Shown in pieces: positions 1 through 64,000 of a DNA stretch of 64,000 bases. The DNA is taken from the NCBI GenBank assembly GCA_025350465.1, contig JANXXU010000016.1, positions 1 to 64,000 on the forward strand, in the 5' to 3' direction. The position numbers and the translations under genes were made by a program. The notes below the pieces were generated by a model that had not been told where the DNA came from, searched no databases, and was given only the letters and a program-made list of their open reading frames with translations. How positions within the stretch are numbered: position 1 is the stretch's first letter; each line of letters begins with the position of its first letter. This DNA is from Alphaproteobacteria bacterium. GTDB lineage: Bacteria > Pseudomonadota > Alphaproteobacteria > Micropepsales > Micropepsaceae.

Positions 1-61
1 TTCGCCCCAACAAGCCGCTCGCATAGAGCGCAACGAAAAGACTCAAGGGCAGCATAGCCAT
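1..61 (-). CDS. 5' end of an unidentified membrane or exported protein (partial)
   Basis: The complement strand from 61 has an ATG, preceded at about 6 nt by AAGGG, and reads MAMLPLSLFVALYASGLLGR before the window edge. This is a hydrophobic N-terminus like a signal peptide or first membrane helix. A second ATG lies two codons in. The gene continues outside the window, so no function can be given. A chance open frame is possible because only 20 codons are visible. Confidence 0.35.
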   Translation of the reverse strand, partial: MAMLPLSLFVALYASGLLGR

Positions 62-161
62 TGCGACCCTTTCGATCCAAGTGGGCCAAAATCGTCAATT
101 CGTAATGTGCGCCGCGAGCGTCCGGATCACCCCACGTTTCGGACACTGCTTGCCATAGCGC

Positions 162-191
162 CATGCGGCAGGAGATCGCCGAAAGCGGTCA
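162..191. repeat. Short dispersed repeat, copy near 5' edge
   Basis: The stretch has the pattern CATGCGGCAGGAGATCGCC followed by GAAAGCGGTCA. Close relatives lie at 2215-2246 and 2913-2944, and a shorter related sequence (GCCAAAA-TCGTCAATTCGTAATG) at about 89-103. All fall in the first 5 kb, between genes. Confidence 0.5.
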
Positions 192-1100
192 CTCAACACG
201 TGCGGGCGATGGCAGGTCCTCCGGCAATTCATCAACTCTACACTCGCGTCTTGGCGCCACCACGATACAAATGAGTGCGAGCACAACCGTGACAGCAAGT
301 TGAACGAGCACCGGCGCAAGCGGCGGAACGTGGACTCCGAGTCTAAGGCTCGACATGACACCTTGTTCAATGCCGTTGAAGGAACCGTGCATCAGCACAG
401 CTGGCCAGAAGCTGCGCGCTTTGAGAGTCAGCCACGCCATGATGAAGGACACCGCGATCAACTCAATCGGGAATAAAACGAGCGCACCCAACACAGGCGC
501 CTCCGGATAGTTGTATCCGGCGAGATTTATCGGCAAGTGCCAGATCGCCCACACAAAGCCGAGCAACGCTACACCGCGCATGAAACCGAAGCGGTTTACG
601 ATGTGATGTTGCAGCACGCCCCGCCAGCCGAATTCTTCTCCCACGGCCGCCAAGCCGTTGACGCATGCGAACAAGACTGCGGTCGACGCCACGTTCGCAA
701 CGAAGAAACCCCAGCCTTGCACCCCTCGTCCCAGCAGCCAGGGCCCGCGCAAAACGTCGGCGCCGTTGGCCGAGAAGCTAAAGTACGATGAGCTGCCCCA
801 GCTTTGATTGATTGCTATGGCTAGCGCGGCGAAGGCGATCGCTGCGGGGATCAAGGCTGCAAGCACGAGGTATATCGGGTTACACGGCTGAAAACGGACC
901 AGCGTCCACGCCTTGCGGTTAAGGAAGGTGAGGTAGGCGATCGACCAGAGCGTCGGAGTGAACATTCCCCCGATCAGCCACGGCGCCATTGCGTTGGAAT
1001 GAACATCACCGACAACACAAAGCGCCGCCCCCTGCACGCTCCAATTGACCAGCAGTAGGCTTCCCAAAAAGAGCGCAAGCGCGCGCGAACTCATGATCAT
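189..1100 (-). CDS. CPBP-family intramembrane metalloprotease
   Basis: The 303-residue polytopic protein has the three CPBP (Abi/CaaX-type) motifs: EEFGWR at 155-160, the conserved His at 188 (WHLP) and HGSFN with His238 and Asn242. These residues form the proposed metal site inside the membrane. About seven hydrophobic segments are visible. Bacterial members act in peptide processing, bacteriocin immunity or unknown proteolysis; the substrate here is not known. An alternative ATG lies two codons downstream. It follows the HAAS gene on the same strand after 45 nt and is probably the third gene of the PadR operon. Confidence 0.85.
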   Translation of the reverse strand: MIMSSRALALFLGSLLLVNWSVQGAALCVVGDVHSNAMAPWLIGGMFTPTLWSIAYLTFLNRKAWTLVRFQPCNPIYLVLAALIPAAIAFAALAIAINQSWGSSSYFSFSANGADVLRGPWLLGRGVQGWGFFVANVASTAVLFACVNGLAAVGEEFGWRGVLQHHIVNRFGFMRGVALLGFVWAIWHLPINLAGYNYPEAPVLGALVLFPIELIAVSFIMAWLTLKARSFWPAVLMHGSFNGIEQGVMSSLRLGVHVPPLAPVLVQLAVTVVLALICIVVAPRRECRVDELPEDLPSPARVE

Positions 1101-1145
1101 GAGGCGATGTCCGACTTTGGTGTGGGATAGGGGCTAGGCTTAAGC

Positions 1146-1709
1146 TCAGGCCTTGGGCGGGCGCCTCAGCGCCCAAATCGAAAGAGATCGGGTTATGATC
1201 CACGCCGTGACGACGCAAACGAGCGCCAGCGGTGTAATCCAGAGTCCGAGCAGCTCCCGGCCGGTCGAGGGATCATCAATGACGCCGAGGAAGAAGAAAT
1301 GCTGGCCCGACCAGAGGCCAATGTGGGTCGGATCACGGATTTTGAGGACCGCCAGAAAAGCAACTAGCGCCGCTGCGGCCCAAGCGGTCACAATGACCAG
1401 CCCCACGCCGGTCACCGTTAAACTTCCGGCCCCGCCCTGCAACAGCGCACCAATGAGGTCGCGGGTCCGACGGGAGGAGAGCGCAGCTGAGACAGCGTAA
1501 GAGTCATTGAATTCTTTGGCGTATGCATCAGGGTCGCCCAGGGCGCGCAGCGCCTCCTCTATGCTCACGGCGGTGTCGAGGCGATCTAATACATGCGATC
1601 GCATCTCTGCGACAATATCATCGCGGTCGCCCTCCGGCAGCACCGAGAGCGCCCATCGCAGTTTGCGCGCGTAATCCGATAGTCTTGAGTCTTCCGAGGG
1701 CGTGCTCAT
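1146..1709 (-). CDS. HAAS-domain (DUF1700-type) membrane protein, PadR partner
   Basis: The 187-residue product begins with a soluble helical HAAS-type domain (about residues 8-65, with the LPEGDRDDIVAEM and EALRALGDPDAYA signatures), followed by two membrane segments (about 88-118 and 148-178). HAAS/DUF1700 proteins are regularly paired with PadR repressors and are thought to be membrane partners in envelope-related regulation. The start codon overlaps the PadR stop by 4 nt (ATGA), so the two are translationally coupled. Confidence 0.8.
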   Translation of the reverse strand: MSTPSEDSRLSDYARKLRWALSVLPEGDRDDIVAEMRSHVLDRLDTAVSIEEALRALGDPDAYAKEFNDSYAVSAALSSRRTRDLIGALLQGGAGSLTVTGVGLVIVTAWAAAALVAFLAVLKIRDPTHIGLWSGQHFFFLGVIDDPSTGRELLGLWITPLALVCVVTAWIITRSLSIWALRRPPKA

Positions 1710-2068
1710 CGCGTCCCTTTCTCAATCAACGCATCCATGCGCGAGCGCAGATCGCGCCAGTCATCGCTCATTGCCTTGAGCTCAGCGGCGCCGCGCGGTT
1801 TCAAAGTGTAGTATTTGCGCGGTCGGCCTTGATCGCCTTCAATTCGCCAGTCCGCAGCAACGAAGCCTGCCGATTCCATGCGATGCAGGAGCGGGTAGAT
1901 GGTGCCGTCCGCCACTTCGAGTCCGGACTCTTCGTTCATGCGCTGGAGGATCTCCAACCCGTAGTGCGCCCGCTTACGAAGAATGCAGAGCAACGCTAGC
2001 TCTAGGACGCCTTTGATCATTTGCGCGCGTCGGTTTTCGCCTCTTTCTGTCAGTGCTTTGCCAGTCAT
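1706..2068 (-). CDS. PadR-family transcriptional regulator
   Basis: A 120-residue winged-helix protein with the PadR pattern: GVLELALLCIL helix 1, YGLEI, and the wing signature DGTIYPLLHRMESAG followed by GRPRKYY. The frame stays open for 40 codons upstream, but the ATG at 2068 sits just after a good TTGACA box and operator-like palindromes, so the long form is unlikely. An ATG 16 codons further in is the other candidate. PadR proteins repress their own operon; here that would be PadR-HAAS-CPBP. Confidence 0.85.
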   Translation of the reverse strand: MTGKALTERGENRRAQMIKGVLELALLCILRKRAHYGLEILQRMNEESGLEVADGTIYPLLHRMESAGFVAADWRIEGDQGRPRKYYTLKPRGAAELKAMSDDWRDLRSRMDALIEKGTR

Positions 2069-2107
2069 CTTGTATAGCAAGATATCAATTAATACCTTGG
2101 TGTCAAG
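2068..2107 (-). promoter_or_regulatory. PadR operon promoter with two palindromic operators
   Basis: On the complement strand TTGACA (2101-2106) is followed after 16 nt by TATCTT, giving a start site almost at the PadR ATG. Two inverted repeats bracket it: TCTTG-N5-CAAGA at 2068-2082 and CTTG-GTGT-CAAG at 2096-2107, centres about 26 nt apart. Their position over both promoter boxes suggests autorepression by PadR. The match to a PadR site is inferred from position and symmetry. Confidence 0.5.
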
Positions 2108-2214
2108 AGACTCGGAGCGTGCGCAAGTGTCTCTTTCGGGCCATGAAGCGACGCCGCACCGATCTTGCCGAATGACTTGGTCGATCAAAAACGGCCGATG
2201 GGGTCGGCTTCAGC

Positions 2215-2246
2215 GATGCGGCAGGAATTCGCCGAAACCGGTCATG
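2215..2246. repeat. Short dispersed repeat, second copy
   Basis: GATGCGGCAGGAATTCGCC followed by GAAACCGGTCATG, about 25 of 30 positions shared with the copy at 162-191. It lies in the leader of the gene starting at 2312. Confidence 0.5.
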
Positions 2247-2311
2247 GGGCGCACGGTCATGCGCTGACAAAATCCGCTATCGTCACCCTGAACTCAACTC
2301 ATGGGGCTCGA

Positions 2312-2881
2312 ATGTCACTCACGGACCTTGCATCCATTGGCAGCCTTGTCAGCGGCGTCGTTGTTCTTTTTTCGCTTCTGTTTGTCGGTATCCAGATTAG
2401 GCAATCGAACAGGAATCAGCGGTCGTTGATGCAGCAGGGGCGAAGCGTCCGCAATGTCGAGCTCTTGCTGAAGCTGACCGAGCCGAGATTGAGCGGGATC
2501 ATGGTGCGCATCCTCGGAGGCGATGACGTCACCGACGAGGAGTTCATGAGTTACTATGGTTTTGCGGCCGCCGTGTTCTGGAGCTATGAGGACAGCTTTC
2601 TTCAACTCAAGGCCGGGATGCTGGATGCAAAGGGTTGGGAGTCGGATGTTTCGACGCTCAGGGGACTTCTTTCCAATCCCGCCTATCGCTCGGTTTGGCG
2701 TGCGGTGCGAGACAGCATCGGCGGCGATTACAAAGCGTTCATCGACGAAGTCGCTGCGGAAGCCAAAAAATCCGCGCCGCGGCGCACTGTGGCGACCCTC
2801 AAACAATACTTTTCCGAAGAAGCGGCGGCACAACACGAGACCCCACCCGGGCGGCCCTCTTCGTCCGACCATCCGAGTTGA
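2312..2881 (+). CDS. N-terminally membrane-anchored protein, paralogue of the gene at 3014-3553
   Basis: The 189-residue protein starts MSLTDLASIGSLVSG, has one membrane helix (about 9-29), then a soluble helical domain. It is clearly related to the neighbour read in the opposite direction (MTLSDLSSIVGMISG): both have the order LxxxGIQ/AQQ-type helix end, LMQQGR / LIQQGR, a W-ED-Q/F pattern and FID near the end. Such proteins are annotated as hypothetical in many alphaproteobacteria. The ATG at 2312 aligns with the paralogue start; the longer upstream frame crosses a dispersed repeat. Function unknown. Confidence 0.65.
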   Translation: MSLTDLASIGSLVSGVVVLFSLLFVGIQIRQSNRNQRSLMQQGRSVRNVELLLKLTEPRLSGIMVRILGGDDVTDEEFMSYYGFAAAVFWSYEDSFLQLKAGMLDAKGWESDVSTLRGLLSNPAYRSVWRAVRDSIGGDYKAFIDEVAAEAKKSAPRRTVATLKQYFSEEAAAQHETPPGRPSSSDHPS

Positions 2882-2912
2882 GACGAGTTGCGGACTTGGC
2901 TAGCCCGCATCG

Positions 2913-2944
2913 CATGCGGCCAGAGATCACCGAAAGCTGTCATT
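2913..2944. repeat. Short dispersed repeat, third copy
   Basis: CATGCGGCCAGAGATCACC followed by GAAAGCTGTCATT, in the gap between the two convergent paralogues. Same orientation as the copies at 162 and 2215. Confidence 0.5.
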
Positions 2945-3013
2945 AAACGTTTGTTCGCCGATCCGATTTGTTCACCCGCCCGATGTACTCACAGCGGACG
3001 ATAGCCGATTTCC

Positions 3014-3553
3014 TCAGGCGCTCGCCTCCGAGAGTTCGGCTTCGATGCCGGCTTTCCACGCTGCGACAAGATCTGTGGGCGTCGCAACAGCACGGGTTCG
3101 GTGCATGATGCTGTCGATGAACGACTGGAAGTCCGGCGCGAAGCTCACGCGAGCTTGCTTATACGCTAGCCGGGCCCCCGGACTTTGAAAATGCGCTTCT
3201 ATCGCTTTCATCATGGCCGCAAATCTACTTCCATCGAGCAGCCCGGCTCGGTGTTGGTAGAATTGGTCCTCCCAATTGAAGAACAAGGCAAATCTCATCA
3301 TCGAGTATTGGAAGAGTTGCACCGGACCGAGCGTCGTATCCCCTTGATCGCCACGAAGCCTAAGCGCCGTCAACGAAGCATCCTCAGCAAACCTAATCGT
3401 TGTACCTATTATCTGCTCGGTGCGGCCCTGTTGGATCAGCGCGCGTGTGTGTTTGGCGTTCTGTCGGGTCTGCTGTGCGAGATAGACAAGCGATCCAAGC
3501 ACCGCCAATCCGCTGATCATGCCGACGATGCTGGATAGGTCTGAAAGTGTCAT
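3014..3553 (-). CDS. N-terminally membrane-anchored protein, paralogue of the gene at 2312-2881
   Basis: The 179-residue product has one N-terminal helix (about 8-27) followed by a soluble domain with ALIQQGRTEQ, FFNWEDQFYQHRAGLLDG and FIDSIMHR. It shares its layout with the convergent gene at 2312-2881. The gene is bracketed by a 16-bp direct repeat (GACGATAGCC-S-ATTTC at 2997-3012 and 3585-3600, one mismatch), so it may have been copied or inserted as a small unit. No function is known. Confidence 0.7.
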   Translation of the reverse strand: MTLSDLSSIVGMISGLAVLGSLVYLAQQTRQNAKHTRALIQQGRTEQIIGTTIRFAEDASLTALRLRGDQGDTTLGPVQLFQYSMMRFALFFNWEDQFYQHRAGLLDGSRFAAMMKAIEAHFQSPGARLAYKQARVSFAPDFQSFIDSIMHRTRAVATPTDLVAAWKAGIEAELSEASA

Positions 3554-3644
3554 GTGATGTTCCCTGAGGATTTCGTTCAGGACAGACGATAGCCCATTTC
3601 GCTGGAGACCCAGCCGAGGGGCGAATGTCCGCTCAGGGCAGTGA

Positions 3645-4858
3645 GTTCAACTGATCGACGCAACACGTACCTTGGATCGAGGTCGTGGAGCGAAGCTAGT
3701 GATGAGAAGATATCGCCGCATTTCTGCAGTTCAGAGCGCTGATTTGTGGGAGCGATGGAAGAAGGGCGAAGGCCTGAAGTCTATCGGCCGCGTATTCGGC
3801 AGGACGTCGTCGTGCATTTTCAACCACATAAGGTATAGCGGCGGGATAAGGCCGCCGTCACGGCGACGATCCCGGCTGGCGTTGACCCTTGCAGAGCGCG
3901 AGGAGATTTCTCGCGGCCTTGTTGCAGGTCGATCGCTTCGTTCGATGGCTGTGGCGCTGGGACGATCACCGTCGACGCTCAGCCGGGAGATTGGTCGCAA
4001 TGGCGGATCTGGACGCTACCGCGCTGCCGCGGCCGACAGCCGCGCATGGAAACAGACGCTGCGTCCAAAGCCATGCAAGTTGGCGGTGCATGGTCAGTTG
4101 CGGCAGGCTGTTGCGGCAAAGCTCGCATTGGAATGGTCTCCTCAGCAGATCGCAGGCTGGCTGAAGCGGACAAATCCGCGGAACGGGGCGCGCCAAGTGT
4201 CGCACGAGACGATCTATCGGAGCCTTTATGTGCAGGCCCGCGGCGTGTTGAAAAAAGAGCTGATAGAGCACCTGCGCTCGCAGCGGCCGATCCGTCGTTC
4301 GCGACATGCTACTATGAAGGGCAAGCGGCTGGGCCAAATCTCAAACGCTGTTTCGATCAGCGAGCGACCGGCGTCGGTCGAGGACCGTGCAGTGCCTGGC
4401 CATTGGGAAGGCGATCTCCTGTGCGGATCGAAGAACAGCTTCATCGTCACGCTCGTCGAACGACACTCGCGCTATGTCATGCTCGCCAAAGTCCCGAACC
4501 GGGAAACTCAAACCGTCGTCAACGCCCTGATCAAGCAGGCGCGCAAGCTTCCCGACGAACTCTACAAATCGCTGACCTGGGATCGCGGAAAAGAGCTCGC
4601 AGACCATCAGCGCTTCACCATGGAAACCGACATCGCCGTTTATTTCTGCGATCCACAAAGCCCTTGGCAGCGCGGCTCGAACGAAAACACCAACCGGCTC
4701 CTGCGCCAATACTTCCCACGAGGAACTGATCTGGCGCCGCATTCGCAGGCCGATCTAAACAAGGTGGCGCGTCGGCTCAACGAGCGGCCCAGAAAAACGC
4801 TGGACTTCGAAACCCCAGCCGAGCGATTTAACGAGTGTGTTGCGTCGACCCATTGAGC
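3645..4858 (+). mobile_element. IS30-family insertion sequence, 1214 bp
   Basis: An IS30-type transposase gene is bounded by terminal inverted repeats: the left end GTTCAACTGATCGACGCAAC begins at 3645 and the right end, read on the complement strand from 4858, is GCTCAATGGGTCGACGCAAC; 18 of 22 positions match. The right repeat overlaps the last codons of the transposase. No convincing target duplication was seen. Short dispersed repeats lie just outside the right end. The ends were assigned from the repeats alone. Confidence 0.75.
3702..4856 (+). CDS. IS30-family transposase
   Basis: The 384-residue protein (394 if the TTG at 3672 is used) has an N-terminal HTH region (ADLWERWKKGEG, then LTLAEREEISRGL...LGRSPSTLSREI) and the IS30 DDE catalytic core: Asp in GHWEGDLL, Asp in TWDRGKELADH and Glu in RGSNENTNRLLRQYFPRGTD. 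All catalytic residues are present and the frame is intact, so the element may still move. Confidence 0.93.
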   Translation: MRRYRRISAVQSADLWERWKKGEGLKSIGRVFGRTSSCIFNHIRYSGGIRPPSRRRSRLALTLAEREEISRGLVAGRSLRSMAVALGRSPSTLSREIGRNGGSGRYRAAAADSRAWKQTLRPKPCKLAVHGQLRQAVAAKLALEWSPQQIAGWLKRTNPRNGARQVSHETIYRSLYVQARGVLKKELIEHLRSQRPIRRSRHATMKGKRLGQISNAVSISERPASVEDRAVPGHWEGDLLCGSKNSFIVTLVERHSRYVMLAKVPNRETQTVVNALIKQARKLPDELYKSLTWDRGKELADHQRFTMETDIAVYFCDPQSPWQRGSNENTNRLLRQYFPRGTDLAPHSQADLNKVARRLNERPRKTLDFETPAERFNECVASTH

Positions 4859-4861
4859 CCG

Positions 4862-4930
4862 CCGCCAAAAGCTGTCATTCGTAATGTTCTATCCATCAGA
4901 CCGCTCTTGGCCAAAAGCGGACATTCACGC
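4862..4930. repeat. Short repeats right of the IS30 element
   Basis: Two related motifs lie in tandem: GCCAAAAGCTGTCATTCGTA (about 4865-4884) and TTGGCCAAAAGCGGACATTC (about 4906-4925). Both share the GCCAAAAGC-K-G-W-CATTC core, also seen in weaker form near position 90. Such GGCCAAAAGCGG-type sequences occur as intergenic repeats in alphaproteobacteria; that comparison is from general knowledge. Confidence 0.45.
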
Positions 4931-4976
4931 TGTGCGGAAATCACGAATAACGCACGGGGGGAGCGACCCAGCGCGA

Positions 4977-5336
4977 TCAATGCTTGGAGTAGTCCGGACA
5001 GGACGGCCAGAGCACATAGAATGCCGCGTAGGCGTCGGTCATCCACCAGCCCGTGGACTGAGCCTTGTTCGCCCGCAGCCAGTCATAGGTCATCTTTGTC
5101 GCAGTATTTTCGTCCACACCTACATTTTGCGGTAGGCAACCCCAGTACTCGGGGACGATGGCTTTCCAAACCAGATCGCTGCACTTGTCAGCGTGACGGT
5201 CGCAATATTGCAGGAGTTGAGGCGTCGTTGCGTTTGAGTCGGGATCGAAACCCTTTTTGTGGGATGCGGCCGATGCCGGGATTGAAAGCAATGCCAGAAC
5301 GGCGGCCGCGGCGAGTACGGCAGAACGATACGTCAT
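4977..5336 (-). CDS. Small exported protein of unknown function
   Basis: The 119-residue product has a clear signal peptide (SAVLAAAAVLALLSIPASA, cleavage expected near residue 24). The mature part of about 95 residues has four Cys (YCDRHADKC, WGCLP, WPSCP), compatible with two disulphides in the periplasm, and many Trp/Tyr. Size and Cys pattern recall Rap1a/Tai-type small periplasmic proteins, but no diagnostic motif is seen. It stands alone between the IS30 element and a gene-poor stretch. Confidence 0.65.
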   Translation of the reverse strand: MTYRSAVLAAAAVLALLSIPASAASHKKGFDPDSNATTPQLLQYCDRHADKCSDLVWKAIVPEYWGCLPQNVGVDENTATKMTYDWLRANKAQSTGWWMTDAYAAFYVLWPSCPDYSKH

Positions 5337-5979
5337 CGATATCCCTCGCTCTTTTTATCAGGCAGCCCGCGGCGGCGCATTCACGCTGAGCGTGAACAAT
5401 GACTGATCCCAGCCTACGCGGCGATGGACATTGGCCGCAAGTCACACCGGATGGCTTCCCTTCACTCTCGGCGAACGAAAGTCCGAGTTATGCCACTGAC
5501 GCGACGCTCCGGGCCTTGCCTCAGTTCATCAGGCGGCGAGATTGGTTCGACGCTACCGCAATTGAAGCGGCCGCCTTCGCTAAAGCTACGCGCCCTAAGT
5601 TGCCAACACTCGCCCGCCGAAGCATGGTGCGGAGGCGGGTGGAGCCCGAATGTCGCGGACTTGCGGTCACTTACGCAACCACCATTTTGGCAGAGCAAAC
5701 CTCTCCAAAATTATTGGCGGACTAAGCGATCAGCCAATCGTCGATGCTCTTTTGCTCACCCCAAATTCCTACGCTTTCCCTGGTGTCGGCAGCGCAATGC
5801 GGCGCGCGGGCACAGCGGGCAATCCTTCACAGACACCTTGGGCCAATGAGCAGCCGAATTGCAGTGATCACTGGTCATCGTCATGCAAGGGCAAACCGGC
5901 AGTTTTTCGCCGTAGTGCGACGTTCGAACCGTTCCGACGCGTTAGCGCACCACTTCCGCTCAAATGCACCCCTCACGCG
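5337..5979. other. Stretch without a recognisable intact gene
   Basis: Several overlapping frames are open here but none has a recognisable domain, a good ribosome site or the strong third-position GC of the neighbours. Base composition is closer to 55-58% GC than the surrounding genes. It probably holds eroded accessory DNA; the only coding-like part begins near 5980. Confidence 0.4.
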
Positions 5980-6225
5980 ACCTGGACGGTTGAGTCCCTA
6001 GCCTTAGCCAAAGACCGAAATCTATTTGTGCACGGGCTGTGGGGTCACAACACCAAGAAGGGCAAGAAACGTCAGCTCGTCGCCGTCTCATACTTTGTGA
6101 AATTAGAGGGTTCTGGAGGGGAGGTCAGCGAGAAAATCCTCAACGGGCTAACGAACAATATCGTACAGCTGATCAAACTAATCGACGACGGTATTCCGAG
6201 GCACCTGGGCGTGCCACTCCCCTGA
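5980..6225 (+). pseudogene. C-terminal fragment of a transferred gene with an RNLFVHG motif
   Basis: From about 5980 the frame reads WTVESLALAKDRNLFVHGLW, then a Lys-rich turn, VSYFVKLEG and a helical end, finishing at 6225. The xxRNxFVHGxW pattern is typical of the C-terminal helical region of a family of uncharacterised proteins that carry a HEPN-like RNxxxHG signature. Upstream sequence in the frame does not look like protein, so the 5' part is lost. Lower GC than neighbours suggests transfer. Assignment to a HEPN fold is inference. Confidence 0.4.
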
Positions 6226-6229
6226 GCTG

Positions 6230-6592
6230 TTAGTCGCGATAGGTCCAAGTTTGCACTTCGGCCACTTGGCCCAATACGTATTCGGCTCCGCGAACCATCG
6301 GGTTTGTTTCAGCGAGCGCTTCTTCCATCCAGCCAATCCAATCGTCGATCCCATTGCCAGAGAGCTTCACGTCTGGTTCCACATTGCTCTTCAATGCATT
6401 TAGAAAATCGCGAGCAACCTGATGATCTCTCCAAGCAACTGCAAGTTCGGTGAATTTTCGCACGCGGTTTAGAATTAGCTGACGGCGCGCCGCTTCCTCG
6501 CGTCGCTTCTCATCAGCGATCCTCTGCTGTTGCGCTCTCTCCTCGCGCTCGACCCTTTCCTTCGCCATCATCGGAATTGCTGCGATGAACAC
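6230..6592 (-). CDS. Coiled-coil protein, probably N-terminally truncated
   Basis: The 120-residue frame opens with a long charged helix (KERVEREERAQQQRIADEKR through RRQLILNRV, about 11-45), then RKFTELAVAWRDHQVARDFL and a compact end with WMEEALAETNP. This matches the C-terminal part of larger uncharacterised proteins in which a Glu/Arg/Gln-rich helix precedes an xxWxxAxxIRxFLxAL-like segment. No ribosome site was found at the GTG/ATG candidates, so it may be a remnant. It converges with the fragment ending at 6225. Confidence 0.4.
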   Translation of the reverse strand: MFIAAIPMMAKERVEREERAQQQRIADEKRREEAARRQLILNRVRKFTELAVAWRDHQVARDFLNALKSNVEPDVKLSGNGIDDWIGWMEEALAETNPMVRGAEYVLGQVAEVQTWTYRD

Positions 6593-6602
6593 CCCAACGA
6601 TT

Positions 6603-6770
6603 TCAGGTAGGCAGGCGTCGCAATTCGTCAGCTTGTTGCTCGTGTTCGACGGCAGCCTGTATGACTGTGGCTCGCGCCGACCGAAGGGTCAGAACTGCCG
6701 CTATCCGCCGCAGCGTTTGGGCTTCCTGGAGGTGGCTGGCGATGCGATCCGCTCGCTCGATATTGCTCAC
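6603..6770 (-). CDS. Small helical protein, 55 residues
   Basis: A GTG at 6770 is preceded after 5-6 nt by GAGGGGG. The product (start MSNIERADRIASHLQEAQTL, end EHEQQADELRRLPT) is a predicted helical hairpin resembling the many tiny alphaproteobacterial proteins with an (E/D)xAxxLRxxA...LL/A..A..yexLA pattern; the protein at 25221-25595 has a similar segment. The strong ribosome site supports translation. It is just upstream of the coiled-coil gene on the same strand. Confidence 0.45.
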   Translation of the reverse strand: MSNIERADRIASHLQEAQTLRRIAAVLTLRSARATVIQAAVEHEQQADELRRLPT

Positions 6771-7162
6771 TGATTCCCCCTCAGCGCCCTCAGCAGCATG
6801 GCTGGGCCCGGCAGTTTGGAACGTGCGCCGATCCCATTGGTTCCAAAGGACGCCGAAACTTTGGGTCTTCGTAGGGCAAGGAAGCGGCTAACCGGCCCTG
6901 CAGAAAATTCTAGCCCAGGTGAAGGTCATTCCACGCGTGCTGTGGTCAAAACAGCACCTACGGATGGCCTATATCTATACCCCCCCGCGAACGCGCGAGG
7001 GAGGAAAGGAGTTCGCCTCGAGTGCAACGGCTTGTAACGGCAATGCAACGGATTTGTAACGGCATAAACCGCGGAAATCTGCGGTTTGCAACGCTGCAAC
7101 GGCAATAGGGTGGGGTCTCATTCTCAATTCGCAACTGGCGATGCACTGCAGCATCGCTGCCT
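6771..7162. other. Intergenic stretch with TGTAACGGCA/TGCAACGG microrepeats and a hairpin
   Basis: No convincing gene. Between 7022 and 7110 variants of TGCAACGG and TGTAACGGCA occur five times. Within this, AAACCGC (7066-7072), an 8-nt loop and GCGGTTT (7081-7087) form a perfect 7-bp stem about 75 nt past the kbl stop. No U-run follows on either strand, so a terminator is possible but weak. Confidence 0.4.
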
Positions 7163-8353
7163 TCACGCGATGAGGCCCAACTCGCGTCCCGTTTCGGCAA
7201 ACTTGGCCACGGCGAATTCCAAATCCGCGCGTGTGAGGGCGGCCGACATCTGCGTTCGGATGCGCGCTTTGCCTTGCGGCACGACCGGATAGGAAAAGCC
7301 GATGACGTAGACGCCTTTGGCGAGCATGCGTTCGGCCATGCGCGCCGCGAGGGCGGCGTCGCCCAGCATCAGCGGCGCGATCGGGTGCTCGCCGGGCAGG
7401 ATGTCGAAGCCGAGCTTCGCCATCGCGGCGCGAAAGAACGCCGTGTTGTCGCGCAGCCGCTCGATCAGCGCGCTCGACCCTGTGATGAGATCGAGCGCGG
7501 CGATCGACGCGGCGGCGATCATCGGGGCAAGCGAGTTCGAGAAGAGGTAGGGCCGCGAGCGCTGGCGCAAGAGATCGATGATCTCTTTGCGCCCCGAGGT
7601 ATAGCCGCCGCTGGCGCCGCCCAACGCCTTGCCGAGCGTGCCCGTGATGATGTCGATGCGGTTCATGACGCCGGCGCGTTCGTGCGAGCCGCGCCCGCCG
7701 GCACCCGTGAAGCCGACGGCGTGGGAATCGTCGACCATCACCAATGCGCCGTATTTTTCGGCGAGGCCGCAGATCTCGCCGAGCTTGGCGTAGTAGCCGT
7801 CCATCGAGAAGACGCCGTCGGTCGCGATCAATCGGAAGCGCGCGCCGGCGGCATCCTTGAGCTTCGCTTCGAGGTCGTCCATGTCGCCGTTGCGATAGCG
7901 CGAACGTTGCGCCTTGCTCAGGCGGATGCCGTCGATGATGCTCGCATGGTTGAGTTCGTCCGAGATGACCGCGTCTTCTTCGCCGAGAATCGTCTCGAAC
8001 AATCCGCCGTTCGCGTCGAAGCAGGAGGAATAAAGGATCGTGTCTTCGGTCCCGAGGAATTCGCTGATCCGCCGCTCGAGCGCTTTGTGAATCTCCTGCG
8101 TGCCGCAAATGAACCTGACCGACGCCATGCCGTAGCCCCAACGGTCGAGCGCTTCATGCGCCGCTTTGACGATCGCGGGATGGTCCGCCAAGCCCAGATA
8201 ATTATTCGCGCAAAGATTCAACACGTCCTCGCCGCCGGCGACGCGGATGTGGCCGGCTTGCGGCGTGGCGATGATGCGCTCGGGCTTGTCGAGCCCCGCC
8301 GTCTTGATCTGGGCCAACGTCGCGACGATGTGTTGCTTGAGCGAACCGTACAT
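7163..8353 (-). CDS. kbl: 2-amino-3-ketobutyrate CoA ligase (glycine C-acetyltransferase)
   Basis: The 396-residue PLP enzyme cleaves 2-amino-3-oxobutyrate with CoA to glycine and acetyl-CoA, the second step of threonine breakdown. Length and sequence fit Kbl throughout: NYLGLADHP near 51-59, SSCFDANGG at 109-117, VDDSHAVGF at 207-215 and the PLP lysine in GTLGKALGG (Lys242). The ATG overlaps the tdh stop (ATGA), which fixes the start and shows coupling. The frame remains open upstream inside tdh, but that part is a shadow. Confidence 0.95.
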
Positions 8354-9384
8354 CAGACCTCGCTCCATTTCAGGATCACCTTGCCCGAACTCCCCGAGCG
8401 CATGGCCGCGAAGCCCTTCTCGAATTCGCTGTAGTGGAAGCGGTGCGTGATGACGGGTGAGATGTCGAGGCCCGCTTGGATCAGCACCGACATCTTGTAC
8501 CAGGTCTCGAACATCTCGCGCCCGTAGATGCCCTTGATGGTCAGCATATTGAAGATGACCTTGTTCCAGTCGATAGCCATGTCCTCGGAGGGAATGCCCA
8601 GCATCGCGATACGTCCGCCGTGGCACATATTCGCCAGCATCTCGCGAAAGGCGGCCGGGTTGCCCGACATCTCGAGCCCGACGTCGAAGCCCTCGGCCAT
8701 GCCCAATTTCTTCTGCGCCTCGGCGACGGAGGTTTCCTTGACGTTGATCGCCAGGTCCACCTTCATTTTTCGCGCGAGCTCGAGGCGCGCTTCGTTGAGG
8801 TCGGTGATCACGACGTAGCGCGCGCCGGCCTTGCGCACCACGGCCGCGGCCATGATGCCGATGGGCCCCGCGCCGGTGATGAGCACGTCCTCGCCCAAGA
8901 CCGGAAACTGCAGCGCCGTGTGCACCGCGTTGCCGAACGGGTCGAAGATGGCGGCGACATCGAGGTCGACGCCCTGGTGGTGGTGCCAGATGTTGGTCAT
9001 CGGCAGCGCGATGTACTCGGCGAAGGCGCCGTTGCGATTGACGCCGATGCCGCTGGTGTTGGCGCAGAGATGATAGCGCCCCGCCATGCAGTTGCGGCAG
9101 CGGCCGCAGACGAGATGGCCCTCGCCGCTGACGATCTCGCCCGCGCGATACTCGCTGACATTGGCGCCGACCTCGACGATCGCGCCCACGAACTCGTGCC
9201 CGATGACGAGCGGGACCGGAATGGTTTTGCGCGCCCACTCGTCCCAATTATAGATGTGCAGATCGGTGCCGCAGATGCCCGTGCGCAAAACGCGAATGAG
9301 CACGTCGTTGATGCCGATCGTGGGCTCGGGCACGTCGGCGAGGCAAAGACCTGGCTCCGAACGGGATTTGACGAGAGCTTTCAA
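8353..9384 (-). CDS. tdh: L-threonine 3-dehydrogenase
   Basis: The 343-residue zinc-dependent medium-chain dehydrogenase oxidises threonine to 2-amino-3-ketobutyrate with NAD+. Catalytic zinc ligands are Cys38 and His63-Glu64 (GHEFVG). The structural zinc loop has Cys93, 96, 99 and 107. The Rossmann motif [10 protein letters not shown] is near 170, and the family end GKVILKW is present. It is followed directly by kbl, forming the usual tdh-kbl operon that supplies glycine and acetyl-CoA from threonine. Confidence 0.96.
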
Positions 9385-9427
9385 GAGCGGGTTCTCCTTC
9401 GCGCAGGGGCGCAGTCGAAACCCGACC

Positions 9428-10150
9428 TTACTCCGCGCCGGCGAGCTTGTTCCACCGCGAAACGTCGAGGCCGATCACGAAAAGCCAAAGGGCGAGCGAT
9501 GCTTCCGCAACGAGGCCCGGCAGCAGGATGTAAGGAAACAATGTGCCTGCGAACGCCGGCGCAATGAAAGTGGCAAAGCTGTTGATCAGATAGCACGCGC
9601 CGGCGATCGCCAGAGCAAGGCCGATAATGCGCGGCAGGAAATTGGACCGGGCGATAAGGCCGCCGATCAGCACGCAATGAACGCCGAAAAACACCAAGCT
9701 GATATTGTAGCCGATGCCGTGCAGCTTGAGGGCGAAGGTGGCGAGCTCTTGTAGCTGAGCGGCGGAAAACACCATCGAATCGCCGCCGCCCAAGAGGACC
9801 AACGGCGCGAAATGCGTCAGCGAAAGCGTGGCGTAAACCGCGCTGAACACCAGGCGGAAGAACGCCGCCAGCAACGCGAGGCTCCGGTTCACCGGCCTCA
9901 GCAGATTGTAAAGAATGAGCGCAACGGTGACGTCGCAAGAGAGCGTGACGAATTCGGCCGCCCCGCCGAGGCGGTACAATTGCTCCGACGCCAAAATGTT
10001 ATGCGCCGTCGCCGCCGCGTCGCCGGAGACGATCAACGATCCGCGCACACAACCTTCGGAAAAGAAGCCGGCGGCGATGATGATCAAATAGAGGAAGCCG
10101 CCGACCCGCGCCTGCAGCAGCGGCGATATGTTGGCCGTCCGTTCCGTCAT
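9428..10150 (-). CDS. DUF4386 family membrane protein
   Basis: A 240-residue polytopic protein with about six membrane helices. The start [28 protein letters not shown] and the segments [11 protein letters not shown] and [17 protein letters not shown] follow the DUF4386 pattern. The family has no known function. The ATG at 10150 aligns with other members; the longer frame upstream is antisense to the LprI-like gene. It lies 43 nt upstream of tdh on the same strand, so it could be cotranscribed. Confidence 0.8.
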
Positions 10151-10264
10151 GAGCCCCCCAATTGCCGGCTGCATACGCCGGGACTCTCTATTCGGCAATT
10201 GTAACTTTAGTTGGGCAGAGGCGATAATGTGCCTTGTCCGAAAATACGACGGTGAGGGGGACCA

Positions 10265-10690
10265 ATGATTGTCAGAACTCTGTCGGCGGCGCTGTTGATC
10301 TTCGCCGCGCTGCCGGCGATCGCGGCTGAGGAGAGGGCGCCGACGTTTGAGGAATGCGGCAGCAAAAGCGGTCAATCGGAAATGAACGCGTGCTTTGCGA
10401 AGATTCTGCAGAACCTCGACGCCGACCTCATCCGCGACTACGCCAAACTCATGGATCGGCTGAAGGACGCGGCGGCCAAGACGATGCTGCGCGACGCCGA
10501 ACGCGCGTGGCTCGTCTATCGCGACAAGCACTGCGCCTTCGTCTCCTTTGCGGCTGAGGGTGGCACCATCCGTCCCTCGATCAACGCCGTATGCGTGGCC
10601 GATCTCACCAAGAGCCGCACGCGTGAGCTCGACGACCAACTCGATTGCAAGGAAGGCGATTTGGCCTGCGTGGCGACACGCAACCCCTGA
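10265..10690 (+). CDS. LprI/DUF1311-type exported protein
   Basis: The 141-residue protein has a signal peptide (residues 1-21) and the LprI N-terminal-type fold: Cys31 and Cys43 (SEMNACFAKI), LDADLIRDYAKLM, then AERAWLVYRDKHCAF and two Cys near the end. Relatives bind and inhibit lysozyme or are periplasmic proteins of unknown role. A related domain lies inside the larger exported protein at 22323-23813. GGGGACC precedes the ATG by a few nt. Confidence 0.8.
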   Translation: MIVRTLSAALLIFAALPAIAAEERAPTFEECGSKSGQSEMNACFAKILQNLDADLIRDYAKLMDRLKDAAAKTMLRDAERAWLVYRDKHCAFVSFAAEGGTIRPSINAVCVADLTKSRTRELDDQLDCKEGDLACVATRNP

Positions 10691-10729
10691 CCCTGTGAGC
10701 GTTGGAAAACGGTGAGACGCGGCGGCGCA

Positions 10730-11005
10730 ATGAAGATTAGAACGAAGGCGACGTTGGCTGGATGGGCCATCTTCATGGCTGTCCTTGCGCTGCTTGCTCT
10801 TGCATATGAGGCGCGGGATGTTTGGTTGCGGATTGCGATATCCGTGTTGGTGTTCGCACTTTATTTTCCCGGCAATTTCTTGGTGACGGTTCTGTTCAGA
10901 TGTCAGACTTGCGGTACGTCAATCTTCGACCGGCGCGGGTCTTGGGTCGCCTCATGGCCTGCAAAGACATGCGCGACCTGCGGAGCCGATCTGACCAAAC
11001 AATGA
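10730..11005 (+). CDS. Small membrane protein with C-terminal zinc ribbon
   Basis: The 91-residue product (ATG at 10730; a GTG at 10712 is the alternative) has two N-terminal membrane helices (about 8-27 and 34-56) and a short C-terminal ribbon with CQTC and CATC pairs, about 27 residues apart, ending GADLTKQ. The cysteines probably bind zinc on the cytoplasmic side. Not assignable to a named family. It lies 40 nt after the LprI-like gene. Confidence 0.6.
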   Translation: MKIRTKATLAGWAIFMAVLALLALAYEARDVWLRIAISVLVFALYFPGNFLVTVLFRCQTCGTSIFDRRGSWVASWPAKTCATCGADLTKQ

Positions 11006-11036
11006 AAATGCCACACCGCGCTCAGGGGGAACCGCA

Positions 11037-11603
11037 ATGACAGCCATCACTGCTTTTTGCCGATTTTGGTCGTTCCCATGGAGCGTCGCGACTTTCGCGA
11101 GCCTTGCGGCCTTGCTCGGAGCGATCACGCAAGCTGCTGCGTACTCCACGGATTGCGAGTGCGCGGTCTATGCCTCCAGCGATGGCGATAGGGCGGTCGT
11201 GATGAGCGAGAAAGATGGTTGGGTCGACGAGATCAAACTGGATTCTCAACCGATCCTTGGCTCTCGTAAGCGCATCGGCATAAGCGAGAAGGATTTGCGC
11301 GATTGCGGTTCAGCCGAGATTCGGTGCCTCGACTGGGTGCGCGCGCATATCATTCTTGCCTTCAAGCGCGGGCGCGCCGGAGAGACCTATTCCGTCAACG
11401 GGGTCCGCTATTCAATCGAACGCGTGGGATCGCTTCCACACGCCGCGGCCACAAACGTTTGGTGGGTGCGCTTCTCCGGCGCGGCGCCAGCCAAGAGCGG
11501 CACCTTCGTCTACACTGATGGTCGAGGTATCGCGCTGATAGCGTTAGACAACAGCGCGGCACCGCTTGTCTTGGTGTCCGGCGACGGGCTTTTGAAAAAC
11601 TGA
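11037..11603 (+). CDS. Exported protein of unknown function
   Basis: The 188-residue protein has an N-terminal hydrophobic segment (about 14-34, ending TQAAA) consistent with signal-peptide cleavage, then STDCECAVYASSDGD and a beta-rich body with Cys in LRDCG and IRCLDW. It follows the small ribbon protein after about 30 nt, so the three genes from 10265 could form one transcript. No domain recognised. Confidence 0.6.
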   Translation: MTAITAFCRFWSFPWSVATFASLAALLGAITQAAAYSTDCECAVYASSDGDRAVVMSEKDGWVDEIKLDSQPILGSRKRIGISEKDLRDCGSAEIRCLDWVRAHIILAFKRGRAGETYSVNGVRYSIERVGSLPHAAATNVWWVRFSGAAPAKSGTFVYTDGRGIALIALDNSAAPLVLVSGDGLLKN

Positions 11604-11640
11604 TGCCGGAGAACGGAGTCGGCGCCGTAAGGCCCTCACG

Positions 11641-12849
11641 TCAATATCGATTGGTGCCCGGCTGAATCACCGTATCCGGTAGTTTGCGCGCGTTGGCCGC
11701 GATCGCTTGCGCGGCGGCGTAGAGGGTCGAGACGCCGTCGCCGTTCGTCAGGATGCTGACGGAGACGAAATGCCCGTTATAGAGGTCGATCACATTCTCG
11801 GCCGTATAGCCCGCGATATTGCCGTTGTGCGAATACTCCAGAAACCCTGGAAGCTGATTCACAAACCAACCCATCGCATAGGCGTTGGGCGGCTTGCCCG
11901 AGAGCGGCGTTCCGGGCGTGCCCATGATCCCGACGCTCGCCGCGCTGATCACCTGGTCTTTCATCAGCGCCGTGTCCCACTTGCACAGGTCGACGACGTT
12001 GCTCTGGATGGCGCCGGCGCCGCGCGGCCAGCTCATGCTCGCCCAATAGAGCGGCGGCGCGAGGGTCTGCGGCGCCATGGTGCCGAGCGGCCCCGCATCG
12101 TCGATAAAATTCGTCGCGCTCAAACCGGCGCGCGCGAAGATGCGTTTGCGCAGATAGGCACGGTAGTCGGGCGCGGCGAAGAGTTGGCCGGCCGGCGGCT
12201 TGTAGCCCCTCGTGCGGCCCGCATTGGGGTTGGTCAGATTGTCGATGATCGCCGCAAGCAGAAAATAGTTGGTGTTGGAATAGTTGAAGCTTGGTAACGG
12301 GCTCGTCGTTTGAAACCCGGTGATCGCCTTCAACAGCGCAGCCGTCTGCACCGGCGTCGTCGGGTCGAGATTGGCGGGCGCCGGTTGCGAGGTGTAGGTC
12401 GGCAGGTTCGACGTCATCGTCAGCAGGCGCTGCACCGTCATCGGCGCGCCGCCCGCCGACCATTGATCGACGCCGGCGAAGAAGGACGAGACGTTCGTCT
12501 GCAGGCCGAACTTCGAGCCGTCGGCCGGTACGGTTGCGCCGTCCTCGATCAGCGCCAAAATCGCCGCGGCGACGAACTGCTTCGTCAGCGAGCCGATGCG
12601 ATAGATCGTCTGCGGCGTCGCGTTGACGCCCGGCGCAATCGTGCCGAAGGCGTTTTCATAGACGGGGACGCCGTCGATGGCGACGCAGGCGCTGATGCTG
12701 GGCGCGGCGCCGCTCGCCACGACCGCGGAAAGCGTCGCGTCCGCCGCCGCGGCGCGATTTTGATTCCACGCCGCCTGCGCATCGCCCGCCGCGGCGACGC
12801 CTGCAAGCATCACGAGAGCTCGAACGACTGGCCCAAGAATCCTAATCAT
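11641..12849 (-). CDS. Exported serine hydrolase, class C beta-lactamase fold
   Basis: The 402-residue protein has a signal peptide (about 1-27) and the penicillin-recognising motifs: SxxK at Ser87-Leu-Thr-Lys90 (IGSLTKQF), YxN at Tyr190-Ser-Asn192 and HNG at 341-343 in place of KTG. This set is typical of beta-lactamase-related peptidases and esterases (EstB/D-aminopeptidase-like) acting in the periplasm. Actual beta-lactam hydrolysis cannot be inferred. Convergent with the gene at 11037. Confidence 0.88.
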   Translation of the reverse strand: MIRILGPVVRALVMLAGVAAAGDAQAAWNQNRAAAADATLSAVVASGAAPSISACVAIDGVPVYENAFGTIAPGVNATPQTIYRIGSLTKQFVAAAILALIEDGATVPADGSKFGLQTNVSSFFAGVDQWSAGGAPMTVQRLLTMTSNLPTYTSQPAPANLDPTTPVQTAALLKAITGFQTTSPLPSFNYSNTNYFLLAAIIDNLTNPNAGRTRGYKPPAGQLFAAPDYRAYLRKRIFARAGLSATNFIDDAGPLGTMAPQTLAPPLYWASMSWPRGAGAIQSNVVDLCKWDTALMKDQVISAASVGIMGTPGTPLSGKPPNAYAMGWFVNQLPGFLEYSHNGNIAGYTAENVIDLYNGHFVSVSILTNGDGVSTLYAAAQAIAANARKLPDTVIQPGTNRY

Positions 12850-13024
12850 ATTGTGGTCCCCCCGCAGCGCGTGCGCCGTAGCTCACTATAGACCGGCCGC
12901 CTGTATCGAGAAATGAGGGCGCTGGACGCCCCTCCCCGGTCAAGGTCCGTCAAGGGGGAAGACAAAGGCGCCTGTGTGGGCGATCATCGGCCCCGCGCGA
13001 AATGGGGTAGGGGATTTGAGTGCG

Positions 13025-13834
13025 ATGCCGGACAGCATGGCTTGGGCCAGCGACCCGCAGAACTTGGCGATGTTGCTCGCCGTTCTCGTCGCGCTCGCGT
13101 TTGTGATTCTGGCGCTGAAGCCGCGCGAGCGCCGGCCGCGCGCGGCAAGCGCCGGCGACGAACCTGCACAACTGGCGACGAGCGCGCCTGAGATCGAGGA
13201 AAAAACCAAGGCGCCCGAACCGCCGCCGCCGCCGCGCATCACCGCGTTCGAATTCCTGACGGCGAACGGCGTCAAGAAATGGAATGAAGCGCGCGGGCGC
13301 GGCGAATACCGGGACGAGGACGTGGACTTTACCGATCTCGGCACGGAGTTTCGCGCCCAAGCTAAAGGGACAAAGATTTGGGGACGCCCGATCGACCTCC
13401 GCGATCCCGAACCTCGGCTCATGTTGCGCGACGCCAATCTCGCGAGCGCCGCCTTCGCCGGCAATTGCGACTTGGAGCGCGCCGATTTGAGAGGCGCCGA
13501 TCTGACCGAAGCATCGCTGCCCGGCGCGCATCTCGAACGCGCGTTGTTGTCCAATGCGAGATTGGTCGACGCCGACCTCGGCGGCGCGCGCCTCACCGAC
13601 GCCGTCTTGGCGAACGCCAATCTGAGGGGCGCAAATCTGGAAGGCGCAATTCTGAACGGCGCGAACTTCGCCTGGGCCGATTTGCGCGAGGCCAAGGGCA
13701 GCCGGCGCGAGTTGGAAAAACTCACCAATCTTTACGGCGCCCGTCTCGCCGGCGCCTCGTTCGACGGCGAGAAGGCGCGCTGGCTGATCGCGGGGCGCAA
13801 TCTGCTGTCGCGAAAACCGATCCTGCGCCGATAG
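13025..13834 (+). CDS. Membrane-anchored pentapeptide-repeat protein
   Basis: The 269-residue protein has one N-terminal membrane helix (about 12-31), a Pro/Glu-rich linker, a conserved block (FEFLTANGVKKWNEARGRGE) and about 18 pentapeptide repeats of A(D/N)LxxA type from about 135 to 240, e.g. ADLRGADLTEASLPGAHLER. Such repeats make a right-handed quadrilateral beta-helix used for protein binding. The ATG at 13025 is chosen because the helix follows at once; GTG or ATG codons upstream to 12974 are possible. Confidence 0.8.
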   Translation: MPDSMAWASDPQNLAMLLAVLVALAFVILALKPRERRPRAASAGDEPAQLATSAPEIEEKTKAPEPPPPPRITAFEFLTANGVKKWNEARGRGEYRDEDVDFTDLGTEFRAQAKGTKIWGRPIDLRDPEPRLMLRDANLASAAFAGNCDLERADLRGADLTEASLPGAHLERALLSNARLVDADLGGARLTDAVLANANLRGANLEGAILNGANFAWADLREAKGSRRELEKLTNLYGARLAGASFDGEKARWLIAGRNLLSRKPILRR

Positions 13835-13965
13835 TCCCCTGCCGGCTGCATTTGGATATCGCGGGAACCGATTGGAATGCGAACGGCGAACTGGACGGCG
13901 AACCCGGCTCCGTGCATTTGTGTCGGCCTCCGCAGGGCTTGGGGCGCAATCACAGGAGCACACCC

Positions 13966-14526
13966 ATGAAGACCTTCGCATCCATCTTGTTTGGCGCCGG
14001 CGCGCTCGCGCTGGCGACCGTCGCGGCCGCGCAGCCGGCCCGCGCCGATGTCGGCGTTTATGTCGGCCCGTTCGGCTTCGGCGTGGACGTCGACAGCTAT
14101 CGGCACTACTGCCGCGATCCTTGGTACCGGCACAGATATTGGGGTTACTGCCGCCGCTTCTACGACGACTACGACGATGGTTATTACGACGACGGCTATT
14201 ATGACGATGGCTACTACGACGGCTATTACGGCGGCGGGTACTACTACAACGACGGCGAGGATTATTGGGGCCGCCGCCATCACCGTCGCGACCGTGACGA
14301 CCGGGACGATCGCGGGCGCCACGACCGCGACGATTGGCGCCGCGGACACGAGCGTGGCGACCATGATCGAGGCGACATGGGACGCCGTGATCGCGGCGAC
14401 CACGAACGTCACGAACATCACGAGCACGGTGACGGCGATCGCGGCGAGCACCACGAGCGCGGCGATCGCGGCGAACACCACGAGCACGGTGATCGCGGCG
14501 AGCACCACGAGCATCACGAGCACTAA
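13966..14526 (+). CDS. Exported Tyr/Asp/Gly- and His/Asp/Arg-rich low-complexity protein
   Basis: The 186-residue protein has a signal peptide (MKTFASILFGAGALA to about residue 27), a short folded part with YRHYCRDPWYRHRYWGYC (about 45-62), a D/Y/G tract of DDGYY units (about 66-95) and a long His/Arg/Asp/Glu tail with GDRGEHHEH repeats. AGGAG lies 9 nt before the ATG. The N-terminal half is related to the exported protein at 53702-54046. The His/Asp tail could bind metal, which is inference. Tandem codon repeats make the tail prone to length change. Confidence 0.75.
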   Translation: MKTFASILFGAGALALATVAAAQPARADVGVYVGPFGFGVDVDSYRHYCRDPWYRHRYWGYCRRFYDDYDDGYYDDGYYDDGYYDGYYGGGYYYNDGEDYWGRRHHRRDRDDRDDRGRHDRDDWRRGHERGDHDRGDMGRRDRGDHERHEHHEHGDGDRGEHHERGDRGEHHEHGDRGEHHEHHEH

Positions 14527-14554
14527 CGGCAAGAGTCGTCACGTTTCTCTTTAC

Positions 14555-14583
14555 AGGGGCGTCGGGCAACCGGCGCCCCTTTA
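14555..14583 (+). terminator. Rho-independent-type terminator after the His-rich gene
   Basis: AGGGGCG and CGCCCCT form a 7-bp stem with an inner CGG/CCG pairing and a short loop, followed by TTTAA, 29 nt after the stop of the gene at 13966. It also lies just past the end of the converging S24 fragment. Confidence 0.65.
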
Positions 14584-14591
14584 ACCTCTGC

Positions 14592-14999
14592 TCAAGGCTG
14601 ATCGATCTCGGCGCGCATCACCTTGTGCGAGATCAGGGTCTCTTCGTCCTCATCGCCTTGATCGAGCCGCAACGGCGATTGGAAATCGGCGTGGTCCGAC
14701 ACCGGCCACAGCCACGCGATGCCGTCTTTATCGACGCGGTATTCTCTGATCGAGATTTCGCCGTCTTCGCCGCGCCGGCGCTGCACCACCACGCGCTCGC
14801 CGTCGATCGGTCCGCGGCCGAGCTCGCCATAGGCGGCGCAAATCACGACGATGCCGGGCGGAAAGATTCGATTCATCGAAGGGCCGCGCACCTCGAGCGC
14901 GATCGCCGTCAATCCTTGGAATTTCGGGTCGATCCGTGCGCGCGCCTTGTGTTGGTCGTACTCCGGCCACTCCAAGACGGCCTCCGCGCACCAACCTGC
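14592..14999 (-). pseudogene. 5'-truncated S24-type repressor gene (C-terminal peptidase-like part)
   Basis: Reading back from 14999, the frame gives AGWCAEAVLEWPEYDQ and then a complete S24-type C-terminal domain ending HKVMRAEIDQP. It is about 65% identical to the C-terminal half of the protein at 42284-43060, which in addition has a DNA-binding half. No HTH remains here. The cut copy keeps the expected nucleophile position as Ser (RGPSMN) but has Arg where the intact copy has Lys (SIREYR against SIKEYR). The upstream 100 bp is AT-rich and unrelated. Confidence 0.7.
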
Positions 15000-15248
15000 A
15001 CTACATCTACCAGGGGAACATCAATAACAGGTTTCGCCTAATAGGATAGTCTACCGAGTTACCGTGCCTATAAAAGCAGTAAGCTATTGAATACTTTGTG
15101 ACGCCGCTCACGTTCAGAATACGCAAAGCGAGTTGCAACGCATCTGCACAACGACTGGCAGGCGGCCTTGGATTCTATTTGTCCGATTTCGCCTGTTCGA
15201 CCGGCATCCAGAATTCGTCCGTCTCGGCGCAGGCGCGCAGGTCGCGCC
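15000..15248. other. Stretch without a gene
   Basis: AT-rich sequence (15000-15100) followed by a region antisense to nothing recognisable. It marks the broken end of the S24 fragment. No promoter or repeat could be defined. Confidence 0.35.
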
Positions 15249-15587
15249 CTATTCGGTGCGGCCCGGGCTCTTGTGCGACGGGGTCGCGGGCTTCATGCAG
15301 CGCCATACGAGCTTGCCGTGTTTGGTCTTCACTTGGCGCGCCACCTTCGGCGCTTTGCAGGTGAGCGACGGCGGCAGCGTGGAGAGCGAGTTCACATCGT
15401 TCGCCGGCGCGCCCACGCCGGGGACGGGCGTCGGCGGCGGATAAGGCGTCGGGTCTGCCGGCGAACTTGAAGGCATCGACGGCGTGGTCATCGGCGGCGG
15501 TGGTGGCGGAGGCGGTGCGGCCGCAACCGAAGAAAATAGGGCGCCCGAAAACAAGCCAAACGCAACGCCGACAAATACGCGCTTCAT
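15249..15587 (-). CDS. Small exported proline-rich protein
   Basis: The 112-residue product starts at ATG 15587 with GGGGA 10 nt upstream. A signal peptide (MKRVFVGVAFGLFSGALF to AAA, about 1-25) is followed by a run of eight Pro, a Pro/Ser/Thr spacer, and a short C-terminal part with two Cys (LTCKAPKVARQV, LVWRCMKPA), perhaps disulphide-linked. Proteins of this layout are common, unclassified periplasmic products. Confidence 0.65.
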   Translation of the reverse strand: MKRVFVGVAFGLFSGALFSSVAAAPPPPPPPPMTTPSMPSSSPADPTPYPPPTPVPGVGAPANDVNSLSTLPPSLTCKAPKVARQVKTKHGKLVWRCMKPATPSHKSPGRTE

Positions 15588-15831
15588 GGTGCGATTCCCC
15601 GTGAGTGACCAGTGGTCCACCAGAGGTGGCATTCTAATCCGTTTTGCTCCGGCCATCACGCCGGCTTTGGCATGGGGCAAGGCGACCGAGAACGCGATTC
15701 ACCGCGACCTTTCTAACGCGAATGCCTATGCGTCGGCTTGTCATGCTCATGGCGTTTTCCACGGGGCCATCTTGCGGCGGCTCATGTAAGATCGGATCGG
15801 ATCTCGCCTACATCATACGCCAAAGGTCGCC

Positions 15832-16095
15832 ATGAGCACGATTGGTGAAAGAGCGATAGGAGTCGTCGCGGCCGCCGTTGTTGCGTTGACGCTGTCAGAC
15901 GAGGCCGAGGCGGCCGCCCGCATGCCGTCGATTTCCGGCAGCTGGTGGGTTGCTGTTGCCATCGCGGCGGCCTTCGTCGCAATTGTCGTTCTGCTCGTGC
16001 GGGGCGCGCTCTTTCTCCAGCTGCGCGATGCTCGCTTGGGCGCGTTCTTCAAGGAAGAGGACGACGACATGAACGGATTCAGGGATTGGTTCTGA
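15832..16095 (+). CDS. Small membrane protein
   Basis: The 87-residue protein has an N-terminal hydrophobic stretch (about 8-29, ending EAEAAA) that may be a signal peptide, a second helix (about 38-62) and an acidic end (FFKEEDDDMNGFRDWF). GGTCGCC before the ATG is only a weak ribosome site. Upstream, 15600-15831 holds nothing recognisable. Function unknown. Confidence 0.5.
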   Translation: MSTIGERAIGVVAAAVVALTLSDEAEAAARMPSISGSWWVAVAIAAAFVAIVVLLVRGALFLQLRDARLGAFFKEEDDDMNGFRDWF

Positions 16096-16281
16096 CTTTC
16101 ATCGACGACCCATTGGGCGTGGACCGGATTTAAAGCGGGGCAAACCAACATCAGCGTCGACATATTCCGCCGCACGCCGTCCTGCGCGTGGCACATCGTG
16201 CACTCGCTGAACTATCCAAAGAAGTGAATCATGGCGCCTATGAATCGGATGGGCGACGCGCTGTACATGAGCGCACTCACA

Positions 16282-16866
16282 CTAACACTCCATCGTCTCC
16301 AGCAGCGGCAACTCACTGACATTCAGCGGTGGGTCTAGACCCACGTAAAGATCGTCAGCATCACAGATCCGTTGGTCGCGCTCGTAGCCGACGCCTACCC
16401 ACAAGCTGGCGAGTGTGCTGTCCCCCTTGAAGTCATGCCGGACGGCTATTGGCCCTTCGACTTCTTCACACGTGAAGAACGAAACACGCTGGAGCGTCGC
16501 AGAGTACAAGACATCCCATGGTTCCTCCGTGCTCGCATTGATGCGGTCGAGCGCCAGCGGGAGCCACAGGGATTCATCGTTGACGCCGATCAGATTGCAA
16601 TTGTCTCTGCCTTGTTTCCAGGTCAAAAACAGTGTTGGCACATCGTCGAATTTCAGGCAGAGCGCGCCGCCGAGCCAGAGAGACCTGTTGCGCAGGTTCG
16701 CTACGACATCGGGCGTCTCGCTGATCGTATGGGTAAAGTACAGGAGACGATCGAGCGCCCGCCCGAGTACGCCAAGATATTGCTCGCGCAGACCGATCAT
16801 TGCCATTTCGCCGAACTCTCGACGCCATGCCGCATAGCCATCGTCGGTCGGCAAAAGATGAGGCAT
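16282..16866 (-). CDS. Conserved-looking cytoplasmic protein of unknown function
   Basis: A 194-residue soluble protein (MPHLLPTDDGYAAWRREFGE...) with W/Y/F-rich segments (YFTHTISETP, LFLTWKQGRDN, LPLALDRINAS) and an acidic end. Cys are few and no signal peptide is present. Upstream in-frame codons to 16917 are possible but ATG 16866 fits better. The gene stands alone; 16096-16281 and 16870-17160 hold no recognisable feature. Confidence 0.55.
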   Translation of the reverse strand: MPHLLPTDDGYAAWRREFGEMAMIGLREQYLGVLGRALDRLLYFTHTISETPDVVANLRNRSLWLGGALCLKFDDVPTLFLTWKQGRDNCNLIGVNDESLWLPLALDRINASTEEPWDVLYSATLQRVSFFTCEEVEGPIAVRHDFKGDSTLASLWVGVGYERDQRICDADDLYVGLDPPLNVSELPLLETMEC

Positions 16867-17160
16867 GAGAGTCTTCCTGCTGCCGTTCGGGAAATTTGCG
16901 CGCGCCTGACGTTGCAATTCGCGGGCAAGCTTACATCTGATTCAATCAGGCACCGACTGCTTACGTCAAAGCGCATATTTCGCGGGGCCGCGCCCGGCGC
17001 TCGCGATAGCTCATGGCCAGGCCTATCCCGAATTGCCCAAGTACCCAGAATCGGTAGCGGGTCCCAAGCCCAGAAGCGCCCGCGCTGCCGGTGTGCTCCC
17101 GCGCTCGCCCATGCTAGTTATTGAGCGGCAGAATCCAGCGGGCGGGCGGCGGAGAGAGAG

Positions 17161-18315
17161 ATGAACAGAACGGGGCTGATTGTTCTCGTCGCGGCGATAG
17201 CGGTCGTGTCAGCGGCGGCCGCGTATTGGTATTTCGGCGCCTCGACGAGCGCGCCGGAAGCGACCGCGCCTGTGCGCGACACGATGGCGAGCGCGGAACC
17301 GGACGTGACGCCGCCTGCGCCAAATGACTCTGCGCCCAGCGCGCCGCCGCGCGACTACACGCCACCGCCGGCCAATGTCGGTCAAGGCGCGCCGCCGCCC
17401 GACTACACGTCGGCGCCGGCTGAAGAGAACGGCGCCGCGCCGCAGCCGCCGACTGAAATGACGAACAACGAAAACGGATATTCCGAGCCGCTGGCTGGTG
17501 GTGCGCCGCCGCCGCCCGGCAGCGGTGGATCATCGTCGCAAGCGATGGACGCTGCGCCGCCGCCGCCCGCACCGCCACCGCCTCCACCGATGCCGCCGGT
17601 CTTGGGAGTTGCGCCGGCAGCGCCGCCGCTCGGTGCGAGACCTGAGCCCTCGAATGCGCCGCCACTCGCACCAGTGCCCGCGGCCGCGCCGGCGATGCCG
17701 CAAGACATTCCGATCTTTCCTTGGCCGGTGCCGAAGGCGTCCGCCGCGCAGGAAATTCCGAGGAGGCTCGTCGTCGCCGGCGACGCGTCGCCGACCTTCG
17801 GCACGGTCGCCGCGCGCCTCGCCCGCGCGCTCGATCGCGCCGGTTATAATCAGCACAGTTATTATGCCTTCGCCGGCGGCCACGGCGTCGCCATCGCGAC
17901 CCAGCTCGAGCAGATCAACGACGACGGTTCGCCCAAACCGGGCGAGGCGCGCTTTCAGCTGAAGCTCGCACCGCTCTCGACCGTGGAGTTTTCGCTCACC
18001 TCATATATCAAGGCGCTTTTCACCGCGCGCACCGGGCGCTTCCGCGTCATCGTCTTCGCGCTCTCGCAAGGCGTCACGCAAGACGCGGCCGCGCCCGACG
18101 CCGAGCGCGCCAAGACCTGGGCGACGAGCGGCCAATCGAAATTGCCGGCGCGCTACGCGGCGCTCGCCTTCAGCGACAGCGTCACCTGCACCGCGCTGAT
18201 CTACGAGTTCGAGAAAAAAGACTACAACGCCGACGCCCAATTCGTCGTCCCCGGCAAAATCAACGGCATGTCCCACCTGATGAAGGCCGGCATCTGGACG
18301 CTGCTTGGCAAATGA
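17161..18315 (+). CDS. Membrane-anchored proline-rich protein with a C-terminal globular domain
   Basis: The 384-residue product has one N-terminal helix (about 5-25), a long disordered Pro/Ala/Ser linker (about 30-195, with PPPPAPPPPPPPMPP) and a globular domain of about 185 residues starting near EIPRRLVVAGDASPTFGTVA. The end (NGMSHLMKAGIWTLLGK) suggests a folded periplasmic domain held away from the membrane. GAGAGAG lies before the ATG. The last codon overlaps the next start (ATGA). Unknown function. Confidence 0.65.
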   Translation: MNRTGLIVLVAAIAVVSAAAAYWYFGASTSAPEATAPVRDTMASAEPDVTPPAPNDSAPSAPPRDYTPPPANVGQGAPPPDYTSAPAEENGAAPQPPTEMTNNENGYSEPLAGGAPPPPGSGGSSSQAMDAAPPPPAPPPPPPMPPVLGVAPAAPPLGARPEPSNAPPLAPVPAAAPAMPQDIPIFPWPVPKASAAQEIPRRLVVAGDASPTFGTVAARLARALDRAGYNQHSYYAFAGGHGVAIATQLEQINDDGSPKPGEARFQLKLAPLSTVEFSLTSYIKALFTARTGRFRVIVFALSQGVTQDAAAPDAERAKTWATSGQSKLPARYAALAFSDSVTCTALIYEFEKKDYNADAQFVVPGKINGMSHLMKAGIWTLLGK

Positions 18316-18779
18316 GTGCACGCCCGCACTCGATTTGCGCGAGGCTTCTACGCTTGTTGATCCTTTGCGCTGGAATGTTCGGAATAGCTTCATTCGCGCA
18401 AGCGGGTGACGTGCCGCAACGCGTTTCGGTCTGCGAGCTAGTCAAGGATCCGCCGTCGTTCGTCGGTCATCGCGTCGAAGTCGCAGGTGAAGTGCATAGC
18501 GATGGAATGGACTACATCATGCTGGTCGATCGCGCGTGCAACGATGGCCAAATCAGCATTGCGTTCTCAGATGAAACTGCGCATCACGCAGACGTTGATG
18601 CCCTGTCGAAAGCGATTTTTGGCGACGGCGCGCCCGGCACCGTTGGCAAAGAGATAAAGGTGACCGTCGTCGGGATGTTCGCGCCATACCTCGCGGCGCA
18701 ATGGCCATTTTGGCAACTCAATCTCGAAGGCGTTCTGCATCTCGACGTCAAACACGTGCCGTTGCACATCCCCAGGTAA
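18312..18779 (+). CDS. Exported small protein, OB-like, coupled to the preceding gene
   Basis: The 155-residue protein has a signal peptide (about 1-31, ASFAQA) and a beta-rich mature part that begins VSVCELVKDPPSFVGHRVEV, with VAGEVHSDG and ITVVGMF strands. The pattern Cys-x-Leu-...-Pro-x-x-Phe/Tyr-x-Gly-x-x-Val-x-Val-x-G is seen in small periplasmic OB-fold-like proteins. It overlaps the preceding gene by 4 nt and is likely made with it. Confidence 0.6.
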   Translation: MSARPHSICARLLRLLILCAGMFGIASFAQAGDVPQRVSVCELVKDPPSFVGHRVEVAGEVHSDGMDYIMLVDRACNDGQISIAFSDETAHHADVDALSKAIFGDGAPGTVGKEIKVTVVGMFAPYLAAQWPFWQLNLEGVLHLDVKHVPLHIPR

Positions 18780-18870
18780 GGTGTCCGTCCGGCTCTTGAA
18801 CATTTGTGTTGCTTGTTCGGGAATTTGATATCGTCTGCGATCGCACGTGAAGCTTGAGGGGACCCGGCTC

Positions 18871-19284
18871 ATGAAAATGCTCACCTGCAAACGCGTGCTG
18901 GCGGCGGTGTGGCTCGTCCTCGGCGGCATTGCGGTCGTCGTTTTGATCGGCCAGATGATCACCGACCGCTACGGCTCGCGCGTGGGCGATGTGTGGACCT
19001 GGTTCTCGGTTTATTTTCTCCCCGCCGCGACGGTCGTGTTCTTCGCCTCCGGCGTCGGCACGCACGATTCAGAATCGAACCAAGCGATGGTCTCGCGCGG
19101 CGCCTTCCTCGGCGCGCTCATCCTTTCGGTTCTCTATCTGGTGCTGATCTTGCTGCCGCTCCTCGCCCAGCCCTTCGTTGAAGCGGACTCGCCCTTCGAG
19201 ACGATGAACAAATGGGCGATCGTCCTCGCGCTCTTCCAATCCATCGTCATCGGCGCCCTGGCCGCGGTCTACATTCGGCCTTGA
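18871..19284 (+). CDS. Four-helix membrane protein
   Basis: ATG at 18871 is preceded by GAGGGG (10 nt away); the GTG at 18847 would place that site inside the gene. The 137-residue product has hydrophobic segments at about 6-29, 42-62, 75-98 and 112-135. It is not assignable to a named family. It is 90 nt downstream of the OB-like gene and converges on 19313-20386. Confidence 0.55.
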   Translation: MKMLTCKRVLAAVWLVLGGIAVVVLIGQMITDRYGSRVGDVWTWFSVYFLPAATVVFFASGVGTHDSESNQAMVSRGAFLGALILSVLYLVLILLPLLAQPFVEADSPFETMNKWAIVLALFQSIVIGALAAVYIRP

Positions 19285-19312
19285 GTGGGAACAGTGCGCG
19301 AGCGGCACGCGC

Positions 19313-20386
19313 TCAGTCGTGCGGTGGCGGTGGCGTCTCGTTCGAAGGCGTTGGCCCGTGGTCGTGATGATGGCCGTGTCCGCCGCCGACGCCGATGCCG
19401 ATCGACATGTGTCCGAGAAGATCGTCCAAGGCACCCTTGTCGTCGGGCGGCGGCGTCTTGTCTTCAGGCGGCGGCGTCTTGTCTTCGGCCTGCGGCGTTT
19501 CGGGTGGGCCGTTGTCGTCGCCAACGAAAAAGGAGGCCCGCGTTTGCCCCGGCCCGCCTGCGTCGAGCACAAAATGCGCGTTGACCTGATTGCCGGTGCC
19601 GGTGGCGTCGAAGGCGTGCGGGCATCCGCCAACGTGATCCGTGTCGGGTTGCCCGCAATCGCGAAACGCCCGCTGAAAAGTCCGCGCGGACTCCGTCGGC
19701 ACGACCCAGCTCTCGCTATCGTGCGACAGCGGCAAGGCCGGCGGCACCGGGCACTCTTTCTTCGCTCCCTCCGTCACAATGTTTTTCAGCCATGTCGAAT
19801 CCTGCCCGACCATTTCTTCGCCGCCGATATTCTGGAGCATCTCGAGAGCTTGTAAGATGCTCGGATCGGGGTGGGTTTGAAAATAAACGTCGGCCCAACG
19901 GACACAGAGCTGCGCCTTGCCGGGCGACAAACGTTGCCGGCTCTTCGAATCCAGATACGCAGTGGCGTAGAAATGTTCGACGCTCGCCTGCCATGCCTTT
20001 ACGTCGGCGTCGTGCGTGGCGGCTCCTTCCGGTAAAGGAGGTACCCTCATGCGCTTGCCGTCGCGGTCGTAGAAAACGCCGCCGCAGTCGTAGGCGGGTT
20101 CGTTACATACCGCGGACCGGCAGCGGGGTTGGAGCGCGGCGATCCCGAGCGCGAGCGCAAGTTGGGAATAGAGGCTTGCGTGGTGCACGACGCCATTGCC
20201 GTCCGCGACGGCGGCGCGCGTGTGGCGATAGCAACGCATCGCCGGGTCCTCTTTGAGCGCGCTCTTCGGCGGCGGAGCGGGTGGCGCCTCATCGCCGTCG
20301 TGCGCGGGCGCCCGCGCCGTGCCGAACGCGAACCACACGATGAGCGCGAACAACGTCGCGATAAAGACTCGCCCGATGGTATTCAA
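19313..20386 (-). CDS. Exported Cys-containing protein with Pro- and His-rich tail
   Basis: A TTG at 20386 has AGGAGG 6 nt upstream and directly precedes the signal peptide (LNTIGRVFIATLFALIVWFA, to about 28), so it is preferred to the ATG 18 codons upstream. The 357-residue protein has about eleven Cys spread over a helical body, PPPEDKTPPPDD repeats and a tail with GHGHHHDHG that may bind metal. No family recognised. The TTG start and perfect ribosome site are notable. Confidence 0.6.
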   Translation of the reverse strand: MNTIGRVFIATLFALIVWFAFGTARAPAHDGDEAPPAPPPKSALKEDPAMRCYRHTRAAVADGNGVVHHASLYSQLALALGIAALQPRCRSAVCNEPAYDCGGVFYDRDGKRMRVPPLPEGAATHDADVKAWQASVEHFYATAYLDSKSRQRLSPGKAQLCVRWADVYFQTHPDPSILQALEMLQNIGGEEMVGQDSTWLKNIVTEGAKKECPVPPALPLSHDSESWVVPTESARTFQRAFRDCGQPDTDHVGGCPHAFDATGTGNQVNAHFVLDAGGPGQTRASFFVGDDNGPPETPQAEDKTPPPEDKTPPPDDKGALDDLLGHMSIGIGVGGGHGHHHDHGPTPSNETPPPPHD

Positions 20387-20558
20387 GTTCGTCCTCCTGC
20401 CGTCGGCATCGCGTGACGGCGCTTGTTCGAGACGAATCATACGCCTCGGCGATGGAGCGAAGAAGGACGCGGGGACCGCGAGACAACAGAATTCTGTGCG
20501 CGAACGCGAGGGCAGGGCTCGCGCTAACGCATGCTCGACGGAAGCGAAGTGAAGGTTA

Positions 20559-22196
20559 CTAAGGAGCGCTGCAAGATGCGTGGCTGATGTAGGGAGTTAG
20601 GAATGCAGGCAAATGCTGCACGAACGGTGTTCTGTCGCTGATCAACTCGCAAACATGTTCATGGAGCTTCGACTCGATCTCGGCGGCGTCCGCGTCGTCG
20701 CCAAATGCGAGAACCTTAGGACCCTTCAGAATTTCGGCGAACTCGTCGTTGGCGAATTGCTTGATGCTCGGCACCAAAGCAATTGCGCTCTTCAGGGCCT
20801 CCCGTCTGGCATGAGTCACTGACGGCACCTCCGACAACTGGTGCGCAATGTTCTCCCATGCAACCGACCGCGCAGCTTCGTACACGTTGAAGTACAACGA
20901 TTTCGCAATTCTCCGGTTGCGGTCATCGGCGACCAGGCTCAGTGCCGCTTCGTGTAAACTCCAGAACGCGGGCTTTGCCGTTTCCTGGATCGCGGTTGCT
21001 GTGCTCTCGTAGTCCGCACTAGCCGCTTGATATGCTGCATGCTTCGGCGCATATGCGTTTATCGCCGCCGAGAGGCGTTGGAGATCCTGCGAAAGCCTCT
21101 TGATTTCGGAATCGGCCTGGTTTCGCGCTTGTTCGGGCGTTGCCGGCACTGCAAATCTTTTGATGGGTCCCGGCGGTTGCGGAATGACCTCGGCGAACGC
21201 TATGGGCGTGCCGTTGCTGTAAAAGTGGTCCGTGTAGTGGGCGTACCACGGCGCGAGCCGCTCGGCGAACGGACGGTTATGCGACCAGTCCGGCATATCT
21301 TTTGTCGTATGCCAAAACGCAACGTCCATTCCCAGGAGATCTTGCTTCGCGTCGGCGGTTAGCGGAACGAGCCCGTCCGCGTATGCGTCCGCTGCCGTGT
21401 ATACGGGGCCCTGGCCGTTGTCGGTTGACAATGCGGTCGGTACTGGCAATTCCAGCTGCGCCAGAACGCCTTTTGCGGACGCCGTCGCGCCCTGAGCCGA
21501 CGTTCGCGCCTGATCGTAGAGCTTTTTACTTTCCCGCTCCAGCTCTTCGATTTTGCGAACGCGCTCGGCAATGTGATCTCGATACTCCGCCTCGGTCTCG
21601 GGGCCGGAGTGGTCCCTGTACCATTGGCGCAATTCATCGCGCAGGGTTTGCAGCGCGCGCACGCGTTCCGACATGTCGGCGGTGCGAATGGCGAGGCGCG
21701 GCAAGTCGGCATCGTAAAGTGACGCCGACCCGAGGCCGGGATATGTTGACCTCACGGCTCTGACCTCGGCCTCCAACGCTTGATACGCGCTTGTGTTCGG
21801 AAGCGAAGAATAGTCGGCGGCGTGCGGCAGCGGCAGGCTGCGCGTGTTGCCGAATATCGTCAGCACCGAGGTTTTGACCGTCGGGTCGAAGCTCGAGCTG
21901 GCGCTCATATTCGATATGAAAGCGTTGATGCGTTCGACGACGCCTCGATAGTCGATCGCGCTCTTCTCGAACGCCTGCTGCTCGAGCTCGGCGGCGCTGG
22001 GCCCGGTGTAAGGATGCTCCGGCGGATCGGGCCGTTCGCGTTCGACCGGCGGACTGTCCGGACAGTTCTCGACACAATGGCCCTCGACTGTAGGCACGTC
22101 GTCGGCTCGCGCGAGGAAGACCAGCGGCATCGCCAGACAAAGCGACCCCACGGCACCCACGAGAAGCCTGACGGCAAGCATGGACCACATACGCAT
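20559..22196 (-). CDS. Large exported or anchored coiled-coil protein
   Basis: Start ATG 22196 is chosen because GAGGGG lies 6 nt upstream; ATGs at 22202 and 22190 compete. The 545-residue product has an N-terminal helix (about 4-28) that may be a signal peptide, a Cys/Pro-rich linker (HCVENCPDSPP), coiled-coil stretches (HIAERVRKIEELERES; SEIKRLSQDLQRLSAAI) and a helical end. Four other Cys are near the C-terminus. Probably periplasmic and structural; function unknown. Confidence 0.55.
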   Translation of the reverse strand: MRMWSMLAVRLLVGAVGSLCLAMPLVFLARADDVPTVEGHCVENCPDSPPVERERPDPPEHPYTGPSAAELEQQAFEKSAIDYRGVVERINAFISNMSASSSFDPTVKTSVLTIFGNTRSLPLPHAADYSSLPNTSAYQALEAEVRAVRSTYPGLGSASLYDADLPRLAIRTADMSERVRALQTLRDELRQWYRDHSGPETEAEYRDHIAERVRKIEELERESKKLYDQARTSAQGATASAKGVLAQLELPVPTALSTDNGQGPVYTAADAYADGLVPLTADAKQDLLGMDVAFWHTTKDMPDWSHNRPFAERLAPWYAHYTDHFYSNGTPIAFAEVIPQPPGPIKRFAVPATPEQARNQADSEIKRLSQDLQRLSAAINAYAPKHAAYQAASADYESTATAIQETAKPAFWSLHEAALSLVADDRNRRIAKSLYFNVYEAARSVAWENIAHQLSEVPSVTHARREALKSAIALVPSIKQFANDEFAEILKGPKVLAFGDDADAAEIESKLHEHVCELISDRTPFVQHLPAFLTPYISHASCSAP

Positions 22197-22322
22197 GCGC
22201 ATCCCCTCAAGTCTAAGTCGAGATTCTCCATCCCACTCCGCGGCCAACATACGCTTTTTCGGCGCGGGCGCGAAGCCTGGGCCTCTAACGCGGGCCGCGC
22301 TGCACAATGGACACAGCGCGCC

Positions 22323-23813
22323 TCAACCCGGTGGCGTTGCCAACACCACCGCGTCCGGCTTCAGGTAGGGCTTGAGCGCGGTGTAGGGGATGTCGATGTC
22401 GGTGGGGTTCGCCGGCATGCCTGAGTTCATGACCACCGTGAACATCACCGTCGCTTTGTCTTTACCCCAGAGCCAATTGGCGCCGTTGGCGATCGTGGCG
22501 TGCACATTGGAGAGGTCGAGATCGGCCGGCATGTTGTCGTCGGCGATTTGTTTCTTGAGCGCCTTCATTGAAAAATCGAGCGCGAATTGCTGCCACGTGG
22601 CGCCGGGCGCGAAGACGTCGTTGAGCGCAATCGGCCGTGCGCGCGCCACATCCCAATTGAACGAGCTGCGGGCGTATTCCTCGTCGCGCCCGCCGACGAA
22701 ATCGCTCGTCGCGATGCTCAGGCTGACGACGCGCGCGTCGAACCGCGCCGCCGCATAAGAACGGTACGCGTACAATTTCGCGCCGTTGACGTCGCGCCCA
22801 TAGCGAAAAAGCGCCTTGTCGTCCATGCGCCATTGGCCGGGCTTCAGCGCCTTGGCGATGGCGGCGTTGAACGCGCCCGCCTCCGGTCCGCCGCTCATGA
22901 AGGGAGTGATGTCGCTTTCCTCGGTGTCGGGACCTTGGCGCGCGCGAAAGCGGATGCGCGGCTCGAGCATCAGCGCGCCCGCCTTCTCGACGCTCAAGGC
23001 TCCGATGAGATCGGCGCGGTCGCCATAGGCGGTCGCGAGGCACTCGATGATCGAATTCTTGTCGCCGGTGTTGTCGGGCATCGCCGCGTTCGCGCCGCAG
23101 CTCTTCATCACATAGGCGACCCACGCGCGCTCGCCCGTTTGCATGTTGGCGAAGCCGGCTGGCGTTTCTTCGCGCCCGAGCGCGGCGTAGGCCTCACCCA
23201 ATTTCGCGTCGATCTTGGCAAGCGCCGCGTCGATGCAGATCAGCCGCTCGCCCGTCGCGCGCGCTTGCGTGCAATCGAAGCTCGGCCCGCTGTAACCGGC
23301 TTGGTATTGCTCGGGGTCCATGCCGGTCGGCCGCTCGAGCGTGTAGATCACGTCGCCTTCCGCCATCACCATGTCGGCGCTGTCGTCGATGTAATAGTCG
23401 CGCGCGGCGCCGGCGCAGATCACGCGAAAGGTCGTGGGCTGCGGCGAGAGATGGAGTGCGGCCGCCATCGCGCCGGTCGCATCGCTCGCCATGCGCCCGC
23501 CGAACCATTCGCGCGCGTAACCGACGCCCGACGAATATGTGGCGGCCGGGCAGGCGAGGGGCTTTGGCCCCTTCACCTCGTGGTCCTTGAACTCGACGGC
23601 ATATTCGATGAGCGGCGCCTCGGCCTTGGTCAGCCTGTGCGCCTTCACCCACGGCGCGGGCACGGCCGCTATGATCCGCCACACGCCGGCCAACCCGGAC
23701 TCCGGCGAAGACCCCGCCGGCATCATCTCCCCCGCCGCCGCGGTGGTGACGAGCGCGAGTGAGACGGCGGCAACGGACAGAGAGTCCTTCAGGGCGTGGG
23801 CCACCTGGCTCAT
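22323..23813 (-). CDS. Exported protein with LprI-like and DUF3298-like domains
   Basis: The 496-residue protein has a signal peptide (about 1-27), an N-terminal beta-rich region, an LprI/DUF1311-type helical domain (about 180-260: FDCTQARATGERLICIDAAL, ERAWVAYVMKSCG) and a C-terminal DUF3298/RsiV-like domain whose end (PYTALKPYLKPDAVV) is typical. Such proteins sit in the periplasm; RsiV homologues bind lysozyme, so a role in sensing or blocking muramidase is a reasonable inference. It is 6 nt downstream of the protease gene on the same strand. Confidence 0.75.
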   Translation of the reverse strand: MSQVAHALKDSLSVAAVSLALVTTAAAGEMMPAGSSPESGLAGVWRIIAAVPAPWVKAHRLTKAEAPLIEYAVEFKDHEVKGPKPLACPAATYSSGVGYAREWFGGRMASDATGAMAAALHLSPQPTTFRVICAGAARDYYIDDSADMVMAEGDVIYTLERPTGMDPEQYQAGYSGPSFDCTQARATGERLICIDAALAKIDAKLGEAYAALGREETPAGFANMQTGERAWVAYVMKSCGANAAMPDNTGDKNSIIECLATAYGDRADLIGALSVEKAGALMLEPRIRFRARQGPDTEESDITPFMSGGPEAGAFNAAIAKALKPGQWRMDDKALFRYGRDVNGAKLYAYRSYAAARFDARVVSLSIATSDFVGGRDEEYARSSFNWDVARARPIALNDVFAPGATWQQFALDFSMKALKKQIADDNMPADLDLSNVHATIANGANWLWGKDKATVMFTVVMNSGMPANPTDIDIPYTALKPYLKPDAVVLATPPG

Positions 23814-23819
23814 GTCGCT

Positions 23820-24764
23820 TTAGCGCGCGGCCGGGGCCGGTGGCTGTGTCTCAAGCCCTTCATCGGCCGGCGTCGCGTAGATCGTGTGGCCCTTGAAGTT
23901 GAAATAGAGGTGCAGGCGCCTGAGTTCGTTCATGCCGAGGATAACGCGAACGTCGTCCATCTCCGCGAGCTCGACGGGGACGTTGTCGAATCGAATCCCG
24001 GACACGGAGAGGGTTTTGACGGAGGCGCTATAGGATCGCGCCTCGCCGCCGCCCATCAGAAGCCCGCCATTCTCGACAACGCCGGGCGCGCCGGGTGTCA
24101 GATTGAAATGTCGCCGCGCGAAATCGATGTCGAGGATCGTGCGTGACGATCCGGTATCGATAACGGCGTCGACCTTCTCGCCGTCGACGACGGCGCTGGT
24201 GACGGGAACTCCGTTGTCGAGCGAGTAGTGAAAGCTCACCGCGTTTTTCGACCAACTGACGCCGCAGGTGGCGACCGGCGCCGGCACGAAGATCGTGACG
24301 AGTTGTCTTGCGTTGTCGATCTCGAGGTCGAATATAGAGAGGAAGTTGAGGCCGAGTGCGCCGCCGAAATCCTCGCTCGATTGGCCTTGCGCCATCGGTG
24401 CGATGAAAAAATCCATTCCGCGGTTGATCGCCAGATCGCCGAGTTTCATCGTCGGCACGGTGATGTAGTGCTCGATGCGATTGCCGGCGGGGTCTTTGAG
24501 CGAGCCCATGGACCGCTGCAGAGTTTGCACCGGCAAGCCGAGGGCATTGGCCAGCTGCACGTCGATCAGACTCCAGCCGCCGGCGGTGTCGAGCAAGAGA
24601 TGCGTCGGATGGCCGGCAAGCGTAGCCGGGACCATCAGATGACCGTTGGCCTCCGGTGCGCTGTGCAGGGTGACCACGCGCTGGAAGACGCAAGCGTCGT
24701 CGGCGTGCCCGACTGCGACACTGAGCAAGACAAACACCAACGCTGTTGCGGCGCGACCGAACAT
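23820..24764 (-). CDS. Exported retropepsin-like aspartyl protease
   Basis: The 314-residue protein (ATG 24764 with GGGGGGA upstream) has a signal peptide (ending VGHADD) and two related halves: HLLLDTAGGWSLID in the first and DAVIDTGSSRTILD in the second. The DTG triad is intact in the second half and altered to DTA in the first. The end DVRVILGMNELRRLHLYFNF is typical of bacterial pepsin-retropepsin hybrids. Likely periplasmic processing enzyme; it leads a two-gene operon with the DUF3298-type gene. Confidence 0.85.
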   Translation of the reverse strand: MFGRAATALVFVLLSVAVGHADDACVFQRVVTLHSAPEANGHLMVPATLAGHPTHLLLDTAGGWSLIDVQLANALGLPVQTLQRSMGSLKDPAGNRIEHYITVPTMKLGDLAINRGMDFFIAPMAQGQSSEDFGGALGLNFLSIFDLEIDNARQLVTIFVPAPVATCGVSWSKNAVSFHYSLDNGVPVTSAVVDGEKVDAVIDTGSSRTILDIDFARRHFNLTPGAPGVVENGGLLMGGGEARSYSASVKTLSVSGIRFDNVPVELAEMDDVRVILGMNELRRLHLYFNFKGHTIYATPADEGLETQPPAPAAR

Positions 24765-24896
24765 TGATCCCCCCGAGGTCAAGAGCAGAGCGTAATTGAG
24801 CATGCCTTTGACTGGCGGAGCAAGGAGCCCGCTCGCGGGCGGTTGCTCTAATCTGCGATCTCTGAGCGCTGCTGGGCGGCCCGGCGTATGTGTCGA

Positions 24897-25157
24897 TTAC
24901 GGGTGACCCGGCGTCTGCGCGCCAAGGTCCGCCTGAGGCAGCGTGCTTGTGTGTTGGTGATGGCGTGCCACGCATCGCGCATGCGCGCGCTTGCCGTGTA
25001 CGTTGATACACGGGTCGGGCGGCTCGTTCGCAGTCGGGCTCGGCGGCGGTGGTTGATGCGCGCCCGGCGGCAGCGGTTGTGGATTGAGAGCGGTGGCGAG
25101 TTGTGAGGTTGAGAGGATCGCCACCACAGTCGCGCATGCAAGCAGGACCTTGCGCAT
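24897..25157 (-). CDS. Small exported protein with LNPQPLPPG motif
   Basis: The 86-residue protein has a signal peptide (to about residue 23) followed directly by LNPQPLPPGAH. This mature N-terminus is found in many otherwise unrelated small exported bacterial proteins; its role is unknown. The rest is Pro/His-rich with CINVHG and RCVARHHQH. GGAAGGA precedes the ATG. Divergent from 25221. Confidence 0.65.
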   Translation of the reverse strand: MRKVLLACATVVAILSTSQLATALNPQPLPPGAHQPPPPSPTANEPPDPCINVHGKRAHARCVARHHQHTSTLPQADLGAQTPGHP

Positions 25158-25220
25158 ATCCGTTTCCTTCCGTGTCGTTGGTTCTCAGCGCACGGCCAAT
25201 CTAGCTGTCTAATCTGACAA

Positions 25221-25595
25221 ATGTCTGACTTGGCTCTTACCGCGAGTCCAGGAACTCACGAATTGTCAGAAGAAGCACCGTCTGCCCGCTCTTTCGCACG
25301 CCACTGCAACCAGATGGCCCATCTGAGCGTTTTGTTCACGAGATACATCTCTGAGGCGCACATCAAAATGTTGAAGGACCGAACGGCCGATCACCTGCGC
25401 GACAAAGCGTCGAGCCTGCGCGAAACCGCCGGCACCGCAGAAGACGAATGTGTGCGCCAGGCGTTGCTGACGAACGCCGCCGATCTCGACCGCTTGATCG
25501 GCATGATCACGCCAGTACTAACGAACGACCGTCGAACACGTCCAGAGGTCTTGGAATGTTTTTGGCGTTCGCCGCTTGAGCGTGTTTGCGCCTAG
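25221..25595 (+). CDS. Small cytoplasmic helical protein
   Basis: The 124-residue product is mostly helical. The segment HLRDKASSLRETAGTAEDEC and LLTNAADLDRLIGM resembles the tiny LRxxA...LLxxAxDxxxLA family that also appears at 6603-6770. Cytoplasmic; no further function. Its stop overlaps the converging gene end at 25592. Confidence 0.5.
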   Translation: MSDLALTASPGTHELSEEAPSARSFARHCNQMAHLSVLFTRYISEAHIKMLKDRTADHLRDKASSLRETAGTAEDECVRQALLTNAADLDRLIGMITPVLTNDRRTRPEVLECFWRSPLERVCA

Positions 25596-25813
25596 CGCAC
25601 TTTGAATCGCGCATCGTTGCAGATCCGGTCGACCTCGCCCCGATCGCTCGCGGTGGCCCAGAGTCTGAGCGTCAGGGAGTCGTTTTCGTCGAACTGCCGG
25701 CGCACCTGATCGAAGTCCGCGCACCCGCCCTTAGCGGCGATCTTGCGCGCGCGCTTGATCAGTTCGCGCTTATGCTTGAGCAACGTCATTCGTTGAGAGG
25801 GTGTGCGCCCCAT
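25592..25813 (-). CDS. Small basic protein, 73 residues
   Basis: Starts MGRTPSQRMTLLKHKRELIK and continues with a basic helix and an acidic C-terminal half (FDQVRRQFDENDSLTLRLWA). The ATG at 25813 lies within a longer frame that is antisense-like further upstream. A nucleic-acid-binding role is possible from charge alone. Low support beyond an even codon pattern. Confidence 0.45.
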   Translation of the reverse strand: MGRTPSQRMTLLKHKRELIKRARKIAAKGGCADFDQVRRQFDENDSLTLRLWATASDRGEVDRICNDARFKVR

Positions 25814-25854
25814 GCCCGCGATCTTAACACAAGCGCGCCCTTGCACGGTCAGTT

Positions 25855-26250
25855 TCACGTGCCTGCAGCCTGGCGCGCATAATCTTCGGCGTCGAACCAG
25901 CCGCGCGACATGGTTACTTTGAAATTCCGGTCGATGTCCCATTCCTCCCAGCCGGCGATGCTCAACCGGTTCTTCGTGGTGGAATGGGCTCCGGTGAACG
26001 TCCATAGATAGACGACATGATCGCCGGCGCAGCGCACACCGTTGCAGACAAGCGCAAGGTCCGGCACATCGGCGAAAAAACCCGCCGCCATTTGAGCGAC
26101 ACCGGCGCGCCCGATCCATGCCTCGCCTCCGTTTATTTCAATTCTGCCGTCGACGGCAAAGAACGCCGCGACCGCGTCCGGTGAGCCCGTGTTCCAAGCG
26201 GCCGTATAGGCGTCCGCGAGTTCAATCGCCTGGCTGCGGCTGATTGCCAT
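25855..26250 (-). CDS. SnoaL/NTF2-like protein
   Basis: The 131-residue protein has the NTF2-like cone-fold pattern: ELADAYTAAWNTGSPDAVAAFF, WIGRAGVAQMAAGFFADVPD, VVYLWTFTGAHS and GWEEWDIDRNFKV-SRGWFD. Members are small isomerases, hydratases or ligand-binding proteins. TGGG-type ribosome site is weak (GGAGAG upstream). Substrate unknown. Confidence 0.8.
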   Translation of the reverse strand: MAISRSQAIELADAYTAAWNTGSPDAVAAFFAVDGRIEINGGEAWIGRAGVAQMAAGFFADVPDLALVCNGVRCAGDHVVYLWTFTGAHSTTKNRLSIAGWEEWDIDRNFKVTMSRGWFDAEDYARQAAGT

Positions 26251-26406
26251 TGAAGCTCTCCTACGAAGCGATCGAAACGGCGCGACGACAACGCACGCGA
26301 TGGCGCAGAAAACCTGTATGCCGCTCCAAAGGCAAGTTATGATCGTTCCCGATATCGAGGGCGGGTATTGCGCCGCGCATGACGCGCCGCACGGGGAGCA
26401 CGCGAT

Positions 26407-26586
26407 TTGTTCGACTCAATGATCTATTGGCTGGGATCGAAGGGCTGCTACGCGGTCGGCATCATCCAGGAAGTGTTCATGTCGGAGTCGATCTGCAGCC
26501 GCAACCAGACATGGAACATGGGGTTGGTGCTGGTCGGCGCCGCGGCCTTGTTCTTGGCCTATATTGCGCTTCGTCGGCGAAGCTAG
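26407..26586 (+). CDS. Small single-helix membrane protein, 59 residues
   Basis: A frame too short for usual cut-offs: TTG at 26407 has GGGGAG 8 nt upstream; ATG at 26419 is the alternative. The product (MIYWLGSKGCYAVGIIQEVF ... ALRRRS) ends in one hydrophobic helix (about 37-54) with a basic tail, a tail-anchor topology. Two Cys lie before the helix. Other frames here lack such order, so this one is likely the real gene. Confidence 0.55.
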   Translation: MFDSMIYWLGSKGCYAVGIIQEVFMSESICSRNQTWNMGLVLVGAAALFLAYIALRRRS

Positions 26587-26687
26587 AACTCAGGGCGCAA
26601 GGCAAGACTGCGCAGCTCGTGTACCGCCCAGCGGACCCGTTCTGTCGCCTTAGCGCGACGGCGTTTGCGCGTGCTATCAGGTAATAT

Positions 26688-26723
26688 ATAGGTCTTGACC
26701 TATAATAGGCGGTAGCCTATATA
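26688..26723 (+). promoter_or_regulatory. Toxin-antitoxin promoter and paired operators
   Basis: Two neighbouring palindromes share an ATAGG half-site: ATAGGTC-TT-GACCTAT (26688-26703) and ATAGGC-GGTA-GCCTAT (26705-26720). TTGACC (26695-26700) and TATATA (26718-26723) with a 17-nt spacer form a promoter inside them, placing the start site at about the ATG at 26729, so the message would be leaderless. Autorepression by the XRE antitoxin at 27789 is inferred. Confidence 0.6.
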
Positions 26724-26728
26724 TGGGT

Positions 26729-26822
26729 ATGGCCTGGGCGGTGCTCTTTCAAGACGATTTTTCCGATGGCCAAGTTCGAAAAAGCGCAGTTTGAGGCGCA
26801 GGAGAAGGCGAAAAAGAAGTGA
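26729..26822 (+). pseudogene. RelE/HigB-type toxin gene with internal deletion
   Basis: ATG 26729 begins MAWAVLFQDDFSD, the usual N-terminus of this toxin group (xWxVxFxDEF). After 13 codons the frame changes and a Lys-rich end follows (AKFEKAQFEAQEKAKKK, stop at 26820-26822) typical of the toxin C-terminus. About 80 middle residues are missing, including the catalytic part, so the toxin is dead. The antitoxin gene lies 966 nt downstream across an IS element. Confidence 0.6.
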
Positions 26823-26834
26823 AGCGTCTACTTA

Positions 26835-27767
26835 GTGTCTGTCCGCGAACATGTTGAATCATATGAATCGTTTGTGATTCAAGAGAGGTGGCCTGATTCG
26901 AGGGGGCACCGATGTGGACGGCAGAAAATCGCCGGCGTTACGATCGCAGCAAACTGCGCTACCCAAGTGACCTGACCGACGAAGAATGGACACATGTCGC
27001 GCCGCTGATCGGGCCGGCCAAACGTGGCGGCAACAGGCGTCACGTCGATGTGCGTGAGATCATGAACGGGATCATGTACGTTTTGAGCACGGGATGCCAA
27101 TGGCGGGCGATCCCGAAAGACCTGCCGCCGCGCAGCACATTGTTCGACTATCTCGACTTGTGGAGCTGGGACGGGACGCTCGACCGCATTCATCACGCGC
27201 TCTACGTGGCGTGCCGAGAGCAAGACGAACGAGAAGCAAGCCCCACCGCCGCCATCATCGACAGCCAAAGCGTGAAGAGCGCAGAAAAAGGGGGGCCCGG
27301 ATCGATCCGCATGGCTATGATGCGGGCAAGAAGGTCAAAGGCAAGAAGCGCCACGTTCTCGTAGACACCTTGGGCTTGTTGCTTCACGCCATCGTTCACG
27401 CCGCCGACGTCCAGGATCGCGACGGCGGCATCATGTTGCTCGCCACGATGTTCGGCATGCATCCCTTCTTGAAAAAGATCTTTGCCGATGCGGCCTATCA
27501 GGGACAGCAATTCGACGGCGCTCTGGCGCGTACGCTGCCGAACGTCGAAACTGAAATCGTCAAGCGCTCCGATCACGCGCGCGGATTTACGGCGCTTCCC
27601 AAACGCTGGATCGTTGAGCGCACCATTGCTTGGCTCAATCGCTGCCGCCGCCTCGCGAAGGATTGGGAAAACCTCAATCGCAAAGGTCTCGCGTTCCTAC
27701 GCCTCGCCTCGATCCGCCTCATGCTCCGCAAGCTATGTAATCCGTCCTGATGTTTCCGGACAGACTC
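26835..27767 (+). mobile_element. IS5-family element (IS427-like), 933 bp, TTA duplication
   Basis: Left end GTGTCTGTCCGCGAACATG and right end (complement) GAGTCTGTCCGGAAACATC form terminal inverted repeats. TTA occurs on both sides (26832-26834 and 27768-27770) as the target duplication. Joining the flanks restores a continuous toxin-antitoxin operon with GGAGG 6 nt before the antitoxin ATG. Confidence 0.85.
26912..27750 (+). CDS. IS5-family transposase, two overlapping frames
   Basis: The first frame (26912-27364) carries the N-terminal part (YPSDLTDEEWTHVAPLIGPA, GCQWRAIP) and the first Asp (IIDSQSVKS). The second, in the -1 frame, runs to 27750 with GYDAGKKVKGKKRHVLVDTL, the second Asp (FADAAYQG) and the Glu region (WIVERTIAWLNRCRRL). 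The frames meet at the run GAAAAAGGGGGGCCC (about 27284-27298). A programmed -1 shift is usual for this IS group; a chance indel is the alternative. Confidence 0.85.
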
Positions 27768-27788
27768 TTAGAGACTTGGAGGTTCAAA

Positions 27789-28151
27789 ATGGCTAAGCGT
27801 GTCGCGGGTGCAAAGACGCTCGCTCAAATGAAAGCAATGTTGACGCCGGCCCAGCGCGCCGCCGTGAAGAAGCGTGTGAAGGAGTTGGCGGCCGAAGAAA
27901 TGACGCTTGGCGATCTCCGCAAGGCGATGAATTTCACGCAGCAAGAGCTGGCAAAGTCTCTCGGCATGAAGCAGGCGTCGGTCTCTCAAATGGAGAATGC
28001 CAACGACATGTATGTGTCGACGCTGAGCAAGCACGTCGCGGCCCTGGGTGGAAGGCTTCGTTTCACGGTCGAATTTCCACGTCGCCCGCCAGTGTCGATC
28101 ATCGGGCTGAAAGAGGATGCCGCTGCTGAGCCGCAGAAAAAGCGCGCGTAA
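27789..28151 (+). CDS. XRE-family antitoxin (HigA-like)
   Basis: The 120-residue protein has a helix-turn-helix (about 50-80: TQQELAKSLGMKQASVSQME) followed by the conserved NDMYVSTLSKHVAALGGRL and VEFPRRPPVSI, which is the usual antitoxin of RelE/HigB pairs with the toxin gene first. ATG 27789 has GGAGG 6 nt upstream; the longer frame from 27750 starts inside the IS end. It is now an orphan antitoxin because the toxin is deleted and the operon is split. Confidence 0.88.
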   Translation: MAKRVAGAKTLAQMKAMLTPAQRAAVKKRVKELAAEEMTLGDLRKAMNFTQQELAKSLGMKQASVSQMENANDMYVSTLSKHVAALGGRLRFTVEFPRRPPVSIIGLKEDAAAEPQKKRA

Positions 28152-28236
28152 GTCCTGATGGCAATTCCGCCCGCCCCAAGACGAACCGGGGGCAGACGCT
28201 GACGCGCCCGCTGACTCGCACGTGGTTGCCGGTGCC

Positions 28237-28947
28237 TTAAGCCGACAATGCCTCGCCGTGCCGCGCCAGCCAGTTCGTCAAGCGCACGCGGATCATCCAG
28301 AAGATCAGCACGCCCAGCACCGAAAGCTGAGGAACGAACAAGAGGATCAGCGGCACGTCGACGTTGCTTGGGAGCAAGCGCGGCAATCCATTGGTGAAGG
28401 CCGAGCCGGTGGCCAATGACAGCCCCAGGCACATGCGCCACAGATGCCGCGCGATCCGCGGCGCGCCGGCGATACCTCCGGCGAGCACCACCTTGGCGTC
28501 GGCGGTCGCCGCGATCGCGAGCACCGACGCAAAGACATAAACCGCGATGAGGACGGGGCCCTCGAACGGCACGGCGCTCTTGAACAAAGGGGGCAGGCCG
28601 GTCGCCAATTGAAAAGCCAGAATCGCAAAGGGCGCCCAGAGAATGACGGCGACGACGAGGGCGATCTTTTCGCCAAGGCCGGCTGTGCCCTCTTTGCGCC
28701 GGACCGTCATCAACGCCGTCGCGATCAGGTAGGTGGTGAACGCGGCGATGAACACATTCACGATCTGATCGGGCATGACGACGGCGAGATAGGCGGCGAA
28801 AATCGCCATGACCAGCATGGCGAGGAAGAACACGGTTCCGGCCGCGCGGTGGAGAGGCCCGCCCTTGGCGGCGACCACGGCGACCATCCCCGAAACGAGG
28901 GCAAGCGTGCCGCCGCCGATGTGAAGAACAAAGGCAAGTATCGTCAT
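28237..28947 (-). CDS. Seven-helix membrane protein (DUF2306-like)
   Basis: The 236-residue protein has about seven hydrophobic helices. It begins TILAFVLHIGGGTLALVSGM, with HIGGG and KGGPLHRAAG, a pattern resembling the DUF2306 family of uncharacterised membrane proteins. Divergently arranged with the AraC gene at 29109, which may control it. Confidence 0.65.
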   Translation of the reverse strand: MTILAFVLHIGGGTLALVSGMVAVVAAKGGPLHRAAGTVFFLAMLVMAIFAAYLAVVMPDQIVNVFIAAFTTYLIATALMTVRRKEGTAGLGEKIALVVAVILWAPFAILAFQLATGLPPLFKSAVPFEGPVLIAVYVFASVLAIAATADAKVVLAGGIAGAPRIARHLWRMCLGLSLATGSAFTNGLPRLLPSNVDVPLILLFVPQLSVLGVLIFWMIRVRLTNWLARHGEALSA

Positions 28948-29108
28948 TTCGTGAAGCACGACTTACCCATGAGCCGGATTGCGCGGTGGCGCCCGCGGTG
29001 GTCAAGTTTGCCCTGAACCCCGTGGTACGCGCCAGTTACCCTAGCCCAGGCGCACGCAACGGCCATGATCGCAGGCGCCAAAACGCATGATCGCAGGTAA
29101 CGCCCCTC

Positions 29109-30113
29109 ATGTCTGAGCTCACGATTGCCGCCGGATTGGTGCGCGGACTCATGGAGCTCGCCGTGTCGAAGGGCGCGAGCCGGGCCGAACTCGCCAAGCG
29201 ATCGGGAATCGGTATCGAAGACTTGGAGGACGTCGATCGGCGCATCCCGTTCGCGAAATACGTCGCGCTGATGCGCGCGGGAAAGGAGCTCGCGAACGAT
29301 CCGGCACTTGCCCTGCACTATGGCGAGGCGAACGACATGTCCGAGGTCTCCGTCGTCGGTCTCATCGCCTATGCCTGCGAAACGATGTTGGAGGCGATGG
29401 TTCAGGTCAATCGCTACGGGCGTTTGGTCGTCGAGTTCGACGGGCCCAAAGACCGTTTCAGCGTCACGCGCAAGGACGACGGGCTCTGGGCCGTCGACAA
29501 CCGCGACAACCCGAACGACTTTCCCGAGCTCACCGAATCCACTTTCGCGCGCACGATCTGCGGGCCCCGCCGCTTCGGCGTGAGTCAAATCGCCAAGGCC
29601 GTGCACGTCACGCATTCAGCCCCCGCCTATCGCGCCGAGGTCGAGCGCGTTTATGGCGCGCCCGTGACGTTCGACGCGGGCTGGAACGCGGTGCTGCTCG
29701 ACGAAAAATGGCTGAGCCACAAGATCTCGGTGCAACCGCGCTACGTCTTCGGCGTCCTGAGCGAACATGCCGACGCGCTGCTCAAAGCCCTCGCGAATTC
29801 AAAGTCCGCGCGCGGGCGTGTCGAGAGCCTGTTGATGCCGATCCTGCACAAGGGCGAGGCGAGCATGGACGCGGTCGCCGAGAAGATGGGGTTGAGCCGG
29901 CAGACGCTGTTCCGCCAGCTCAAGGCCGAAGGCACGACGTTCGAAAAAGTGCTCGACGATTTGCGCCACCGGCTTGCGCTCGAATATCTGCGCGGGAAGA
30001 AAGTGTCGGTGAACGAGACGGCCTACCTCGTGGGCTTCTCCGAACCGGCCGCATTCTCGCGCGCCTTCAAACGCTGGACCGGCGTGAACCCGCGCGAGAT
30101 GCGGCAGGATTGA
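29109..30113 (+). CDS. AraC-family regulator with arabinose-binding-type N-terminal domain
   Basis: The 334-residue protein has an N-terminal ligand-binding domain of the type found in OruR/ArgR-like AraC regulators (AAGLVRGLMELAVSKGASRA, then RIPFAKYVALMRAGKEL) and a C-terminal double HTH (about 235-334: AEKMGLSRQTLFRQLK; VNETAYLVGFSEPAAFSRAF, followed by WTGVNPREMR). Likely activator of the divergent gene at 28237 or of itself; the ligand is unknown. Confidence 0.9.
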   Translation: MSELTIAAGLVRGLMELAVSKGASRAELAKRSGIGIEDLEDVDRRIPFAKYVALMRAGKELANDPALALHYGEANDMSEVSVVGLIAYACETMLEAMVQVNRYGRLVVEFDGPKDRFSVTRKDDGLWAVDNRDNPNDFPELTESTFARTICGPRRFGVSQIAKAVHVTHSAPAYRAEVERVYGAPVTFDAGWNAVLLDEKWLSHKISVQPRYVFGVLSEHADALLKALANSKSARGRVESLLMPILHKGEASMDAVAEKMGLSRQTLFRQLKAEGTTFEKVLDDLRHRLALEYLRGKKVSVNETAYLVGFSEPAAFSRAFKRWTGVNPREMRQD

Positions 30114-30143
30114 CTGAAACCAAATTCTAGATGGCGCGCCGGT

Positions 30144-30518
30144 TCAGCCATCCTGGACGTGAAGCCACGGGAGGCGTTCTTCAGAGAAGATGTGGCCGGT
30201 GGGCTTGAGTTCGGCCGCCCGGTCGAAGGCTCCCACGTGGTAATGCGCCTCGTTCGGAAATCGCTCGTTCTCGCAAGTCAACGTCGAACCACAGCGCGCG
30301 CAGAAGCCGCGACGGACGCCGGGAGAAGAATTGAATTTCGTGATTTTGCCCTTCGTCATGCTCACGGCCTTGTGCTCGAAAGCAACGAAGACGGAGGCGG
30401 GCGCGCCGCTATGGCGTCGGCAACTCTGGCAGTGACACCACAGAATCCAATTGGGCGCGCCGACGGCTCTAAAACGAACCTCACCGCACAGGCAGCCGCC
30501 GTCGAATGTGTCGTTCAT
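30144..30518 (-). CDS. GFA-family zinc protein
   Basis: The 124-residue protein has the GFA/CENP-V fold signature: Cys9-x-Cys11 (GGCLCGEV), Cys28-x-Cys30-x2-Cys33 (CHCQSC) and Cys73-x2-Cys76 (FCARCGS), all zinc ligands. The family is named after glutathione-dependent formaldehyde-activating enzyme, but most members have no proven activity. Stands alone, convergent with the AraC gene. Confidence 0.9.
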   Translation of the reverse strand: MNDTFDGGCLCGEVRFRAVGAPNWILWCHCQSCRRHSGAPASVFVAFEHKAVSMTKGKITKFNSSPGVRRGFCARCGSTLTCENERFPNEAHYHVGAFDRAAELKPTGHIFSEERLPWLHVQDG

Positions 30519-30573
30519 CCCGGAATGCTCCGCCGTTTGCTGTTTTCGGCGGCATCCTAGCGCACCGGCATCG

Positions 30574-31200
30574 TCATGTCCGCGTCGCCCTCAACCAAAC
30601 CATGGAGTTGCCGCTTATATCGCGGCGTTGACGGTCGGCGATCGCAAATCCCGCAGCCACCAGCAACGCCTCGACCTCGTTCGTCGTCCGGAATGTGTAG
30701 ACGCTGGCGGGAAACTGCTCGGTTACCGCTTTGTCTTCGGCCGGTCGAAAGCCTAGGACGAAGCACCCGCCTGGTCTGAGCACGCGCGCAATGCTCAATA
30801 AATGCGGCTCAGCGGGCTGCCAGAAGTAGAGCGTGTGCACGGCCATCGCCTTGTCGAACGACCCAGCCGCGAAGGGCAGATCGTCGCTCGAAGCCTTCTG
30901 CAAGTGTACGCGGCCTTGTCGGATAAGTGCCTTGTTGCGCTTGGTGGCAATGGCCAGCATCACATCGGAGGAATCGATTCCGGTCGCGGTCACGCCCGCC
31001 GTCGAGGCCGCGATCATACTCAACGAGCGGCCATGACCGGTGCCGATGTCGAGTACGCGGTCTCGGGGTTGAAGCCCGAGCAGGGCAATGGCGCGTTCGT
31101 TATCGTGGGCCGTCTCGCGCGCCATGATGCGCCCGATGATCGCCCCGAGGCATCCGCTCGGATGCCCGCCTTGGCGTGCTATGAAGACGGGGCGGCGCAT
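30574..31200 (-). CDS. Class I SAM-dependent methyltransferase
   Basis: The 208-residue protein has motif I VLDIGTGHGRS (about 49-59), motif II GIDSSDVML (about 74-82), and the later VLRPGGCFVLGF, all of the Methyltransf_11 type. The N-terminus (GHPSGCLGAIIGRIMARET) is common in small alphaproteobacterial methyltransferases. Its ATG overlaps the stop of the hydroxylase gene (ATGA), so it is the third gene of that operon; a lipid or isoprenoid substrate is plausible but not shown. Confidence 0.85.
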   Translation of the reverse strand: MRRPVFIARQGGHPSGCLGAIIGRIMARETAHDNERAIALLGLQPRDRVLDIGTGHGRSLSMIAASTAGVTATGIDSSDVMLAIATKRNKALIRQGRVHLQKASSDDLPFAAGSFDKAMAVHTLYFWQPAEPHLLSIARVLRPGGCFVLGFRPAEDKAVTEQFPASVYTFRTTNEVEALLVAAGFAIADRQRRDISGNSMVWLRATRT

Positions 31201-32008
31201 CAGTCACCCGCCACGGGTGCGCTGGCAGCCGGCGTCGCATGCATGCCACTGCGGTTCGCGACTGCCGCGACGCGCGCCTGATATTCGGGATGTTCTGTTC
31301 CCATCCAACGGTCCCACCAGGTGAAATAGAGCGCGAAATTGGAGCGTGCGTCTTGGTGATGCAGGTCGTGTTGAGCCACCCGAACATTCGCGATGGCTTG
31401 CCAGAGACGGGCGAAAGTTCGACGCCCGCGTGACCCATGACGTTGCGCACGATTTGCCAGGTCACGAAGCTGAACACGGCAAGATCGTGCATCGGCACGA
31501 AAGCGACCCAAAGGGGCACGAAGGCGACGATCACGATCGCCTCAGGTAGGTCGAATGCATAAGCGGCCCAAGGTGTCGGAGTCTTTGATTTATGGTGCGT
31601 GCGATGGAATAGCCGGAAGAGGCGCGGGTGATGCATCGCGCGGTGGGTCCAATAAAAATAAGCGTCCTGAGCGACAATCATCGCGGCGAGGCTCACACCG
31701 AAATAGATCGGGCCGCGAACCGAGAAGTCGTTATAGATCGTCAGCCAGCCTGCTTTGCTCGCCAGATACATGGCGAAGCCTGTCATTGCGAAGATCAATG
31801 TGGTGCGTAGCGAGGACAGGATTTCGCGGCGGTAGTCCGTTGCAGAGGCGGTGCGCGGTTGAATCTTGCGCGCCCGAAAATAGGCGCGCCAGAACGCCCA
31901 AATGAGCGCGCTCATGGCCCCGGCCGCGATGAGGTAGCGGCCGGACTCGATCGCGACGATGACGGGAAAGATCGCGCCGACTTCGTGAAGAAATACGCTG
32001 AACGTCAT
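31200..32008 (-). pseudogene. Fatty acid hydroxylase / sterol desaturase family gene with a frameshift
   Basis: From ATG 32008 the frame encodes membrane helices and the first His boxes (YFYWTHRAMHHPRLF, FHRTHHKSKTPTPW) up to RMFGWLNTT near 31370, then leaves frame. The next frame continues with the last box and end (QHDLHHQDARSNFALYFTWW, WMGTEHPEYQARV) to the stop at 31200-31202. Intact relatives read WLNTxTHHDLHH, so a few bases are lost at about 31361-31385. Both ends overlap neighbours by ATGA. Either a true mutation or a sequence error. Confidence 0.75.
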
Positions 32009-32922
32009 GAGAGTGCTCCATGCCTCCGTCGCTTTGCGCGCCACATGAGGAGCGGCCACAACAGCGGCGAGGCGAGTTGCGCCGGCAAATTCGCCGGGAT
32101 CGGATCGGGCACGATACCGACTTCGTCGAGCGGCTCGTCCAGTGGATGGCGGAACGTGCCGAACAGATGATCGAACAGCATCGTCAGCGGCGAGAAATTG
32201 CAGCCACCGTTCGTGTAATCCTTGCCGTGATGCAGCCAATGGGTTTTCTGCGTCGGAAGCATGGCGTGCACGAAACGCGGCAAGTTCTGCGCAAGATTGG
32301 AATGGTTGAGACTGCCGCCGAAAGTCATGAGCGCGGCAATCCAAAGCATTACTTCGGCCGGTGCGCCCAACACGACGAGGGGCGAATAGACGACAACGGC
32401 GCGCACAGTCGCTTCAAGGAAGTGCAGCCGAATACCCTTGAACACCGTCATGCGATCGATGTTGTGGTGCAGCGCATGGATCGGCCAGGCGATCGCCCAA
32501 GCGTGGTAGGCACGGTGCTTCCAATAGTCGAAGAAGTCGACGATTAGAACCGCGACGAGGATTTGCCCCCAAAGAGGCCAAGCGGAAGGCCAGAACCCGA
32601 GATTGCCTTGTGCCGCGAGCTTGCCGCCGATGACGGCAAACAGGATCGTCAATGCGTTGCGGCCGAGCCCGTCTCCGAACACATTTCCCACGCCGTGCAC
32701 GATGTCGTTGACGACCTGGCCGTCGCGCGTCCAGACCCACTCGGGCCTGTCGGGCAGCCAAAGTTCGAGCACGGCAATCAGTGCCATGTTGGCGACGGTG
32801 AGCGCCAGCAGCGTCAGTCCAGGATCGAAGCCCAAGCTGAGGGCGCGGTCGAACGCAGCCAACTGGCCGACGAAGACCACCGGCCAAGTCAACCAAGCGA
32901 GAATGGATTTGATGCTGACCAC
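32005..32922 (-). CDS. Fatty acid hydroxylase / sterol desaturase family protein
   Basis: The 305-residue membrane protein carries the di-iron His clusters: FFDYWKHRAYHAW, PIHALHHNID and KTHWLHHGKDYTNGG, followed by LFDHLFGTF. Four to five membrane helices precede and separate them. The family hydroxylates or desaturates lipids, sterols, hopanoids or carotenoids; the substrate is not evident. First gene of a three-gene overlapping operon, 130 nt from the AraC-like gene. Confidence 0.9.
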   Translation of the reverse strand: MVSIKSILAWLTWPVVFVGQLAAFDRALSLGFDPGLTLLALTVANMALIAVLELWLPDRPEWVWTRDGQVVNDIVHGVGNVFGDGLGRNALTILFAVIGGKLAAQGNLGFWPSAWPLWGQILVAVLIVDFFDYWKHRAYHAWAIAWPIHALHHNIDRMTVFKGIRLHFLEATVRAVVVYSPLVVLGAPAEVMLWIAALMTFGGSLNHSNLAQNLPRFVHAMLPTQKTHWLHHGKDYTNGGCNFSPLTMLFDHLFGTFRHPLDEPLDEVGIVPDPIPANLPAQLASPLLWPLLMWRAKRRRHGALS

Positions 32923-33052
32923 GGATTGCTCCCGCCGCAGGATTCCGGTGTCGGGAAACTTGATCCATCTGCGTGCGACATGCTCGCCGCGTTCGGAAAA
33001 CGGCTAGCCGATTCCGAAATGGGCTGGCGGATTCTGAAAATACCCTTTCAGA

Positions 33053-34162
33053 TCAGGTTGTTGACTGCACGACGGCGGACGGGTCGCTAGCCGCGGCACA
33101 CAGCGCGTTGGCGCGAAACTCCGACGGTGTGAGGCCGGTCTCCGCCTTGAAAGCGCGGTTGAACGGGCCGAGCGATTGGAAACCGGCGTCGAGTCCGATG
33201 GTGGAGATGGGGACGCCGCGCTGTGCTGGGTCGGCCAAGGATTCTTTAGCGTCCGCGAGGCGCCATTGGTTGACGTAGGTGCTGAAATTGCGGTGACCGA
33301 GTTGCTGGTTGATCAGGCGCCGCAATTTGTATTCGGGAACGCCCAGCTTGAGCGCGAGTGCGGTGATCGTGAGGGCTTCTTCCCGATAGGCGCGTTCTTC
33401 ACGCATGAGACGATCGAGCTTCTGCACGATCGCGACGCCTTCGCCGGAAACCGCTGGAGCGGGTTGCGGCGAGGGCGTCATCGGTCCGACCGCGGTGGCT
33501 GGCGCGAAGAGGTCGGGATCGGCTCGCAGCAGCGCGCCTATGCCGGCAAGGCCCAAAACGAACAAGACAGCTGCCGCTAGGGGCGAAAGTTCATGGGCGG
33601 GACCCCAGAAGATTTCCGATGTCTCCACCGAGATCACCGCGACGGCGTAGAGCGCTGCAGCGGCGAGGATCGGACCGCGCAGGCGTCGACGGGATTCGAC
33701 AAGATCGTGACGCCATCCGCTCCAGATCACGACCAGCACGTGGACCATCAAAGCCGCGCCGACGAGATTGTGAGCGAGCAAGAATCCCTTGGCGGATGCG
33801 CCCTCCGCGAGACTTGCCGCGGTACCTATCGCGAGCAGAAGTGCTGCCGGCGCGAGGCGGACAGGCTCGAGGCGAGGATGATCGCCAAACAGCTCCGTCG
33901 CAAAAGCCCAAAAAAGCCCAGCGCCCATGACAGAGAACGTCCAGATCGCCGGCCAGGCGAAGCCGAGCGCCGGTTTGATAGCGGGACTTTGGGTCAAGGT
34001 GTGCGCTGCCGCTGCAAGGCAGAACAGCACGCCGGTGATTCGTGCCGGGGTGAGCGGCGGTCGCGCAATCGCAATGGCCACACCGACGAAGGCGCCGACA
34101 GCACCGCCGCGCGTCAAGATCTCCAGGATGGGTACATACGACGTCATGCCTCGAAATAGCAT
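33053..34162 (-). CDS. AraC-family regulator with an N-terminal seven-helix membrane domain
   Basis: The 369-residue protein has about seven membrane helices in residues 10-215 and a C-terminal AraC HTH (about 262-355: ITALALKLGVPEYKLRRLIN; ISTIGLDAGFQSLGPFNRAF, then TGLTPSEFR). Such membrane-bound AraC proteins sense signals at the membrane. It lies directly upstream of the hydroxylase-methyltransferase operon in the same direction, a likely target. ATGs at 34162 and 34147 are both possible. Confidence 0.88.
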   Translation of the reverse strand: MLFRGMTSYVPILEILTRGGAVGAFVGVAIAIARPPLTPARITGVLFCLAAAAHTLTQSPAIKPALGFAWPAIWTFSVMGAGLFWAFATELFGDHPRLEPVRLAPAALLLAIGTAASLAEGASAKGFLLAHNLVGAALMVHVLVVIWSGWRHDLVESRRRLRGPILAAAALYAVAVISVETSEIFWGPAHELSPLAAAVLFVLGLAGIGALLRADPDLFAPATAVGPMTPSPQPAPAVSGEGVAIVQKLDRLMREERAYREEALTITALALKLGVPEYKLRRLINQQLGHRNFSTYVNQWRLADAKESLADPAQRGVPISTIGLDAGFQSLGPFNRAFKAETGLTPSEFRANALCAAASDPSAVVQSTT

Positions 34163-34214
34163 GCTCCGACCTTCGCGGCACTAGGCGTGTGCAGATGAAC
34201 CTGGCACGCGCGCT

Positions 34215-34382
34215 TCAGCAACCCAGCGCGTAGAGGTGCCATGCGCCGGCCAGTCCTTTGAGCTGGTGCATGCCGCGATCCTCGAACGCGAAACCCGAAG
34301 CGGCCGAAAGCGCGCGCGCAAGGTCCGAAACCAAGATTTCGCCGCCGGCCGCTTGTGCCAGATAGACGCGCTGGTTGAAATT
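34215..34382 (-). pseudogene. C-terminal fragment of a class III adenylate/guanylate cyclase
   Basis: Reading from about 34382 the frame gives FNQRVYLAQAAGGEILVSDL, ARALSAASGFAFEDRG and HQLKGLAGAWHLYALGC with a stop at 34215-34217. This matches the last 55 residues of the cyclase catalytic domain (VNxAARLxxxAxxGEILVS ... LKGLxxPxxLYxV). No upstream cyclase sequence exists in any frame, so the gene is truncated. It was found by reading the gap, not from a long frame. Confidence 0.6.
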
Positions 34383-34425
34383 ACCGCGACGACGATTCCA
34401 TATGTTAGGAAGGATCGATAGCCGG

Positions 34426-34668
34426 TTAGCAGATGTGAAGCGAACTCAGCGCGCCTGTGCGCAAGCGAATGGCGTCGCGTTCGCCATGCTTCGCCAACTC
34501 GACGATTTGCCGGGCGATCTTTGCCAGCGTGTCGTTGGATAGCGGCCGGGCATCGGCGCCGCGACGCACCTCGACTTCTCTAACCGCGTCGTCGAAAGCG
34601 ACGCGGATCGTTCTGAACGCCGCAAAATTGACGGTGTTCAGCGTGTTGATCTGAGGTTGGTTGTGCAT
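34426..34668 (-). CDS. Small protein of unknown function, 80 residues
   Basis: The product (start MHNQPQINTLNTVNFAAFRT) has a beta-rich start (TIRVAFDDAVREVEVRRG) and a helix (NDTLAKIARQIVELAKHGE). GAGGACG lies a few nt before the ATG. Cytoplasmic, not assignable to a family. Divergent from the FNR-box promoter. Confidence 0.55.
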   Translation of the reverse strand: MHNQPQINTLNTVNFAAFRTIRVAFDDAVREVEVRRGADARPLSNDTLAKIARQIVELAKHGERDAIRLRTGALSSLHIC

Positions 34669-34871
34669 TTCGTCCTCCAGGCGGACAAGGCAGCACGTTG
34701 CGGTCTTGCCGAGTCGGCTCTTGTCACTTGTGGGCCGATGGTTTCAAAATACACCCGCGCCGTTGAAGTCGCGTTCACGATTTATGAAACTTGAGTTCAT
34801 CTGCGACGCAGTGCCGGCGCGCTTTGAACGCTGCGGCATTTTATCATGTCGCGTCGAAAAGTTCGGCGCTT

Positions 34872-34917
34872 TTGATTCAGATCAAAGAGCCGCGCCGAGA
34901 ATGGGTGTTGAATATAT
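34872..34917 (+). promoter_or_regulatory. FNR/FixK-type box with class II promoter geometry
   Basis: TTGAT-TCAG-ATCAA (34872-34885) is a perfect FNR/FixK palindrome. TATATAT (34912-34917) lies where a -10 box should be if the palindrome is centred at about -42, giving a start site near 34921. This is the textbook layout for activation under low oxygen. The first downstream gene with a strong ribosome site is the DUF6455 gene at 35121. Confidence 0.7.
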
Positions 34918-34930
34918 ATCGTCGTGAGAG

Positions 34931-35098
34931 ATGAGACGGCGAAGCACGGAAGCGCGCAGCTATCAGGGCCACGAACTTACCGGAAGCGACGGACCCGATC
35001 ATCCCATCAGACACGAAGACCCGCGTGCGCTTGGTCTTTCCGCCCCAACGAGGATCCAGCGGAAAACAGGCCGCGCGGGTTTTGCTTTGCCGGCCTAG
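34931..35098 (+). CDS. Possible short leader reading frame, 55 residues
   Basis: ATG 34931 follows the predicted start site by about 10 nt, with GAGAG just upstream. The 55-residue product (MRRRSTEARSYQGHELTGSD...) is basic and has no known pattern. It could be a translated leader or noncoding 5' leader of the DUF6455 gene. Confidence 0.22.
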   Translation: MRRRSTEARSYQGHELTGSDGPDHPIRHEDPRALGLSAPTRIQRKTGRAGFALPA

Positions 35099-35120
35099 GC
35101 ATGCCTCAGAGGAGGGTCAC

Positions 35121-35378
35121 ATGAACTCGCTGGTCTTTCGCCCTATCGAGCGCCAAGCCCAACGCATGAGAGAAATGATCGAGCGGCTCGACGTCGATAC
35201 GCTCAAGCTCGCCTGCCTTCGCAATGGCGATGCTTACGTCGAAGCTCGAGTTAAGTGCTTGGATTGCGGCAACACCGGTCAGTGCTTCCAATGGCTCGAC
35301 ACGCCGTCGCCCGATGTTGAGTCGCCGGTATTTTGCCCCAATGTTTCCGTGTTCGAAGACTGCAAGCGAGAACGGTGA
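35121..35378 (+). CDS. DUF6455 family small Cys-rich protein
   Basis: The 85-residue protein (ATG 35121, GGAGGG 4 nt upstream) has the family pattern: MREMIERLDVDTLKLACL, GDAYVEARVKCLDCGNTGQC, W, then FCPNVSVFEDC. Cys pairs could bind a metal or cluster. DUF6455 genes are often found with FNR/FixK-controlled genes of micro-oxic respiration, which fits the upstream box. No biochemical role is known. Confidence 0.82.
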   Translation: MNSLVFRPIERQAQRMREMIERLDVDTLKLACLRNGDAYVEARVKCLDCGNTGQCFQWLDTPSPDVESPVFCPNVSVFEDCKRER

Positions 35379-35432
35379 GGATGCCGCCGGTCCGATTTTC
35401 CACGCCGGCCCCCAACCTCCGCCGACAAGAAC

Positions 35433-36287
35433 TCACACCTCCGCCGTTTGCGATCCGCTCGCCCGGCGATAGTGCCGCCACGGCATCGCGAGCAACCCGA
35501 ACACGCCTTGGTCGCGGCGCTCGTCGAGGCCTTCCAGACCGTAGTCGATGTCCGCTCCCACGCGCGCCGGCGTGAAGGTGAAGAACACGCGATCCCAAAG
35601 CGACGTGATGTTGCCGTAATTGGTGTCGGTCAGACGCGGGTCGCGCGAATGATGGACCTTGTGCATGTTCGGCGAGGAGATAAAGAGGGCGAGGGCCGTG
35701 TCGACCGCCAGCGGCAGTTTGACGTTGGCGTGCTCGAGCAAACCTTGCAGCGTCGACCAGACGCGATAGACCATGAAGGCGGCCGGGCTGGCGCCGAGCG
35801 CGATCGCGGTCGCCGCGAGACCGATGTAGCGGATGACGCTTTCGCCGGGATGCTGACGGATCGTCGTCGTCACGTCGAGCATGGCGTCCGAATGATGGAT
35901 CTGATGGTAGCGCCAGAGCCCCGGAAATTTATGCATCGCGACGTGCACCAGATAGAACGAGAGGTCGAGCGCGAGGACGACGATCGCCACCGTCTGCCAC
36001 GGCGCCAGCGCGAACTTGTGAAGCGCGCCGAAGCTGAAGGTTTGGAGCCACACCAGCGCCAGCACCAAAGCCGTATTGAAGAACAAATTCGTTGCGAACG
36101 TCAGAAACGTGAGCGCCAGGTTGGGTATTAGATGCCGTGCCGAACGCCCGTCGCGCGCGTGGAGCGGGATGAGCGTCTCCACCAGCGCGACGCCGGTCAT
36201 GGCGATCAGGATGTAGGCGATGGCGCCGTAGCCTTGCTGAAACGGCGCGCTATTGATGAAGTCGGCAAGGAGCGTTGAAGCGGACAT
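35433..36287 (-). CDS. Fatty acid hydroxylase / sterol desaturase family protein, third copy
   Basis: The 284-residue membrane protein has His boxes FYLVHVAMHKFPGLWRYHQI-HH, TTTIRQHP and NMHKVHHSRD, then TNYGNITSLWDRVF, typical of the bacterial C-5 sterol desaturase-like branch. Four helices precede. ATG 36287 aligns with relatives; upstream codons overlap a structured element at 36373-36453. Converges with the DUF6455 gene. Confidence 0.9.
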   Translation of the reverse strand: MSASTLLADFINSAPFQQGYGAIAYILIAMTGVALVETLIPLHARDGRSARHLIPNLALTFLTFATNLFFNTALVLALVWLQTFSFGALHKFALAPWQTVAIVVLALDLSFYLVHVAMHKFPGLWRYHQIHHSDAMLDVTTTIRQHPGESVIRYIGLAATAIALGASPAAFMVYRVWSTLQGLLEHANVKLPLAVDTALALFISSPNMHKVHHSRDPRLTDTNYGNITSLWDRVFFTFTPARVGADIDYGLEGLDERRDQGVFGLLAMPWRHYRRASGSQTAEV

Positions 36288-36372
36288 GGGTCTTTGATCC
36301 CGTGTTTGAGCATCACACCCAAGATCGGCCGACCGGCGTCGAGAATGGACGAATGCGCCATGCTCAACGTCG

Positions 36373-36453
36373 CGTTCGGCCACCTCGGGTGAGGTTGGCC
36401 AAACGGTGCTTGAGCGTTGCTGTGCGCTTAACTGGGAGACCGCATCACCCCAG
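36373..36453 (-). ncRNA. Candidate structured leader, copy 1
   Basis: Sequence 36399-36453 recurs at 38369-38425 with the same parts in order: CCAAACGGTGCTTG, a GCG-rich stem ending CGCTTA, then CTGGG-N12-CCCAG as a hairpin with the loop GAGACCGC conserved. Stem bases differ between copies while pairing is kept. Next to it, CGTTCGGCCACCTC-GGGT-GAGGTTGGCC (36373-36400) makes a second strong hairpin only here. It lies 112 nt upstream of the hydroxylase gene on the minus strand. RNA function is inference. Confidence 0.35.
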
Positions 36454-36486
36454 ATCACGCACGATACTTCAGATAATGCGATTATG

Positions 36487-37490
36487 TCAATCGTCGGGAC
36501 GATAAATTTGCACGCCCGCCGGCGACCAGAACCAGCCGGCGCGCTGCGCGACAAAGAGGCGATCGAGCTCGGGCACGAAAAGCGAGGTGCGCGCGCCCGA
36601 CGTCGTCGCGACCGAAGTTAATTTCTTCAACCCCGTTGCGGAATATTCGAACACATCGATGAAGCCCTCGCCGCAACTGACATAATAATGTTGACGCTTC
36701 GCATCGAAATAGACGTCGTCGGCGTCGCCGCGCGTCGCGATCTCGGCCCTGCGGTTGCCGGAGACCGCGTCGAAGAGCACGAGGCGCGCCGGACTGCGAA
36801 ACGCCACCGCAAGCGTGTGGCCGGGCTCGTCGAGCGCCATCGGGAAATTCTCGCTCAGGCCTTGCGTCTTCCAATGCCAGATCGCGGCGCCGGCCGCGGC
36901 GTCGACCACTGTAACCTCGTGTGCGTCGGGCACGTTGACGAAGACGCGCGAGGTCAAGGGCGCGATCTGAAAGGCCTCGGGGTGAGCCGGCAGCGCGATA
37001 GTGCCGGTCCTTTTCAAGCTCGCCGGATCGATCACCGCGAGCGCGCCGTTGCCGTAGCCGACGACGAGTGTCCCGTTGCGCGGATCGACGCGCATATTGT
37101 CGGCATCCTCGCCGAGCGCGACGACGCCGCGCGGCGCATAGCTCGCGCCGTCGAAAAACTGCACCGTTCCATCGCCGGCCGATGAAACCGCGATCAGGCG
37201 AGAGTCGGGAAGGTAGGCGACGCCCTGCGGCTCATGCAGGCCGGCCAGGCGATGGATGACCTTCCTCGTTTGCAAGTCGATGATTTCGACCGAGCCGTTG
37301 CCGAGCTCGGCGACGAAGAGCCGCTTGCCCGCGACATCGACGGCGAGATGGTCGATGCGCCCGGAGACGTCCGGCAGCGCGATCGTCGCCTCGAGCGAGA
37401 GACCGGCCGTGCGCGGCGCAACGTCGCCGTGCGCCGCACCGACGAGCGCGGCGCCGAGTAGAATGACGGCCGACAGCTTTTCGGCGCGCA

Positions 37491-37491
<1 letters not shown>
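36487..37491 (-). CDS. Exported YVTN-type beta-propeller protein
   Basis: The 334-residue protein starts at GTG 37491, which shares its G with the SOD stop (TAGTG), giving tight coupling. A signal peptide (to about 21) is followed by about seven blades: GKRLFVAELGNGSVEIIDL, SRLIAVSSAGDGTVQFFDG, GTLVVGYGNGALAVIDP, RVFVNVPDAHEVTVVDA, KRQHYYVSCGEGFIDVFEY. Propellers of this type act as periplasmic scaffolds or enzymes. Made with the exported superoxide dismutase, so a linked oxidative-stress role is inferred. Confidence 0.82.
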
Positions 37492-38198
<707 letters not shown>

Positions 38199-38368
38199 CC
38201 CTGGTGAGGTGGTTGCTGTCGTTTCTTTTCACGATCTCGCTCGTCATCGAGCCGCGAGAAGCAAGCGCCGGCGACCGGCTTTGCGACAACGCGTCTGACG
38301 TTCGCAATGACGATAAATTGTTCTGCACCGATTGGACATACGTTTGACCGCCTGTGCATCAGGCCTTG

Positions 38369-38425
38369 CCAAACGGTGCTTGGCGCATTCGTCCGCGCTT
38401 AAACTGGGAGACCGCGATACCCCAG
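38369..38425 (-). ncRNA. Candidate structured leader, copy 2
   Basis: Second copy of the element at 36399-36453, same orientation, 171 nt upstream of the superoxide dismutase gene. CCAAACGGTGCTTG and CTGGGAGACCGC are identical to copy 1, and CTGGG (38404-38408) pairs with CCCAG (38421-38425). The middle stem changes from GAGCG/CGCTT to GGCGC/GCGCTT, a compensating change. Might be a shared RNA element or a dispersed repeat. Confidence 0.35.
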
Positions 38426-38485
38426 TGCATTCATCTTATGAACGCCGGCGTCACGCGTCAATCGACGCGCCAAGCGGGAAGTGGG

Positions 38486-38746
38486 TCAGTTTGAAATCGC
38501 GTGGCCGATTAGACGAGCCAGGCCCAATAAAGCCATAAGCGCAACGGCCCCGCCGGCAGAGCGAAGAAGGGCCGCTATAGTCGCCGTATTGATCTCGCGC
38601 TGCTCAAGTGTTGGTGGCGGATTGATGTGTGGATGTCGCTCGCGAAATCGGGTTGTCCATGCGTTGTAGCGCTCTGAGAGCGGCTTAGCCCAAGAGAAAA
38701 TTGCCGCTCCTACCGCTGCTGTTATGACAAAGGCCAGATAGGTCAT
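38486..38746 (-). CDS. Two-helix membrane protein, 86 residues
   Basis: ATG 38746 starts MTYLAFVITAAVGAAIFSWA, a first helix (about 3-19), a basic loop (ERYNAWTTRFRERHPHINPP) and a second helix (about 62-84). Codons upstream to 38833 have no ribosome site. Unknown function. Confidence 0.55.
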   Translation of the reverse strand: MTYLAFVITAAVGAAIFSWAKPLSERYNAWTTRFRERHPHINPPPTLEQREINTATIAALLRSAGGAVALMALLGLARLIGHAISN

Positions 38747-38849
38747 CGCACATTTTCCGGCGCCTCGATCGGCGCCACTATATCCGAAACTTCGATGGTG
38801 GATCAGTTTGTTGTCGGCCAATAACAAAATCAATTTGGACGGTCCGCTC

Positions 38850-39119
38850 TTAGGGCTTTTGCCGGCCGGAGATCAGTTTCAGCCAAGGGGCCGAATGGAA
38901 GGCGCTCATCAGCAAATACATCGCGACCATGCCGTTCAGCGGCGACGCACCTCCCATCGCCGCGCAGTGCATATCCGGCGCGCCGCCGCCGAGAACGCCA
39001 GTCAGCAGCGCCATGATCGCGAACGTCGGCGCGGCCGCGAGGCAGAGCCAGTCGGCTGCGCGCAACGCGGCCGCGGTGCCGCCTTCGCGACCGACAGCGC
39101 CGCGCGCGCTCCCGCCCAT
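38850..39119 (-). CDS. Small membrane protein of the ArsR/DUF899 operon
   Basis: The 89-residue protein (ATG 39119; a GTG at 39134 overlaps the DUF899 stop) has two helices and the striking loop GAPDMHCAAMGGASPLNGMV, then MYLLMSAFHSAPWLKLI. The same segment is seen in small membrane proteins that follow DUF899 genes in rhizobia and relatives (general knowledge). The His/Cys/Met loop might bind metal; that is inference. Confidence 0.7.
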   Translation of the reverse strand: MGGSARGAVGREGGTAAALRAADWLCLAAAPTFAIMALLTGVLGGGAPDMHCAAMGGASPLNGMVAMYLLMSAFHSAPWLKLISGRQKP

Positions 39120-39136
39120 ATGAGCCTCGCTCACGT

Positions 39137-39913
39137 TCAGCCCTTCGCGTATTGGTCGTGGTGGCGCCACCAGGCACCGTCCGACTCGTTGCGCCCCTTG
39201 GGTGCGCGGTCGAGCCACTGATACATCCCCCACAGGCCGTCGAGTCCGCGCGCGTAGGTCGAATAGGTATGATAGACGACGCCGTCCTCGAGCGTGAACG
39301 CGCTCATGCCCGGCCGCTCGCGCATGTAGGTGGCGGCGTCGGTTCCCGACATGACCGCGAATTTGTTCGGACGACTCTCGCCGCCGGTTTCCGGTTTTGG
39401 GTTCGCCGCCGGTTTACCCGGGCGGTAGTTGTATTCGAAGCCGCCCTTGTGCTGCTGCTCCTCGGTGATCGAGGTGTTGAAGTCGTAGTTGAAGTCGCCG
39501 CCGAGCGAGGACGCCCAGGGAAACGTCCACCCCATTCGCCGCTTGAACGCCTCAAGCTTGGCGACGGGCGCGCGCGACACTGCCGCCAGCGTGACGTCGT
39601 GATTGGCGAGGTGGACGGCAAAACCGTCGAAGCCGTCCGCGATCGTCGAGCACGTCGGACACCCGGCCTTGTAGTCCGCCCCGAACATGAAGTGATAGAC
39701 GAGGAGCTGCGAGCGCCCGTCGAAGAGATCGGCGAGCGACGCGCTCCCTTTGCCGGTCTCGAAGCGATAAGCCTTCTCGATCCTGACCCACGGCAGCGCT
39801 TGGCGTCGGCGCGCCAGCTCGTCGCTGCGCCGCGTCAGCTCCTTCTCGTCCTTGAGCAGCTCGAGCCGTGTCTTGAGCCATTGCTCGCGCGTTGCGGTTT
39901 CATGTGTTGTCAT
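39137..39913 (-). CDS. DUF899 family thioredoxin-like protein
   Basis: The 258-residue protein follows the family throughout: EQWLKTRLELLKDEKELTRR, DELARRRQALPWVRIEKAY, VYHFMFGADYKAGCPTCSTI with a CPTC redox-like motif, SRAPVAKLEAFKRRMGWTFP, FNYDFNTS and a C-terminal WLDRAPKGRNES. DUF899 proteins have a thioredoxin fold and unknown substrate. Third gene of an ArsR-led operon. Confidence 0.92.
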   Translation of the reverse strand: MTTHETATREQWLKTRLELLKDEKELTRRSDELARRRQALPWVRIEKAYRFETGKGSASLADLFDGRSQLLVYHFMFGADYKAGCPTCSTIADGFDGFAVHLANHDVTLAAVSRAPVAKLEAFKRRMGWTFPWASSLGGDFNYDFNTSITEEQQHKGGFEYNYRPGKPAANPKPETGGESRPNKFAVMSGTDAATYMRERPGMSAFTLEDGVVYHTYSTYARGLDGLWGMYQWLDRAPKGRNESDGAWWRHHDQYAKG

Positions 39914-39952
39914 ATCGGCCTCCTATGGCGTCGCATGTTTGCGTGAATGGGA

Positions 39953-40390
39953 TCAGGCGAAGACGTCGAGCGGGCGTCCCGTCTCGAGAAACGATTTGAG
40001 GCTTGAAAGTACGCGCGGCCAGCCGTTGGAGATCCGGCGGCGCATATCGGGCGTAAGCTCGTCGTGCGTCACCGTCAGGCGCACCATCTGGCCGACGGTT
40101 TCGATATCGATGGCGACGCGCGAATGTTTCGACGCGTCGGCCGCGTCCGCGACGTCGCCCCAGGTCAAGACCAAACGTTTGTTGGGCGTGCTCTCCACCA
40201 CCTTGCCGACGTGCTTGACCGTGCGCTTGCCGTCGTCGGCAACGAGCTCCCATTTCGAGCCGGGCTTCCAATCGGTGACCTGCTCGTGCCGCCAATATTG
40301 GCGCGTCAACTCGCCCTCGACGAGCGCCTGCCACACCTTTTGCGGCGTGGCGGCGATGTAGGTGACGTAGACGAAGGGCGCGTTGTTCAT
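39953..40390 (-). CDS. SRPBCC (AHSA1-type) protein
   Basis: The 145-residue protein has the START-like pattern VYVTYIAATPQKVWQALVEG, QYWRHEQVTDWKPGSKWELV, LVLTWGDV and a C-terminal helix (GWPRVLSSLKSFLETG). Genes of this type almost always follow an ArsR regulator and may bind a small hydrophobic ligand. The ATG is 1 nt from the ArsR stop. Confidence 0.88.
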   Translation of the reverse strand: MNNAPFVYVTYIAATPQKVWQALVEGELTRQYWRHEQVTDWKPGSKWELVADDGKRTVKHVGKVVESTPNKRLVLTWGDVADAADASKHSRVAIDIETVGQMVRLTVTHDELTPDMRRRISNGWPRVLSSLKSFLETGRPLDVFA

Positions 40391-40391
40391 G

Positions 40392-40709
40392 TCATTTCCT
40401 TTCGAGTTTGGCTTTGAAGTTGGAAAGGGCGTCGAGCCGCCCGCGTTCGAATTTGCGAATCCAGCGCTCATAGATCTCGTGGATAGGAACCGGGTTGAAG
40501 GTATGCAGCTTTTCGCGGCCCACCCGCCGGACCGAGATCAGATTGGCGTCCTCCAAAAGTTCCAAATGTTGCGTCACCGATTGGCGCGCCATGTCGAGCC
40601 CCTTGCACAATTCGCCCAGCGTCTGCCCGTTCTTGGCGTGCAGACGATCGATGAGTTCCCGCCGGCTCGGATCGGCCAGCGCCTTGAACACCTTGTCGAT
40701 CGCCTTCAT
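40392..40709 (-). CDS. ArsR-family transcriptional regulator
   Basis: The 105-residue winged-helix protein has KVFKALADPSRRELIDRLHA, the recognition helix ARQSVTQHLELLEDANLI and the wing VRRVGREKLHTFNP, then a C-terminal helix WIRKFERGRLDAL. No metal-binding Cys motif is seen, as usual for SRPBCC-linked members. It likely represses its own operon through the palindrome upstream. Confidence 0.92.
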   Translation of the reverse strand: MKAIDKVFKALADPSRRELIDRLHAKNGQTLGELCKGLDMARQSVTQHLELLEDANLISVRRVGREKLHTFNPVPIHEIYERWIRKFERGRLDALSNFKAKLERK

Positions 40710-40747
40710 CGGTCTGTTCCAGCTTCAACTAAAGGGCAGGCAATAAC

Positions 40748-40767
40748 CTGCATAACGATATATGCAG
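40748..40767 (-). promoter_or_regulatory. ArsR operator palindrome
   Basis: CTGCATA-ACGATA-TATGCAG is a perfect 7-bp inverted repeat 39 nt before the ArsR ATG. A third half-site, CCTGCATGT, follows at about 40774. Several ArsR/SRPBCC operons carry such TGCAT-rich sites; assignment here rests on position and symmetry. Confidence 0.6.
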
Positions 40768-40838
40768 TCAAACACCTGCATGTCAAGCGCGTTGACTCTT
40801 GAGGGGGAAGCAAGGTGTCCACCGAACCACTGCGGTGT

Positions 40839-41570
40839 TCAGTCGGGAAACGCCTTGGCGACCGCGCGCTGGACGGCCTCGTGCGCGCCGGTTTTCAGAA
40901 ACGTGCCGTGCGCGCCGAGCAGCGCGTCGAATTTGAGCGTGAGCAGCCGCTCGAAATCCGCGCGCAGCGACGCGCCCGGCGGCGTCGCCGCTCTCAGCCA
41001 AATCGGGCCGACCACCGTCGTCTTCGGGAAGCCGATGAACGGCATGACGATGCGCGCCGCGAGATTGTTGTTGCTGTAATCGCCGTAGTGCTGGAGCGAG
41101 TCGCAGGTGAGGAGAACGCCTTTACCGGCACCGAGCACGAGTGCCGATTCCGGAAATGCGGCGGCGCTGAACGAGAGCAAGCGCGCCCCGCCGAACGGCA
41201 GCGCGCCCCCGTCGCTCAGCACGCGATCGATCGCCGGCTCGCGGTAACGCGCGCCCCCCTCTTGGCACCAGAACAAAGGTTTATAGCGCGCCACATAGAA
41301 CGGATCGTCGCGGCCGTGCGCGGCACCCAAGCGGATGATGTGCTTGACGGCGCCCAGCGCGTCGAGATCGCGCAAGCCCCGCGCGTTCAACCGTACGGGA
41401 TTGATCAGCGTGAGTTCTTTGCCCGACCGCACGATCGCCATATTGCGCGACAGCCGCACGAAGCGATTGAACCTGATACTGCCGCGCGCCATGAAAAGAT
41501 CGTCGCCGATCTTCTTGATCCGCTGATGCGGAGAGACGGGTGGAAAATCCTTCGCGGCGGACTCCGGCAT
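40839..41570 (-). CDS. Metallo-beta-lactamase-superfamily-like protein (DUF4336-type)
   Basis: The 243-residue protein (ATG 41570) contains DLFMARGSIRFNRFVRLSRN, a LINPVRLNARGLRDLDALG segment, GAAHGRDDPFYVARY and a C-terminal LGAHGTFLKTGAHEAVQRAV. The order resembles DUF4336/MBL-like proteins in which the HxHxDH motif is reduced; only single His residues remain at the expected places. Enzymatic activity is therefore doubtful. Stands alone beside a repeat region. Confidence 0.6.
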   Translation of the reverse strand: MPESAAKDFPPVSPHQRIKKIGDDLFMARGSIRFNRFVRLSRNMAIVRSGKELTLINPVRLNARGLRDLDALGAVKHIIRLGAAHGRDDPFYVARYKPLFWCQEGGARYREPAIDRVLSDGGALPFGGARLLSFSAAAFPESALVLGAGKGVLLTCDSLQHYGDYSNNNLAARIVMPFIGFPKTTVVGPIWLRAATPPGASLRADFERLLTLKFDALLGAHGTFLKTGAHEAVQRAVAKAFPD

Positions 41571-41689
41571 TGGGTAAAGACTCCTGCAAACTGTGAGCAA
41601 CTGGCAATTCGATGATGAAGTGGGCCACGCCTGCACGGCGAAGGCAATAAGAGCTAAGCTTTTGGGGACACACGATCGCGCCCACGTTC

Positions 41690-41757
41690 ATCTTCCCCCC
41701 TTCCGTCTGCCGTCGCTTTGCTCCGCCAGCCACCTTCCCCCGCAAGGGGGGAAGATA
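41690..41757. repeat. Palindromic repeat of the TATCTTCCCCC family, extended copy
   Basis: CTTCCCCC-GCAA-GGGGGGAAG (41734-41755) is preceded at 41690 by a further ATCTTCCCCCC half. Similar 27-bp palindromes occur at 45091, 52607, 54200 and 55983. The flank GCGCGCATCCGCAC (about 41778-41791) also recurs at 45146. Confidence 0.7.
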
Positions 41758-41804
41758 GACAGGAGACGCAGAGTTAGCGCGCATCCGCACACTCTCCATT
41801 ACTC

Positions 41805-41839
41805 AAGGCTGGTCGATTTCCGCGCGCACGACTTTGTGC
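41805..41839. repeat. 35-bp direct repeat, left copy (S24 gene 3' end)
   Basis: This copies the last 12 codons of the S24 repressor gene (HKVVRAEIDQP and stop on the complement strand) with 33 of 35 matches to 42286-42320. It abuts the stop codon of the small membrane gene at 41839, so that gene is framed by two copies of the repressor 3' end. Confidence 0.75.
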
Positions 41840-42246
41840 TATTTGCCGTCTCCAGGCGGCGCGTTGCTCGCGTCGCGTTTGAACCAGGCGGGCGCGTCGC
41901 CGGTGAAGAGAAGCGTGATCGCGGTCGCCCAGAGCACGAACAGCAGATAATAGGCCGTCGCCGCCAGCGCATCGGCGCGAAACCGTGTGCCCGCATCGAG
42001 TACGAGTTGCGGCACGGCTCCAACTGTCAGAACGAGACCAAGCCAACGTGCCCAATTCGCCCGCCCGCGCGCGATCAACCAGATCAAAACGACCTGTACG
42101 CCGAACACGAGAAGCAACCCGAAGACATAAATGAGCTTCGCAGGGAAGTCGCCTTCAAGCCAATGTCTGCCGATTGTCGCTCGATTGAGCCCCGCCGACG
42201 CGAGCGTCAGCAGCAACGCCAAATAAGCGAGAGCTTCAAAACGCAT
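41839..42246 (-). CDS. Four-helix membrane protein inside a direct-repeat cassette
   Basis: The 135-residue protein starts MRFEALAYLALLLTLASAGL at ATG 42246 and has helices at about 3-19, 38-58, 70-90 and 98-118. A short charged end (WFKRDASNAPPGDGK) follows. The TAG stop shares its last base with the 35-bp repeat. No family recognised. Framing by duplicated repressor 3' ends suggests it was inserted there. Confidence 0.6.
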   Translation of the reverse strand: MRFEALAYLALLLTLASAGLNRATIGRHWLEGDFPAKLIYVFGLLLVFGVQVVLIWLIARGRANWARWLGLVLTVGAVPQLVLDAGTRFRADALAATAYYLLFVLWATAITLLFTGDAPAWFKRDASNAPPGDGK

Positions 42247-42283
42247 CACGTTTTTCGGCCGGGTCTCCACGCGCGTTTCCCCT

Positions 42284-43060
42284 CTAAGGCTGGTCGATCT
42301 CCGCGCGCACCACTTTGTGCGAGATCACGATCTCTTCGCCTTCTTTGAGTTGGTCGAGGCGCAAGGGGGCTTGGTGGTCGGGGTGGTTCGACAAAGGCCA
42401 CAGGCGCGGGATGCCGTCTTTCTCGTGGCGGTATTCTTTGATCGAGGCTTCGACTTCCGCGCCGCGAAAGCGCTGCACCACCACGCGCTCGCCGTGGATC
42501 GGTCCGCGGCCGAGCTCGATATATGCGACGCAAATCACGATCGTGCCGTGCGGGAAGACTTCGTTCATCAAGGGGCCGCGCACTTCCAGCGCGATCGGCG
42601 TCAGCCCCGCGAATTTCGGGTCGATGCGCACCGGCGTCTCGTATTGGTCTTCCTCCGGCCACTCCAATGCCGTCCTCCACGATCCTGCTTGCACCGCGCC
42701 GATGACGCGAATGTTGGCGACGGCCTTGCCCAGGAACGCGAGCGCGCGCCGCTCGCGCGCCGACGGCGCCAGCGCGATGAGCGCGCCCTTCGCGCCCGAG
42801 CCCGCGCTTTCGTTGAGCGTGACGCCGGCGAGCGCCAGCACTTCGGCCTCGCGGATCGCCGGGCGGCCGAGCCCGGCGAGCGCCTTGGCGAATTTCTTGG
42901 CGATGGCGAGCGGCAGCGCCTCTTCCGCGTAACGCTCCTCGTCGAAATAACGCTGGATCGAGGAGGCGTCGGCATAGCCCATCGCCAGCGCCAACTTTCG
43001 CAAGGAAAGTCCGCTCTGTGTCCTGAGCTTGCGCAAGCGCGCCGGAATCGTCTGAGCCAT
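42284..43060 (-). CDS. XRE/S24-type phage-like repressor with altered active site
   Basis: The 258-residue protein (ATG 43060) has an N-terminal HTH (PARLRKLRTQSGLSLRKLAL, AMGYADASSIQRYFD) and a C-terminal S24/LexA-like domain. The nucleophile position reads GPLMN (Leu164) instead of GPSMN, while Lys208 is present in IKEYR. Without Ser, self-cleavage is unlikely, so the protein may be a non-inducible repressor. It stands at the edge of the phage-like island and reads away from it. Confidence 0.8.
   Translation of the reverse strand: MAQTIPARLRKLRTQSGLSLRKLALAMGYADASSIQRYFDEERYAEEALPLAIAKKFAKALAGLGRPAIREAEVLALAGVTLNESAGSGAKGALIALAPSARERRALAFLGKAVANIRVIGAVQAGSWRTALEWPEEDQYETPVRIDPKFAGLTPIALEVRGPLMNEVFPHGTIVICVAYIELGRGPIHGERVVVQRFRGAEVEASIKEYRHEKDGIPRLWPLSNHPDHQAPLRLDQLKEGEEIVISHKVVRAEIDQP
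42286..42320. repeat. 35-bp direct repeat, right copy (3' end of the intact S24 gene)
   Basis: This is the true 3' end of the repressor gene at 42284-43060. A third, more diverged version is the end of the truncated gene at 14594-14628. Confidence 0.75.
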
Positions 43061-43099
43061 GGCCGCCGATCGTGCGGTCATCCGCGTATGCTTTCCACG

Positions 43100-43127
43100 T
43101 TGACATCATACGCATAATACATATGTT
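43100..43127 (+). promoter_or_regulatory. Promoter and operator-like motif upstream of the repressor
   Basis: TTGACA (43100-43105), 16 nt and TATGTT (43122-43127) form a promoter directed into the island. Inside it, CATACGCATAATAC (43107-43120) recurs as CATACGCATCATAC at 43297-43310, near a second TTGACA (43316-43321). These are candidate repressor sites on either side of a 170-nt gap. Confidence 0.45.
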
Positions 43128-43496
43128 GGATGCACGAAGCGCGGTCGAGTCGCATGGCCATCGAGCCCTCCTTGAGGGTGGTGGTCTGAGCGGCCGGGTG
43201 CCGCGGAAGGCTGCCATTTAACACCAGGTGCATAGGCGATGTCGCGCGCGAAGTGGGACCCTTTGACGAACCATGAGACTAGATGCAGCGCTGCACCATA
43301 CGCATCATACGACGGATTGACATACGCGCCGCGCGGTGCGGGCGCGGCCCCGCTGGCCGGATCCTCCTCCCCTCCGCCGTGGGGCCGCGCTTCTTCTTCT
43401 TCTTCTTTTCCCCCGGGTGCCCCATCGGCGCCTGACACGTCTTTCAGACTTCGCGCCGCCGCCGGGAGGGCGAGGGGTTTTGACGGCCCTCCCGGC
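43128..43496. other. Repressor-island intergenic stretch
   Basis: No convincing gene. It holds the second CATACGCAT motif (43297-43310), a GC-rich segment and a TTC-repeat tract (about 43391-43408). Open frames on both strands are Pro/Ser/Arg-rich and look like GC-skew shadows. Confidence 0.4.
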
Positions 43497-43667
43497 ATGT
43501 GGGCGCGGCTCGGCTTGAGGCGAAGAATCTCCGTACACGGACGAATCGTCGATTGCCGCGGCGTGCTCGTCTTCGTGCCCCAGGAGCCCGCGACCTTCTG
43601 GCTGATGTACGACGTCTTTGCCGCCCTCGCGCTCATGGCCGGCGCCCTGCTGGGCTTCGCGACGTGA
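43497..43667 (+). CDS. Small membrane protein, 56 residues
   Basis: ATG 43497 begins MWARLGLRRRISVHGRIVDC, followed by a hydrophobic helix (FWLMYDVFAALALMAGALLG, about 34-53). The layout, basic N-terminus and one helix near the end, is seen in small phage or holin-like proteins, but support is only topological. No good ribosome site. Confidence 0.35.
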   Translation: MWARLGLRRRISVHGRIVDCRGVLVFVPQEPATFWLMYDVFAALALMAGALLGFAT

Positions 43668-43683
43668 GCGCAACCAAAAATCA

Positions 43684-43863
43684 CCCTCGCCCTTCCCGCC
43701 TTTTGGGAAGGGAGAGGGCAGGGGGTGAGGGATGGGCGCCGCGCCATGTCGCGCGCCACGGACCTACATCGGAGTCGGCGCCGATCGGTTTCGTCAGTGC
43801 ACCGCTTAACCGCCATCCCTCACCCCGATCCCCTCTCCCTTCCGGAAGGCGGAAGGGCGAGGG
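43684..43863. mobile_element. MITE-like element, copy 1 (180 bp)
   Basis: The left end CCCTCGCCCTTCCCGCC and the right end GGCGGAAGGGCGAGGG are inverted repeats that extend about 50 bp inward, each containing its own small hairpin and a GGGGGTGAGGGAT block. It codes for no protein. Copies 2-4 are at 43909, 46547 and 47071, all 180-181 bp. Confidence 0.7.
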
Positions 43864-43908
43864 GGCGAGCGAGGCGCGCCGGACGTTTGCGCGGTCGAAA
43901 ATCGATCA

Positions 43909-44088
43909 CCCTCGCCCTTCCCGCCTTTTGGGAAGGGAGAGGGCAGGGGGTGAGGGATGGGCGTTGCGTCACCTTGAACGACAAAGACTCTCAGCCGCGT
44001 CTGCACAAGTGCCTTTCGTCTTCACGCGGCTTAACCGCCATCCCTCACCCCGATCCCCTCTCCTTTCCGGAAGGCGGAAGGGCGAGGG
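43909..44088. mobile_element. MITE-like element, copy 2 (180 bp)
   Basis: Same ends and length as copy 1, starting 45 bp after it. The central 75 bp is diverged but keeps GGCTTAACCGCCATCCCTCA before the right arm. It lies 50 bp upstream of the RusA gene. Confidence 0.7.
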
Positions 44089-44139
44089 GGCGCGTTTTTC
44101 CTTCGCACGCTCGGGCGCGATTATTGGCGCGGTGCAGCC

Positions 44140-44595
44140 ATGAGCCGCGCGCACAACGCGCTGTCGCTCAGCATCGAGCGGCGCACGATCGCCGCGCGCG
44201 ACGCGCAGGGCGCGGTCGTTCTCACCAAACTGCCGATGCCGCCGCCGGCGAATAATTTGTTCCTGAACGCGCCGGGCAAGGGCCGCGTGCGTTCAGCGCG
44301 CTATCGCCAATGGGCGCAAAGCGCGGGCTGGCAGATTCGTGCGCAGCGTCCGGCGCGCCTGCGCGGGCCTGTCGAGATCACGCTGACCTTTGAAGAGGGC
44401 GCGACGCGCGCCGACATCGACAACCTCGCCAAAGCGCCGATCGATTTGCTGGTGGCGCTCGCGCTCATTGAATCCGACGACGCCTATGTCGTGCGCCAAG
44501 TGACGTTGCGCTGGGGCCAGGTTGCGGGCCTCGAGGTGCGCATCCAACCCGCGACCGCATCGCCGCGCGTGGTTCGAACGGGAGCCGCGCCATGA
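44140..44595 (+). CDS. RusA-family Holliday junction resolvase
   Basis: The 151-residue protein has the RusA pattern: PMPPPANNLFLN (33-43), SARYRQWAQSA (52-62), RADIDNLAKAPIDLLV with acidic residues Asp92 and Asp94 and Lys98, and LIESDDAYV with Asp113-Asp114. RusA enzymes cut four-way DNA junctions and are mostly phage-encoded. The next gene overlaps by 4 nt. All expected acidic residues are present. Confidence 0.82.
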   Translation: MSRAHNALSLSIERRTIAARDAQGAVVLTKLPMPPPANNLFLNAPGKGRVRSARYRQWAQSAGWQIRAQRPARLRGPVEITLTFEEGATRADIDNLAKAPIDLLVALALIESDDAYVVRQVTLRWGQVAGLEVRIQPATASPRVVRTGAAP

Positions 44596-45143
44596 AACGG
44601 GATCTGCCTTTCACCGCCGGCGAAATCGCCTTCGTCGTGAAGTGCGCGCGCCAAGGCCTCACCGGCAAGAACACAACGGTGTGCTTCAATGCGAAATTCG
44701 GCGCCGCGCGCGGCCATGGCGCGATCTTTCACGTCGCGCGCGAGAACGGCGCGCCCTTCGGCTATCGCCGAGCGCATGTCTCTGTGCCGCGCCGTGCGAG
44801 CCCGGGCGCACCCGAGGTGACCTCGGCGGAGCTGCGCCACGAGCGCCCGTTCCAATTTTCCTTTCAGCCGGCGCTGATGCCCGCGATCCGCGGCGGTCAG
44901 CTCGTCGACTTCGAGCGCCGCGCCGACGAGCCGGCGGCATTGGGCCCGCCCGGCGATTTCGCGCCCGGCTGCAAATGGATCCACGGCGAGCCGCGCGCCG
45001 ACGCCTGGCGGCAATGCGGCCACAAGCGCGCACCGGCGTCGGCCTATTGCGAATACCACCGCACGCGGACCGTCCGTATACGGACGGTTATATCTTCCCC
45101 CCTTGAGGGGGAAGATAAGCATCGCAACGCGGAGCGACGCTGA
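44592..45143 (+). CDS. GcrA-like regulator with repeat-derived tail
   Basis: The 183-residue protein has a basic N-terminal part (FTAGEIAFVVKCARQGLTGK) and a C-terminal Cys motif CKWIHGEPRADAWRQCGHKR and AYCEYH, like the end of GcrA (CxWPxGxP...FCG...YCxxH). GcrA binds sigma70 and methylated DNA to control cell-cycle genes; phage versions are known. The last 20 residues (VISSPLEGEDKHRNAERR) are encoded by an inserted 27-bp palindrome and its flank, so the natural end probably lay near residue 163. Confidence 0.65.
   Translation: MKRDLPFTAGEIAFVVKCARQGLTGKNTTVCFNAKFGAARGHGAIFHVARENGAPFGYRRAHVSVPRRASPGAPEVTSAELRHERPFQFSFQPALMPAIRGGQLVDFERRADEPAALGPPGDFAPGCKWIHGEPRADAWRQCGHKRAPASAYCEYHRTRTVRIRTVISSPLEGEDKHRNAERR
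45069..45117. repeat. Perfect 20-bp palindrome next to a 27-bp family palindrome
   Basis: ACCGTCCGTATACGGACGGT (45069-45088) is a perfect palindrome, followed at 45091-45117 by TATCTTCCCCCC-TTGA-GGGGGAAGATA. Both fall inside the 3' end of the GcrA-like gene. Confidence 0.7.
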
Positions 45144-45144
45144 G

Positions 45145-46098
45145 ATGGCGCGCATCCGCACGGTCAAGCCGGAATTCTTTCGCCACGAGCAGCTTTTCGA
45201 AGCGGAGAAAGCGTGCGGCCTGCCGTTGCGTCTCGCCTTCGCCGGATTGTGGACGGCGTGCGATCGCGAGGGCCGCTTCGTGTGGAAGCCGCGCGCCTTG
45301 AAGCTCGACGCGCTGCCTTACGACGACGTCGACTTCGCCGCTGTTCTCGATGCGCTCGCGGCGCACGGCTTCATCGTCAAATACGAGGCGGGTGGGTCGA
45401 CCTACGGCCACATCCCGAGCTGGTCGAAACATCAGCACGTCAATCAGCGCGAATCCCCATCCGTTATTCCGGCACCCGACGGCGCCGCACCGGACGACAC
45501 CGATGCACGCATGTGCACGCACCTGCCGGCGCCGGTGGTTTCACGTGGGGAAGGGAAAGGGAAAGGAAGGGAAGAGGAAAGGGAAATGGAAGGGAAGGGA
45601 GAGGAACGAGCGGCGCGCGATGCGCCGCCCCCCGGGTGCGAAGCCCGCGTCGCTCCCGAGCAAAAACCACACGCCACACGCTGGCCCAAGAACGCCGTCG
45701 TTGCCGAGCAATGGCTGAGGCTCGGCGAAGCGGCGCGCCAACGCCACGGCTTGGCGCCGCTCGATCTGCGTTTGGAAGCGGAAAAATTCGCCAACTACTG
45801 GGCCGCGCGCGAACGCGATGCCGTTCGCGCCGATTGGCAGAAGACGTGGATCAACTGGGTTTTGAAAGCGGAAACACATGGGCGAAGCGCGAGCATACAC
45901 GGCAAATCTTCCCATCCCTTCGGCGTCTTCGGCGCTCTCCTCGAGGCCGAGCGCGGTGGCGAACGCGGTCGTGCCTACGGTGGCGCGCGCAGTGGCGAAC
46001 TTGCGCGCGCGCCTGACGACAAAGCCGGCGCTGGCCGACATCTTGAAACTCCTGGCGAGGCTCAGCGCCATCTTCGGACCGCCGCGCGATCGCCCTGA
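45145..46098 (+). CDS. Phage-type replication initiator-like protein
   Basis: The 317-residue protein (ATG 45145) starts MARIRTVKPEFFRHEQLFEA, then LPLRLAFAGLWTACDREGRF and VLDALAAHGFIVKY, the winged-helix domain of phage replication proteins common in alphaproteobacteria. A Lys/Glu-rich linker leads to a C-terminal segment ending RADWQKTWINWVLKAE. The last 75 codons overlap the next gene in another frame and may be a run-on past the natural end. Probably recruits a helicase or binds an origin; inferred from the family. Confidence 0.7.
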   Translation: MARIRTVKPEFFRHEQLFEAEKACGLPLRLAFAGLWTACDREGRFVWKPRALKLDALPYDDVDFAAVLDALAAHGFIVKYEAGGSTYGHIPSWSKHQHVNQRESPSVIPAPDGAAPDDTDARMCTHLPAPVVSRGEGKGKGREEEREMEGKGEERAARDAPPPGCEARVAPEQKPHATRWPKNAVVAEQWLRLGEAARQRHGLAPLDLRLEAEKFANYWAARERDAVRADWQKTWINWVLKAETHGRSASIHGKSSHPFGVFGALLEAERGGERGRAYGGARSGELARAPDDKAGAGRHLETPGEAQRHLRTAARSP

Positions 46099-46531
46099 GC
46101 AATTGGCGCACGTGATGGCGAACGAGTGGCTTCAGGCGCTGGGCCACCTGCCGCTCGAAGCCTTGAACGGCGCGGCGTGTAAAGCGATCCGGCAACTGAA
46201 GTTCTGGCCGACGCCGTCCGAGATCATCGCGCTCGCCGGCGAACACATGAGCGACCTGCGCGGCGAACTCGAGCACGGCGAACTGATGGCGCGCGAACGC
46301 CCAAGCCTGCAGGTGACGCGCGGCGAGGGCGATGATTTCACCGCGCCGCCCGTCGCGCGCGGCGAGGCCGAATTCGCGAGCGTCGAAAAGCTCTGCGCCG
46401 CCTGGCGCAAACGCTTCGGCGAAAGCGCCGCCGCCTGCGATCGCATGGACGACTGGACCCCGGCGTCTCAAGACGGCGCCAGCGATGAGCTCAAACAAAG
46501 CCGCCTCGTCCGCGGCGTCCCCATCCCATGA
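45878..46531 (+). CDS. Phage-like protein of unknown function
   Basis: The 217-residue product has a low-complexity start (to about 40) and then a helical body with IFGPPRDRPEQLAHVMANEW, LEALNGAACKAIRQLKFWPT and PSEIIALAGEHM. The KFWPTPSEI segment is typical of small phage proteins next to replication initiators. The start overlaps the preceding gene by 221 nt in another frame, so an internal start is possible. The gene ends just before a MITE. Confidence 0.55.
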   Translation: MGEARAYTANLPIPSASSALSSRPSAVANAVVPTVARAVANLRARLTTKPALADILKLLARLSAIFGPPRDRPEQLAHVMANEWLQALGHLPLEALNGAACKAIRQLKFWPTPSEIIALAGEHMSDLRGELEHGELMARERPSLQVTRGEGDDFTAPPVARGEAEFASVEKLCAAWRKRFGESAAACDRMDDWTPASQDGASDELKQSRLVRGVPIP

Positions 46532-46546
46532 GCGAAACAAAAATCT

Positions 46547-46727
46547 CCCCTCGCCCTTCCGACCTCCGGAAGGGAGAGGGGCCGGGGGTGAGGGATAGGC
46601 GCGAGGCCATGTCGAACGCAGCCGATCTACACGCGCGTCGCCGCAACCCTCGCTTCCTCCGTACAAGGCACATCACCCATCCCTCACCCCCAACCCCTCT
46701 CCCTTCCGAAGGTGGAAGGGCGAGGGG
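46547..46727. mobile_element. MITE-like element, copy 3 (181 bp)
   Basis: Ends CCCCTCGCCCTTCC and GGAAGGGCGAGGGG are perfect 14-bp inverted repeats inside about 50-bp imperfect arms. The core is about 85-90% identical to copy 4 (e.g. GTCGAACGCAGCCGATCT in both). Located between two island genes. Confidence 0.75.
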
Positions 46728-46742
46728 AGCGGAGTCCGCGCC

Positions 46743-47051
46743 ATGACCGACCAGCCACCCGGCGACGTCGTCGCCGAGCTCGAGCGCCAAATCCGCGGCT
46801 GCTATCCCACCATCAACGCCCGCGCCGACCGCATCATGGCGCTGACCGGCGTGAGTGCGCAGGCGCGCTGGTTCTCGTGTCCCGATCCGTTCGGCCGCCC
46901 GCGCGTCAATGCGATCTTCATCGCGATCGGCCGCGACGTCTCGCTTCTGGAGACGGACATATCCAACAAGCGCGTCGCCGCTTCGATCACGACGCAAGCC
47001 GCCAACGCGATCGCCCTCGTTAAAAACTTGAACCGAACAACGGAGCATTAG
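46743..47051 (+). CDS. Small island protein of unknown function
   Basis: The 102-residue product begins MTDQPPGDVVAELERQIRGC and has a mixed alpha/beta pattern (ARWFSCPDPFGRPRVNAIFI). ATG 46743 lies 16 bp after MITE copy 3, so the MITE supplies its leader. Not recognised. Confidence 0.5.
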   Translation: MTDQPPGDVVAELERQIRGCYPTINARADRIMALTGVSAQARWFSCPDPFGRPRVNAIFIAIGRDVSLLETDISNKRVAASITTQAANAIALVKNLNRTTEH

Positions 47052-47070
47052 ATGAGCGCAAGCATCGTCA

Positions 47071-47251
47071 CCCCTCGCCCTTCCGACCTCCGGAAGGGAG
47101 AGGGGCCGGGGGTGAGGGATAGGCGTGAAGCAACGTCGAACGCAGCCGATCTGCACGTGCGTCGCCGCAACCCTCGATTCCTCCGTGCACGGCACATCGC
47201 CCATCCCTCACCCCCAACCCCTCTCCCTTCCGAAGATGGAAGGGCGAGGGG
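47071..47251. mobile_element. MITE-like element, copy 4 (181 bp)
   Basis: Identical ends to copy 3. It lies 16 bp before the DUF6362 ATG, the same spacing as copy 3 to its gene, which suggests either target preference for ribosome-site regions or co-duplication. Confidence 0.75.
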
Positions 47252-47266
47252 AGTGGAGCGCGCCCC

Positions 47267-47743
47267 ATGACCGACACCTGGACGCGCGAGCTCGTCTGGT
47301 CGCGCTATCTCGGCGCCTTCTCGACGCTGATCCGTCTGCCGAACGAAGGCCGCGCGCGCGCCGCCGCGTCGGGCTGGCCGACGATCATCCGCGACTTCGC
47401 CGACGCCATCGCGGCGGAGGAAACGCGCGCGGAGGAAGCCTATCCCTTCCCCAAAGGCTGGGACCGCCCCGCGCCCCCCTCGCACCGCGCGATCGACCTG
47501 ATGGAAGAGGTGTGGAATTGGCACGTTCGCCATCTGATGGCGCATCCAACCGAGGCGCGCATGCTGATCGTCATGGCCTGGTGCCGCGCCCGTCACCGCC
47601 CGCTGACGGCATTGTTCCGCTCGATGCGCATAAGCCGCCGCGACGCCTACCGCACCAGAGACCGCGCCCTCGACCTGGTGCGCGCCGCCCTAACGCGCGA
47701 CCGCGTGCCGGTGAACGAATTCATCGAGGTGTTGGTGGCTTAG
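47267..47743 (+). CDS. DUF6362-type phage protein
   Basis: The 158-residue protein has LVWSRYLGAFSTLIRLPNEG, then WPTIIRDFADAIAAEETR and an end with an HTH-like segment: MRISRRDAYRTRDRALDLVR. This resembles DUF6362 proteins of alphaproteobacterial phages. A decayed copy of its C-terminal region lies at 48955-49110, beyond the mobile mystery module. Confidence 0.65.
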   Translation: MTDTWTRELVWSRYLGAFSTLIRLPNEGRARAAASGWPTIIRDFADAIAAEETRAEEAYPFPKGWDRPAPPSHRAIDLMEEVWNWHVRHLMAHPTEARMLIVMAWCRARHRPLTALFRSMRISRRDAYRTRDRALDLVRAALTRDRVPVNEFIEVLVA

Positions 47744-47807
47744 TTTGAGCGAAGCTCGCGTGCGCCAGACAAATAGAGTGCCAAGCCATTCGATTTCCAG
47801 CCCGGAT

Positions 47808-48392
47808 CTAGGATCGCGCAAACGCGATCAGCGGCTGAAGATCGTGGTTGTCCGCTTCATGCAGCGCATCGATATACGCGCGGCGCGGCCCGCCGGCGGT
47901 TTGAAGATTGCCGCGCCCCCACGTGAAGCGTGCGCCGTCCTCGGCGACGATCAATAGGTCCGCCGCCATCCGCGACAATCGGCCGTTGCCGTTCGGGAAC
48001 GGATGAATGGTCACAAGGCGGTGGTGAAAACGAACGGCCAATTCGTCGGGAGCGTATGTGGCATGTTCGAGCCAATAGGTTGCGTCGTCGAGCAGCGCCT
48101 TCACGTCGGGCTGGATGCGATGGCTTGGAACGCCGAGATTGCGCTCAGAGGTTCGGTACGTGCCTGCCCATTTCCACACCTGGCCGAACATGCGCCGGTG
48201 AAGACCGCGCAAGAAGCGCTCGTTGAGCACATTGCGCTTTCGACCGAGCGCCCACAGCGCCGCATCGAGAATGTTCTGCTGTTCGAGTTCGTTGAGTTCG
48301 CGCCGCAGCGTCACGTGTGTCGGTATCAAGCCGTCGCGCTCGGCCGGCGTGAGCGGTGTCGCGTCGTCGTCGGCTTCGAAGGGCCGGCTCAT
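47808..48392 (-). CDS. Mobile mystery protein B (Fic domain)
   Basis: The 194-residue protein has the Fic active site HPFPNGNGR at 130-138 and the family parts ELNELEQQNILDAALWALGR, FLRGLHRRMFGQVWKWAGTY. Fic enzymes transfer AMP or related groups to proteins; in this pair the B protein behaves like a toxin-type partner in an accessory gene module. The motif is intact. The start overlaps the A gene by 4 nt. Confidence 0.9.
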   Translation of the reverse strand: MSRPFEADDDATPLTPAERDGLIPTHVTLRRELNELEQQNILDAALWALGRKRNVLNERFLRGLHRRMFGQVWKWAGTYRTSERNLGVPSHRIQPDVKALLDDATYWLEHATYAPDELAVRFHHRLVTIHPFPNGNGRLSRMAADLLIVAEDGARFTWGRGNLQTAGGPRRAYIDALHEADNHDLQPLIAFARS

Positions 48393-48841
48393 TCTTCACG
48401 CCACAGCCGCGCGGGACGTTGCAATAGCTGCTCGATCAGACGGTCGCGCTGGTCGTTGCGCACGCCGGCGTCACGCACGGCTTGATCTTCAAGGCGCATC
48501 GACTGATCGACGGAGGCAAGCTGGCGATCGGCGGTAAGTGCGGCTTGCGCGTGTACGATATCGGCGAGCCGATGCTCGGGCACGATCGCGTAGACGACGC
48601 GGCAGCCCATCGCTTGCGCCGCGCGCTCGAGCGACTTGAGCGTGATGCCGCCGGCGACCTCTGCGCGTTCGAGTTCGGGGATGCGCGACTGCGAGACGCC
48701 CATGCGCTGCGCCAGCTGTTGCGTCGTCATGCCGAGCGCGTTGCGCAGGGCGCGCACCCAGCCTTTCGGCGGACGCGGGCTTGCGAGCAGCGGACGGAGC
48801 GCGGCAAAACGTTGGTCGAGATGGTGGATGGCGCTGTTCAT
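48389..48841 (-). CDS. Mobile mystery protein A (HTH)
   Basis: The 150-residue protein (ATG 48841) has RPPKGWVRALRNALGMTTQQ, an HTH (TTQQLAQRMGVSQSRIPELE) and TLKSLERAAQAMGCRVVYAI, all matching the A member of the pair. It likely represses the operon and counters the Fic protein. The operator-like repeats at 48844-48936 overlap its promoter region. Confidence 0.9.
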   Translation of the reverse strand: MNSAIHHLDQRFAALRPLLASPRPPKGWVRALRNALGMTTQQLAQRMGVSQSRIPELERAEVAGGITLKSLERAAQAMGCRVVYAIVPEHRLADIVHAQAALTADRQLASVDQSMRLEDQAVRDAGVRNDQRDRLIEQLLQRPARLWREE

Positions 48842-48843
48842 AA

Positions 48844-48936
48844 CAATCATATATATCTGACAATCATATACTATTTCAATAAGAAGTATCTTACTAAAAT
48901 TGAAAGAATAAATCAGATATATATGATATATGATTG
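48844..48936 (-). promoter_or_regulatory. AT-rich operator array of the mobile mystery operon
   Basis: A perfect 15-bp inverted repeat, ATCATATATATCTGA at 48846-48860 and its complement at 48913-48927, encloses an AT-rich core. CAATCATATA occurs at 48844-48853 and 48861-48870 and inverted as TATATGATTG at 48927-48936. This 93-bp block is about 23% GC inside DNA above 60% GC. Repressor binding by protein A is inferred. Confidence 0.65.
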
Positions 48937-48954
48937 TGAATCACGGGGGCGCGA

Positions 48955-49110
48955 CGCTCAATTTCAGGCTGATCGTCTCATGGCCCCGCCGCACCCTCCC
49001 GCTTGCGCCCTTTTCCCACGCGATGCGCATCCGCCGCCGCGACGCCTACCGCGTGGCGGCCAAATGTCGCCCATCAATCCTTGCGAAACATCTTGATCGA
49101 CGTCGAGCGC
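48955..49110 (+). pseudogene. Remnant of a second DUF6362-like gene
   Basis: The frame reading NFRLIVSWPRRTLPLAPFSH, then AMRIRRRDAYRVAAKC, lines up with the end of the gene at 47267 (LIVMAWCRARHRPLTALF, RSMRISRRDAYR). No start or upstream domain remains and nucleotide identity is high only around CGCCGCGACGCCTACCGC. It shows that the module at 47808-48841 sits between an intact and a decayed copy. Confidence 0.5.
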
Positions 49111-49131
49111 AAGTTTGCCGGCGGGCCCGCC

Positions 49132-49944
49132 TCATGCCCTCTTGCTCTCCGCGAAAGGCGCCTGCGCGAAGGTCACGTGCATCGCGCGCAGCCGCTCTTT
49201 GACACGGATCGTGAGGTCGGTGATGAGCGCAAACTGCTCGCGGCTGTCGTTGGCGATGGCTTTGGCTTTGTAGTGCGTGCCCCACGGCGTCTCGGCCGCG
49301 ACCACCGTCACCTTCGTCTGCGGCTTGCGGTATGTCGTGGCCTCGGCGCATTCGGTCAGCGCGCGGCGCACGGCCTCGCCGTCGTGGTCGGCATTGAGAT
49401 AGAAGCTCGCGACGCAGAGCAGGTTGTGGCTGCCGCTGCTGGCGTTGGCGACGCTCGCTGTCCACAGCTTTGCGTGCGGGATGATGATTTCGGTGTCGTC
49501 CGCCGTCACGATGTGCACGGCGCGCGTGCCGATCGTCTTGACCTCGCCATAGGCGCCGCCGATCTCGATCCAATCGCCGGGCTGATAGGTGTTCTCCAGG
49601 ATCGTCACGACCCCGGCCGCCAGACAACTCACATAATCTTTCAGCGCGAACGCGAGCGCCAGCGCCACCGTCGCGATCAAGGCGACGACGTCTTCGAAGG
49701 TTGGCTCGATGAGCACGGGAACGACGATGGCGATGCCGGCGAGCGCGATCAGCAATTTTGCGATCGGCGCCGTGCGTAGGATCAACAAGCGCCGGTGCGA
49801 CGGTGCGCTCTCCGCCGCGCGCCGCACCATCGCGCGCACGACGCTCACCAGCAAAACGCAGCCGATGAGAACCGCAAGTACGACCAGAACATGGGCGAAG
49901 GTCAATTCGCGCAGGATGCCCAATGGGTGAGTGGCTTCGGTCAT
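49132..49944 (-). CDS. MscS-family mechanosensitive channel
   Basis: The 270-residue protein has three membrane helices; the pore helix and beta domain are clear: ALALAFALKDYVSCLAAGVV, ILENTYQPGDWIEIGGAYGE, VKTIGTRAVHIVTADDTEII, IPHAKLW. The C-terminal alpha/beta part follows. Such channels release solutes on osmotic downshock. Monocistronic and divergent from the following small frame. Confidence 0.9.
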   Translation of the reverse strand: MTEATHPLGILRELTFAHVLVVLAVLIGCVLLVSVVRAMVRRAAESAPSHRRLLILRTAPIAKLLIALAGIAIVVPVLIEPTFEDVVALIATVALALAFALKDYVSCLAAGVVTILENTYQPGDWIEIGGAYGEVKTIGTRAVHIVTADDTEIIIPHAKLWTASVANASSGSHNLLCVASFYLNADHDGEAVRRALTECAEATTYRKPQTKVTVVAAETPWGTHYKAKAIANDSREQFALITDLTIRVKERLRAMHVTFAQAPFAESKRA

Positions 49945-50040
49945 TCGCGTTCACTCCCGTAAGATCGCGCCCCGAACTCATCGCCGCCCGCTTGCGCCGG
50001 CGCCATCGGCTGGCGTGTCGGCGACCTTACGCGTTCATCA

Positions 50041-50199
50041 TTGAGAAAGACCTTCCGCCGCTACCGCCTGCTTTTCGTGCCGGCGGGGGCCGCTCCCGCG
50101 CTCGTCGGCGCGCCGATCATCGCCTGGGCGCTCGTCTTCCATCCGCTCATGCGGGCCGCGCGCCGTCGATCCGACGCGCCTTCCGCCCCTATCGCGTGA
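50041..50199 (+). CDS. Possible single-helix protein, 52 residues
   Basis: TTG 50041 starts MRKTFRRYRLLFVPAGAAPA, with a hydrophobic stretch (VGAPIIAWALVFHPLM) and a basic end. Its stop overlaps the converging gene at 50189. No ribosome site stands out. Kept because the signal-anchor pattern is better than the competing frames. Confidence 0.25.
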   Translation: MRKTFRRYRLLFVPAGAAPALVGAPIIAWALVFHPLMRAARRRSDAPSAPIA

Positions 50200-50815
50200 A
50201 CGAAAACACCGCGTAGTCCGACCAAGGGCCGGTGCCGGCGCTATTCTTGGCGCGGATTTTGACGCGGCCGGGTTGCCCGCCTTCATGCGAGAGACTGAGA
50301 TAGGGAATGTCCGCCTTCAGCGTCTTGTTGAGATGCCAGCCAAGTTTGGCGCCGGGCGACGCGTAGCCGACCTCATATGCCACTTCATACGCGACCGGAT
50401 ATGTGCCGGTGACCGGATACCAACGCACGTCGAGGAGACGCGGATAGTGCGTAAAGACGCTGTGCGCGAGCGGCAGAAATATCTTGGGCTTGCTCGGCGT
50501 CCCGGCGCGCGGCGCCGCGCCGCCGAAGGGCGCCTCGATGCTGTCGACGTTGTTCTTCTCGTCGAGCCACACGACGTAAGCGAGCCCGTCGGGAAAAATC
50601 GGCCCCTTCGGCGCGATCTCGCCGTATGTCAGTGTCGATCGATTGCTGGCCGGCTGCTCGCGGCGATCGGGCTTGCCCAGGATGCGCTCGACATCGCTTG
50701 CGGTCATTCCCGCGTGTACTTGCGCCCACTTCGCGGGATCGACATCACCGGCGAGCGCGCCATGCCAACCCAGAAGCGACACGACGACAGCCAGAGCACA
50801 GCCGGTCCAGCGCAT
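50189..50815 (-). CDS. Exported protein with BamE-like start and Fn3-like end
   Basis: The 208-residue protein has a signal peptide (to about 22), then KWAQVHAGMTASDVERILGK-PDR, the SmpA/BamE-type helical turn, and a C-terminal segment ending KIRAKNSAGTGPWSDYAVFS, which is the typical last strands of a fibronectin type III domain. Likely a periplasmic binding protein; no further role. Divergent from the TPR gene. Confidence 0.65.
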   Translation of the reverse strand: MRWTGCALAVVVSLLGWHGALAGDVDPAKWAQVHAGMTASDVERILGKPDRREQPASNRSTLTYGEIAPKGPIFPDGLAYVVWLDEKNNVDSIEAPFGGAAPRAGTPSKPKIFLPLAHSVFTHYPRLLDVRWYPVTGTYPVAYEVAYEVGYASPGAKLGWHLNKTLKADIPYLSLSHEGGQPGRVKIRAKNSAGTGPWSDYAVFSFTR

Positions 50816-51015
50816 TGTCCCTACCTTTCAATTCGATCTGCGATCACGCGGGTTAAAGTGGGCCATCGCCCGACCGAAGTCGACCGAAACCGGCTCGGCG
50901 CCGAGCGTCCATTCAACCGGGTAGGTTTATCACGTATTATATTGCGCCCCTGTCGCGTCGGCGACTCGGCAATCGTTGGATTCTTTTCTCTCCCACGGGG
51001 GCGTACGGCGGCACC

Positions 51016-51837
51016 ATGCGGGCTTTCATCGTTCTTCTCATCTACCTCCTGATGTCGAACGCGCCGGTATCGGCGGACACGCCGTCCGCCTGGCAACTGT
51101 GCGCCGGCGGCACGCAGCTAATCATAACTGATCAGATGATTTCGAGCTGCACGGCGGTTATCGATGGTGGTCGCGAGACCGGCAAGCGCCTGGTGACGGC
51201 GCATCTCCATCGCGCAGTTGCTTATTTCGAAAGGCGGCAATTCGACGAGGCCATCGCGGACTTGAGTCGCGCCATCGCCGTCCGGCCGGCCGACAGATTT
51301 ATTTTCAAAATTCGCGCCGTTGTCTTCGAACGCATGGGCCGGTTCGACCGCGCCATCGCCGATTTGGATCATGCGGTTGCGCTCAAGCCGGACGACGTCG
51401 TGAGTTACATCGACCGGGCCAAGGCCTTGGACCTCGGCGGCCGGTTCGATCGCGCGGCCGCGGACTGGAGCCGCGTCATCGAGAGTTGGCCGAGCTTTTC
51501 GTTCGCCTTTGCGCAACGCTGCCGCGGCCGCGCCCTTGCGGACCGCGATCTCGTTCTCGCATTGGCCGACTGCAATCGCGCGCTGGACCTGCAACCCGAC
51601 GCCGGCACCTTCGAGGATCGCGGCCTCGTTTACTTTCGCATGAAGAAATTCGACGCGGCGATCGCCGACTACAACGCGGCCCTTCAAGTCGATCGCGGTG
51701 CCGTGGCCTCGCTTTACCTGCGCGGCGTCGCGAGACGCCAAGCCGGCGACATCAGCGGCGGCGATCGAGATATCCGTCTAGCCGTCGCGGCCGATCCAGA
51801 CGTCGGCAGCGTTTTTGCAGCGCATGGCATTCTTTGA
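51016..51837 (+). CDS. Exported TPR-repeat protein
   Basis: The 273-residue protein has a signal peptide (about 1-20) and at least five TPR units, e.g. RRQFDEAIADLSRAIAVRP, MGRFDRAIADLDHAVALKP, MKKFDAAIADYNAALQVD. Cys27 and Cys45 frame the first unit. TPRs serve protein binding, here probably in the periplasm. Confidence 0.85.
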   Translation: MRAFIVLLIYLLMSNAPVSADTPSAWQLCAGGTQLIITDQMISSCTAVIDGGRETGKRLVTAHLHRAVAYFERRQFDEAIADLSRAIAVRPADRFIFKIRAVVFERMGRFDRAIADLDHAVALKPDDVVSYIDRAKALDLGGRFDRAAADWSRVIESWPSFSFAFAQRCRGRALADRDLVLALADCNRALDLQPDAGTFEDRGLVYFRMKKFDAAIADYNAALQVDRGAVASLYLRGVARRQAGDISGGDRDIRLAVAADPDVGSVFAAHGIL

Positions 51838-51994
51838 ACGCAGCTTTGACCGGCCCTCGTGTTCCACCCGCTCACACAGGCCCGCCCAAAAATGGCGTGA
51901 GCGCGCAGCCGGTTCCCAAATAAGGCAATCGTGGCGCTCACCAACCACGCGGGAACTTCAACGTTCGCCTCTCGTTACGTGAAGTTCAAGCGGC

Positions 51995-52013
51995 TGACAG
52001 GTGCTTGACAGGT
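51995..52013 (+). promoter_or_regulatory. TGACAGGT double repeat upstream of an exported-protein gene
   Basis: TGACAGGT-GCT-TGACAGGT followed by TGGC: two direct repeats with an 11-bp period, 56 nt before the ATG at 52069. A matching site at 54260-54278 is 58 nt before ATG 54336. One helical turn between repeats suggests two protomers of one regulator on the same face. Confidence 0.5.
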
Positions 52014-52068
52014 TGGCCGCTTAGAACCGGCATGCGGACATCTGTCCCGCTTATCAAAGGATAAAATC

Positions 52069-52446
52069 ATGAACCGCGTAATGATCGGCGCCGCCCTCGC
52101 GGTCGCGCTCTTAGGTTCCACCGCTTATGCGGCGGCAACCTCCACCCCGTCGAGTTCCACGCCGGCAACGACTCCATCGACCACGCCGCCACCGCCGCCG
52201 ACAGCGCCGATGACGGCACCCGCGAAACCGGTGAAAGAAGACCTCACCGCCGAGTGCAAAGAAATGGGAACGCAGTGGGAAGCGGCCGAAGCGGCCAACG
52301 CCACGAACGCCAAGCTCGGCAAGGCGAAGGCCAAGGCCGCCGCGGCTGAGAAGAACTGCGCCTCGACGAAGGCCTCCAAGCAGAAGACCGGCCTCGGCCA
52401 ATACAAGGCGGCGCTGAAATTGCTCGGCGTGAAGCCGACGACGTAA
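52069..52446 (+). CDS. Small exported Ala/Thr/Pro-rich protein
   Basis: The 125-residue protein has a signal peptide (to about 22, YAAA), a Ser/Thr/Pro linker (ATTPSTTPPPPPTAP) and a helical Ala/Lys-rich C-terminal half with two Cys (TAECKEMGTQWEAAEAAN, AAEKNCAST), probably one disulphide. AAAGGAT lies 8 nt before the ATG. Shares its upstream double repeat with 54336-54770. Confidence 0.65.
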   Translation: MNRVMIGAALAVALLGSTAYAAATSTPSSSTPATTPSTTPPPPPTAPMTAPAKPVKEDLTAECKEMGTQWEAAEAANATNAKLGKAKAKAAAAEKNCASTKASKQKTGLGQYKAALKLLGVKPTT

Positions 52447-52606
52447 GCACTGGCGACGTCAGTATCGACGACGTCAGCAATGGCGATTGCGGGGCGCGCG
52501 GCTCATGGCAGCCGCCCCGCCGTTGCCGTGCAACGGAGTGCCGGCCGTCCCCTCGTCGCCGGCTCTCCGCGCGCTCCGCACTAAGAGCGCGGGCAGTCAC
52601 TCTTCT

Positions 52607-52671
52607 TATCTTCCCCCCTTGAGGGGGAAGATAGAACGGCGCGACTGTCCCCCCTCAAAGAGGGGAAGATA
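52607..52671. repeat. 27-bp family palindrome plus a second half
   Basis: TATCTTCCCCCC-TTGA-GGGGGAAGATA at 52607-52633 is followed by a related arm, CCCCCCTCAAAGAGGGGAAG, ending near 52671. It lies between convergent gene ends. Confidence 0.7.
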
Positions 52672-52695
52672 AATCGCGTCGCTCGGCGTTGCGTG

Positions 52696-53073
52696 TTAGT
52701 CGCGGTCGGGCGCCGGTGCCTTGTCGCGGCTGTCGTCGTTGTCATCGGCGTCGTCGCTCGGGCCTTGCATGTCGTCGTCGTGGGCGCGCCCGCGACCTCC
52801 CAATTGCTCGTTGTTGAGCGCGCGCGTGGCGTCGGCCTGTTCGTCGTGCGCCCCGTAGCCGCTGGGCGAGAACCAACGCGCGTCGTAGCCTTGCTCGTTC
52901 ATATCTTGGTCGCGATCTTCGCGCGCGATGGCGCCGGGATCGCGACCGTGCTGGCTGGTATAGCTTGGATCGTTTTCGCCTTGATCGGCGGCATCGGCGG
53001 AGGCAAAGCCGGCCCCGGCGCCGGTGATGATCGCGGCGGCGGCAAGCGTGACGAGAAGTGTTTTCGTTTTCAT
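52696..53073 (-). CDS. Small exported Asp/Gly-rich acidic protein
   Basis: The 125-residue product (ATG 53073) has a signal peptide (about 1-27, FASA) and a mature part rich in Asp, Gly, Arg and Gln (e.g. GAIAREDRDQDMNEQGYDAR, ending DSRDKAPAPDRD). No Cys. Probably disordered in the periplasm. Not recognised. Confidence 0.6.
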   Translation of the reverse strand: MKTKTLLVTLAAAAIITGAGAGFASADAADQGENDPSYTSQHGRDPGAIAREDRDQDMNEQGYDARWFSPSGYGAHDEQADATRALNNEQLGGRGRAHDDDMQGPSDDADDNDDSRDKAPAPDRD

Positions 53074-53168
53074 GGGCGTTGAATCCTTAAGGGCGAGGGG
53101 GGCGTGGGGGATTTGGGGCTCTCTCGCAAACGACAACGCGAGTGTCGTTGAGTCCGTTCCCAGAGTGT

Positions 53169-53567
53169 TCAGATCGTCAAAGTCCTGGTGGTCTTGCCGA
53201 AGAGAATGGTGTGCATGGGCGTGGGAAGCGACGGCGCCTGGTCGTTGGCGCTGTTTTTCCTTTCCACGCGATAGCTGAAGCTGTCGCCGGGCTTCACGGC
53301 CACGAACTCTCGCGCGACCACAACGTGGTTGTTCCGCGCTTGCAGCTCGTGTTCACCGGGCTCAACGCGAACCGTGCACGTCGCGTCTTTCGGCGCGTGG
53401 CAGACGAAGTCGCGGTCGAGCCAGAGGTCGAGCGCCACGCCCGAACGGTTGTCGAGTTTGATGCCTGCGTCGCTCGGCGGCGAGCCGGCGCCGGCGAGAA
53501 CGGACAAGGCGACGATCGCCGCGGCACCCGTTTTGGCACGCAATAATTGAGTCGTGAATTTTGTCAT
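53169..53567 (-). CDS. Small exported beta-rich protein
   Basis: The 132-residue protein (ATG 53567) has a signal peptide (to about 28) and strands such as GIKLDNRSGVALDLWLD, ATCTVRVEPGEHELQARNN and FSYRVERKNS, with two Cys in the middle. The layout suggests an immunoglobulin-like periplasmic domain. TGACAGTTGG lies in its upstream region, a partial match to the double-repeat site. Confidence 0.6.
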   Translation of the reverse strand: MTKFTTQLLRAKTGAAAIVALSVLAGAGSPPSDAGIKLDNRSGVALDLWLDRDFVCHAPKDATCTVRVEPGEHELQARNNHVVVAREFVAVKPGDSFSYRVERKNSANDQAPSLPTPMHTILFGKTTRTLTI

Positions 53568-53701
53568 TTGGTGTCCTCCGACGACCCCCCCGCGCAACGC
53601 GGGCCATGAGAGAGACCAACTGTCATGGCCGCGCCGGCGAGGAATTGGGCGACTGGTTTTTTCAAATCACGCGGGTAGGCGCGATCTGCCGCCCTTATGA
53701 G

Positions 53702-54046
53702 TTAACGCCACCTGTTGTTGTCGCTATTGCGGTAGTCGCGGTCGCGGTTCCAGCGGTTGTCGTCGCGCCCGTTGTGGTGATGGCGATGATGCCGTTGCTG
53801 CCAGCGATAGTCGTCACCGCGATCGCGGTAATAGGCGTCGTTGAACGAGTATCGGTTGCAGTTGTCGTAGTAGCGATGCCGGTATGAATAATCGCGGCAA
53901 TTGTCGCGGTATTGGTCGACGCCGATGACGATCCCGCCGGGGCCGATTTGGACCGCGACGCCGCTTCGCGCTTCGGCCGGCACTGTCGTGAGCACGGCCG
54001 CTGTGAGCGCGGCCGCACCGAACATAACGGATGCGAAGAGTTTCAT
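53702..54046 (-). CDS. Exported Tyr/Arg/Asp/His-rich protein, paralogue of 13966-14526
   Basis: The 114-residue protein has a signal peptide (MKLFASVMFGAAALTA, to about 26) and a mature part that aligns with the protein at 13966: IGVDQYRDNCRDYSYRHRYY-DNC against VDVDSYRHYCRDPWYRHRYW-GYC. The tail is Arg/Asp/His/Asn-rich (RDYRNSDNNRWR). Two Cys are kept in both. GGAGCTACC precedes the ATG. Confidence 0.7.
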   Translation of the reverse strand: MKLFASVMFGAAALTAAVLTTVPAEARSGVAVQIGPGGIVIGVDQYRDNCRDYSYRHRYYDNCNRYSFNDAYYRDRGDDYRWQQRHHRHHHNGRDDNRWNRDRDYRNSDNNRWR

Positions 54047-54199
54047 TTGGGGTAGCTCCTAGTCTGTTTGACATTGAAACAACGCGTGAGACCCGCAATC
54101 GACCCGGATTTGCCGTGCACGACCGGTCGAATTGCAAAACGGATGCGTGGATGGGCGTCCAAGAGCGGCGCAAACGCGCCGTTAAGCGCCTGCTCGATT

Positions 54200-54226
54200 T
54201 ATCTTCCCCCGCAAGGGGGGAAGATA
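54200..54226. repeat. 27-bp palindrome of the TATCTTCCCCC family
   Basis: TATCTTCCCCC-GCAAG-GGGGGAAGATA type palindrome, in the intergenic region between divergent genes. Confidence 0.75.
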
Positions 54227-54259
54227 TGGCTGGAGCAAAGTCCGCGTTGTTCATGAAAT

Positions 54260-54278
54260 TGTCAGGTCGCTGACAGGT
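54260..54278 (+). promoter_or_regulatory. TGACAGGT double repeat, second site
   Basis: TGTCAGGT-CGC-TGACAGGT followed by TGGC, period 11 bp, 58 nt before ATG 54336. Same order, spacing and distance as 51995-52013, although sequences between the site and the gene are unrelated. Confidence 0.5.
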
Positions 54279-54335
54279 TGGCGGCGCCATTGTCGGCTTC
54301 CGCCGATGGCGGGAAACAAAAAAGGGAACGCCACA

Positions 54336-54770
54336 ATGAAACATCTTCAGATGTTGGTTTTGGTAAGCCTCATGACGGTCGCGGCGGCGGTGCAAGCGCT
54401 CGCGATGCTGACGCCGGTGCTCCATTTCGACGGCATCGAGAATTACACGATCGGCGCGCAACATTGGGTGAGGTACAAATTGAGCGTCGTCAACCGCGCG
54501 AGTTTTCCGGCCTATCTGTTCACGCCGGCGCCGCGCTTGCCGCCCTGCGGTGCAAATCCCAATTCGTCGCGCGCCTGGGTCGATGTCTTTAGCGGCACGT
54601 CGCCTTACGCCCGCATCTACGGCTTTTGCGCGCTCACCTCGCCCAACGATATGGGCCAGCTTTGGTTTGCGGTCGAAGCTGGACAAAACCCGCCGCGGCT
54701 CGTCTTCATCAAGATAACGGACCGGCTGCAGCACGAAGTGCGAGCCTCCAATCGCGTCGCGACGCACTGA
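54336..54770 (+). CDS. Small exported beta-rich protein
   Basis: The 144-residue product starts at ATG 54336 (GGGAACGCC upstream) with a signal peptide (to about 23). The mature part has YTIGAQHWVRYKLSVVNRAS, PPCGANPNSSRAWVDVFSG and IYGFCALTSPND with two Cys. This looks like a small beta-sandwich. An upstream ATG at 54306 is less likely. Confidence 0.6.
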   Translation: MKHLQMLVLVSLMTVAAAVQALAMLTPVLHFDGIENYTIGAQHWVRYKLSVVNRASFPAYLFTPAPRLPPCGANPNSSRAWVDVFSGTSPYARIYGFCALTSPNDMGQLWFAVEAGQNPPRLVFIKITDRLQHEVRASNRVATH

Positions 54771-54791
54771 GGTTTCGTTCGGTTCGAACCG

Positions 54792-54821
54792 GCCGGCCGC
54801 GGGCTCATCATCGCGGCCGGC
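54792..54821 (+). terminator. Strong hairpin after the gene ending at 54770
   Basis: GCCGGCCGCG and CGCGGCCGGC form a perfect 10-bp stem with a 10-nt loop, 21 nt past the stop. Only a weak T-rich tail (GCTGTTG) follows, so termination is likely but not certain. Confidence 0.45.
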
Positions 54822-54862
54822 GCTGTTGCGAAAATTCTACGAACAAGAAATGAGGGCGTGAA

Positions 54863-55453
54863 ATGACTGGAAAATATGTCGCAATCGCGATCGGGTTGTT
54901 CGCCGCTGTCGCCGTGACACCGGCGGGTGCGACGCCGGCGCCGAACGGCGTATGGTGGCCGGTGCCGGGCACGCTGTCGCCGCCCGGTTCGCCGCAAACG
55001 CATCGCGTTGCCGTGCGGCCGGTCGCCAGCGCGCGGGACGGTAGCGTAGTGATGATAACGATAACCTATGATTGCGGCGCGCCGGCGCCTTGCACGACGC
55101 CGGAGATTCCTGCATTAGCCCTTGGCTCGTCCTCCAGCTGGAGCGCTCAATACGTGACGGTGGCGCCGTTGCCGCCATCCGCTCCGCGCTCAAGATTTGT
55201 GTTCATGTGGGATCCGGTGCCCGCGTGTGTTGCAAGCGCTAAGTTTGTAGCGGACGCGTATGCCGGCCTTTGGACCGGCGGCGGCGGTCCAGACATTGGG
55301 GAATGTTTTGGCAAGCTACCGGCGCCTCCGCCGGGCTCGAAACCCGACACGCAGGGTCTCCACAAACCCATTCCCCCGATTCAGCTGCGGACGCTGCCGC
55401 CGATGCGCCTGCCGCCGTCGCCGGCCATCCCGCCTGGTCGCAAGCCGTCTTGA
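54863..55453 (+). CDS. Exported Pro-rich protein of unknown function
   Basis: The 196-residue protein has a signal peptide (to about 23), a beta-rich centre with Cys in ITYDCGAPAPCTTPE and VPACVAS, and a Pro-rich C-terminal third ending SPAIPPGRKPS. Likely periplasmic. It is 57 nt upstream of the DUF4189 gene and could share its transcript. Confidence 0.6.
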   Translation: MTGKYVAIAIGLFAAVAVTPAGATPAPNGVWWPVPGTLSPPGSPQTHRVAVRPVASARDGSVVMITITYDCGAPAPCTTPEIPALALGSSSSWSAQYVTVAPLPPSAPRSRFVFMWDPVPACVASAKFVADAYAGLWTGGGGPDIGECFGKLPAPPPGSKPDTQGLHKPIPPIQLRTLPPMRLPPSPAIPPGRKPS

Positions 55454-55510
55454 AGAACGGTGCGCGCTGGCGCAGAAGACGGGAACATCTTTTTGAGAAA
55501 GGCTGAGGCA

Positions 55511-55936
55511 ATGCGGACGCGCTTCATTGCAAGACTGTTTCTGGGGATCGGCGCCATCGTCGCGCTGGTCGCGCAAGCTGAGGCTCACGGCGCCATCGCC
55601 ATCGGCGGAAATACCAAAGGCAGCCCCCACGGCAGCGCCTATGGCCTGAGCTATTCGTTTGCGACCAAGGCCCAAGCCCGGTCGAGAGCTCTATTGGAAT
55701 GTGAAAAGCATCGGGCAGGCGTCGGCACGCCTTGCAAGATCGTCGCCGTCTACGCGCGCCGATGGGCCTCCATCGCCGCCGACCCGAAAGGCGACACGCC
55801 GGGCATCGGCTGGGCGGTCGATGCGGACAAGAAGTCGGTGGAAGCCTTTGCCCTCTACAAATGCAAAGCCACCTCGCCCGACGACAGAAAGGAATTCTGC
55901 GCGGTCGCTCTGACCCAACAGGATGAAAGGCCGTAG
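55511..55936 (+). CDS. DUF4189 domain exported protein
   Basis: The 141-residue protein (ATG 55511, GAGAAAGG upstream) has a signal peptide ending AQAEA and one DUF4189 domain: HGAIAIGGNTKGSPHGSAYG, ATKAQARSRALLEC, GTPCKIVAVYARRWASIA, then GIGWAVDADKKSVEAFALYK-CK. Such domains occur in small secreted proteins, often repeated; function unknown. Confidence 0.82.
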   Translation: MRTRFIARLFLGIGAIVALVAQAEAHGAIAIGGNTKGSPHGSAYGLSYSFATKAQARSRALLECEKHRAGVGTPCKIVAVYARRWASIAADPKGDTPGIGWAVDADKKSVEAFALYKCKATSPDDRKEFCAVALTQQDERP

Positions 55937-55982
55937 CGCCGGAACGGCAAGAGCTCCGCCGCATTCGCCGGCTCCAGCAGAT

Positions 55983-56009
55983 TATCTTCCCCCGCAAGGG
56001 GGGAAGATA
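55983..56009. repeat. 27-bp palindrome of the TATCTTCCCCC family
   Basis: Identical in type to 54200-54226, placed between the convergent ends at 55936 and 56055, where it might also act as a bidirectional hairpin. Confidence 0.75.
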
Positions 56010-56054
56010 AAGAAGTGCGGGCGCGCGGAGAGCCGGCGACGAGGCGGCGCCGCG

Positions 56055-56591
56055 CTATTGGCTGCGTGCGAAGATGAGCGTCAACAGACCAAAAATGAAA
56101 AGAGCGGCGCCGCGGAAGGCCCACGTCAAATGGTTCGCCATCCAGCCGAGCGGCACGACGCCTGTTCCCTGCAACGGCCACCCAGCGCCCAAAAGCATCG
56201 CGACGATGCTTGCAATCGTCAGTGTCAGTTTCACGCGGCCGTGCACTTGAACCTTGCGCCTGGCGCGCGCGCCGAGGGCCCCGTCAAAGCGCGGTGAACT
56301 TGCCGCAATGCTCGTGCGCGATTGCCGGACCGGCACTTCTCGTCTGCCGGCGGCCGGCGACAAGACTATCAATGCGTTCAGCGAAAGCGGCAATGCGATT
56401 GCGAGGCCCCAGAGCCCGGCGACCACAGCCGATGGAATCGGCGAGATCTGCGTGACGAGGAGCGGAAACAGAAACGCAAAGCCCAGCCCGGCGACGATCG
56501 GCAAGACGAGCGCCGCGCTCGACCAGGCGAGCCACTCCCGAAACGTTTCAGGCGCGCGCAACGTAATCCTCCCGCTGCAAATTGGCGACAC
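56055..56591 (-). CDS. Membrane protein of unknown function
   Basis: The 178-residue protein has about four helices: two near 26-75, and two near 122-145 and 155-175, with a basic cytoplasmic loop (GALGARARRKVQVHGRVKLT). No family recognised. Confidence 0.55.
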   Translation of the reverse strand: MSPICSGRITLRAPETFREWLAWSSAALVLPIVAGLGFAFLFPLLVTQISPIPSAVVAGLWGLAIALPLSLNALIVLSPAAGRREVPVRQSRTSIAASSPRFDGALGARARRKVQVHGRVKLTLTIASIVAMLLGAGWPLQGTGVVPLGWMANHLTWAFRGAALFIFGLLTLIFARSQ

Positions 56592-56728
56592 GTAACGTCG
56601 CGCCGATACCTCAGGTTACACCGCCTTCGCGCGCGCCACATGTGCCCGACCATACGTGTTGGTATAGGCGACGTAACAAACCGGAGCGCTCACGCGACGG
56701 CAGACGGAAGGGGGGACAGACTCGGCGC

Positions 56729-57934
56729 CTACTCGTCTTCCGGCTGGTGCAGGCGATGTTGGATCGCGCTCTTGATGGCGCGGTCCAGCGCGTTGGGGCC
56801 TGCGATATGTTTGATCATGTCGGTGCGCGCGTTGCCGCCGATCTCGACGATCTCCAGATTGCCGATATTGAGCAGGCGCTGCCACCACGTTTGATGGATG
56901 CTGGTCTCCACGATGCGCTGCAGGTCGAACTCGCGTTTTTGGAAGCTGAAGATGCCGCCGACCACGATCAGCGTCGCGTCGGAGGAATGCAGGTTCTCGA
57001 ACACGCCGTAGCGCCAGCTCGACCACAGTGCGACATGCAGCACCAGGAACATGCTGGCGAAGTTGAGCGGGAAGAACGCCATCGCCACCGGCCCGTTATT
57101 GGGCAGGAAATTGTAGACCGGGATCACCCAATCGAACCATTGGGTCGAGACGAAGGCGAGAGTGGTGAGAAGCACCACCACCCAGCGCCCCACGCGCATC
57201 AACCAACCCACAAGAAAGATGTGCTGGAACGCGTGCCCCGCTTGAAGGAGAAGGTACCAGGCGGCGAGCAGCACCGCGAAGAGGGGAAGCGTGTCGTCGC
57301 GTGCCGCGTCGACGAGCGAGGTGAGCCAACCGGGTAAGGCAGAAAAGAATTGGTCCGCGAGCGTGCCGATGAACGCGAGGCTGGTCGTCAGATGGGCGTG
57401 AATGAAGGCGAGCGTCGAGTTGCACCACGCCGCAAACGTTTGCGGAAACGAGCGCACGACCCAGGCGATCCACCCTAAGAAGAAAAGGGTGGTGAGAAAC
57501 GCGATCTGGATCGGCACCCACACGGCATACCACGTGAACGATCGCCGCTTGGCGCCCGGCGGATACAAATCTTCGTTCAGCTCCTTTTCGTTGCCGTCGT
57601 TGATTTCGCCGGTGCGAATGTCGCGCAAGAGCACGAGCCAGTGCAGGCCTGTTTCGTAGATCAGCGCTTCGCCTTTGCCGGCGAAGGCGCGGATGCGGCG
57701 CGCATTGATGAAGGGCAGGCGCACCAGCTCGAGCCACAGCCACGTCAGCGTGAACGAAACCCAACCGAGCCACGTCCACGCGCCGGCACTTTGCGCCTTC
57801 AAAACCAGATTGGTGGCAAAGCTGGCGTTGGGATCGACGTTGACCCCGCCGTACCAGAAGGCGCCCGCTTCGATCACGAGGCTGATGATGAGCGCGAACC
57901 AGCGCAGGACTCGCGGATCTTCGAATTCGAACAT
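56729..57934 (-). CDS. Polytopic membrane protein with C-terminal PH-like domain
   Basis: The 401-residue protein has about five to six helices in residues 8-300 with large loops (e.g. INARRIRAFAGKGEALIYET, which begins a first soluble block, and SLVDAARDDTLPLFAVLLAA). The C-terminal part (IVVGGIFSFQKREFDLQRIV, then GNLEIVEIGGNARTDMI) matches the bPH_2/YdbS-type PH-like domain. Probably an envelope protein; function unknown. Confidence 0.65.
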   Translation of the reverse strand: MFEFEDPRVLRWFALIISLVIEAGAFWYGGVNVDPNASFATNLVLKAQSAGAWTWLGWVSFTLTWLWLELVRLPFINARRIRAFAGKGEALIYETGLHWLVLLRDIRTGEINDGNEKELNEDLYPPGAKRRSFTWYAVWVPIQIAFLTTLFFLGWIAWVVRSFPQTFAAWCNSTLAFIHAHLTTSLAFIGTLADQFFSALPGWLTSLVDAARDDTLPLFAVLLAAWYLLLQAGHAFQHIFLVGWLMRVGRWVVVLLTTLAFVSTQWFDWVIPVYNFLPNNGPVAMAFFPLNFASMFLVLHVALWSSWRYGVFENLHSSDATLIVVGGIFSFQKREFDLQRIVETSIHQTWWQRLLNIGNLEIVEIGGNARTDMIKHIAGPNALDRAIKSAIQHRLHQPEDE

Positions 57935-58053
57935 GGCCCCACCGCGCTAACCCCGCGGCCCCCCAGTTGGCGGCGGGGCGCAACTTAGCACCGGGACCGG
58001 GGCTGCTGCTGTTGCAAAATTAAGCCGCTAGAGTCCAAGAATGCACGCGCGGC

Positions 58054-58224
58054 GTGTTTGCAGAGGCGCCCGCACACCTCGGCGGCGAATGCTTGACCTG
58101 GCTTGGCTTTGCGGCCGCGCGCATGGCGGTGATGGGTGGGCTCGTCACCTTCATAAACGTCGTGGCCGAAGCGCGCGTTGGCCAAAGTCCGGATGGCGCG
58201 AGCCCGATGGCTCACGCTCATTAG
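58054..58224 (+). CDS. Doubtful small frame in a 300-bp gap
   Basis: Within the gap 57935-58237, a GTG at 58054 opens a 56-residue frame (…GGECLTWLGFAAARMAVMGG…) with a hydrophobic stretch. No ribosome site is visible and other frames are also open. Nothing else is seen in the gap. Confidence 0.2.
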   Translation: MFAEAPAHLGGECLTWLGFAAARMAVMGGLVTFINVVAEARVGQSPDGASPMAHAH

Positions 58225-58237
58225 CTAATGGCCAAGG

Positions 58238-58675
58238 CTATGAGGCCTTGCTCGGAGCTGGCCGAGCGATGAGCGAGACCGCGGCAAGCATCAGCAACGA
58301 AAGGACGGCAACGAGGGACACGCCGCCAAGGAACAGCGGTGCGGTGAAATATACTGGGTCGTGCATGAACGTGATTATCGATATTGGTAGGGCCGCCACC
58401 GCAATCGCATTGACGGCCAGAACCTGACGCGCCCAACTCTGCGACCTATTGCGGTCTGCGGCGGCGAGCCACGTCGTGTAGCCAATCGGAATGAGGAGGA
58501 CGCCGACCAGCACATGGTTCAGCATCGTTGGCCCCAGTGCTAGCTGGTAGGCCGCTCTTGATTTCATCCCATTGAGCAAGTCCGGAATATGTCGGGTCGC
58601 AATCAGATGCACTATGCCCAAGACGACGAGAAGAATTCCGGCGGCCTGGAGAAATTTTGAAGCGAGTTTTTGCAT
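58238..58675 (-). CDS. Four-helix membrane protein
   Basis: The 145-residue protein starts MQKLASKFLQAAGILLVVLG and has helices at about 9-27, 50-70, 82-102 and 112-135, with the conserved-looking VLGIVHLIATRHI and ALGPTMLNHVLVGVLLIPIG. Similar proteins are annotated hypothetical in many proteobacteria. Confidence 0.6.
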   Translation of the reverse strand: MQKLASKFLQAAGILLVVLGIVHLIATRHIPDLLNGMKSRAAYQLALGPTMLNHVLVGVLLIPIGYTTWLAAADRNRSQSWARQVLAVNAIAVAALPISIITFMHDPVYFTAPLFLGGVSLVAVLSLLMLAAVSLIARPAPSKAS

Positions 58676-58777
58676 CTGCGCCGCCGCCCTCGCCTGAGTT
58701 GGAAGCGTATCATAGGCTGCGGGGAAAACTTTAGCGAGGAGGTGCCCCGACCCGCTGCCTTTCGGATGCGCGCGACG

Positions 58778-59023
58778 TTAGGCGGTCAAGGCGCGCTTCT
58801 TCTGCTCGTATTCTTCCTGCTGAAGTTCGCCGCGCGCGTAACGCTCCTGCAGAATCTGGAGTGCCGTTTTTCCGCCCTTGGATTGGTCGGCCATCCATCT
58901 GAAAAGCAACACGGCGCCGAGGATGATCACCGCCCAAAAGAAGATCATGAAAATTCCTCCAAAGCCCATGCCCCAGCCCCAGCCGCCGCCCATACCGCCA
59001 AAGCAGCCTGTCCAATTCGGCAT
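58778..59023 (-). CDS. SHOCT-domain membrane protein
   Basis: The 81-residue protein has a Gly/Trp/Met-rich N-terminus (GGMGGGWGWGMGFGG), one helix (about 24-43) and a C-terminal SHOCT domain (LQILQERYARGELQQEEYEQ-KKRAL). SHOCT domains mediate oligomerisation. GGAGGCGGC precedes the ATG. Confidence 0.88.
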   Translation of the reverse strand: MPNWTGCFGGMGGGWGWGMGFGGIFMIFFWAVIILGAVLLFRWMADQSKGGKTALQILQERYARGELQQEEYEQKKRALTA

Positions 59024-59104
59024 TGCCGCCTCCTATTTCCACGACTGGAAATTCTAGACGCGCAGCGCCGCGCACACATTGATGTGGGTCAATCGCGGGG
59101 CCGA

Positions 59105-59611
59105 TCAATTCACGCCGGCGCGCCGCTTTACGTGACCGCTTGAGAATGTCTTGAAGATGCGCGACGCGCCCGGCGGGGCGATCTCGAAGTTGATCGCCAA
59201 CTCGTCTTTCGCGATCAGTTCGTAGGTCAAGCGAAACGCGGGCGCGACGTCCGGTCCCTCGCTCACGAACGAAATGCGGTGATGGGGAACGATTTCGGCG
59301 GCGGCGTAGTGAATCGCATGCCCTTCGCTGTCGTAGAAATCCGCGCACAATTTGCCGCCGTCGATGTAGATCGGCATCATCAAATCCATCGTGCCGCCTT
59401 CGCGCAGCACGACATGATCGCGGCGAAGCAAGATTTTGGTTTGAAGATCCGGCTGAATCGACGACGTGCCGCCTTTGTTGGGGCCTTGACCCGGATCGGG
59501 TGCGGCCCACTCGCCGATCAGGAAGTCGGCCGCCGAGAGTTGCAGCGGCTCTCCTGCCGCCGATTGAACTTGAGCGAGAAGCAAGCCCGCCAACGCCATC
59601 AATCTCAACAT
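59105..59611 (-). CDS. Exported beta-rich protein of unknown function
   Basis: The 168-residue protein (ATG 59611) has a signal peptide (MLRLMALAGLLLAQVQSAAG) and a mature lipocalin/DUF1579-like beta pattern: FLIGEWAAPDPGQGPNKG, LRRDHVVLREGG, YIDGGKLCADFYDSEGHAIH, FRLTYELIAKDELAINFEIA. The frame upstream to 60874 is antisense to the transglycosylase gene. Divergent from that gene. Confidence 0.65.
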   Translation of the reverse strand: MLRLMALAGLLLAQVQSAAGEPLQLSAADFLIGEWAAPDPGQGPNKGGTSSIQPDLQTKILLRRDHVVLREGGTMDLMMPIYIDGGKLCADFYDSEGHAIHYAAAEIVPHHRISFVSEGPDVAPAFRLTYELIAKDELAINFEIAPPGASRIFKTFSSGHVKRRAGVN

Positions 59612-59728
59612 CTTGCCTCGCCCGCCAATATGACTCGCGCGCGCGCCAGTCGGCTGCAATATTCTCGATGGCTTCGGATTCCACAACGAAATTGTCGCCG
59701 TCGAACGCCGGGACATTGAGATTGAGAC

Positions 59729-61021
59729 ATGCACGGTTATAGCCAAACGCCCGCCGGTTCGTTGGCGAAGACGCTCCTCCTTTGCCTTTGCGCAGGCGCG
59801 TTGATTGCCACGTGCCCGCACGCTCGCGCCGACGAAACCGCTCCGGCGGTCCAGAGCGAGCCGTCGCCGCCCGGCTTCGATGACTGGGTCGTCGCCGTTC
59901 GCGCCGATGCGGTGCGCGAGGGGATATCGTCTCAGAGTCTCGACGATGCGTTTCGCGGCGTGCACTTCAACGCCAGGGTCGTCGAGCTTAGCGAGAGCCA
60001 GCCCGAGTTCGACCGCCCGATCTGGGATTATCTGGACAGCGCCGTCTCCGACAAGCGCATCGAGCGCGGCGGCGAGCTCTTGGGCGAGGAGCGCGACGCG
60101 CTCGGCCGCGCCGCCGGCGAGTCCGCGGTGCCGCAATCCGTCGTCGTGGCGATCTGGGGCATAGAGAGCAACTACGGCGAGATCACCGGCCGCTTCAATA
60201 TCATCGAGGCGTTGGCGACGCTCGGCTTCAAGCAATATCACGGCACTTACGGCCGCGAGCAATTGCTGGCGGCGCTCAAGATTCTGCAAGCGGGCGACAT
60301 CGCGCCCGCGCAAATGACGGGCTCGTGGGCCGGCGCGATGGGGCAGGCGCAATTCATTCCGACTGTGTTTCTGCGTTACGCGCGCGACGGCAACGGCGAC
60401 GGCAAGCGCGATATTTGGGGAACGAACGCCGACGTCTTTGCTTCGATCGCCGATTATCTGCACGCCAAAAGCTGGAGCGCCGGCGCGCCGTGCTTCGATG
60501 AAGTGCGGCTGCCGGAGTCGTTCGATTACATGCAGGCCGACGCAGCAAGCGAAAAGCCGGTGAGCGAATGGGCGAACGCAGGGATCGTGTCGGCGGCGGA
60601 CGGCGGCGCGCTCACGAGCGCGGCGAACCCGGACGTCGAAGCGCCCTCGACGATTGCGCTTCCCGCAGGCCGTCTCGGCCCCGCGTTCATTCTCTATCCC
60701 AACTTCAAGGCGGTGCTCGCTTACAACAACGCGTTCTCCTATGGCCTGGCGGTTTGCCAATTGGCCAAGCGGCTCGATCACGGCGCACCGTTCAAAACCA
60801 GCTGGCCGCGCGACCAAGTGCCGTTGCTGTCGCGCACCGAGCGCATCGAGCTCCAGACGATGCTCGGCCAGCACAAATATGATGTGGGCGACCCCGACGG
60901 CGTGATCGGACAGCGCGCGCGGCGCGCGATCCGGGATTATCAGCGCGGCATCGGACTTGTCCCCGACGGCTATGCCACGGTCGAGCTTCTCACGCGCCTG
61001 CGCGAGACGCCGGCAAATTGA
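59729..61021 (+). CDS. Lytic murein transglycosylase (MltB family) with peptidoglycan-binding domain
   Basis: The 430-residue exported enzyme cleaves peptidoglycan glycan chains to 1,6-anhydro ends. Catalytic Glu146 lies in AIWGIESNYGEITG; GSWAGAMGQAQFIPTVFLRY and DGNGDGKRDIWGTNADVFAS follow, as in SltB1/MltB enzymes. The C-terminal about 60 residues (TMLGQHKYDVGDPDGVIGQR) form a PG-binding domain. A signal peptide ends near residue 34 (HARAD); Cys29 does not look like a lipobox. Confidence 0.92.
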   Translation: MHGYSQTPAGSLAKTLLLCLCAGALIATCPHARADETAPAVQSEPSPPGFDDWVVAVRADAVREGISSQSLDDAFRGVHFNARVVELSESQPEFDRPIWDYLDSAVSDKRIERGGELLGEERDALGRAAGESAVPQSVVVAIWGIESNYGEITGRFNIIEALATLGFKQYHGTYGREQLLAALKILQAGDIAPAQMTGSWAGAMGQAQFIPTVFLRYARDGNGDGKRDIWGTNADVFASIADYLHAKSWSAGAPCFDEVRLPESFDYMQADAASEKPVSEWANAGIVSAADGGALTSAANPDVEAPSTIALPAGRLGPAFILYPNFKAVLAYNNAFSYGLAVCQLAKRLDHGAPFKTSWPRDQVPLLSRTERIELQTMLGQHKYDVGDPDGVIGQRARRAIRDYQRGIGLVPDGYATVELLTRLRETPAN

Positions 61022-61187
61022 AGGCGATACGCAAGACTGCGGGGCTCACGCTGACACTTCCGCTCGGCGGATGTTTGGAGATCAGGCCTTGGCGATCAAA
61101 CGGTCGGCCCCCCACGTCCGCTCGGCCAGTTGACATCTAGGAACGAAAGAGGAACAATTCTTCGCCGAGAGCCAAAAACTCTTGACA

Positions 61188-61237
61188 TCGTCTCACAAAA
61201 TGTCATATTCGTCTCATGAAATCAGATATTCGTTTTA
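61188..61237 (+). promoter_or_regulatory. Three 21-bp periodic repeats over the ATPase promoter and start
   Basis: TCGTCTCA occurs at 61188-61195 and 61209-61216, and TCGTTTTA at 61230-61237, exactly 21 bp apart, each followed by an A-rich AAAT-type stretch. TTGACA (61183-61188) with CATATT 16 nt later gives a promoter inside the array, which continues past the ATG at 61216. Two-turn spacing suggests cooperative binding on one face of the helix. Confidence 0.5.
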
Positions 61238-62397
61238 TGAATGAGCTATTTCGCATCGTGAACGGGGCACTTCGTCTCGACGTCGATAAGGTTCGGAATT
61301 ACACGGCCTTCCTGGCCGATAAGCTCGAAAAGGACGGTGATGCGGCGTCAGCCGGCAGACTCCGCAAGATGCTTGACGAGAGCGATCACCAATTGCGGCC
61401 TGCCGACGCGAGCTTCAGGCGTACCCTGCCGGTCGATACCGACAGCCGCTTTCCGCTCATAGAACGCGTCAATCTCAAAGCCATAGACGAACCGCCAGTC
61501 GTACTTAGCCAGGATCAATGGGATGTCGTTAATGAGTTCCTAAGCATCGCCAAGAGCCACGCACAAGCAGACGCGCAAGGTATCACCGGCTCTATCAACC
61601 TACTGATGTACGGGCCTCCCGGGTCTGGGAAGAGTAGGTTGGCGCGCCATATCGCTCGCGAACTCGACTTGGAACTATACGTCGCGCGCCTTGATGGTTT
61701 GATCTCGTCGTTTCTTGGCAGTACCTCCAAAAACATCCGCGCGCTGTTTGACTTCGCGGCGAAGACTCCGTGCGTGTTGTTCCTCGACGAATTCGACGCG
61801 ATCGCAAAACTTCGCGGCGACAGCCAGGAACTCGGCGAACTCAAGCGTGTAGTCAACAGCTTCCTCCAAAATCTGGATGCAATGGATTCTCAATCCATCA
61901 TCCTGGCTGCGACCAACCACCAGGAGTTACTTGATTCTGCGGTTTGGCGGCGCTTTGGCTACCGCCTCGAACTCGATTTTCCAGGCATCGAAATTCGATC
62001 CCAGATGTGGCTGCAATTTCTTCGGTCGCTTGATTTCGACAACGACGACATTGATTTGCTTGCCGATCTCTCAGATGGATTCTCCGGCTCAGATATCGAA
62101 GAGGTCTCGCGAAGGCTAAAGCGTAGGCGCGTGATCGGACACCCGCCTCAACTGAAAGACGCGTTCCAGATTTTGCAAAACATCGGCATTGGGGAAGGCG
62201 AGAAGCGCAGGTTTTTGTCCCAACTGCGCGGCAAGAATGAGCACCTGATAGCGCAGGCACTGCGAAGAAGAAATAAAGCGCTTTACAGCACGGCAACTCT
62301 AGGTCGCCTCTTTGGTGTGTCAAAAGCCACAGCACACCGTTGGACTTCGATGAACGCTCCGACAAAACACATTCTGACGGAGGGTTCGAATGGCTGA
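61216..62397 (+). CDS. AAA+ ATPase, IetA-like defence ATPase
   Basis: The 393-residue protein has Walker A GPPGSGKS (133-140), Walker B CVLFLDEFDAIAK (186-198), sensor 1 AATNHQ (Asn234) and an arginine finger region WRRFGYR (244-250), of the FtsH/Cdc48-like AAA subgroup. The N-terminal 90 residues are helical. The end has a helix-turn-helix-like segment, TATLGRLFGVSKATAHRW (359-376). The partner subtilase overlaps by 8 nt. This pairing defines the IetAS anti-phage system; ATPase plus protease action on an intruder is known at genetic level only. Confidence 0.82.
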   Translation: MKSDIRFMNELFRIVNGALRLDVDKVRNYTAFLADKLEKDGDAASAGRLRKMLDESDHQLRPADASFRRTLPVDTDSRFPLIERVNLKAIDEPPVVLSQDQWDVVNEFLSIAKSHAQADAQGITGSINLLMYGPPGSGKSRLARHIARELDLELYVARLDGLISSFLGSTSKNIRALFDFAAKTPCVLFLDEFDAIAKLRGDSQELGELKRVVNSFLQNLDAMDSQSIILAATNHQELLDSAVWRRFGYRLELDFPGIEIRSQMWLQFLRSLDFDNDDIDLLADLSDGFSGSDIEEVSRRLKRRRVIGHPPQLKDAFQILQNIGIGEGEKRRFLSQLRGKNEHLIAQALRRRNKALYSTATLGRLFGVSKATAHRWTSMNAPTKHILTEGSNG

Positions 62398-64000
62398 ACG
62401 GCTTCCAATCAAGCTCATCATGCCGCAGCAGTACAAGGAGAAGAGAGTTTCGGGTGGTGGAAGCAAGCCGAAGCCCTTTCGGCAGGTCACCGACGGTTCC
62501 CGAACGAGTTTGACGAGGCAGATTTTAGCAATTCGCGACGTTGTCTCGCCGCAAATCGTAGAGACTGAAGTCGCTCCGGTGCGCGTGAAGCTATTGCCGC
62601 AAGCCGCCGCGAAAACCCACAGGCCTGAAAACCTTTTCAGCTCCGACACTTGCCCGATCGTCGGCGCGGGTCGATTAGGCGAATTGTTCATCAAAGCCAC
62701 GACCAAAGGCTTAAGCAATCTCGCGGAAGTGATCGGTACCGGAAAATCAGACCAAATCATCAAAGAAATCTCAAGTGTCGAGGCAATCGAGGCCGTAACT
62801 CCAAGCCTTCGTCGAAAAGGAGTTGAACCGACCGATCTGCTGCGCAAGAGCCCCCGTCGAAAAGGTGGATTTTTAACGCGCGTTCGGCTGTTCAATTTTG
62901 GACCCGACGCTGCACAACCGCGACTTGTCGCCGACTTTGAAAGCGTATGCCGAGAGCGAAAAATTTCTCTTAGCAAGGCCGGATACTCTGCGACTAGCTA
63001 TATCTACGGGGCAGAGTGTCGTTCAGTTGAGGACGTAGATGCGCTGTCTCGGGTCGTCGGCGTGCGGTCCATTGCCAGTATGCCATTCATTCGAACGCTT
63101 CGCCCAAAAGTGTTCAATGCAAAGCCTCTCCCGAAGCTCGTACGCCGCGACGAGGTCACCGGCGACGTGCCGGTTGTCGTTGTTGTCGACAGTGGTGTTA
63201 CTAACGACATACCGGCGTGAACTCCTGGATCGTGGGAAGGGAATCGACTGTCGCGCCTCAATACCGGAACGATGAGCATGGAACATTCGTCGCAGGCCTG
63301 GTTTGCTGGGGCGCGGCTCTCAACCCAAACGTAACAGGCATTGACGCAAGCCCTTGCGCGATCTTCGACCTGCAGGTCCTACCGAATGATGATCCATCAC
63401 GAGGCGACACGGATTCCATTGGCGAACAGGAATTGCTCGTTACGCTGGAAACGGCCCTGAAAGCTCACGCGAACGAATTCAAGGTTTGGAATCTGTCGCT
63501 TGGGACCGACAAGCTTTGTTCACTCGACGAATTTTCGGAATTCGCTGAGGAACTCGACAATCTGCAGGAAAAATATCAGGTATCATTCGTCATAAGTGCC
63601 GGCAACTACGACAGTCCGCCGTTACTAAGTTACCCACGTGAAAAGGCTCAAGTTGAACTGGGCCGGATAACGACTCCTGCGGACAGCGTGTTGGGGATAG
63701 CGGTGGGCTCGATTTCTCATGTTGACTACAAGAAAAACGGTCCGAGGGAACACGAGCCTTCCGCGTTTTCGCGTCATGGCGCGGGGCCAAATTACGTCAT
63801 TAAGCCTGACCTAGTTCACTACGGTGGAGCGTGCTCGACCGATGCGGTGCACCAATCGGGCATTCGTTCAGTGAACACTGCCGGGTCGGTGGAAGACTTA
63901 GGGACCAGCTACGCGACGCCTTTGGTCTCGCACACACTCGCGCAGATTTATCATCAGATCACGCCCACTCCGACGCCAGTTCTTGCGCGAGCACTGCTGA
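62390..64000 (+). pseudogene. Subtilisin-like serine protease, IetS-like, frameshifted and cut by the window edge
   Basis: The first frame (62390-63220) holds an N-terminal region with PLRVKLLPQ-like and FSSDTCPIVGAGRLGELFIK segments and the catalytic Asp267 (VVVVVDSGV), then stops (TGA 63218-63220). The +2-related frame from 63217 continues without a stop to 64000 with the His box (NDEHGTFVAGL, His codon 63277-63279), oxyanion Asn (VISAGNYDS) and the Ser box (LGTSYATPL, Ser codon 63907-63909). One missing base near 63205-63217 explains the split. The sequence ends before the stop. Confidence 0.8.

Follow-up and report, generated by a model that had tools for sequence, protein, structure and literature searches.

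The closest described systems are the REP/REPIN-RAYT elements and TIRtrons, which, in the available text of PMC3733652, resemble the elements analysed here in comprising palindromes paired in inverted orientation, with many gene-less copies and few gene-bearing ones that share the same ends. The gene they carry encodes a HUH tyrosine transposase, and the same portion of that article (Di Nocera et al. 2013) places Y1 transposase genes between inverted repeats that contain the motif GGGGWSAS. The gene carried here, in contrast, encodes a PD-(D/E)XK-type nuclease with a DUF559 domain, its arms have a CTCNCCC-type hairpin, often with a G-rich tail, and the Y1 genes of the same bacterial order have other ends. 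CGTC REPs, which that text reports without a dedicated transposase, are likewise palindromic and mostly found in Alphaproteobacteria, whereas their stems, compared by description only, are 8–9 bp long and almost always start with AT residues. Prokaryotic MITEs share length, inverted ends, lack of recognised coding, multiple copies and element-free sites in relatives with the present elements, but the gene-bearing relative here encodes an endonuclease instead of a DDE transposase, and no target-site duplication was found. EDxHD/Vsr-like homing endonucleases belong to the same nuclease family (match of DUF559 to 3r3p, a mobile intron protein with a solved structure, E 1.8e-5); DUF559, unlike these, is enclosed by its own hairpin arms and has gene-less derivatives, and an unsystematic look at the sampled DUF559 genes, which lie between their own arms, revealed no intron or intein context. 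The mismatch nickase Vsr and Caulobacter VsrA are members of the same superfamily, VsrA itself having a DUF559 domain; PMC12907096 treats it as a putative mismatch-repair protein, and the string 'palindrom' is absent from the main text of that article. The accessible part of PMC12308824 describes a recombination hotspot of Legionella pneumophila that consists of a repeat carrying both a transposase and DUF559.

In the window, i.e. the whole stretch of 64,000 nucleotides from an alphaproteobacterial contig (JANXXU010000016.1), BLAST coordinates confirm the four copies of a small two-armed element given in the preliminary description (Table 1). The length of 180–181 bp given there is close to the BLAST lengths of copies 1 and 2 (184 bp each) and of copies 3 and 4 (180 bp each), and the first two copies are indeed adjacent, with ∼41 bp between the BLAST limits in place of the 45 bp reported. 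Each copy has inverted arms of ∼50 bp with shared ends, as described, around an interior of ∼85 bp, and the arm core ATCCCTCACCC occurs eight times in the window with at most one mismatch (100 shuffles: mean 0.71, maximum 4). The claimed lack of coding capacity also stands, as no gene is recognised inside the copies and the longest start-initiated open stretch is 46–55 aa. The phage-like character of the island is supported by its genes for RusA, an S24 repressor-like protein and DUF6362, and the very stable RNA structure that had been anticipated is seen in copy 3, the one copy folded whole (−121.3 kcal/mol, with shuffles averaging −71.5; z = −10). The elements gave no gathering-score match in Rfam, and 26 weak matches, mostly to microRNA models, were set aside as chance matches to hairpins.

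Table 1. Positions of the two-armed elements and associated features in the window
Feature	Position	Strand	Remarks
Copy 1, two-armed element	43684-43867	+	left arm 43684-43735, right arm 43813-43863
Copy 2	43909-44092	+	left arm 43909-43960, right arm 44038-44088
RusA-like Holliday junction endonuclease gene, adjoins copy 2	44140-44595	+	PF05866, E 1.6e-8; phage-like island context
224-nt repeat unit 1	46528-46751	+	copy 3 with its flanks, reaching the ATG of the following gene
Copy 3	46548-46727	+	left arm 46548-46596, right arm 46679-46727
224-nt repeat unit 2	47052-47275	+	copy 4, flanks and ATG; 90% identical to unit 1
Copy 4	47072-47251	+	left arm 47072-47120, right arm 47203-47251

The arms of copy 2 are 100% and 98% identical to those of copy 1, and the mid-interior is only 50% identical. 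Copies 3 and 4 are 92% identical in the mid-interior, and their outside flanks, taken 20 nt beyond each end, give 13/20 and 16/20 matches. These two copies do share their spacing to an ATG (46743 and 47267), described as 16 bp and measured as 15 bases before the A. As the identity of the 224-nt stretch includes the ATG, the equal spacing probably does not reflect two independent events. The suggested role as leader or ribosome-site context is not supported, since copies 3 and 4 represent one repeated arrangement and no other pointer to a role in translation was found.

Further copies exist genome-wide: the family occupies 39 places, i.e. 35 two-armed elements, 28 of which are 169–186 bp long, and four fragments or single arms. 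The two-armed elements have two palindromic units in inverted orientation, and the consensus carries GTGAGGG and not the GTAG tetranucleotide of REPIN/RAYT. Mean pairwise identity is 87–89% in the arms and 41% in the mid-interior. At orthologous sites in relatives, with only flank matches up to 2.5 kb apart taken, element-sized DNA is absent in 18 of 26 comparisons, six of which are a single alignment across the junction; by eye, no target-site duplication is apparent at the family copies. The family is short, non-coding, multi-copy and polymorphic in insertion, with terminal inverted repeats, and the label MITE-like, with its near-constant length and shared ends, is upheld against the refuting case set out in the preliminary description, in which further copies and insertion differences would be lacking. 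The partner found is no classical transposase: one 523-bp copy (C49) has a gene for a DUF559 (PF04480) endonuclease of 129 aa between the family arms. It is the only member with a recognised gene; it shares its arms with the window copies and may be an autonomous element. A second family in the genome consists of 19 plus/minus arm pairs, of which 18 are short (103–214 bp) and one, of 529 bp, encloses another DUF559 gene. Three of the six DUF559 genes of this genome pass the arm threshold; the other three score 12–14, the level of controls, with arm-like hairpins seen by eye only.

We compared DUF559 loci across bacteria; 73 of the 96 genomes of the order have the gene, as do 68 of 200 genomes drawn phylum-wide. 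An inverted-repeat score of at least 18 around DUF559 was obtained at 24/32 and 31/38 loci of the order (55/70 together) and at 15/30 of the phylum-wide sample, these loci being the best-scoring ones returned plus 40 further hand-picked ones, whereas shifted windows gave 0/64, 1/76 and 1/60 (2/200 together) and none of 26 ParE genes from this order reached the score. A set of named DUF559 loci has arms in 57 of 72 cases (shifted windows, 0/275). Below the threshold lie 15/70, 15/30 and 15/72 loci, respectively. Loci at contig ends (L089, L106, L112, L115, L177 and L205; for ParE L147, L149, L163 and L168), named loci with short flanks (L283, L305, L308, L318, L332, L335 and L337) and L301, where a stretch of N had been taken for a match, were left out.

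The arms are also alike in kind. A C[CT]CNCCC/GGGNG[AG]G hairpin flanks DUF559 on both sides, at a distance of up to 500 bp, at 32/70 loci of the order, 15/30 of the phylum-wide sample and 43/61 named loci with full flanks, and is wanting on both sides at 26/70, 4/30 and 7/61, where some arms have other stems; ParE genes have it on neither side in 26/26. The strict hairpin pattern is missing in 4 of 15 genomes, including G000, whose arms differ, in counts confined to genomes with DUF559. An internal perfect stem of at least 7 bp is present in 53/55, 14/15 and 40/47 arm-positive loci (order, phylum and named sets), as against 2, 0 and 1 for shuffled arms, with named loci admitted to this and the unit-homology analysis only if longer than 4200 bp and free of N runs. 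In the order set the median unit length is 496 bp, which leaves little room for a second protein. At one locus, L197 of genome G093, a complete same-family element lies ∼53 bp after the DUF559 domain with no upstream arm; in alignment A1, its protein is closer to P0001 than any of the remaining sequences (17 compared in all).

Protein and arm similarity covary across genomes (r = 0.48; L197, with no upstream arm, excluded from the Mantel test), and r is 0.46 without same-genome and similar-outer-flank pairs (1346 of 1378 pairs kept), with none of 2000 permutations as high. Among 160 loci, 117 of them with arms, 14 pairs (13 distinct, one locus being counted twice as L103 and L299) show homology that spans at least 85% of both units with no further similarity in the flanks. 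Of the 56 ends of homology, 46 are no more than 5 bp away from the arm ends, and none is farther away than 16 bp. A further 23 pairs combine unit-wide homology with flank similarity and are for that reason no evidence for movement. As for target-site duplication at the DUF559 units, exact matches of k ≥ 3 occur in at most 1 of 117, which is chance level; within ±4 bp, there are 15 matches of k = 5 (7.6 expected) and 3 of k = 7 (0.4 expected).

By sequence, DUF559 is a member of the EDxHD/Vsr-like nuclease family with conserved acidic and histidine residues. Profile matches include 3hrl (E 2.7e-37) beside the mobile intron protein, and the match to the Vsr profile (E 3.6e-5) lies below the curated cut-off of Vsr. 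Alignment A1 has E16, D45, E56, D58, H62, D69, R72 and R85 invariant; 18 diverse DUF559 domains were too diverse an alignment for the collection scan, whereas ten closer ones worked. The PvuRts1I match in the PDB is weak (E 0.018), PADLOC returned only weak Vsr and DpdF matches, and matches to cholera toxin B chains (E 0.04–0.08) were dismissed as chance.

We favour, with a probability of about 0.6, the reading that the repeats of the window are non-autonomous members of a family of hairpin-ended DUF559 elements that are moved by DUF559 cutting and repair. The hairpin-ended unit is a feature of the genomes themselves, and the part of the enzyme in its movement is what we infer. In the gene-bearing form of ∼0.4–0.6 kb, two inverted arms, each a hairpin often with a G-rich tail of the GGGTGAGGG type, enclose a single DUF559 endonuclease gene (PD-(D/E)XK, Vsr/EDxHD-like). 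DUF559 would recognise its own type of arm and nick or cut there, perhaps at extruded, mismatch-bearing hairpins, or at a target; repair might then make further copies of this unit and of the gene-less elements related to it, much as homing does, and leave no consistent duplication of the target site, and repair at the arms would keep these alike while the interiors diverge. Against this reading stand the loci below the arm threshold or with no motif hairpin, the three control-level genes of this genome, L197 with its single-sided element, the 4 of 15 genomes in which the strict hairpin pattern is missing, and gene-less interiors in which a remnant of the C49 element is not recognised by eye. 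More tentatively, and with somewhat less than even odds, DUF559 units may be widespread autonomous mobile elements of ∼0.4–0.6 kb with one Vsr-like nuclease gene, spread by nuclease-induced repair instead of a classical transposase, with a recurrent stem mismatch in their hairpin-tipped ends (in mismatch counts in which one arm can count more than once), and the source of a large share of bacterial CCCTCTCCC/GGGAGAGGG palindromic repeats.

An unlikely but serious alternative is that DUF559 is cargo or an accessory, the real mobile hairpin-ended unit being moved in trans by Y1/RAYT or another enzyme. Joint inheritance alone would yield the correlation between protein and arms, Y1 genes occur in 32 of the 96 genomes of the order, and GGGGTGAG fits, by eye, the repeat motif that the available text of PMC3733652 gives for Y1 genes. 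However, DUF559 is present in more than twice as many genomes of the order, the best inverted ends of its Y1 genes are different (GGGGTCAGAGTA, GGGGACACTATACTTA, GCGGGCGTCCCGCCCGC and others; 13/30 reach a score of 18), and no CTCNCCC-type hairpin occurs within 500 bp of 29/30 Y1 genes, the remaining one having it on one side. DUF559 is, moreover, the only gene recognised between the arms of both families in this genome. Y1/RAYT was rejected as the partner, as this genome has only one Y1 gene, which is without such arms, and Y1 ends differ order-wide.

Rather improbable is that a DUF559 gene resembling a homing endonuclease invaded the spacer of older, separately arisen gene-less arm pairs. 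Its relationship to the mobile intron protein would suit such an origin, as would the great excess of gene-less over gene-bearing pairs in this genome, but the homology between units extends over gene and arms in a single block, and no remnant of a gene-less interior is recognised on either side of the C49 gene. That a lost DDE insertion sequence left these copies behind as ordinary MITEs, with DUF559 linked by coincidence, would agree with the size, inverted ends and intergenic position typical of MITEs, and is nevertheless very improbable given that no target-site duplication is seen at the copies and that the association recurs at most sampled DUF559 loci in many phyla against nearly empty shifted controls. 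Least credible of all is that the arms are RNA hairpins under selection, as terminators or leaders, which flank small genes by chance and are no mobile parts, since the fold stability of copy 3 and the conservation of arms over interiors that speak for it are met by element-free sites in relatives and, as a full account, it is contradicted by the ParE control and by whole-unit homology that ends near the arm ends, although a secondary regulatory effect may exist.

Many bacteria encode DUF559, a protein family whose function is unknown, and their genomes often contain G+C-rich palindromic repeats of unclear origin. No link between DUF559 and such arms or palindromic repeats was found in the open-access papers searched, and the pairing of such arms with DUF559 at most sampled loci from many bacterial groups suggests a type of mobile element that is very small and seems not to have been described. 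If the reading favoured here is true, a Vsr-like nuclease would drive a mobile element outside introns, and if DUF559 moves such elements, this would provide one testable answer both to the function of DUF559 and to the origin of palindromic repeats.

Four copies of an element of ~180 bp are present in the window, as the preliminary description had claimed, each beginning with a hairpin on the outside (CCCTCGCCCTTCC...GGAAGGGAGAGGG) that is followed by the tail GGGGTGAGGGATGG and an interior of ~85 bp, with the inverted equivalent at the other end. Four of the eight arms were folded as DNA (both of copy 1 and both of copy 3) and give hairpins with one internal mismatch, and the very stable RNA structure anticipated earlier is seen for copy 3 folded whole as RNA (z = -10). 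The neighbouring copies 1 and 2 have arms that are 100% and 98% identical and a middle of equal length that is only 50% identical, a pattern as if the arms were homogenised separately from the middle. Copies 3 and 4 are similar along their full length and each lies in one unit of a 224-nt repeat, the following ATG included; thus, the equal spacing to ATG codons ascribed to these copies probably represents one repeated arrangement. Two short palindromes in the window, TCCGTACACGGACG and GACCGTCCGTATACGGACGG, are similar to the CGTCCGTACACGG motif found near the right end of the interior in many elements, and at the island's edge a Fic/DOC gene and the HTH (Xre-like) gene upstream of it are possibly a toxin-antitoxin-like pair.

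Locations of the elements and neighbouring features
Feature	Location	Strand	Description
Copy 1	window 43684-43867		two-armed element
Copy 2	window 43909-44092		two-armed element
Copy 3	window 46548-46727		two-armed element
Copy 4	window 47072-47251		two-armed element
Palindromes	window 43530-43543; 45068-45087		CGTCCGTACACGG-like
Fic/DOC and HTH genes	window 47808-48850	minus	
C49 unit	C49:19514-20036		523 bp; 129-aa DUF559 protein encoded between family arms (Pfam E 4.3e-32)
Family-2 cluster	G000:C34:1520-22380		14 arms
L197	G093:C48, about 1501-2081		DUF559 locus
C44-element site in G088	C16 near 83440-83680 (L257 about 1283-1523)		other-family element

The elements form a MITE-like family, and relatives have sites that lack them. 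Genome-wide, the family occupies 39 places among the similarity-search matches in the genome holding the window (G000; 4.06 Mb, 52 contigs), a count that may overlook diverged copies; 35 are two-armed (28 of these 169-186 bp) and four are fragments or single arms. In the 29 copies of 160-200 bp, identity averaged over all pairs is 0.87 and 0.89 in the arms, 0.54 and 0.53 at the interior ends and 0.41 in the middle, and the end context of these copies is mostly CT/CCC...GGG/NG (C at -2 in 23/29, T at -1 in 19/29, G at +2 in 22/29). A one-element query at E <= 1e-8 gives 65 matches in G000 and 1-4 in each of 4 of the 10 other genomes of the genus. For empty sites, the joined flanks of 16 G000 elements were searched against the genus and the listed matches paired by script, a comparison being usable with both flanks on one contig of the relative within 2.5 kb. 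A usable relative exists for eight of the 16 elements, and 18 of the 26 comparisons altogether (elements on C1, C3 (one), C25 (one), C29, C31, C44 and C48) are without element-sized extra DNA. A single alignment crosses the junction in six of these (C25 in G088; C31 in G085, G088 and G089; C44 in G085 and G094), and in the remaining 12 the intergenic DNA of the relative is too short to match even the G000 flanks by themselves, which shows absence with no clean junction; between-species identity is too low for exact element ends to be placed. In two further comparisons the extra DNA amounts to 174 and 184 bp, and in six ambiguous ones, of which five concern the C27 element and one C3, to 304-1669 bp. 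At its C44-element site, G088 instead carries an element from a different family, likewise with inverted hairpins, CATCCTCCACCGCTTTAGCGG...CCGCTAAAGCGGTGGAGGATG.

One copy of the family, the C49 unit, carries a gene of DUF559 (PF04480), a Vsr-related endonuclease family; the two flanks of this unit, one of the 16 searched, occur together in no genus relative. G000's only Y1 transposase gene (L044) is without these arms and was rejected as partner. A second arm family in G000 (CTTTCCTCCCCCG type) gives 55 arm matches in 19 +/- pairs, 18 of 103-214 bp and one of 529 bp enclosing a DUF559 gene; the latter lies among 14 arms clustered within 21 kb. Such gene-less pairs beside a gene-bearing pair resemble the layout of REP/RAYT systems, whereas the enzyme here is DUF559. 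Of the sequences compared, the DUF559 gene nearest P0001 is that of L197, which is followed downstream by a complete element of the same family (~211 bp) and has no upstream arm.

Hairpin arms are broadly and specifically associated with the DUF559 genes sampled. The arm score is the best local inverted match between 400 bp left and 400 bp right of the domain, and a score of at least 18 is reached in 24/32 and 31/38 loci of the order and 15/30 of a phylum-wide draw, samples picked, like the named loci below, by score or motif, so that none of these rates is an estimate for DUF559 genes overall. Shifted windows reach it in 0/64, 1/76 (order) and 1/60 (phylum-wide), and ParE genes of the same order in 0/26 (shifted 0/52). 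Since arm types recur at unrelated loci, mismatched left and right flanks from different DUF559 loci also do so, in 9.7%, 9.0% and 14.6% (ParE 2.3%). Among 80 named loci, 58 of the 73 testable are above threshold, or 57/72 versus 0/275 shifted windows with L301 left out, its score being a run of N; they include loci of Caulobacter, Rhodopseudomonas, Sphingomonas, Mesorhizobium, Xanthomonas, Variovorax and Legionella, and MAGs deposited as Rickettsiales, Planctomycetota, Gastranaerophilales, Dehalococcoidia and Aminicenantes. At the Legionella anisa locus (L336) the enclosing inverted repeat is far longer (score 125) and reaches to ~180 bp from the domain on either side. G000 has six DUF559 genes, of which three score 28-34 and three 12-14, the control level, with arm-like hairpins by eye. 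As positive control, Y1 genes of the order give 13/30 with different end sequences; Y1 genes between inverted ends are expected for TIRtrons (PMC3733652). Four Y1 genes (L246-L249) lie inside long inverted repeats, with GCGGGCGTCCCGCCCGC-type arms in L246, L247 and L249.

A C[CT]CNCCC/GGGNG[AG]G hairpin within 500 bp is found on both sides, one side and neither in 32, 12 and 26 loci of the order (n=70), 15, 11 and 4 of the phylum (n=30), and 43, 11 and 7 named loci with full flanks (n=61), as against 0, 0 and 26 for ParE (n=26) and 0, 1 and 29 for Y1 (n=30). In 15 genomes, all picked for carrying DUF559 loci, the exact hairpin CCCTCTCCC(2-10)GGGAGAGGG occurs 5-65 times in 11 and is absent from four (G000 and the genomes of the Rhizomicrobium, Mesorhizobium and L. 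anisa loci); its reversed control gives 0 in 15/15.

Homology of the DUF559 unit ends at the arms. Among 160 loci tested (arms in 117), 37 pairs have homology across at least 85% of both units, of which, by a rule of our own, 23 also have some flank similarity and 14 none; the latter are 13 distinct pairs, because L103 (genome G016, same family as G000) and Rhizomicrobium electricum L299, identical over 1703 bp, are one locus. In these, 46/56 homology ends fall within 5 bp of arm ends and 56/56 within 16 bp. Given the L103/L299 identity, the host of the window is probably a Micropepsaceae alphaproteobacterium. Median unit length in the order is 496 bp (IQR 463-546, range 431-883). Direct repeats that flank the units exactly are no commoner than chance, with no consistent target-site duplication, and within +-4 bp there is an excess (k=5, 15 observed vs 7.6 expected; k=6, 4 vs 1.8; k=7, 3 vs 0.4).

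An internal perfect stem of at least 7 bp is present in 53/55, 14/15 and 40/47 arm-positive loci (order, phylum, named), and in 2, 0 and 1 with shuffled arms. The GGGTG(A/G)GGG tail points toward the gene in 24/55, 6/15 and 19/47 and away in 1, 0 and 8, and is therefore frequent, not universal and sometimes outside. Arm and protein similarity correlate (r = 0.48, 53 order loci; r = 0.46 once pairs from one genome and those whose outer flanks are similar are removed, with 0/2000 permutations as high), a correlation that linkage alone would also give. The DUF559 profile finds the endonuclease-like 3hrl at E 2.7e-37 and 3r3p, a mobile intron protein which we take to be I-Bth0305I, at 1.8e-5, and the Vsr profile match is below cut-off; residues invariant among 18 aligned sequences include E16, D45, E56, D58, H62, D69, R72 and R85. 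Vsr nicks DNA at T:G mismatches. Stems at DUF559 loci are fully paired in 252 cases, and the one-mismatch stems in the 20 commonest classes have the mismatch at the fourth position of CTCNCCC/GGGNGAG in 95 cases and elsewhere in 37, with G.A at this hot spot in 44/69 scanned arms of the G000 family, counts that may overlap. A nuclease that senses mismatches and acts on hairpins in which one is permanently present would be an attractive, putative mechanism; free variation at this position would give a similar picture.

No description of DUF559 genes between palindromic arms was found in the open-access literature searched, including passages of PMC12907096, PMC12308824, PMC12350094, PMC10969869 and PMC3733652. 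The elements conform partly to each of the REP/RAYT, MITE and homing-endonuclease frames and completely to none, and we infer that DUF559 would be the mover of these elements.
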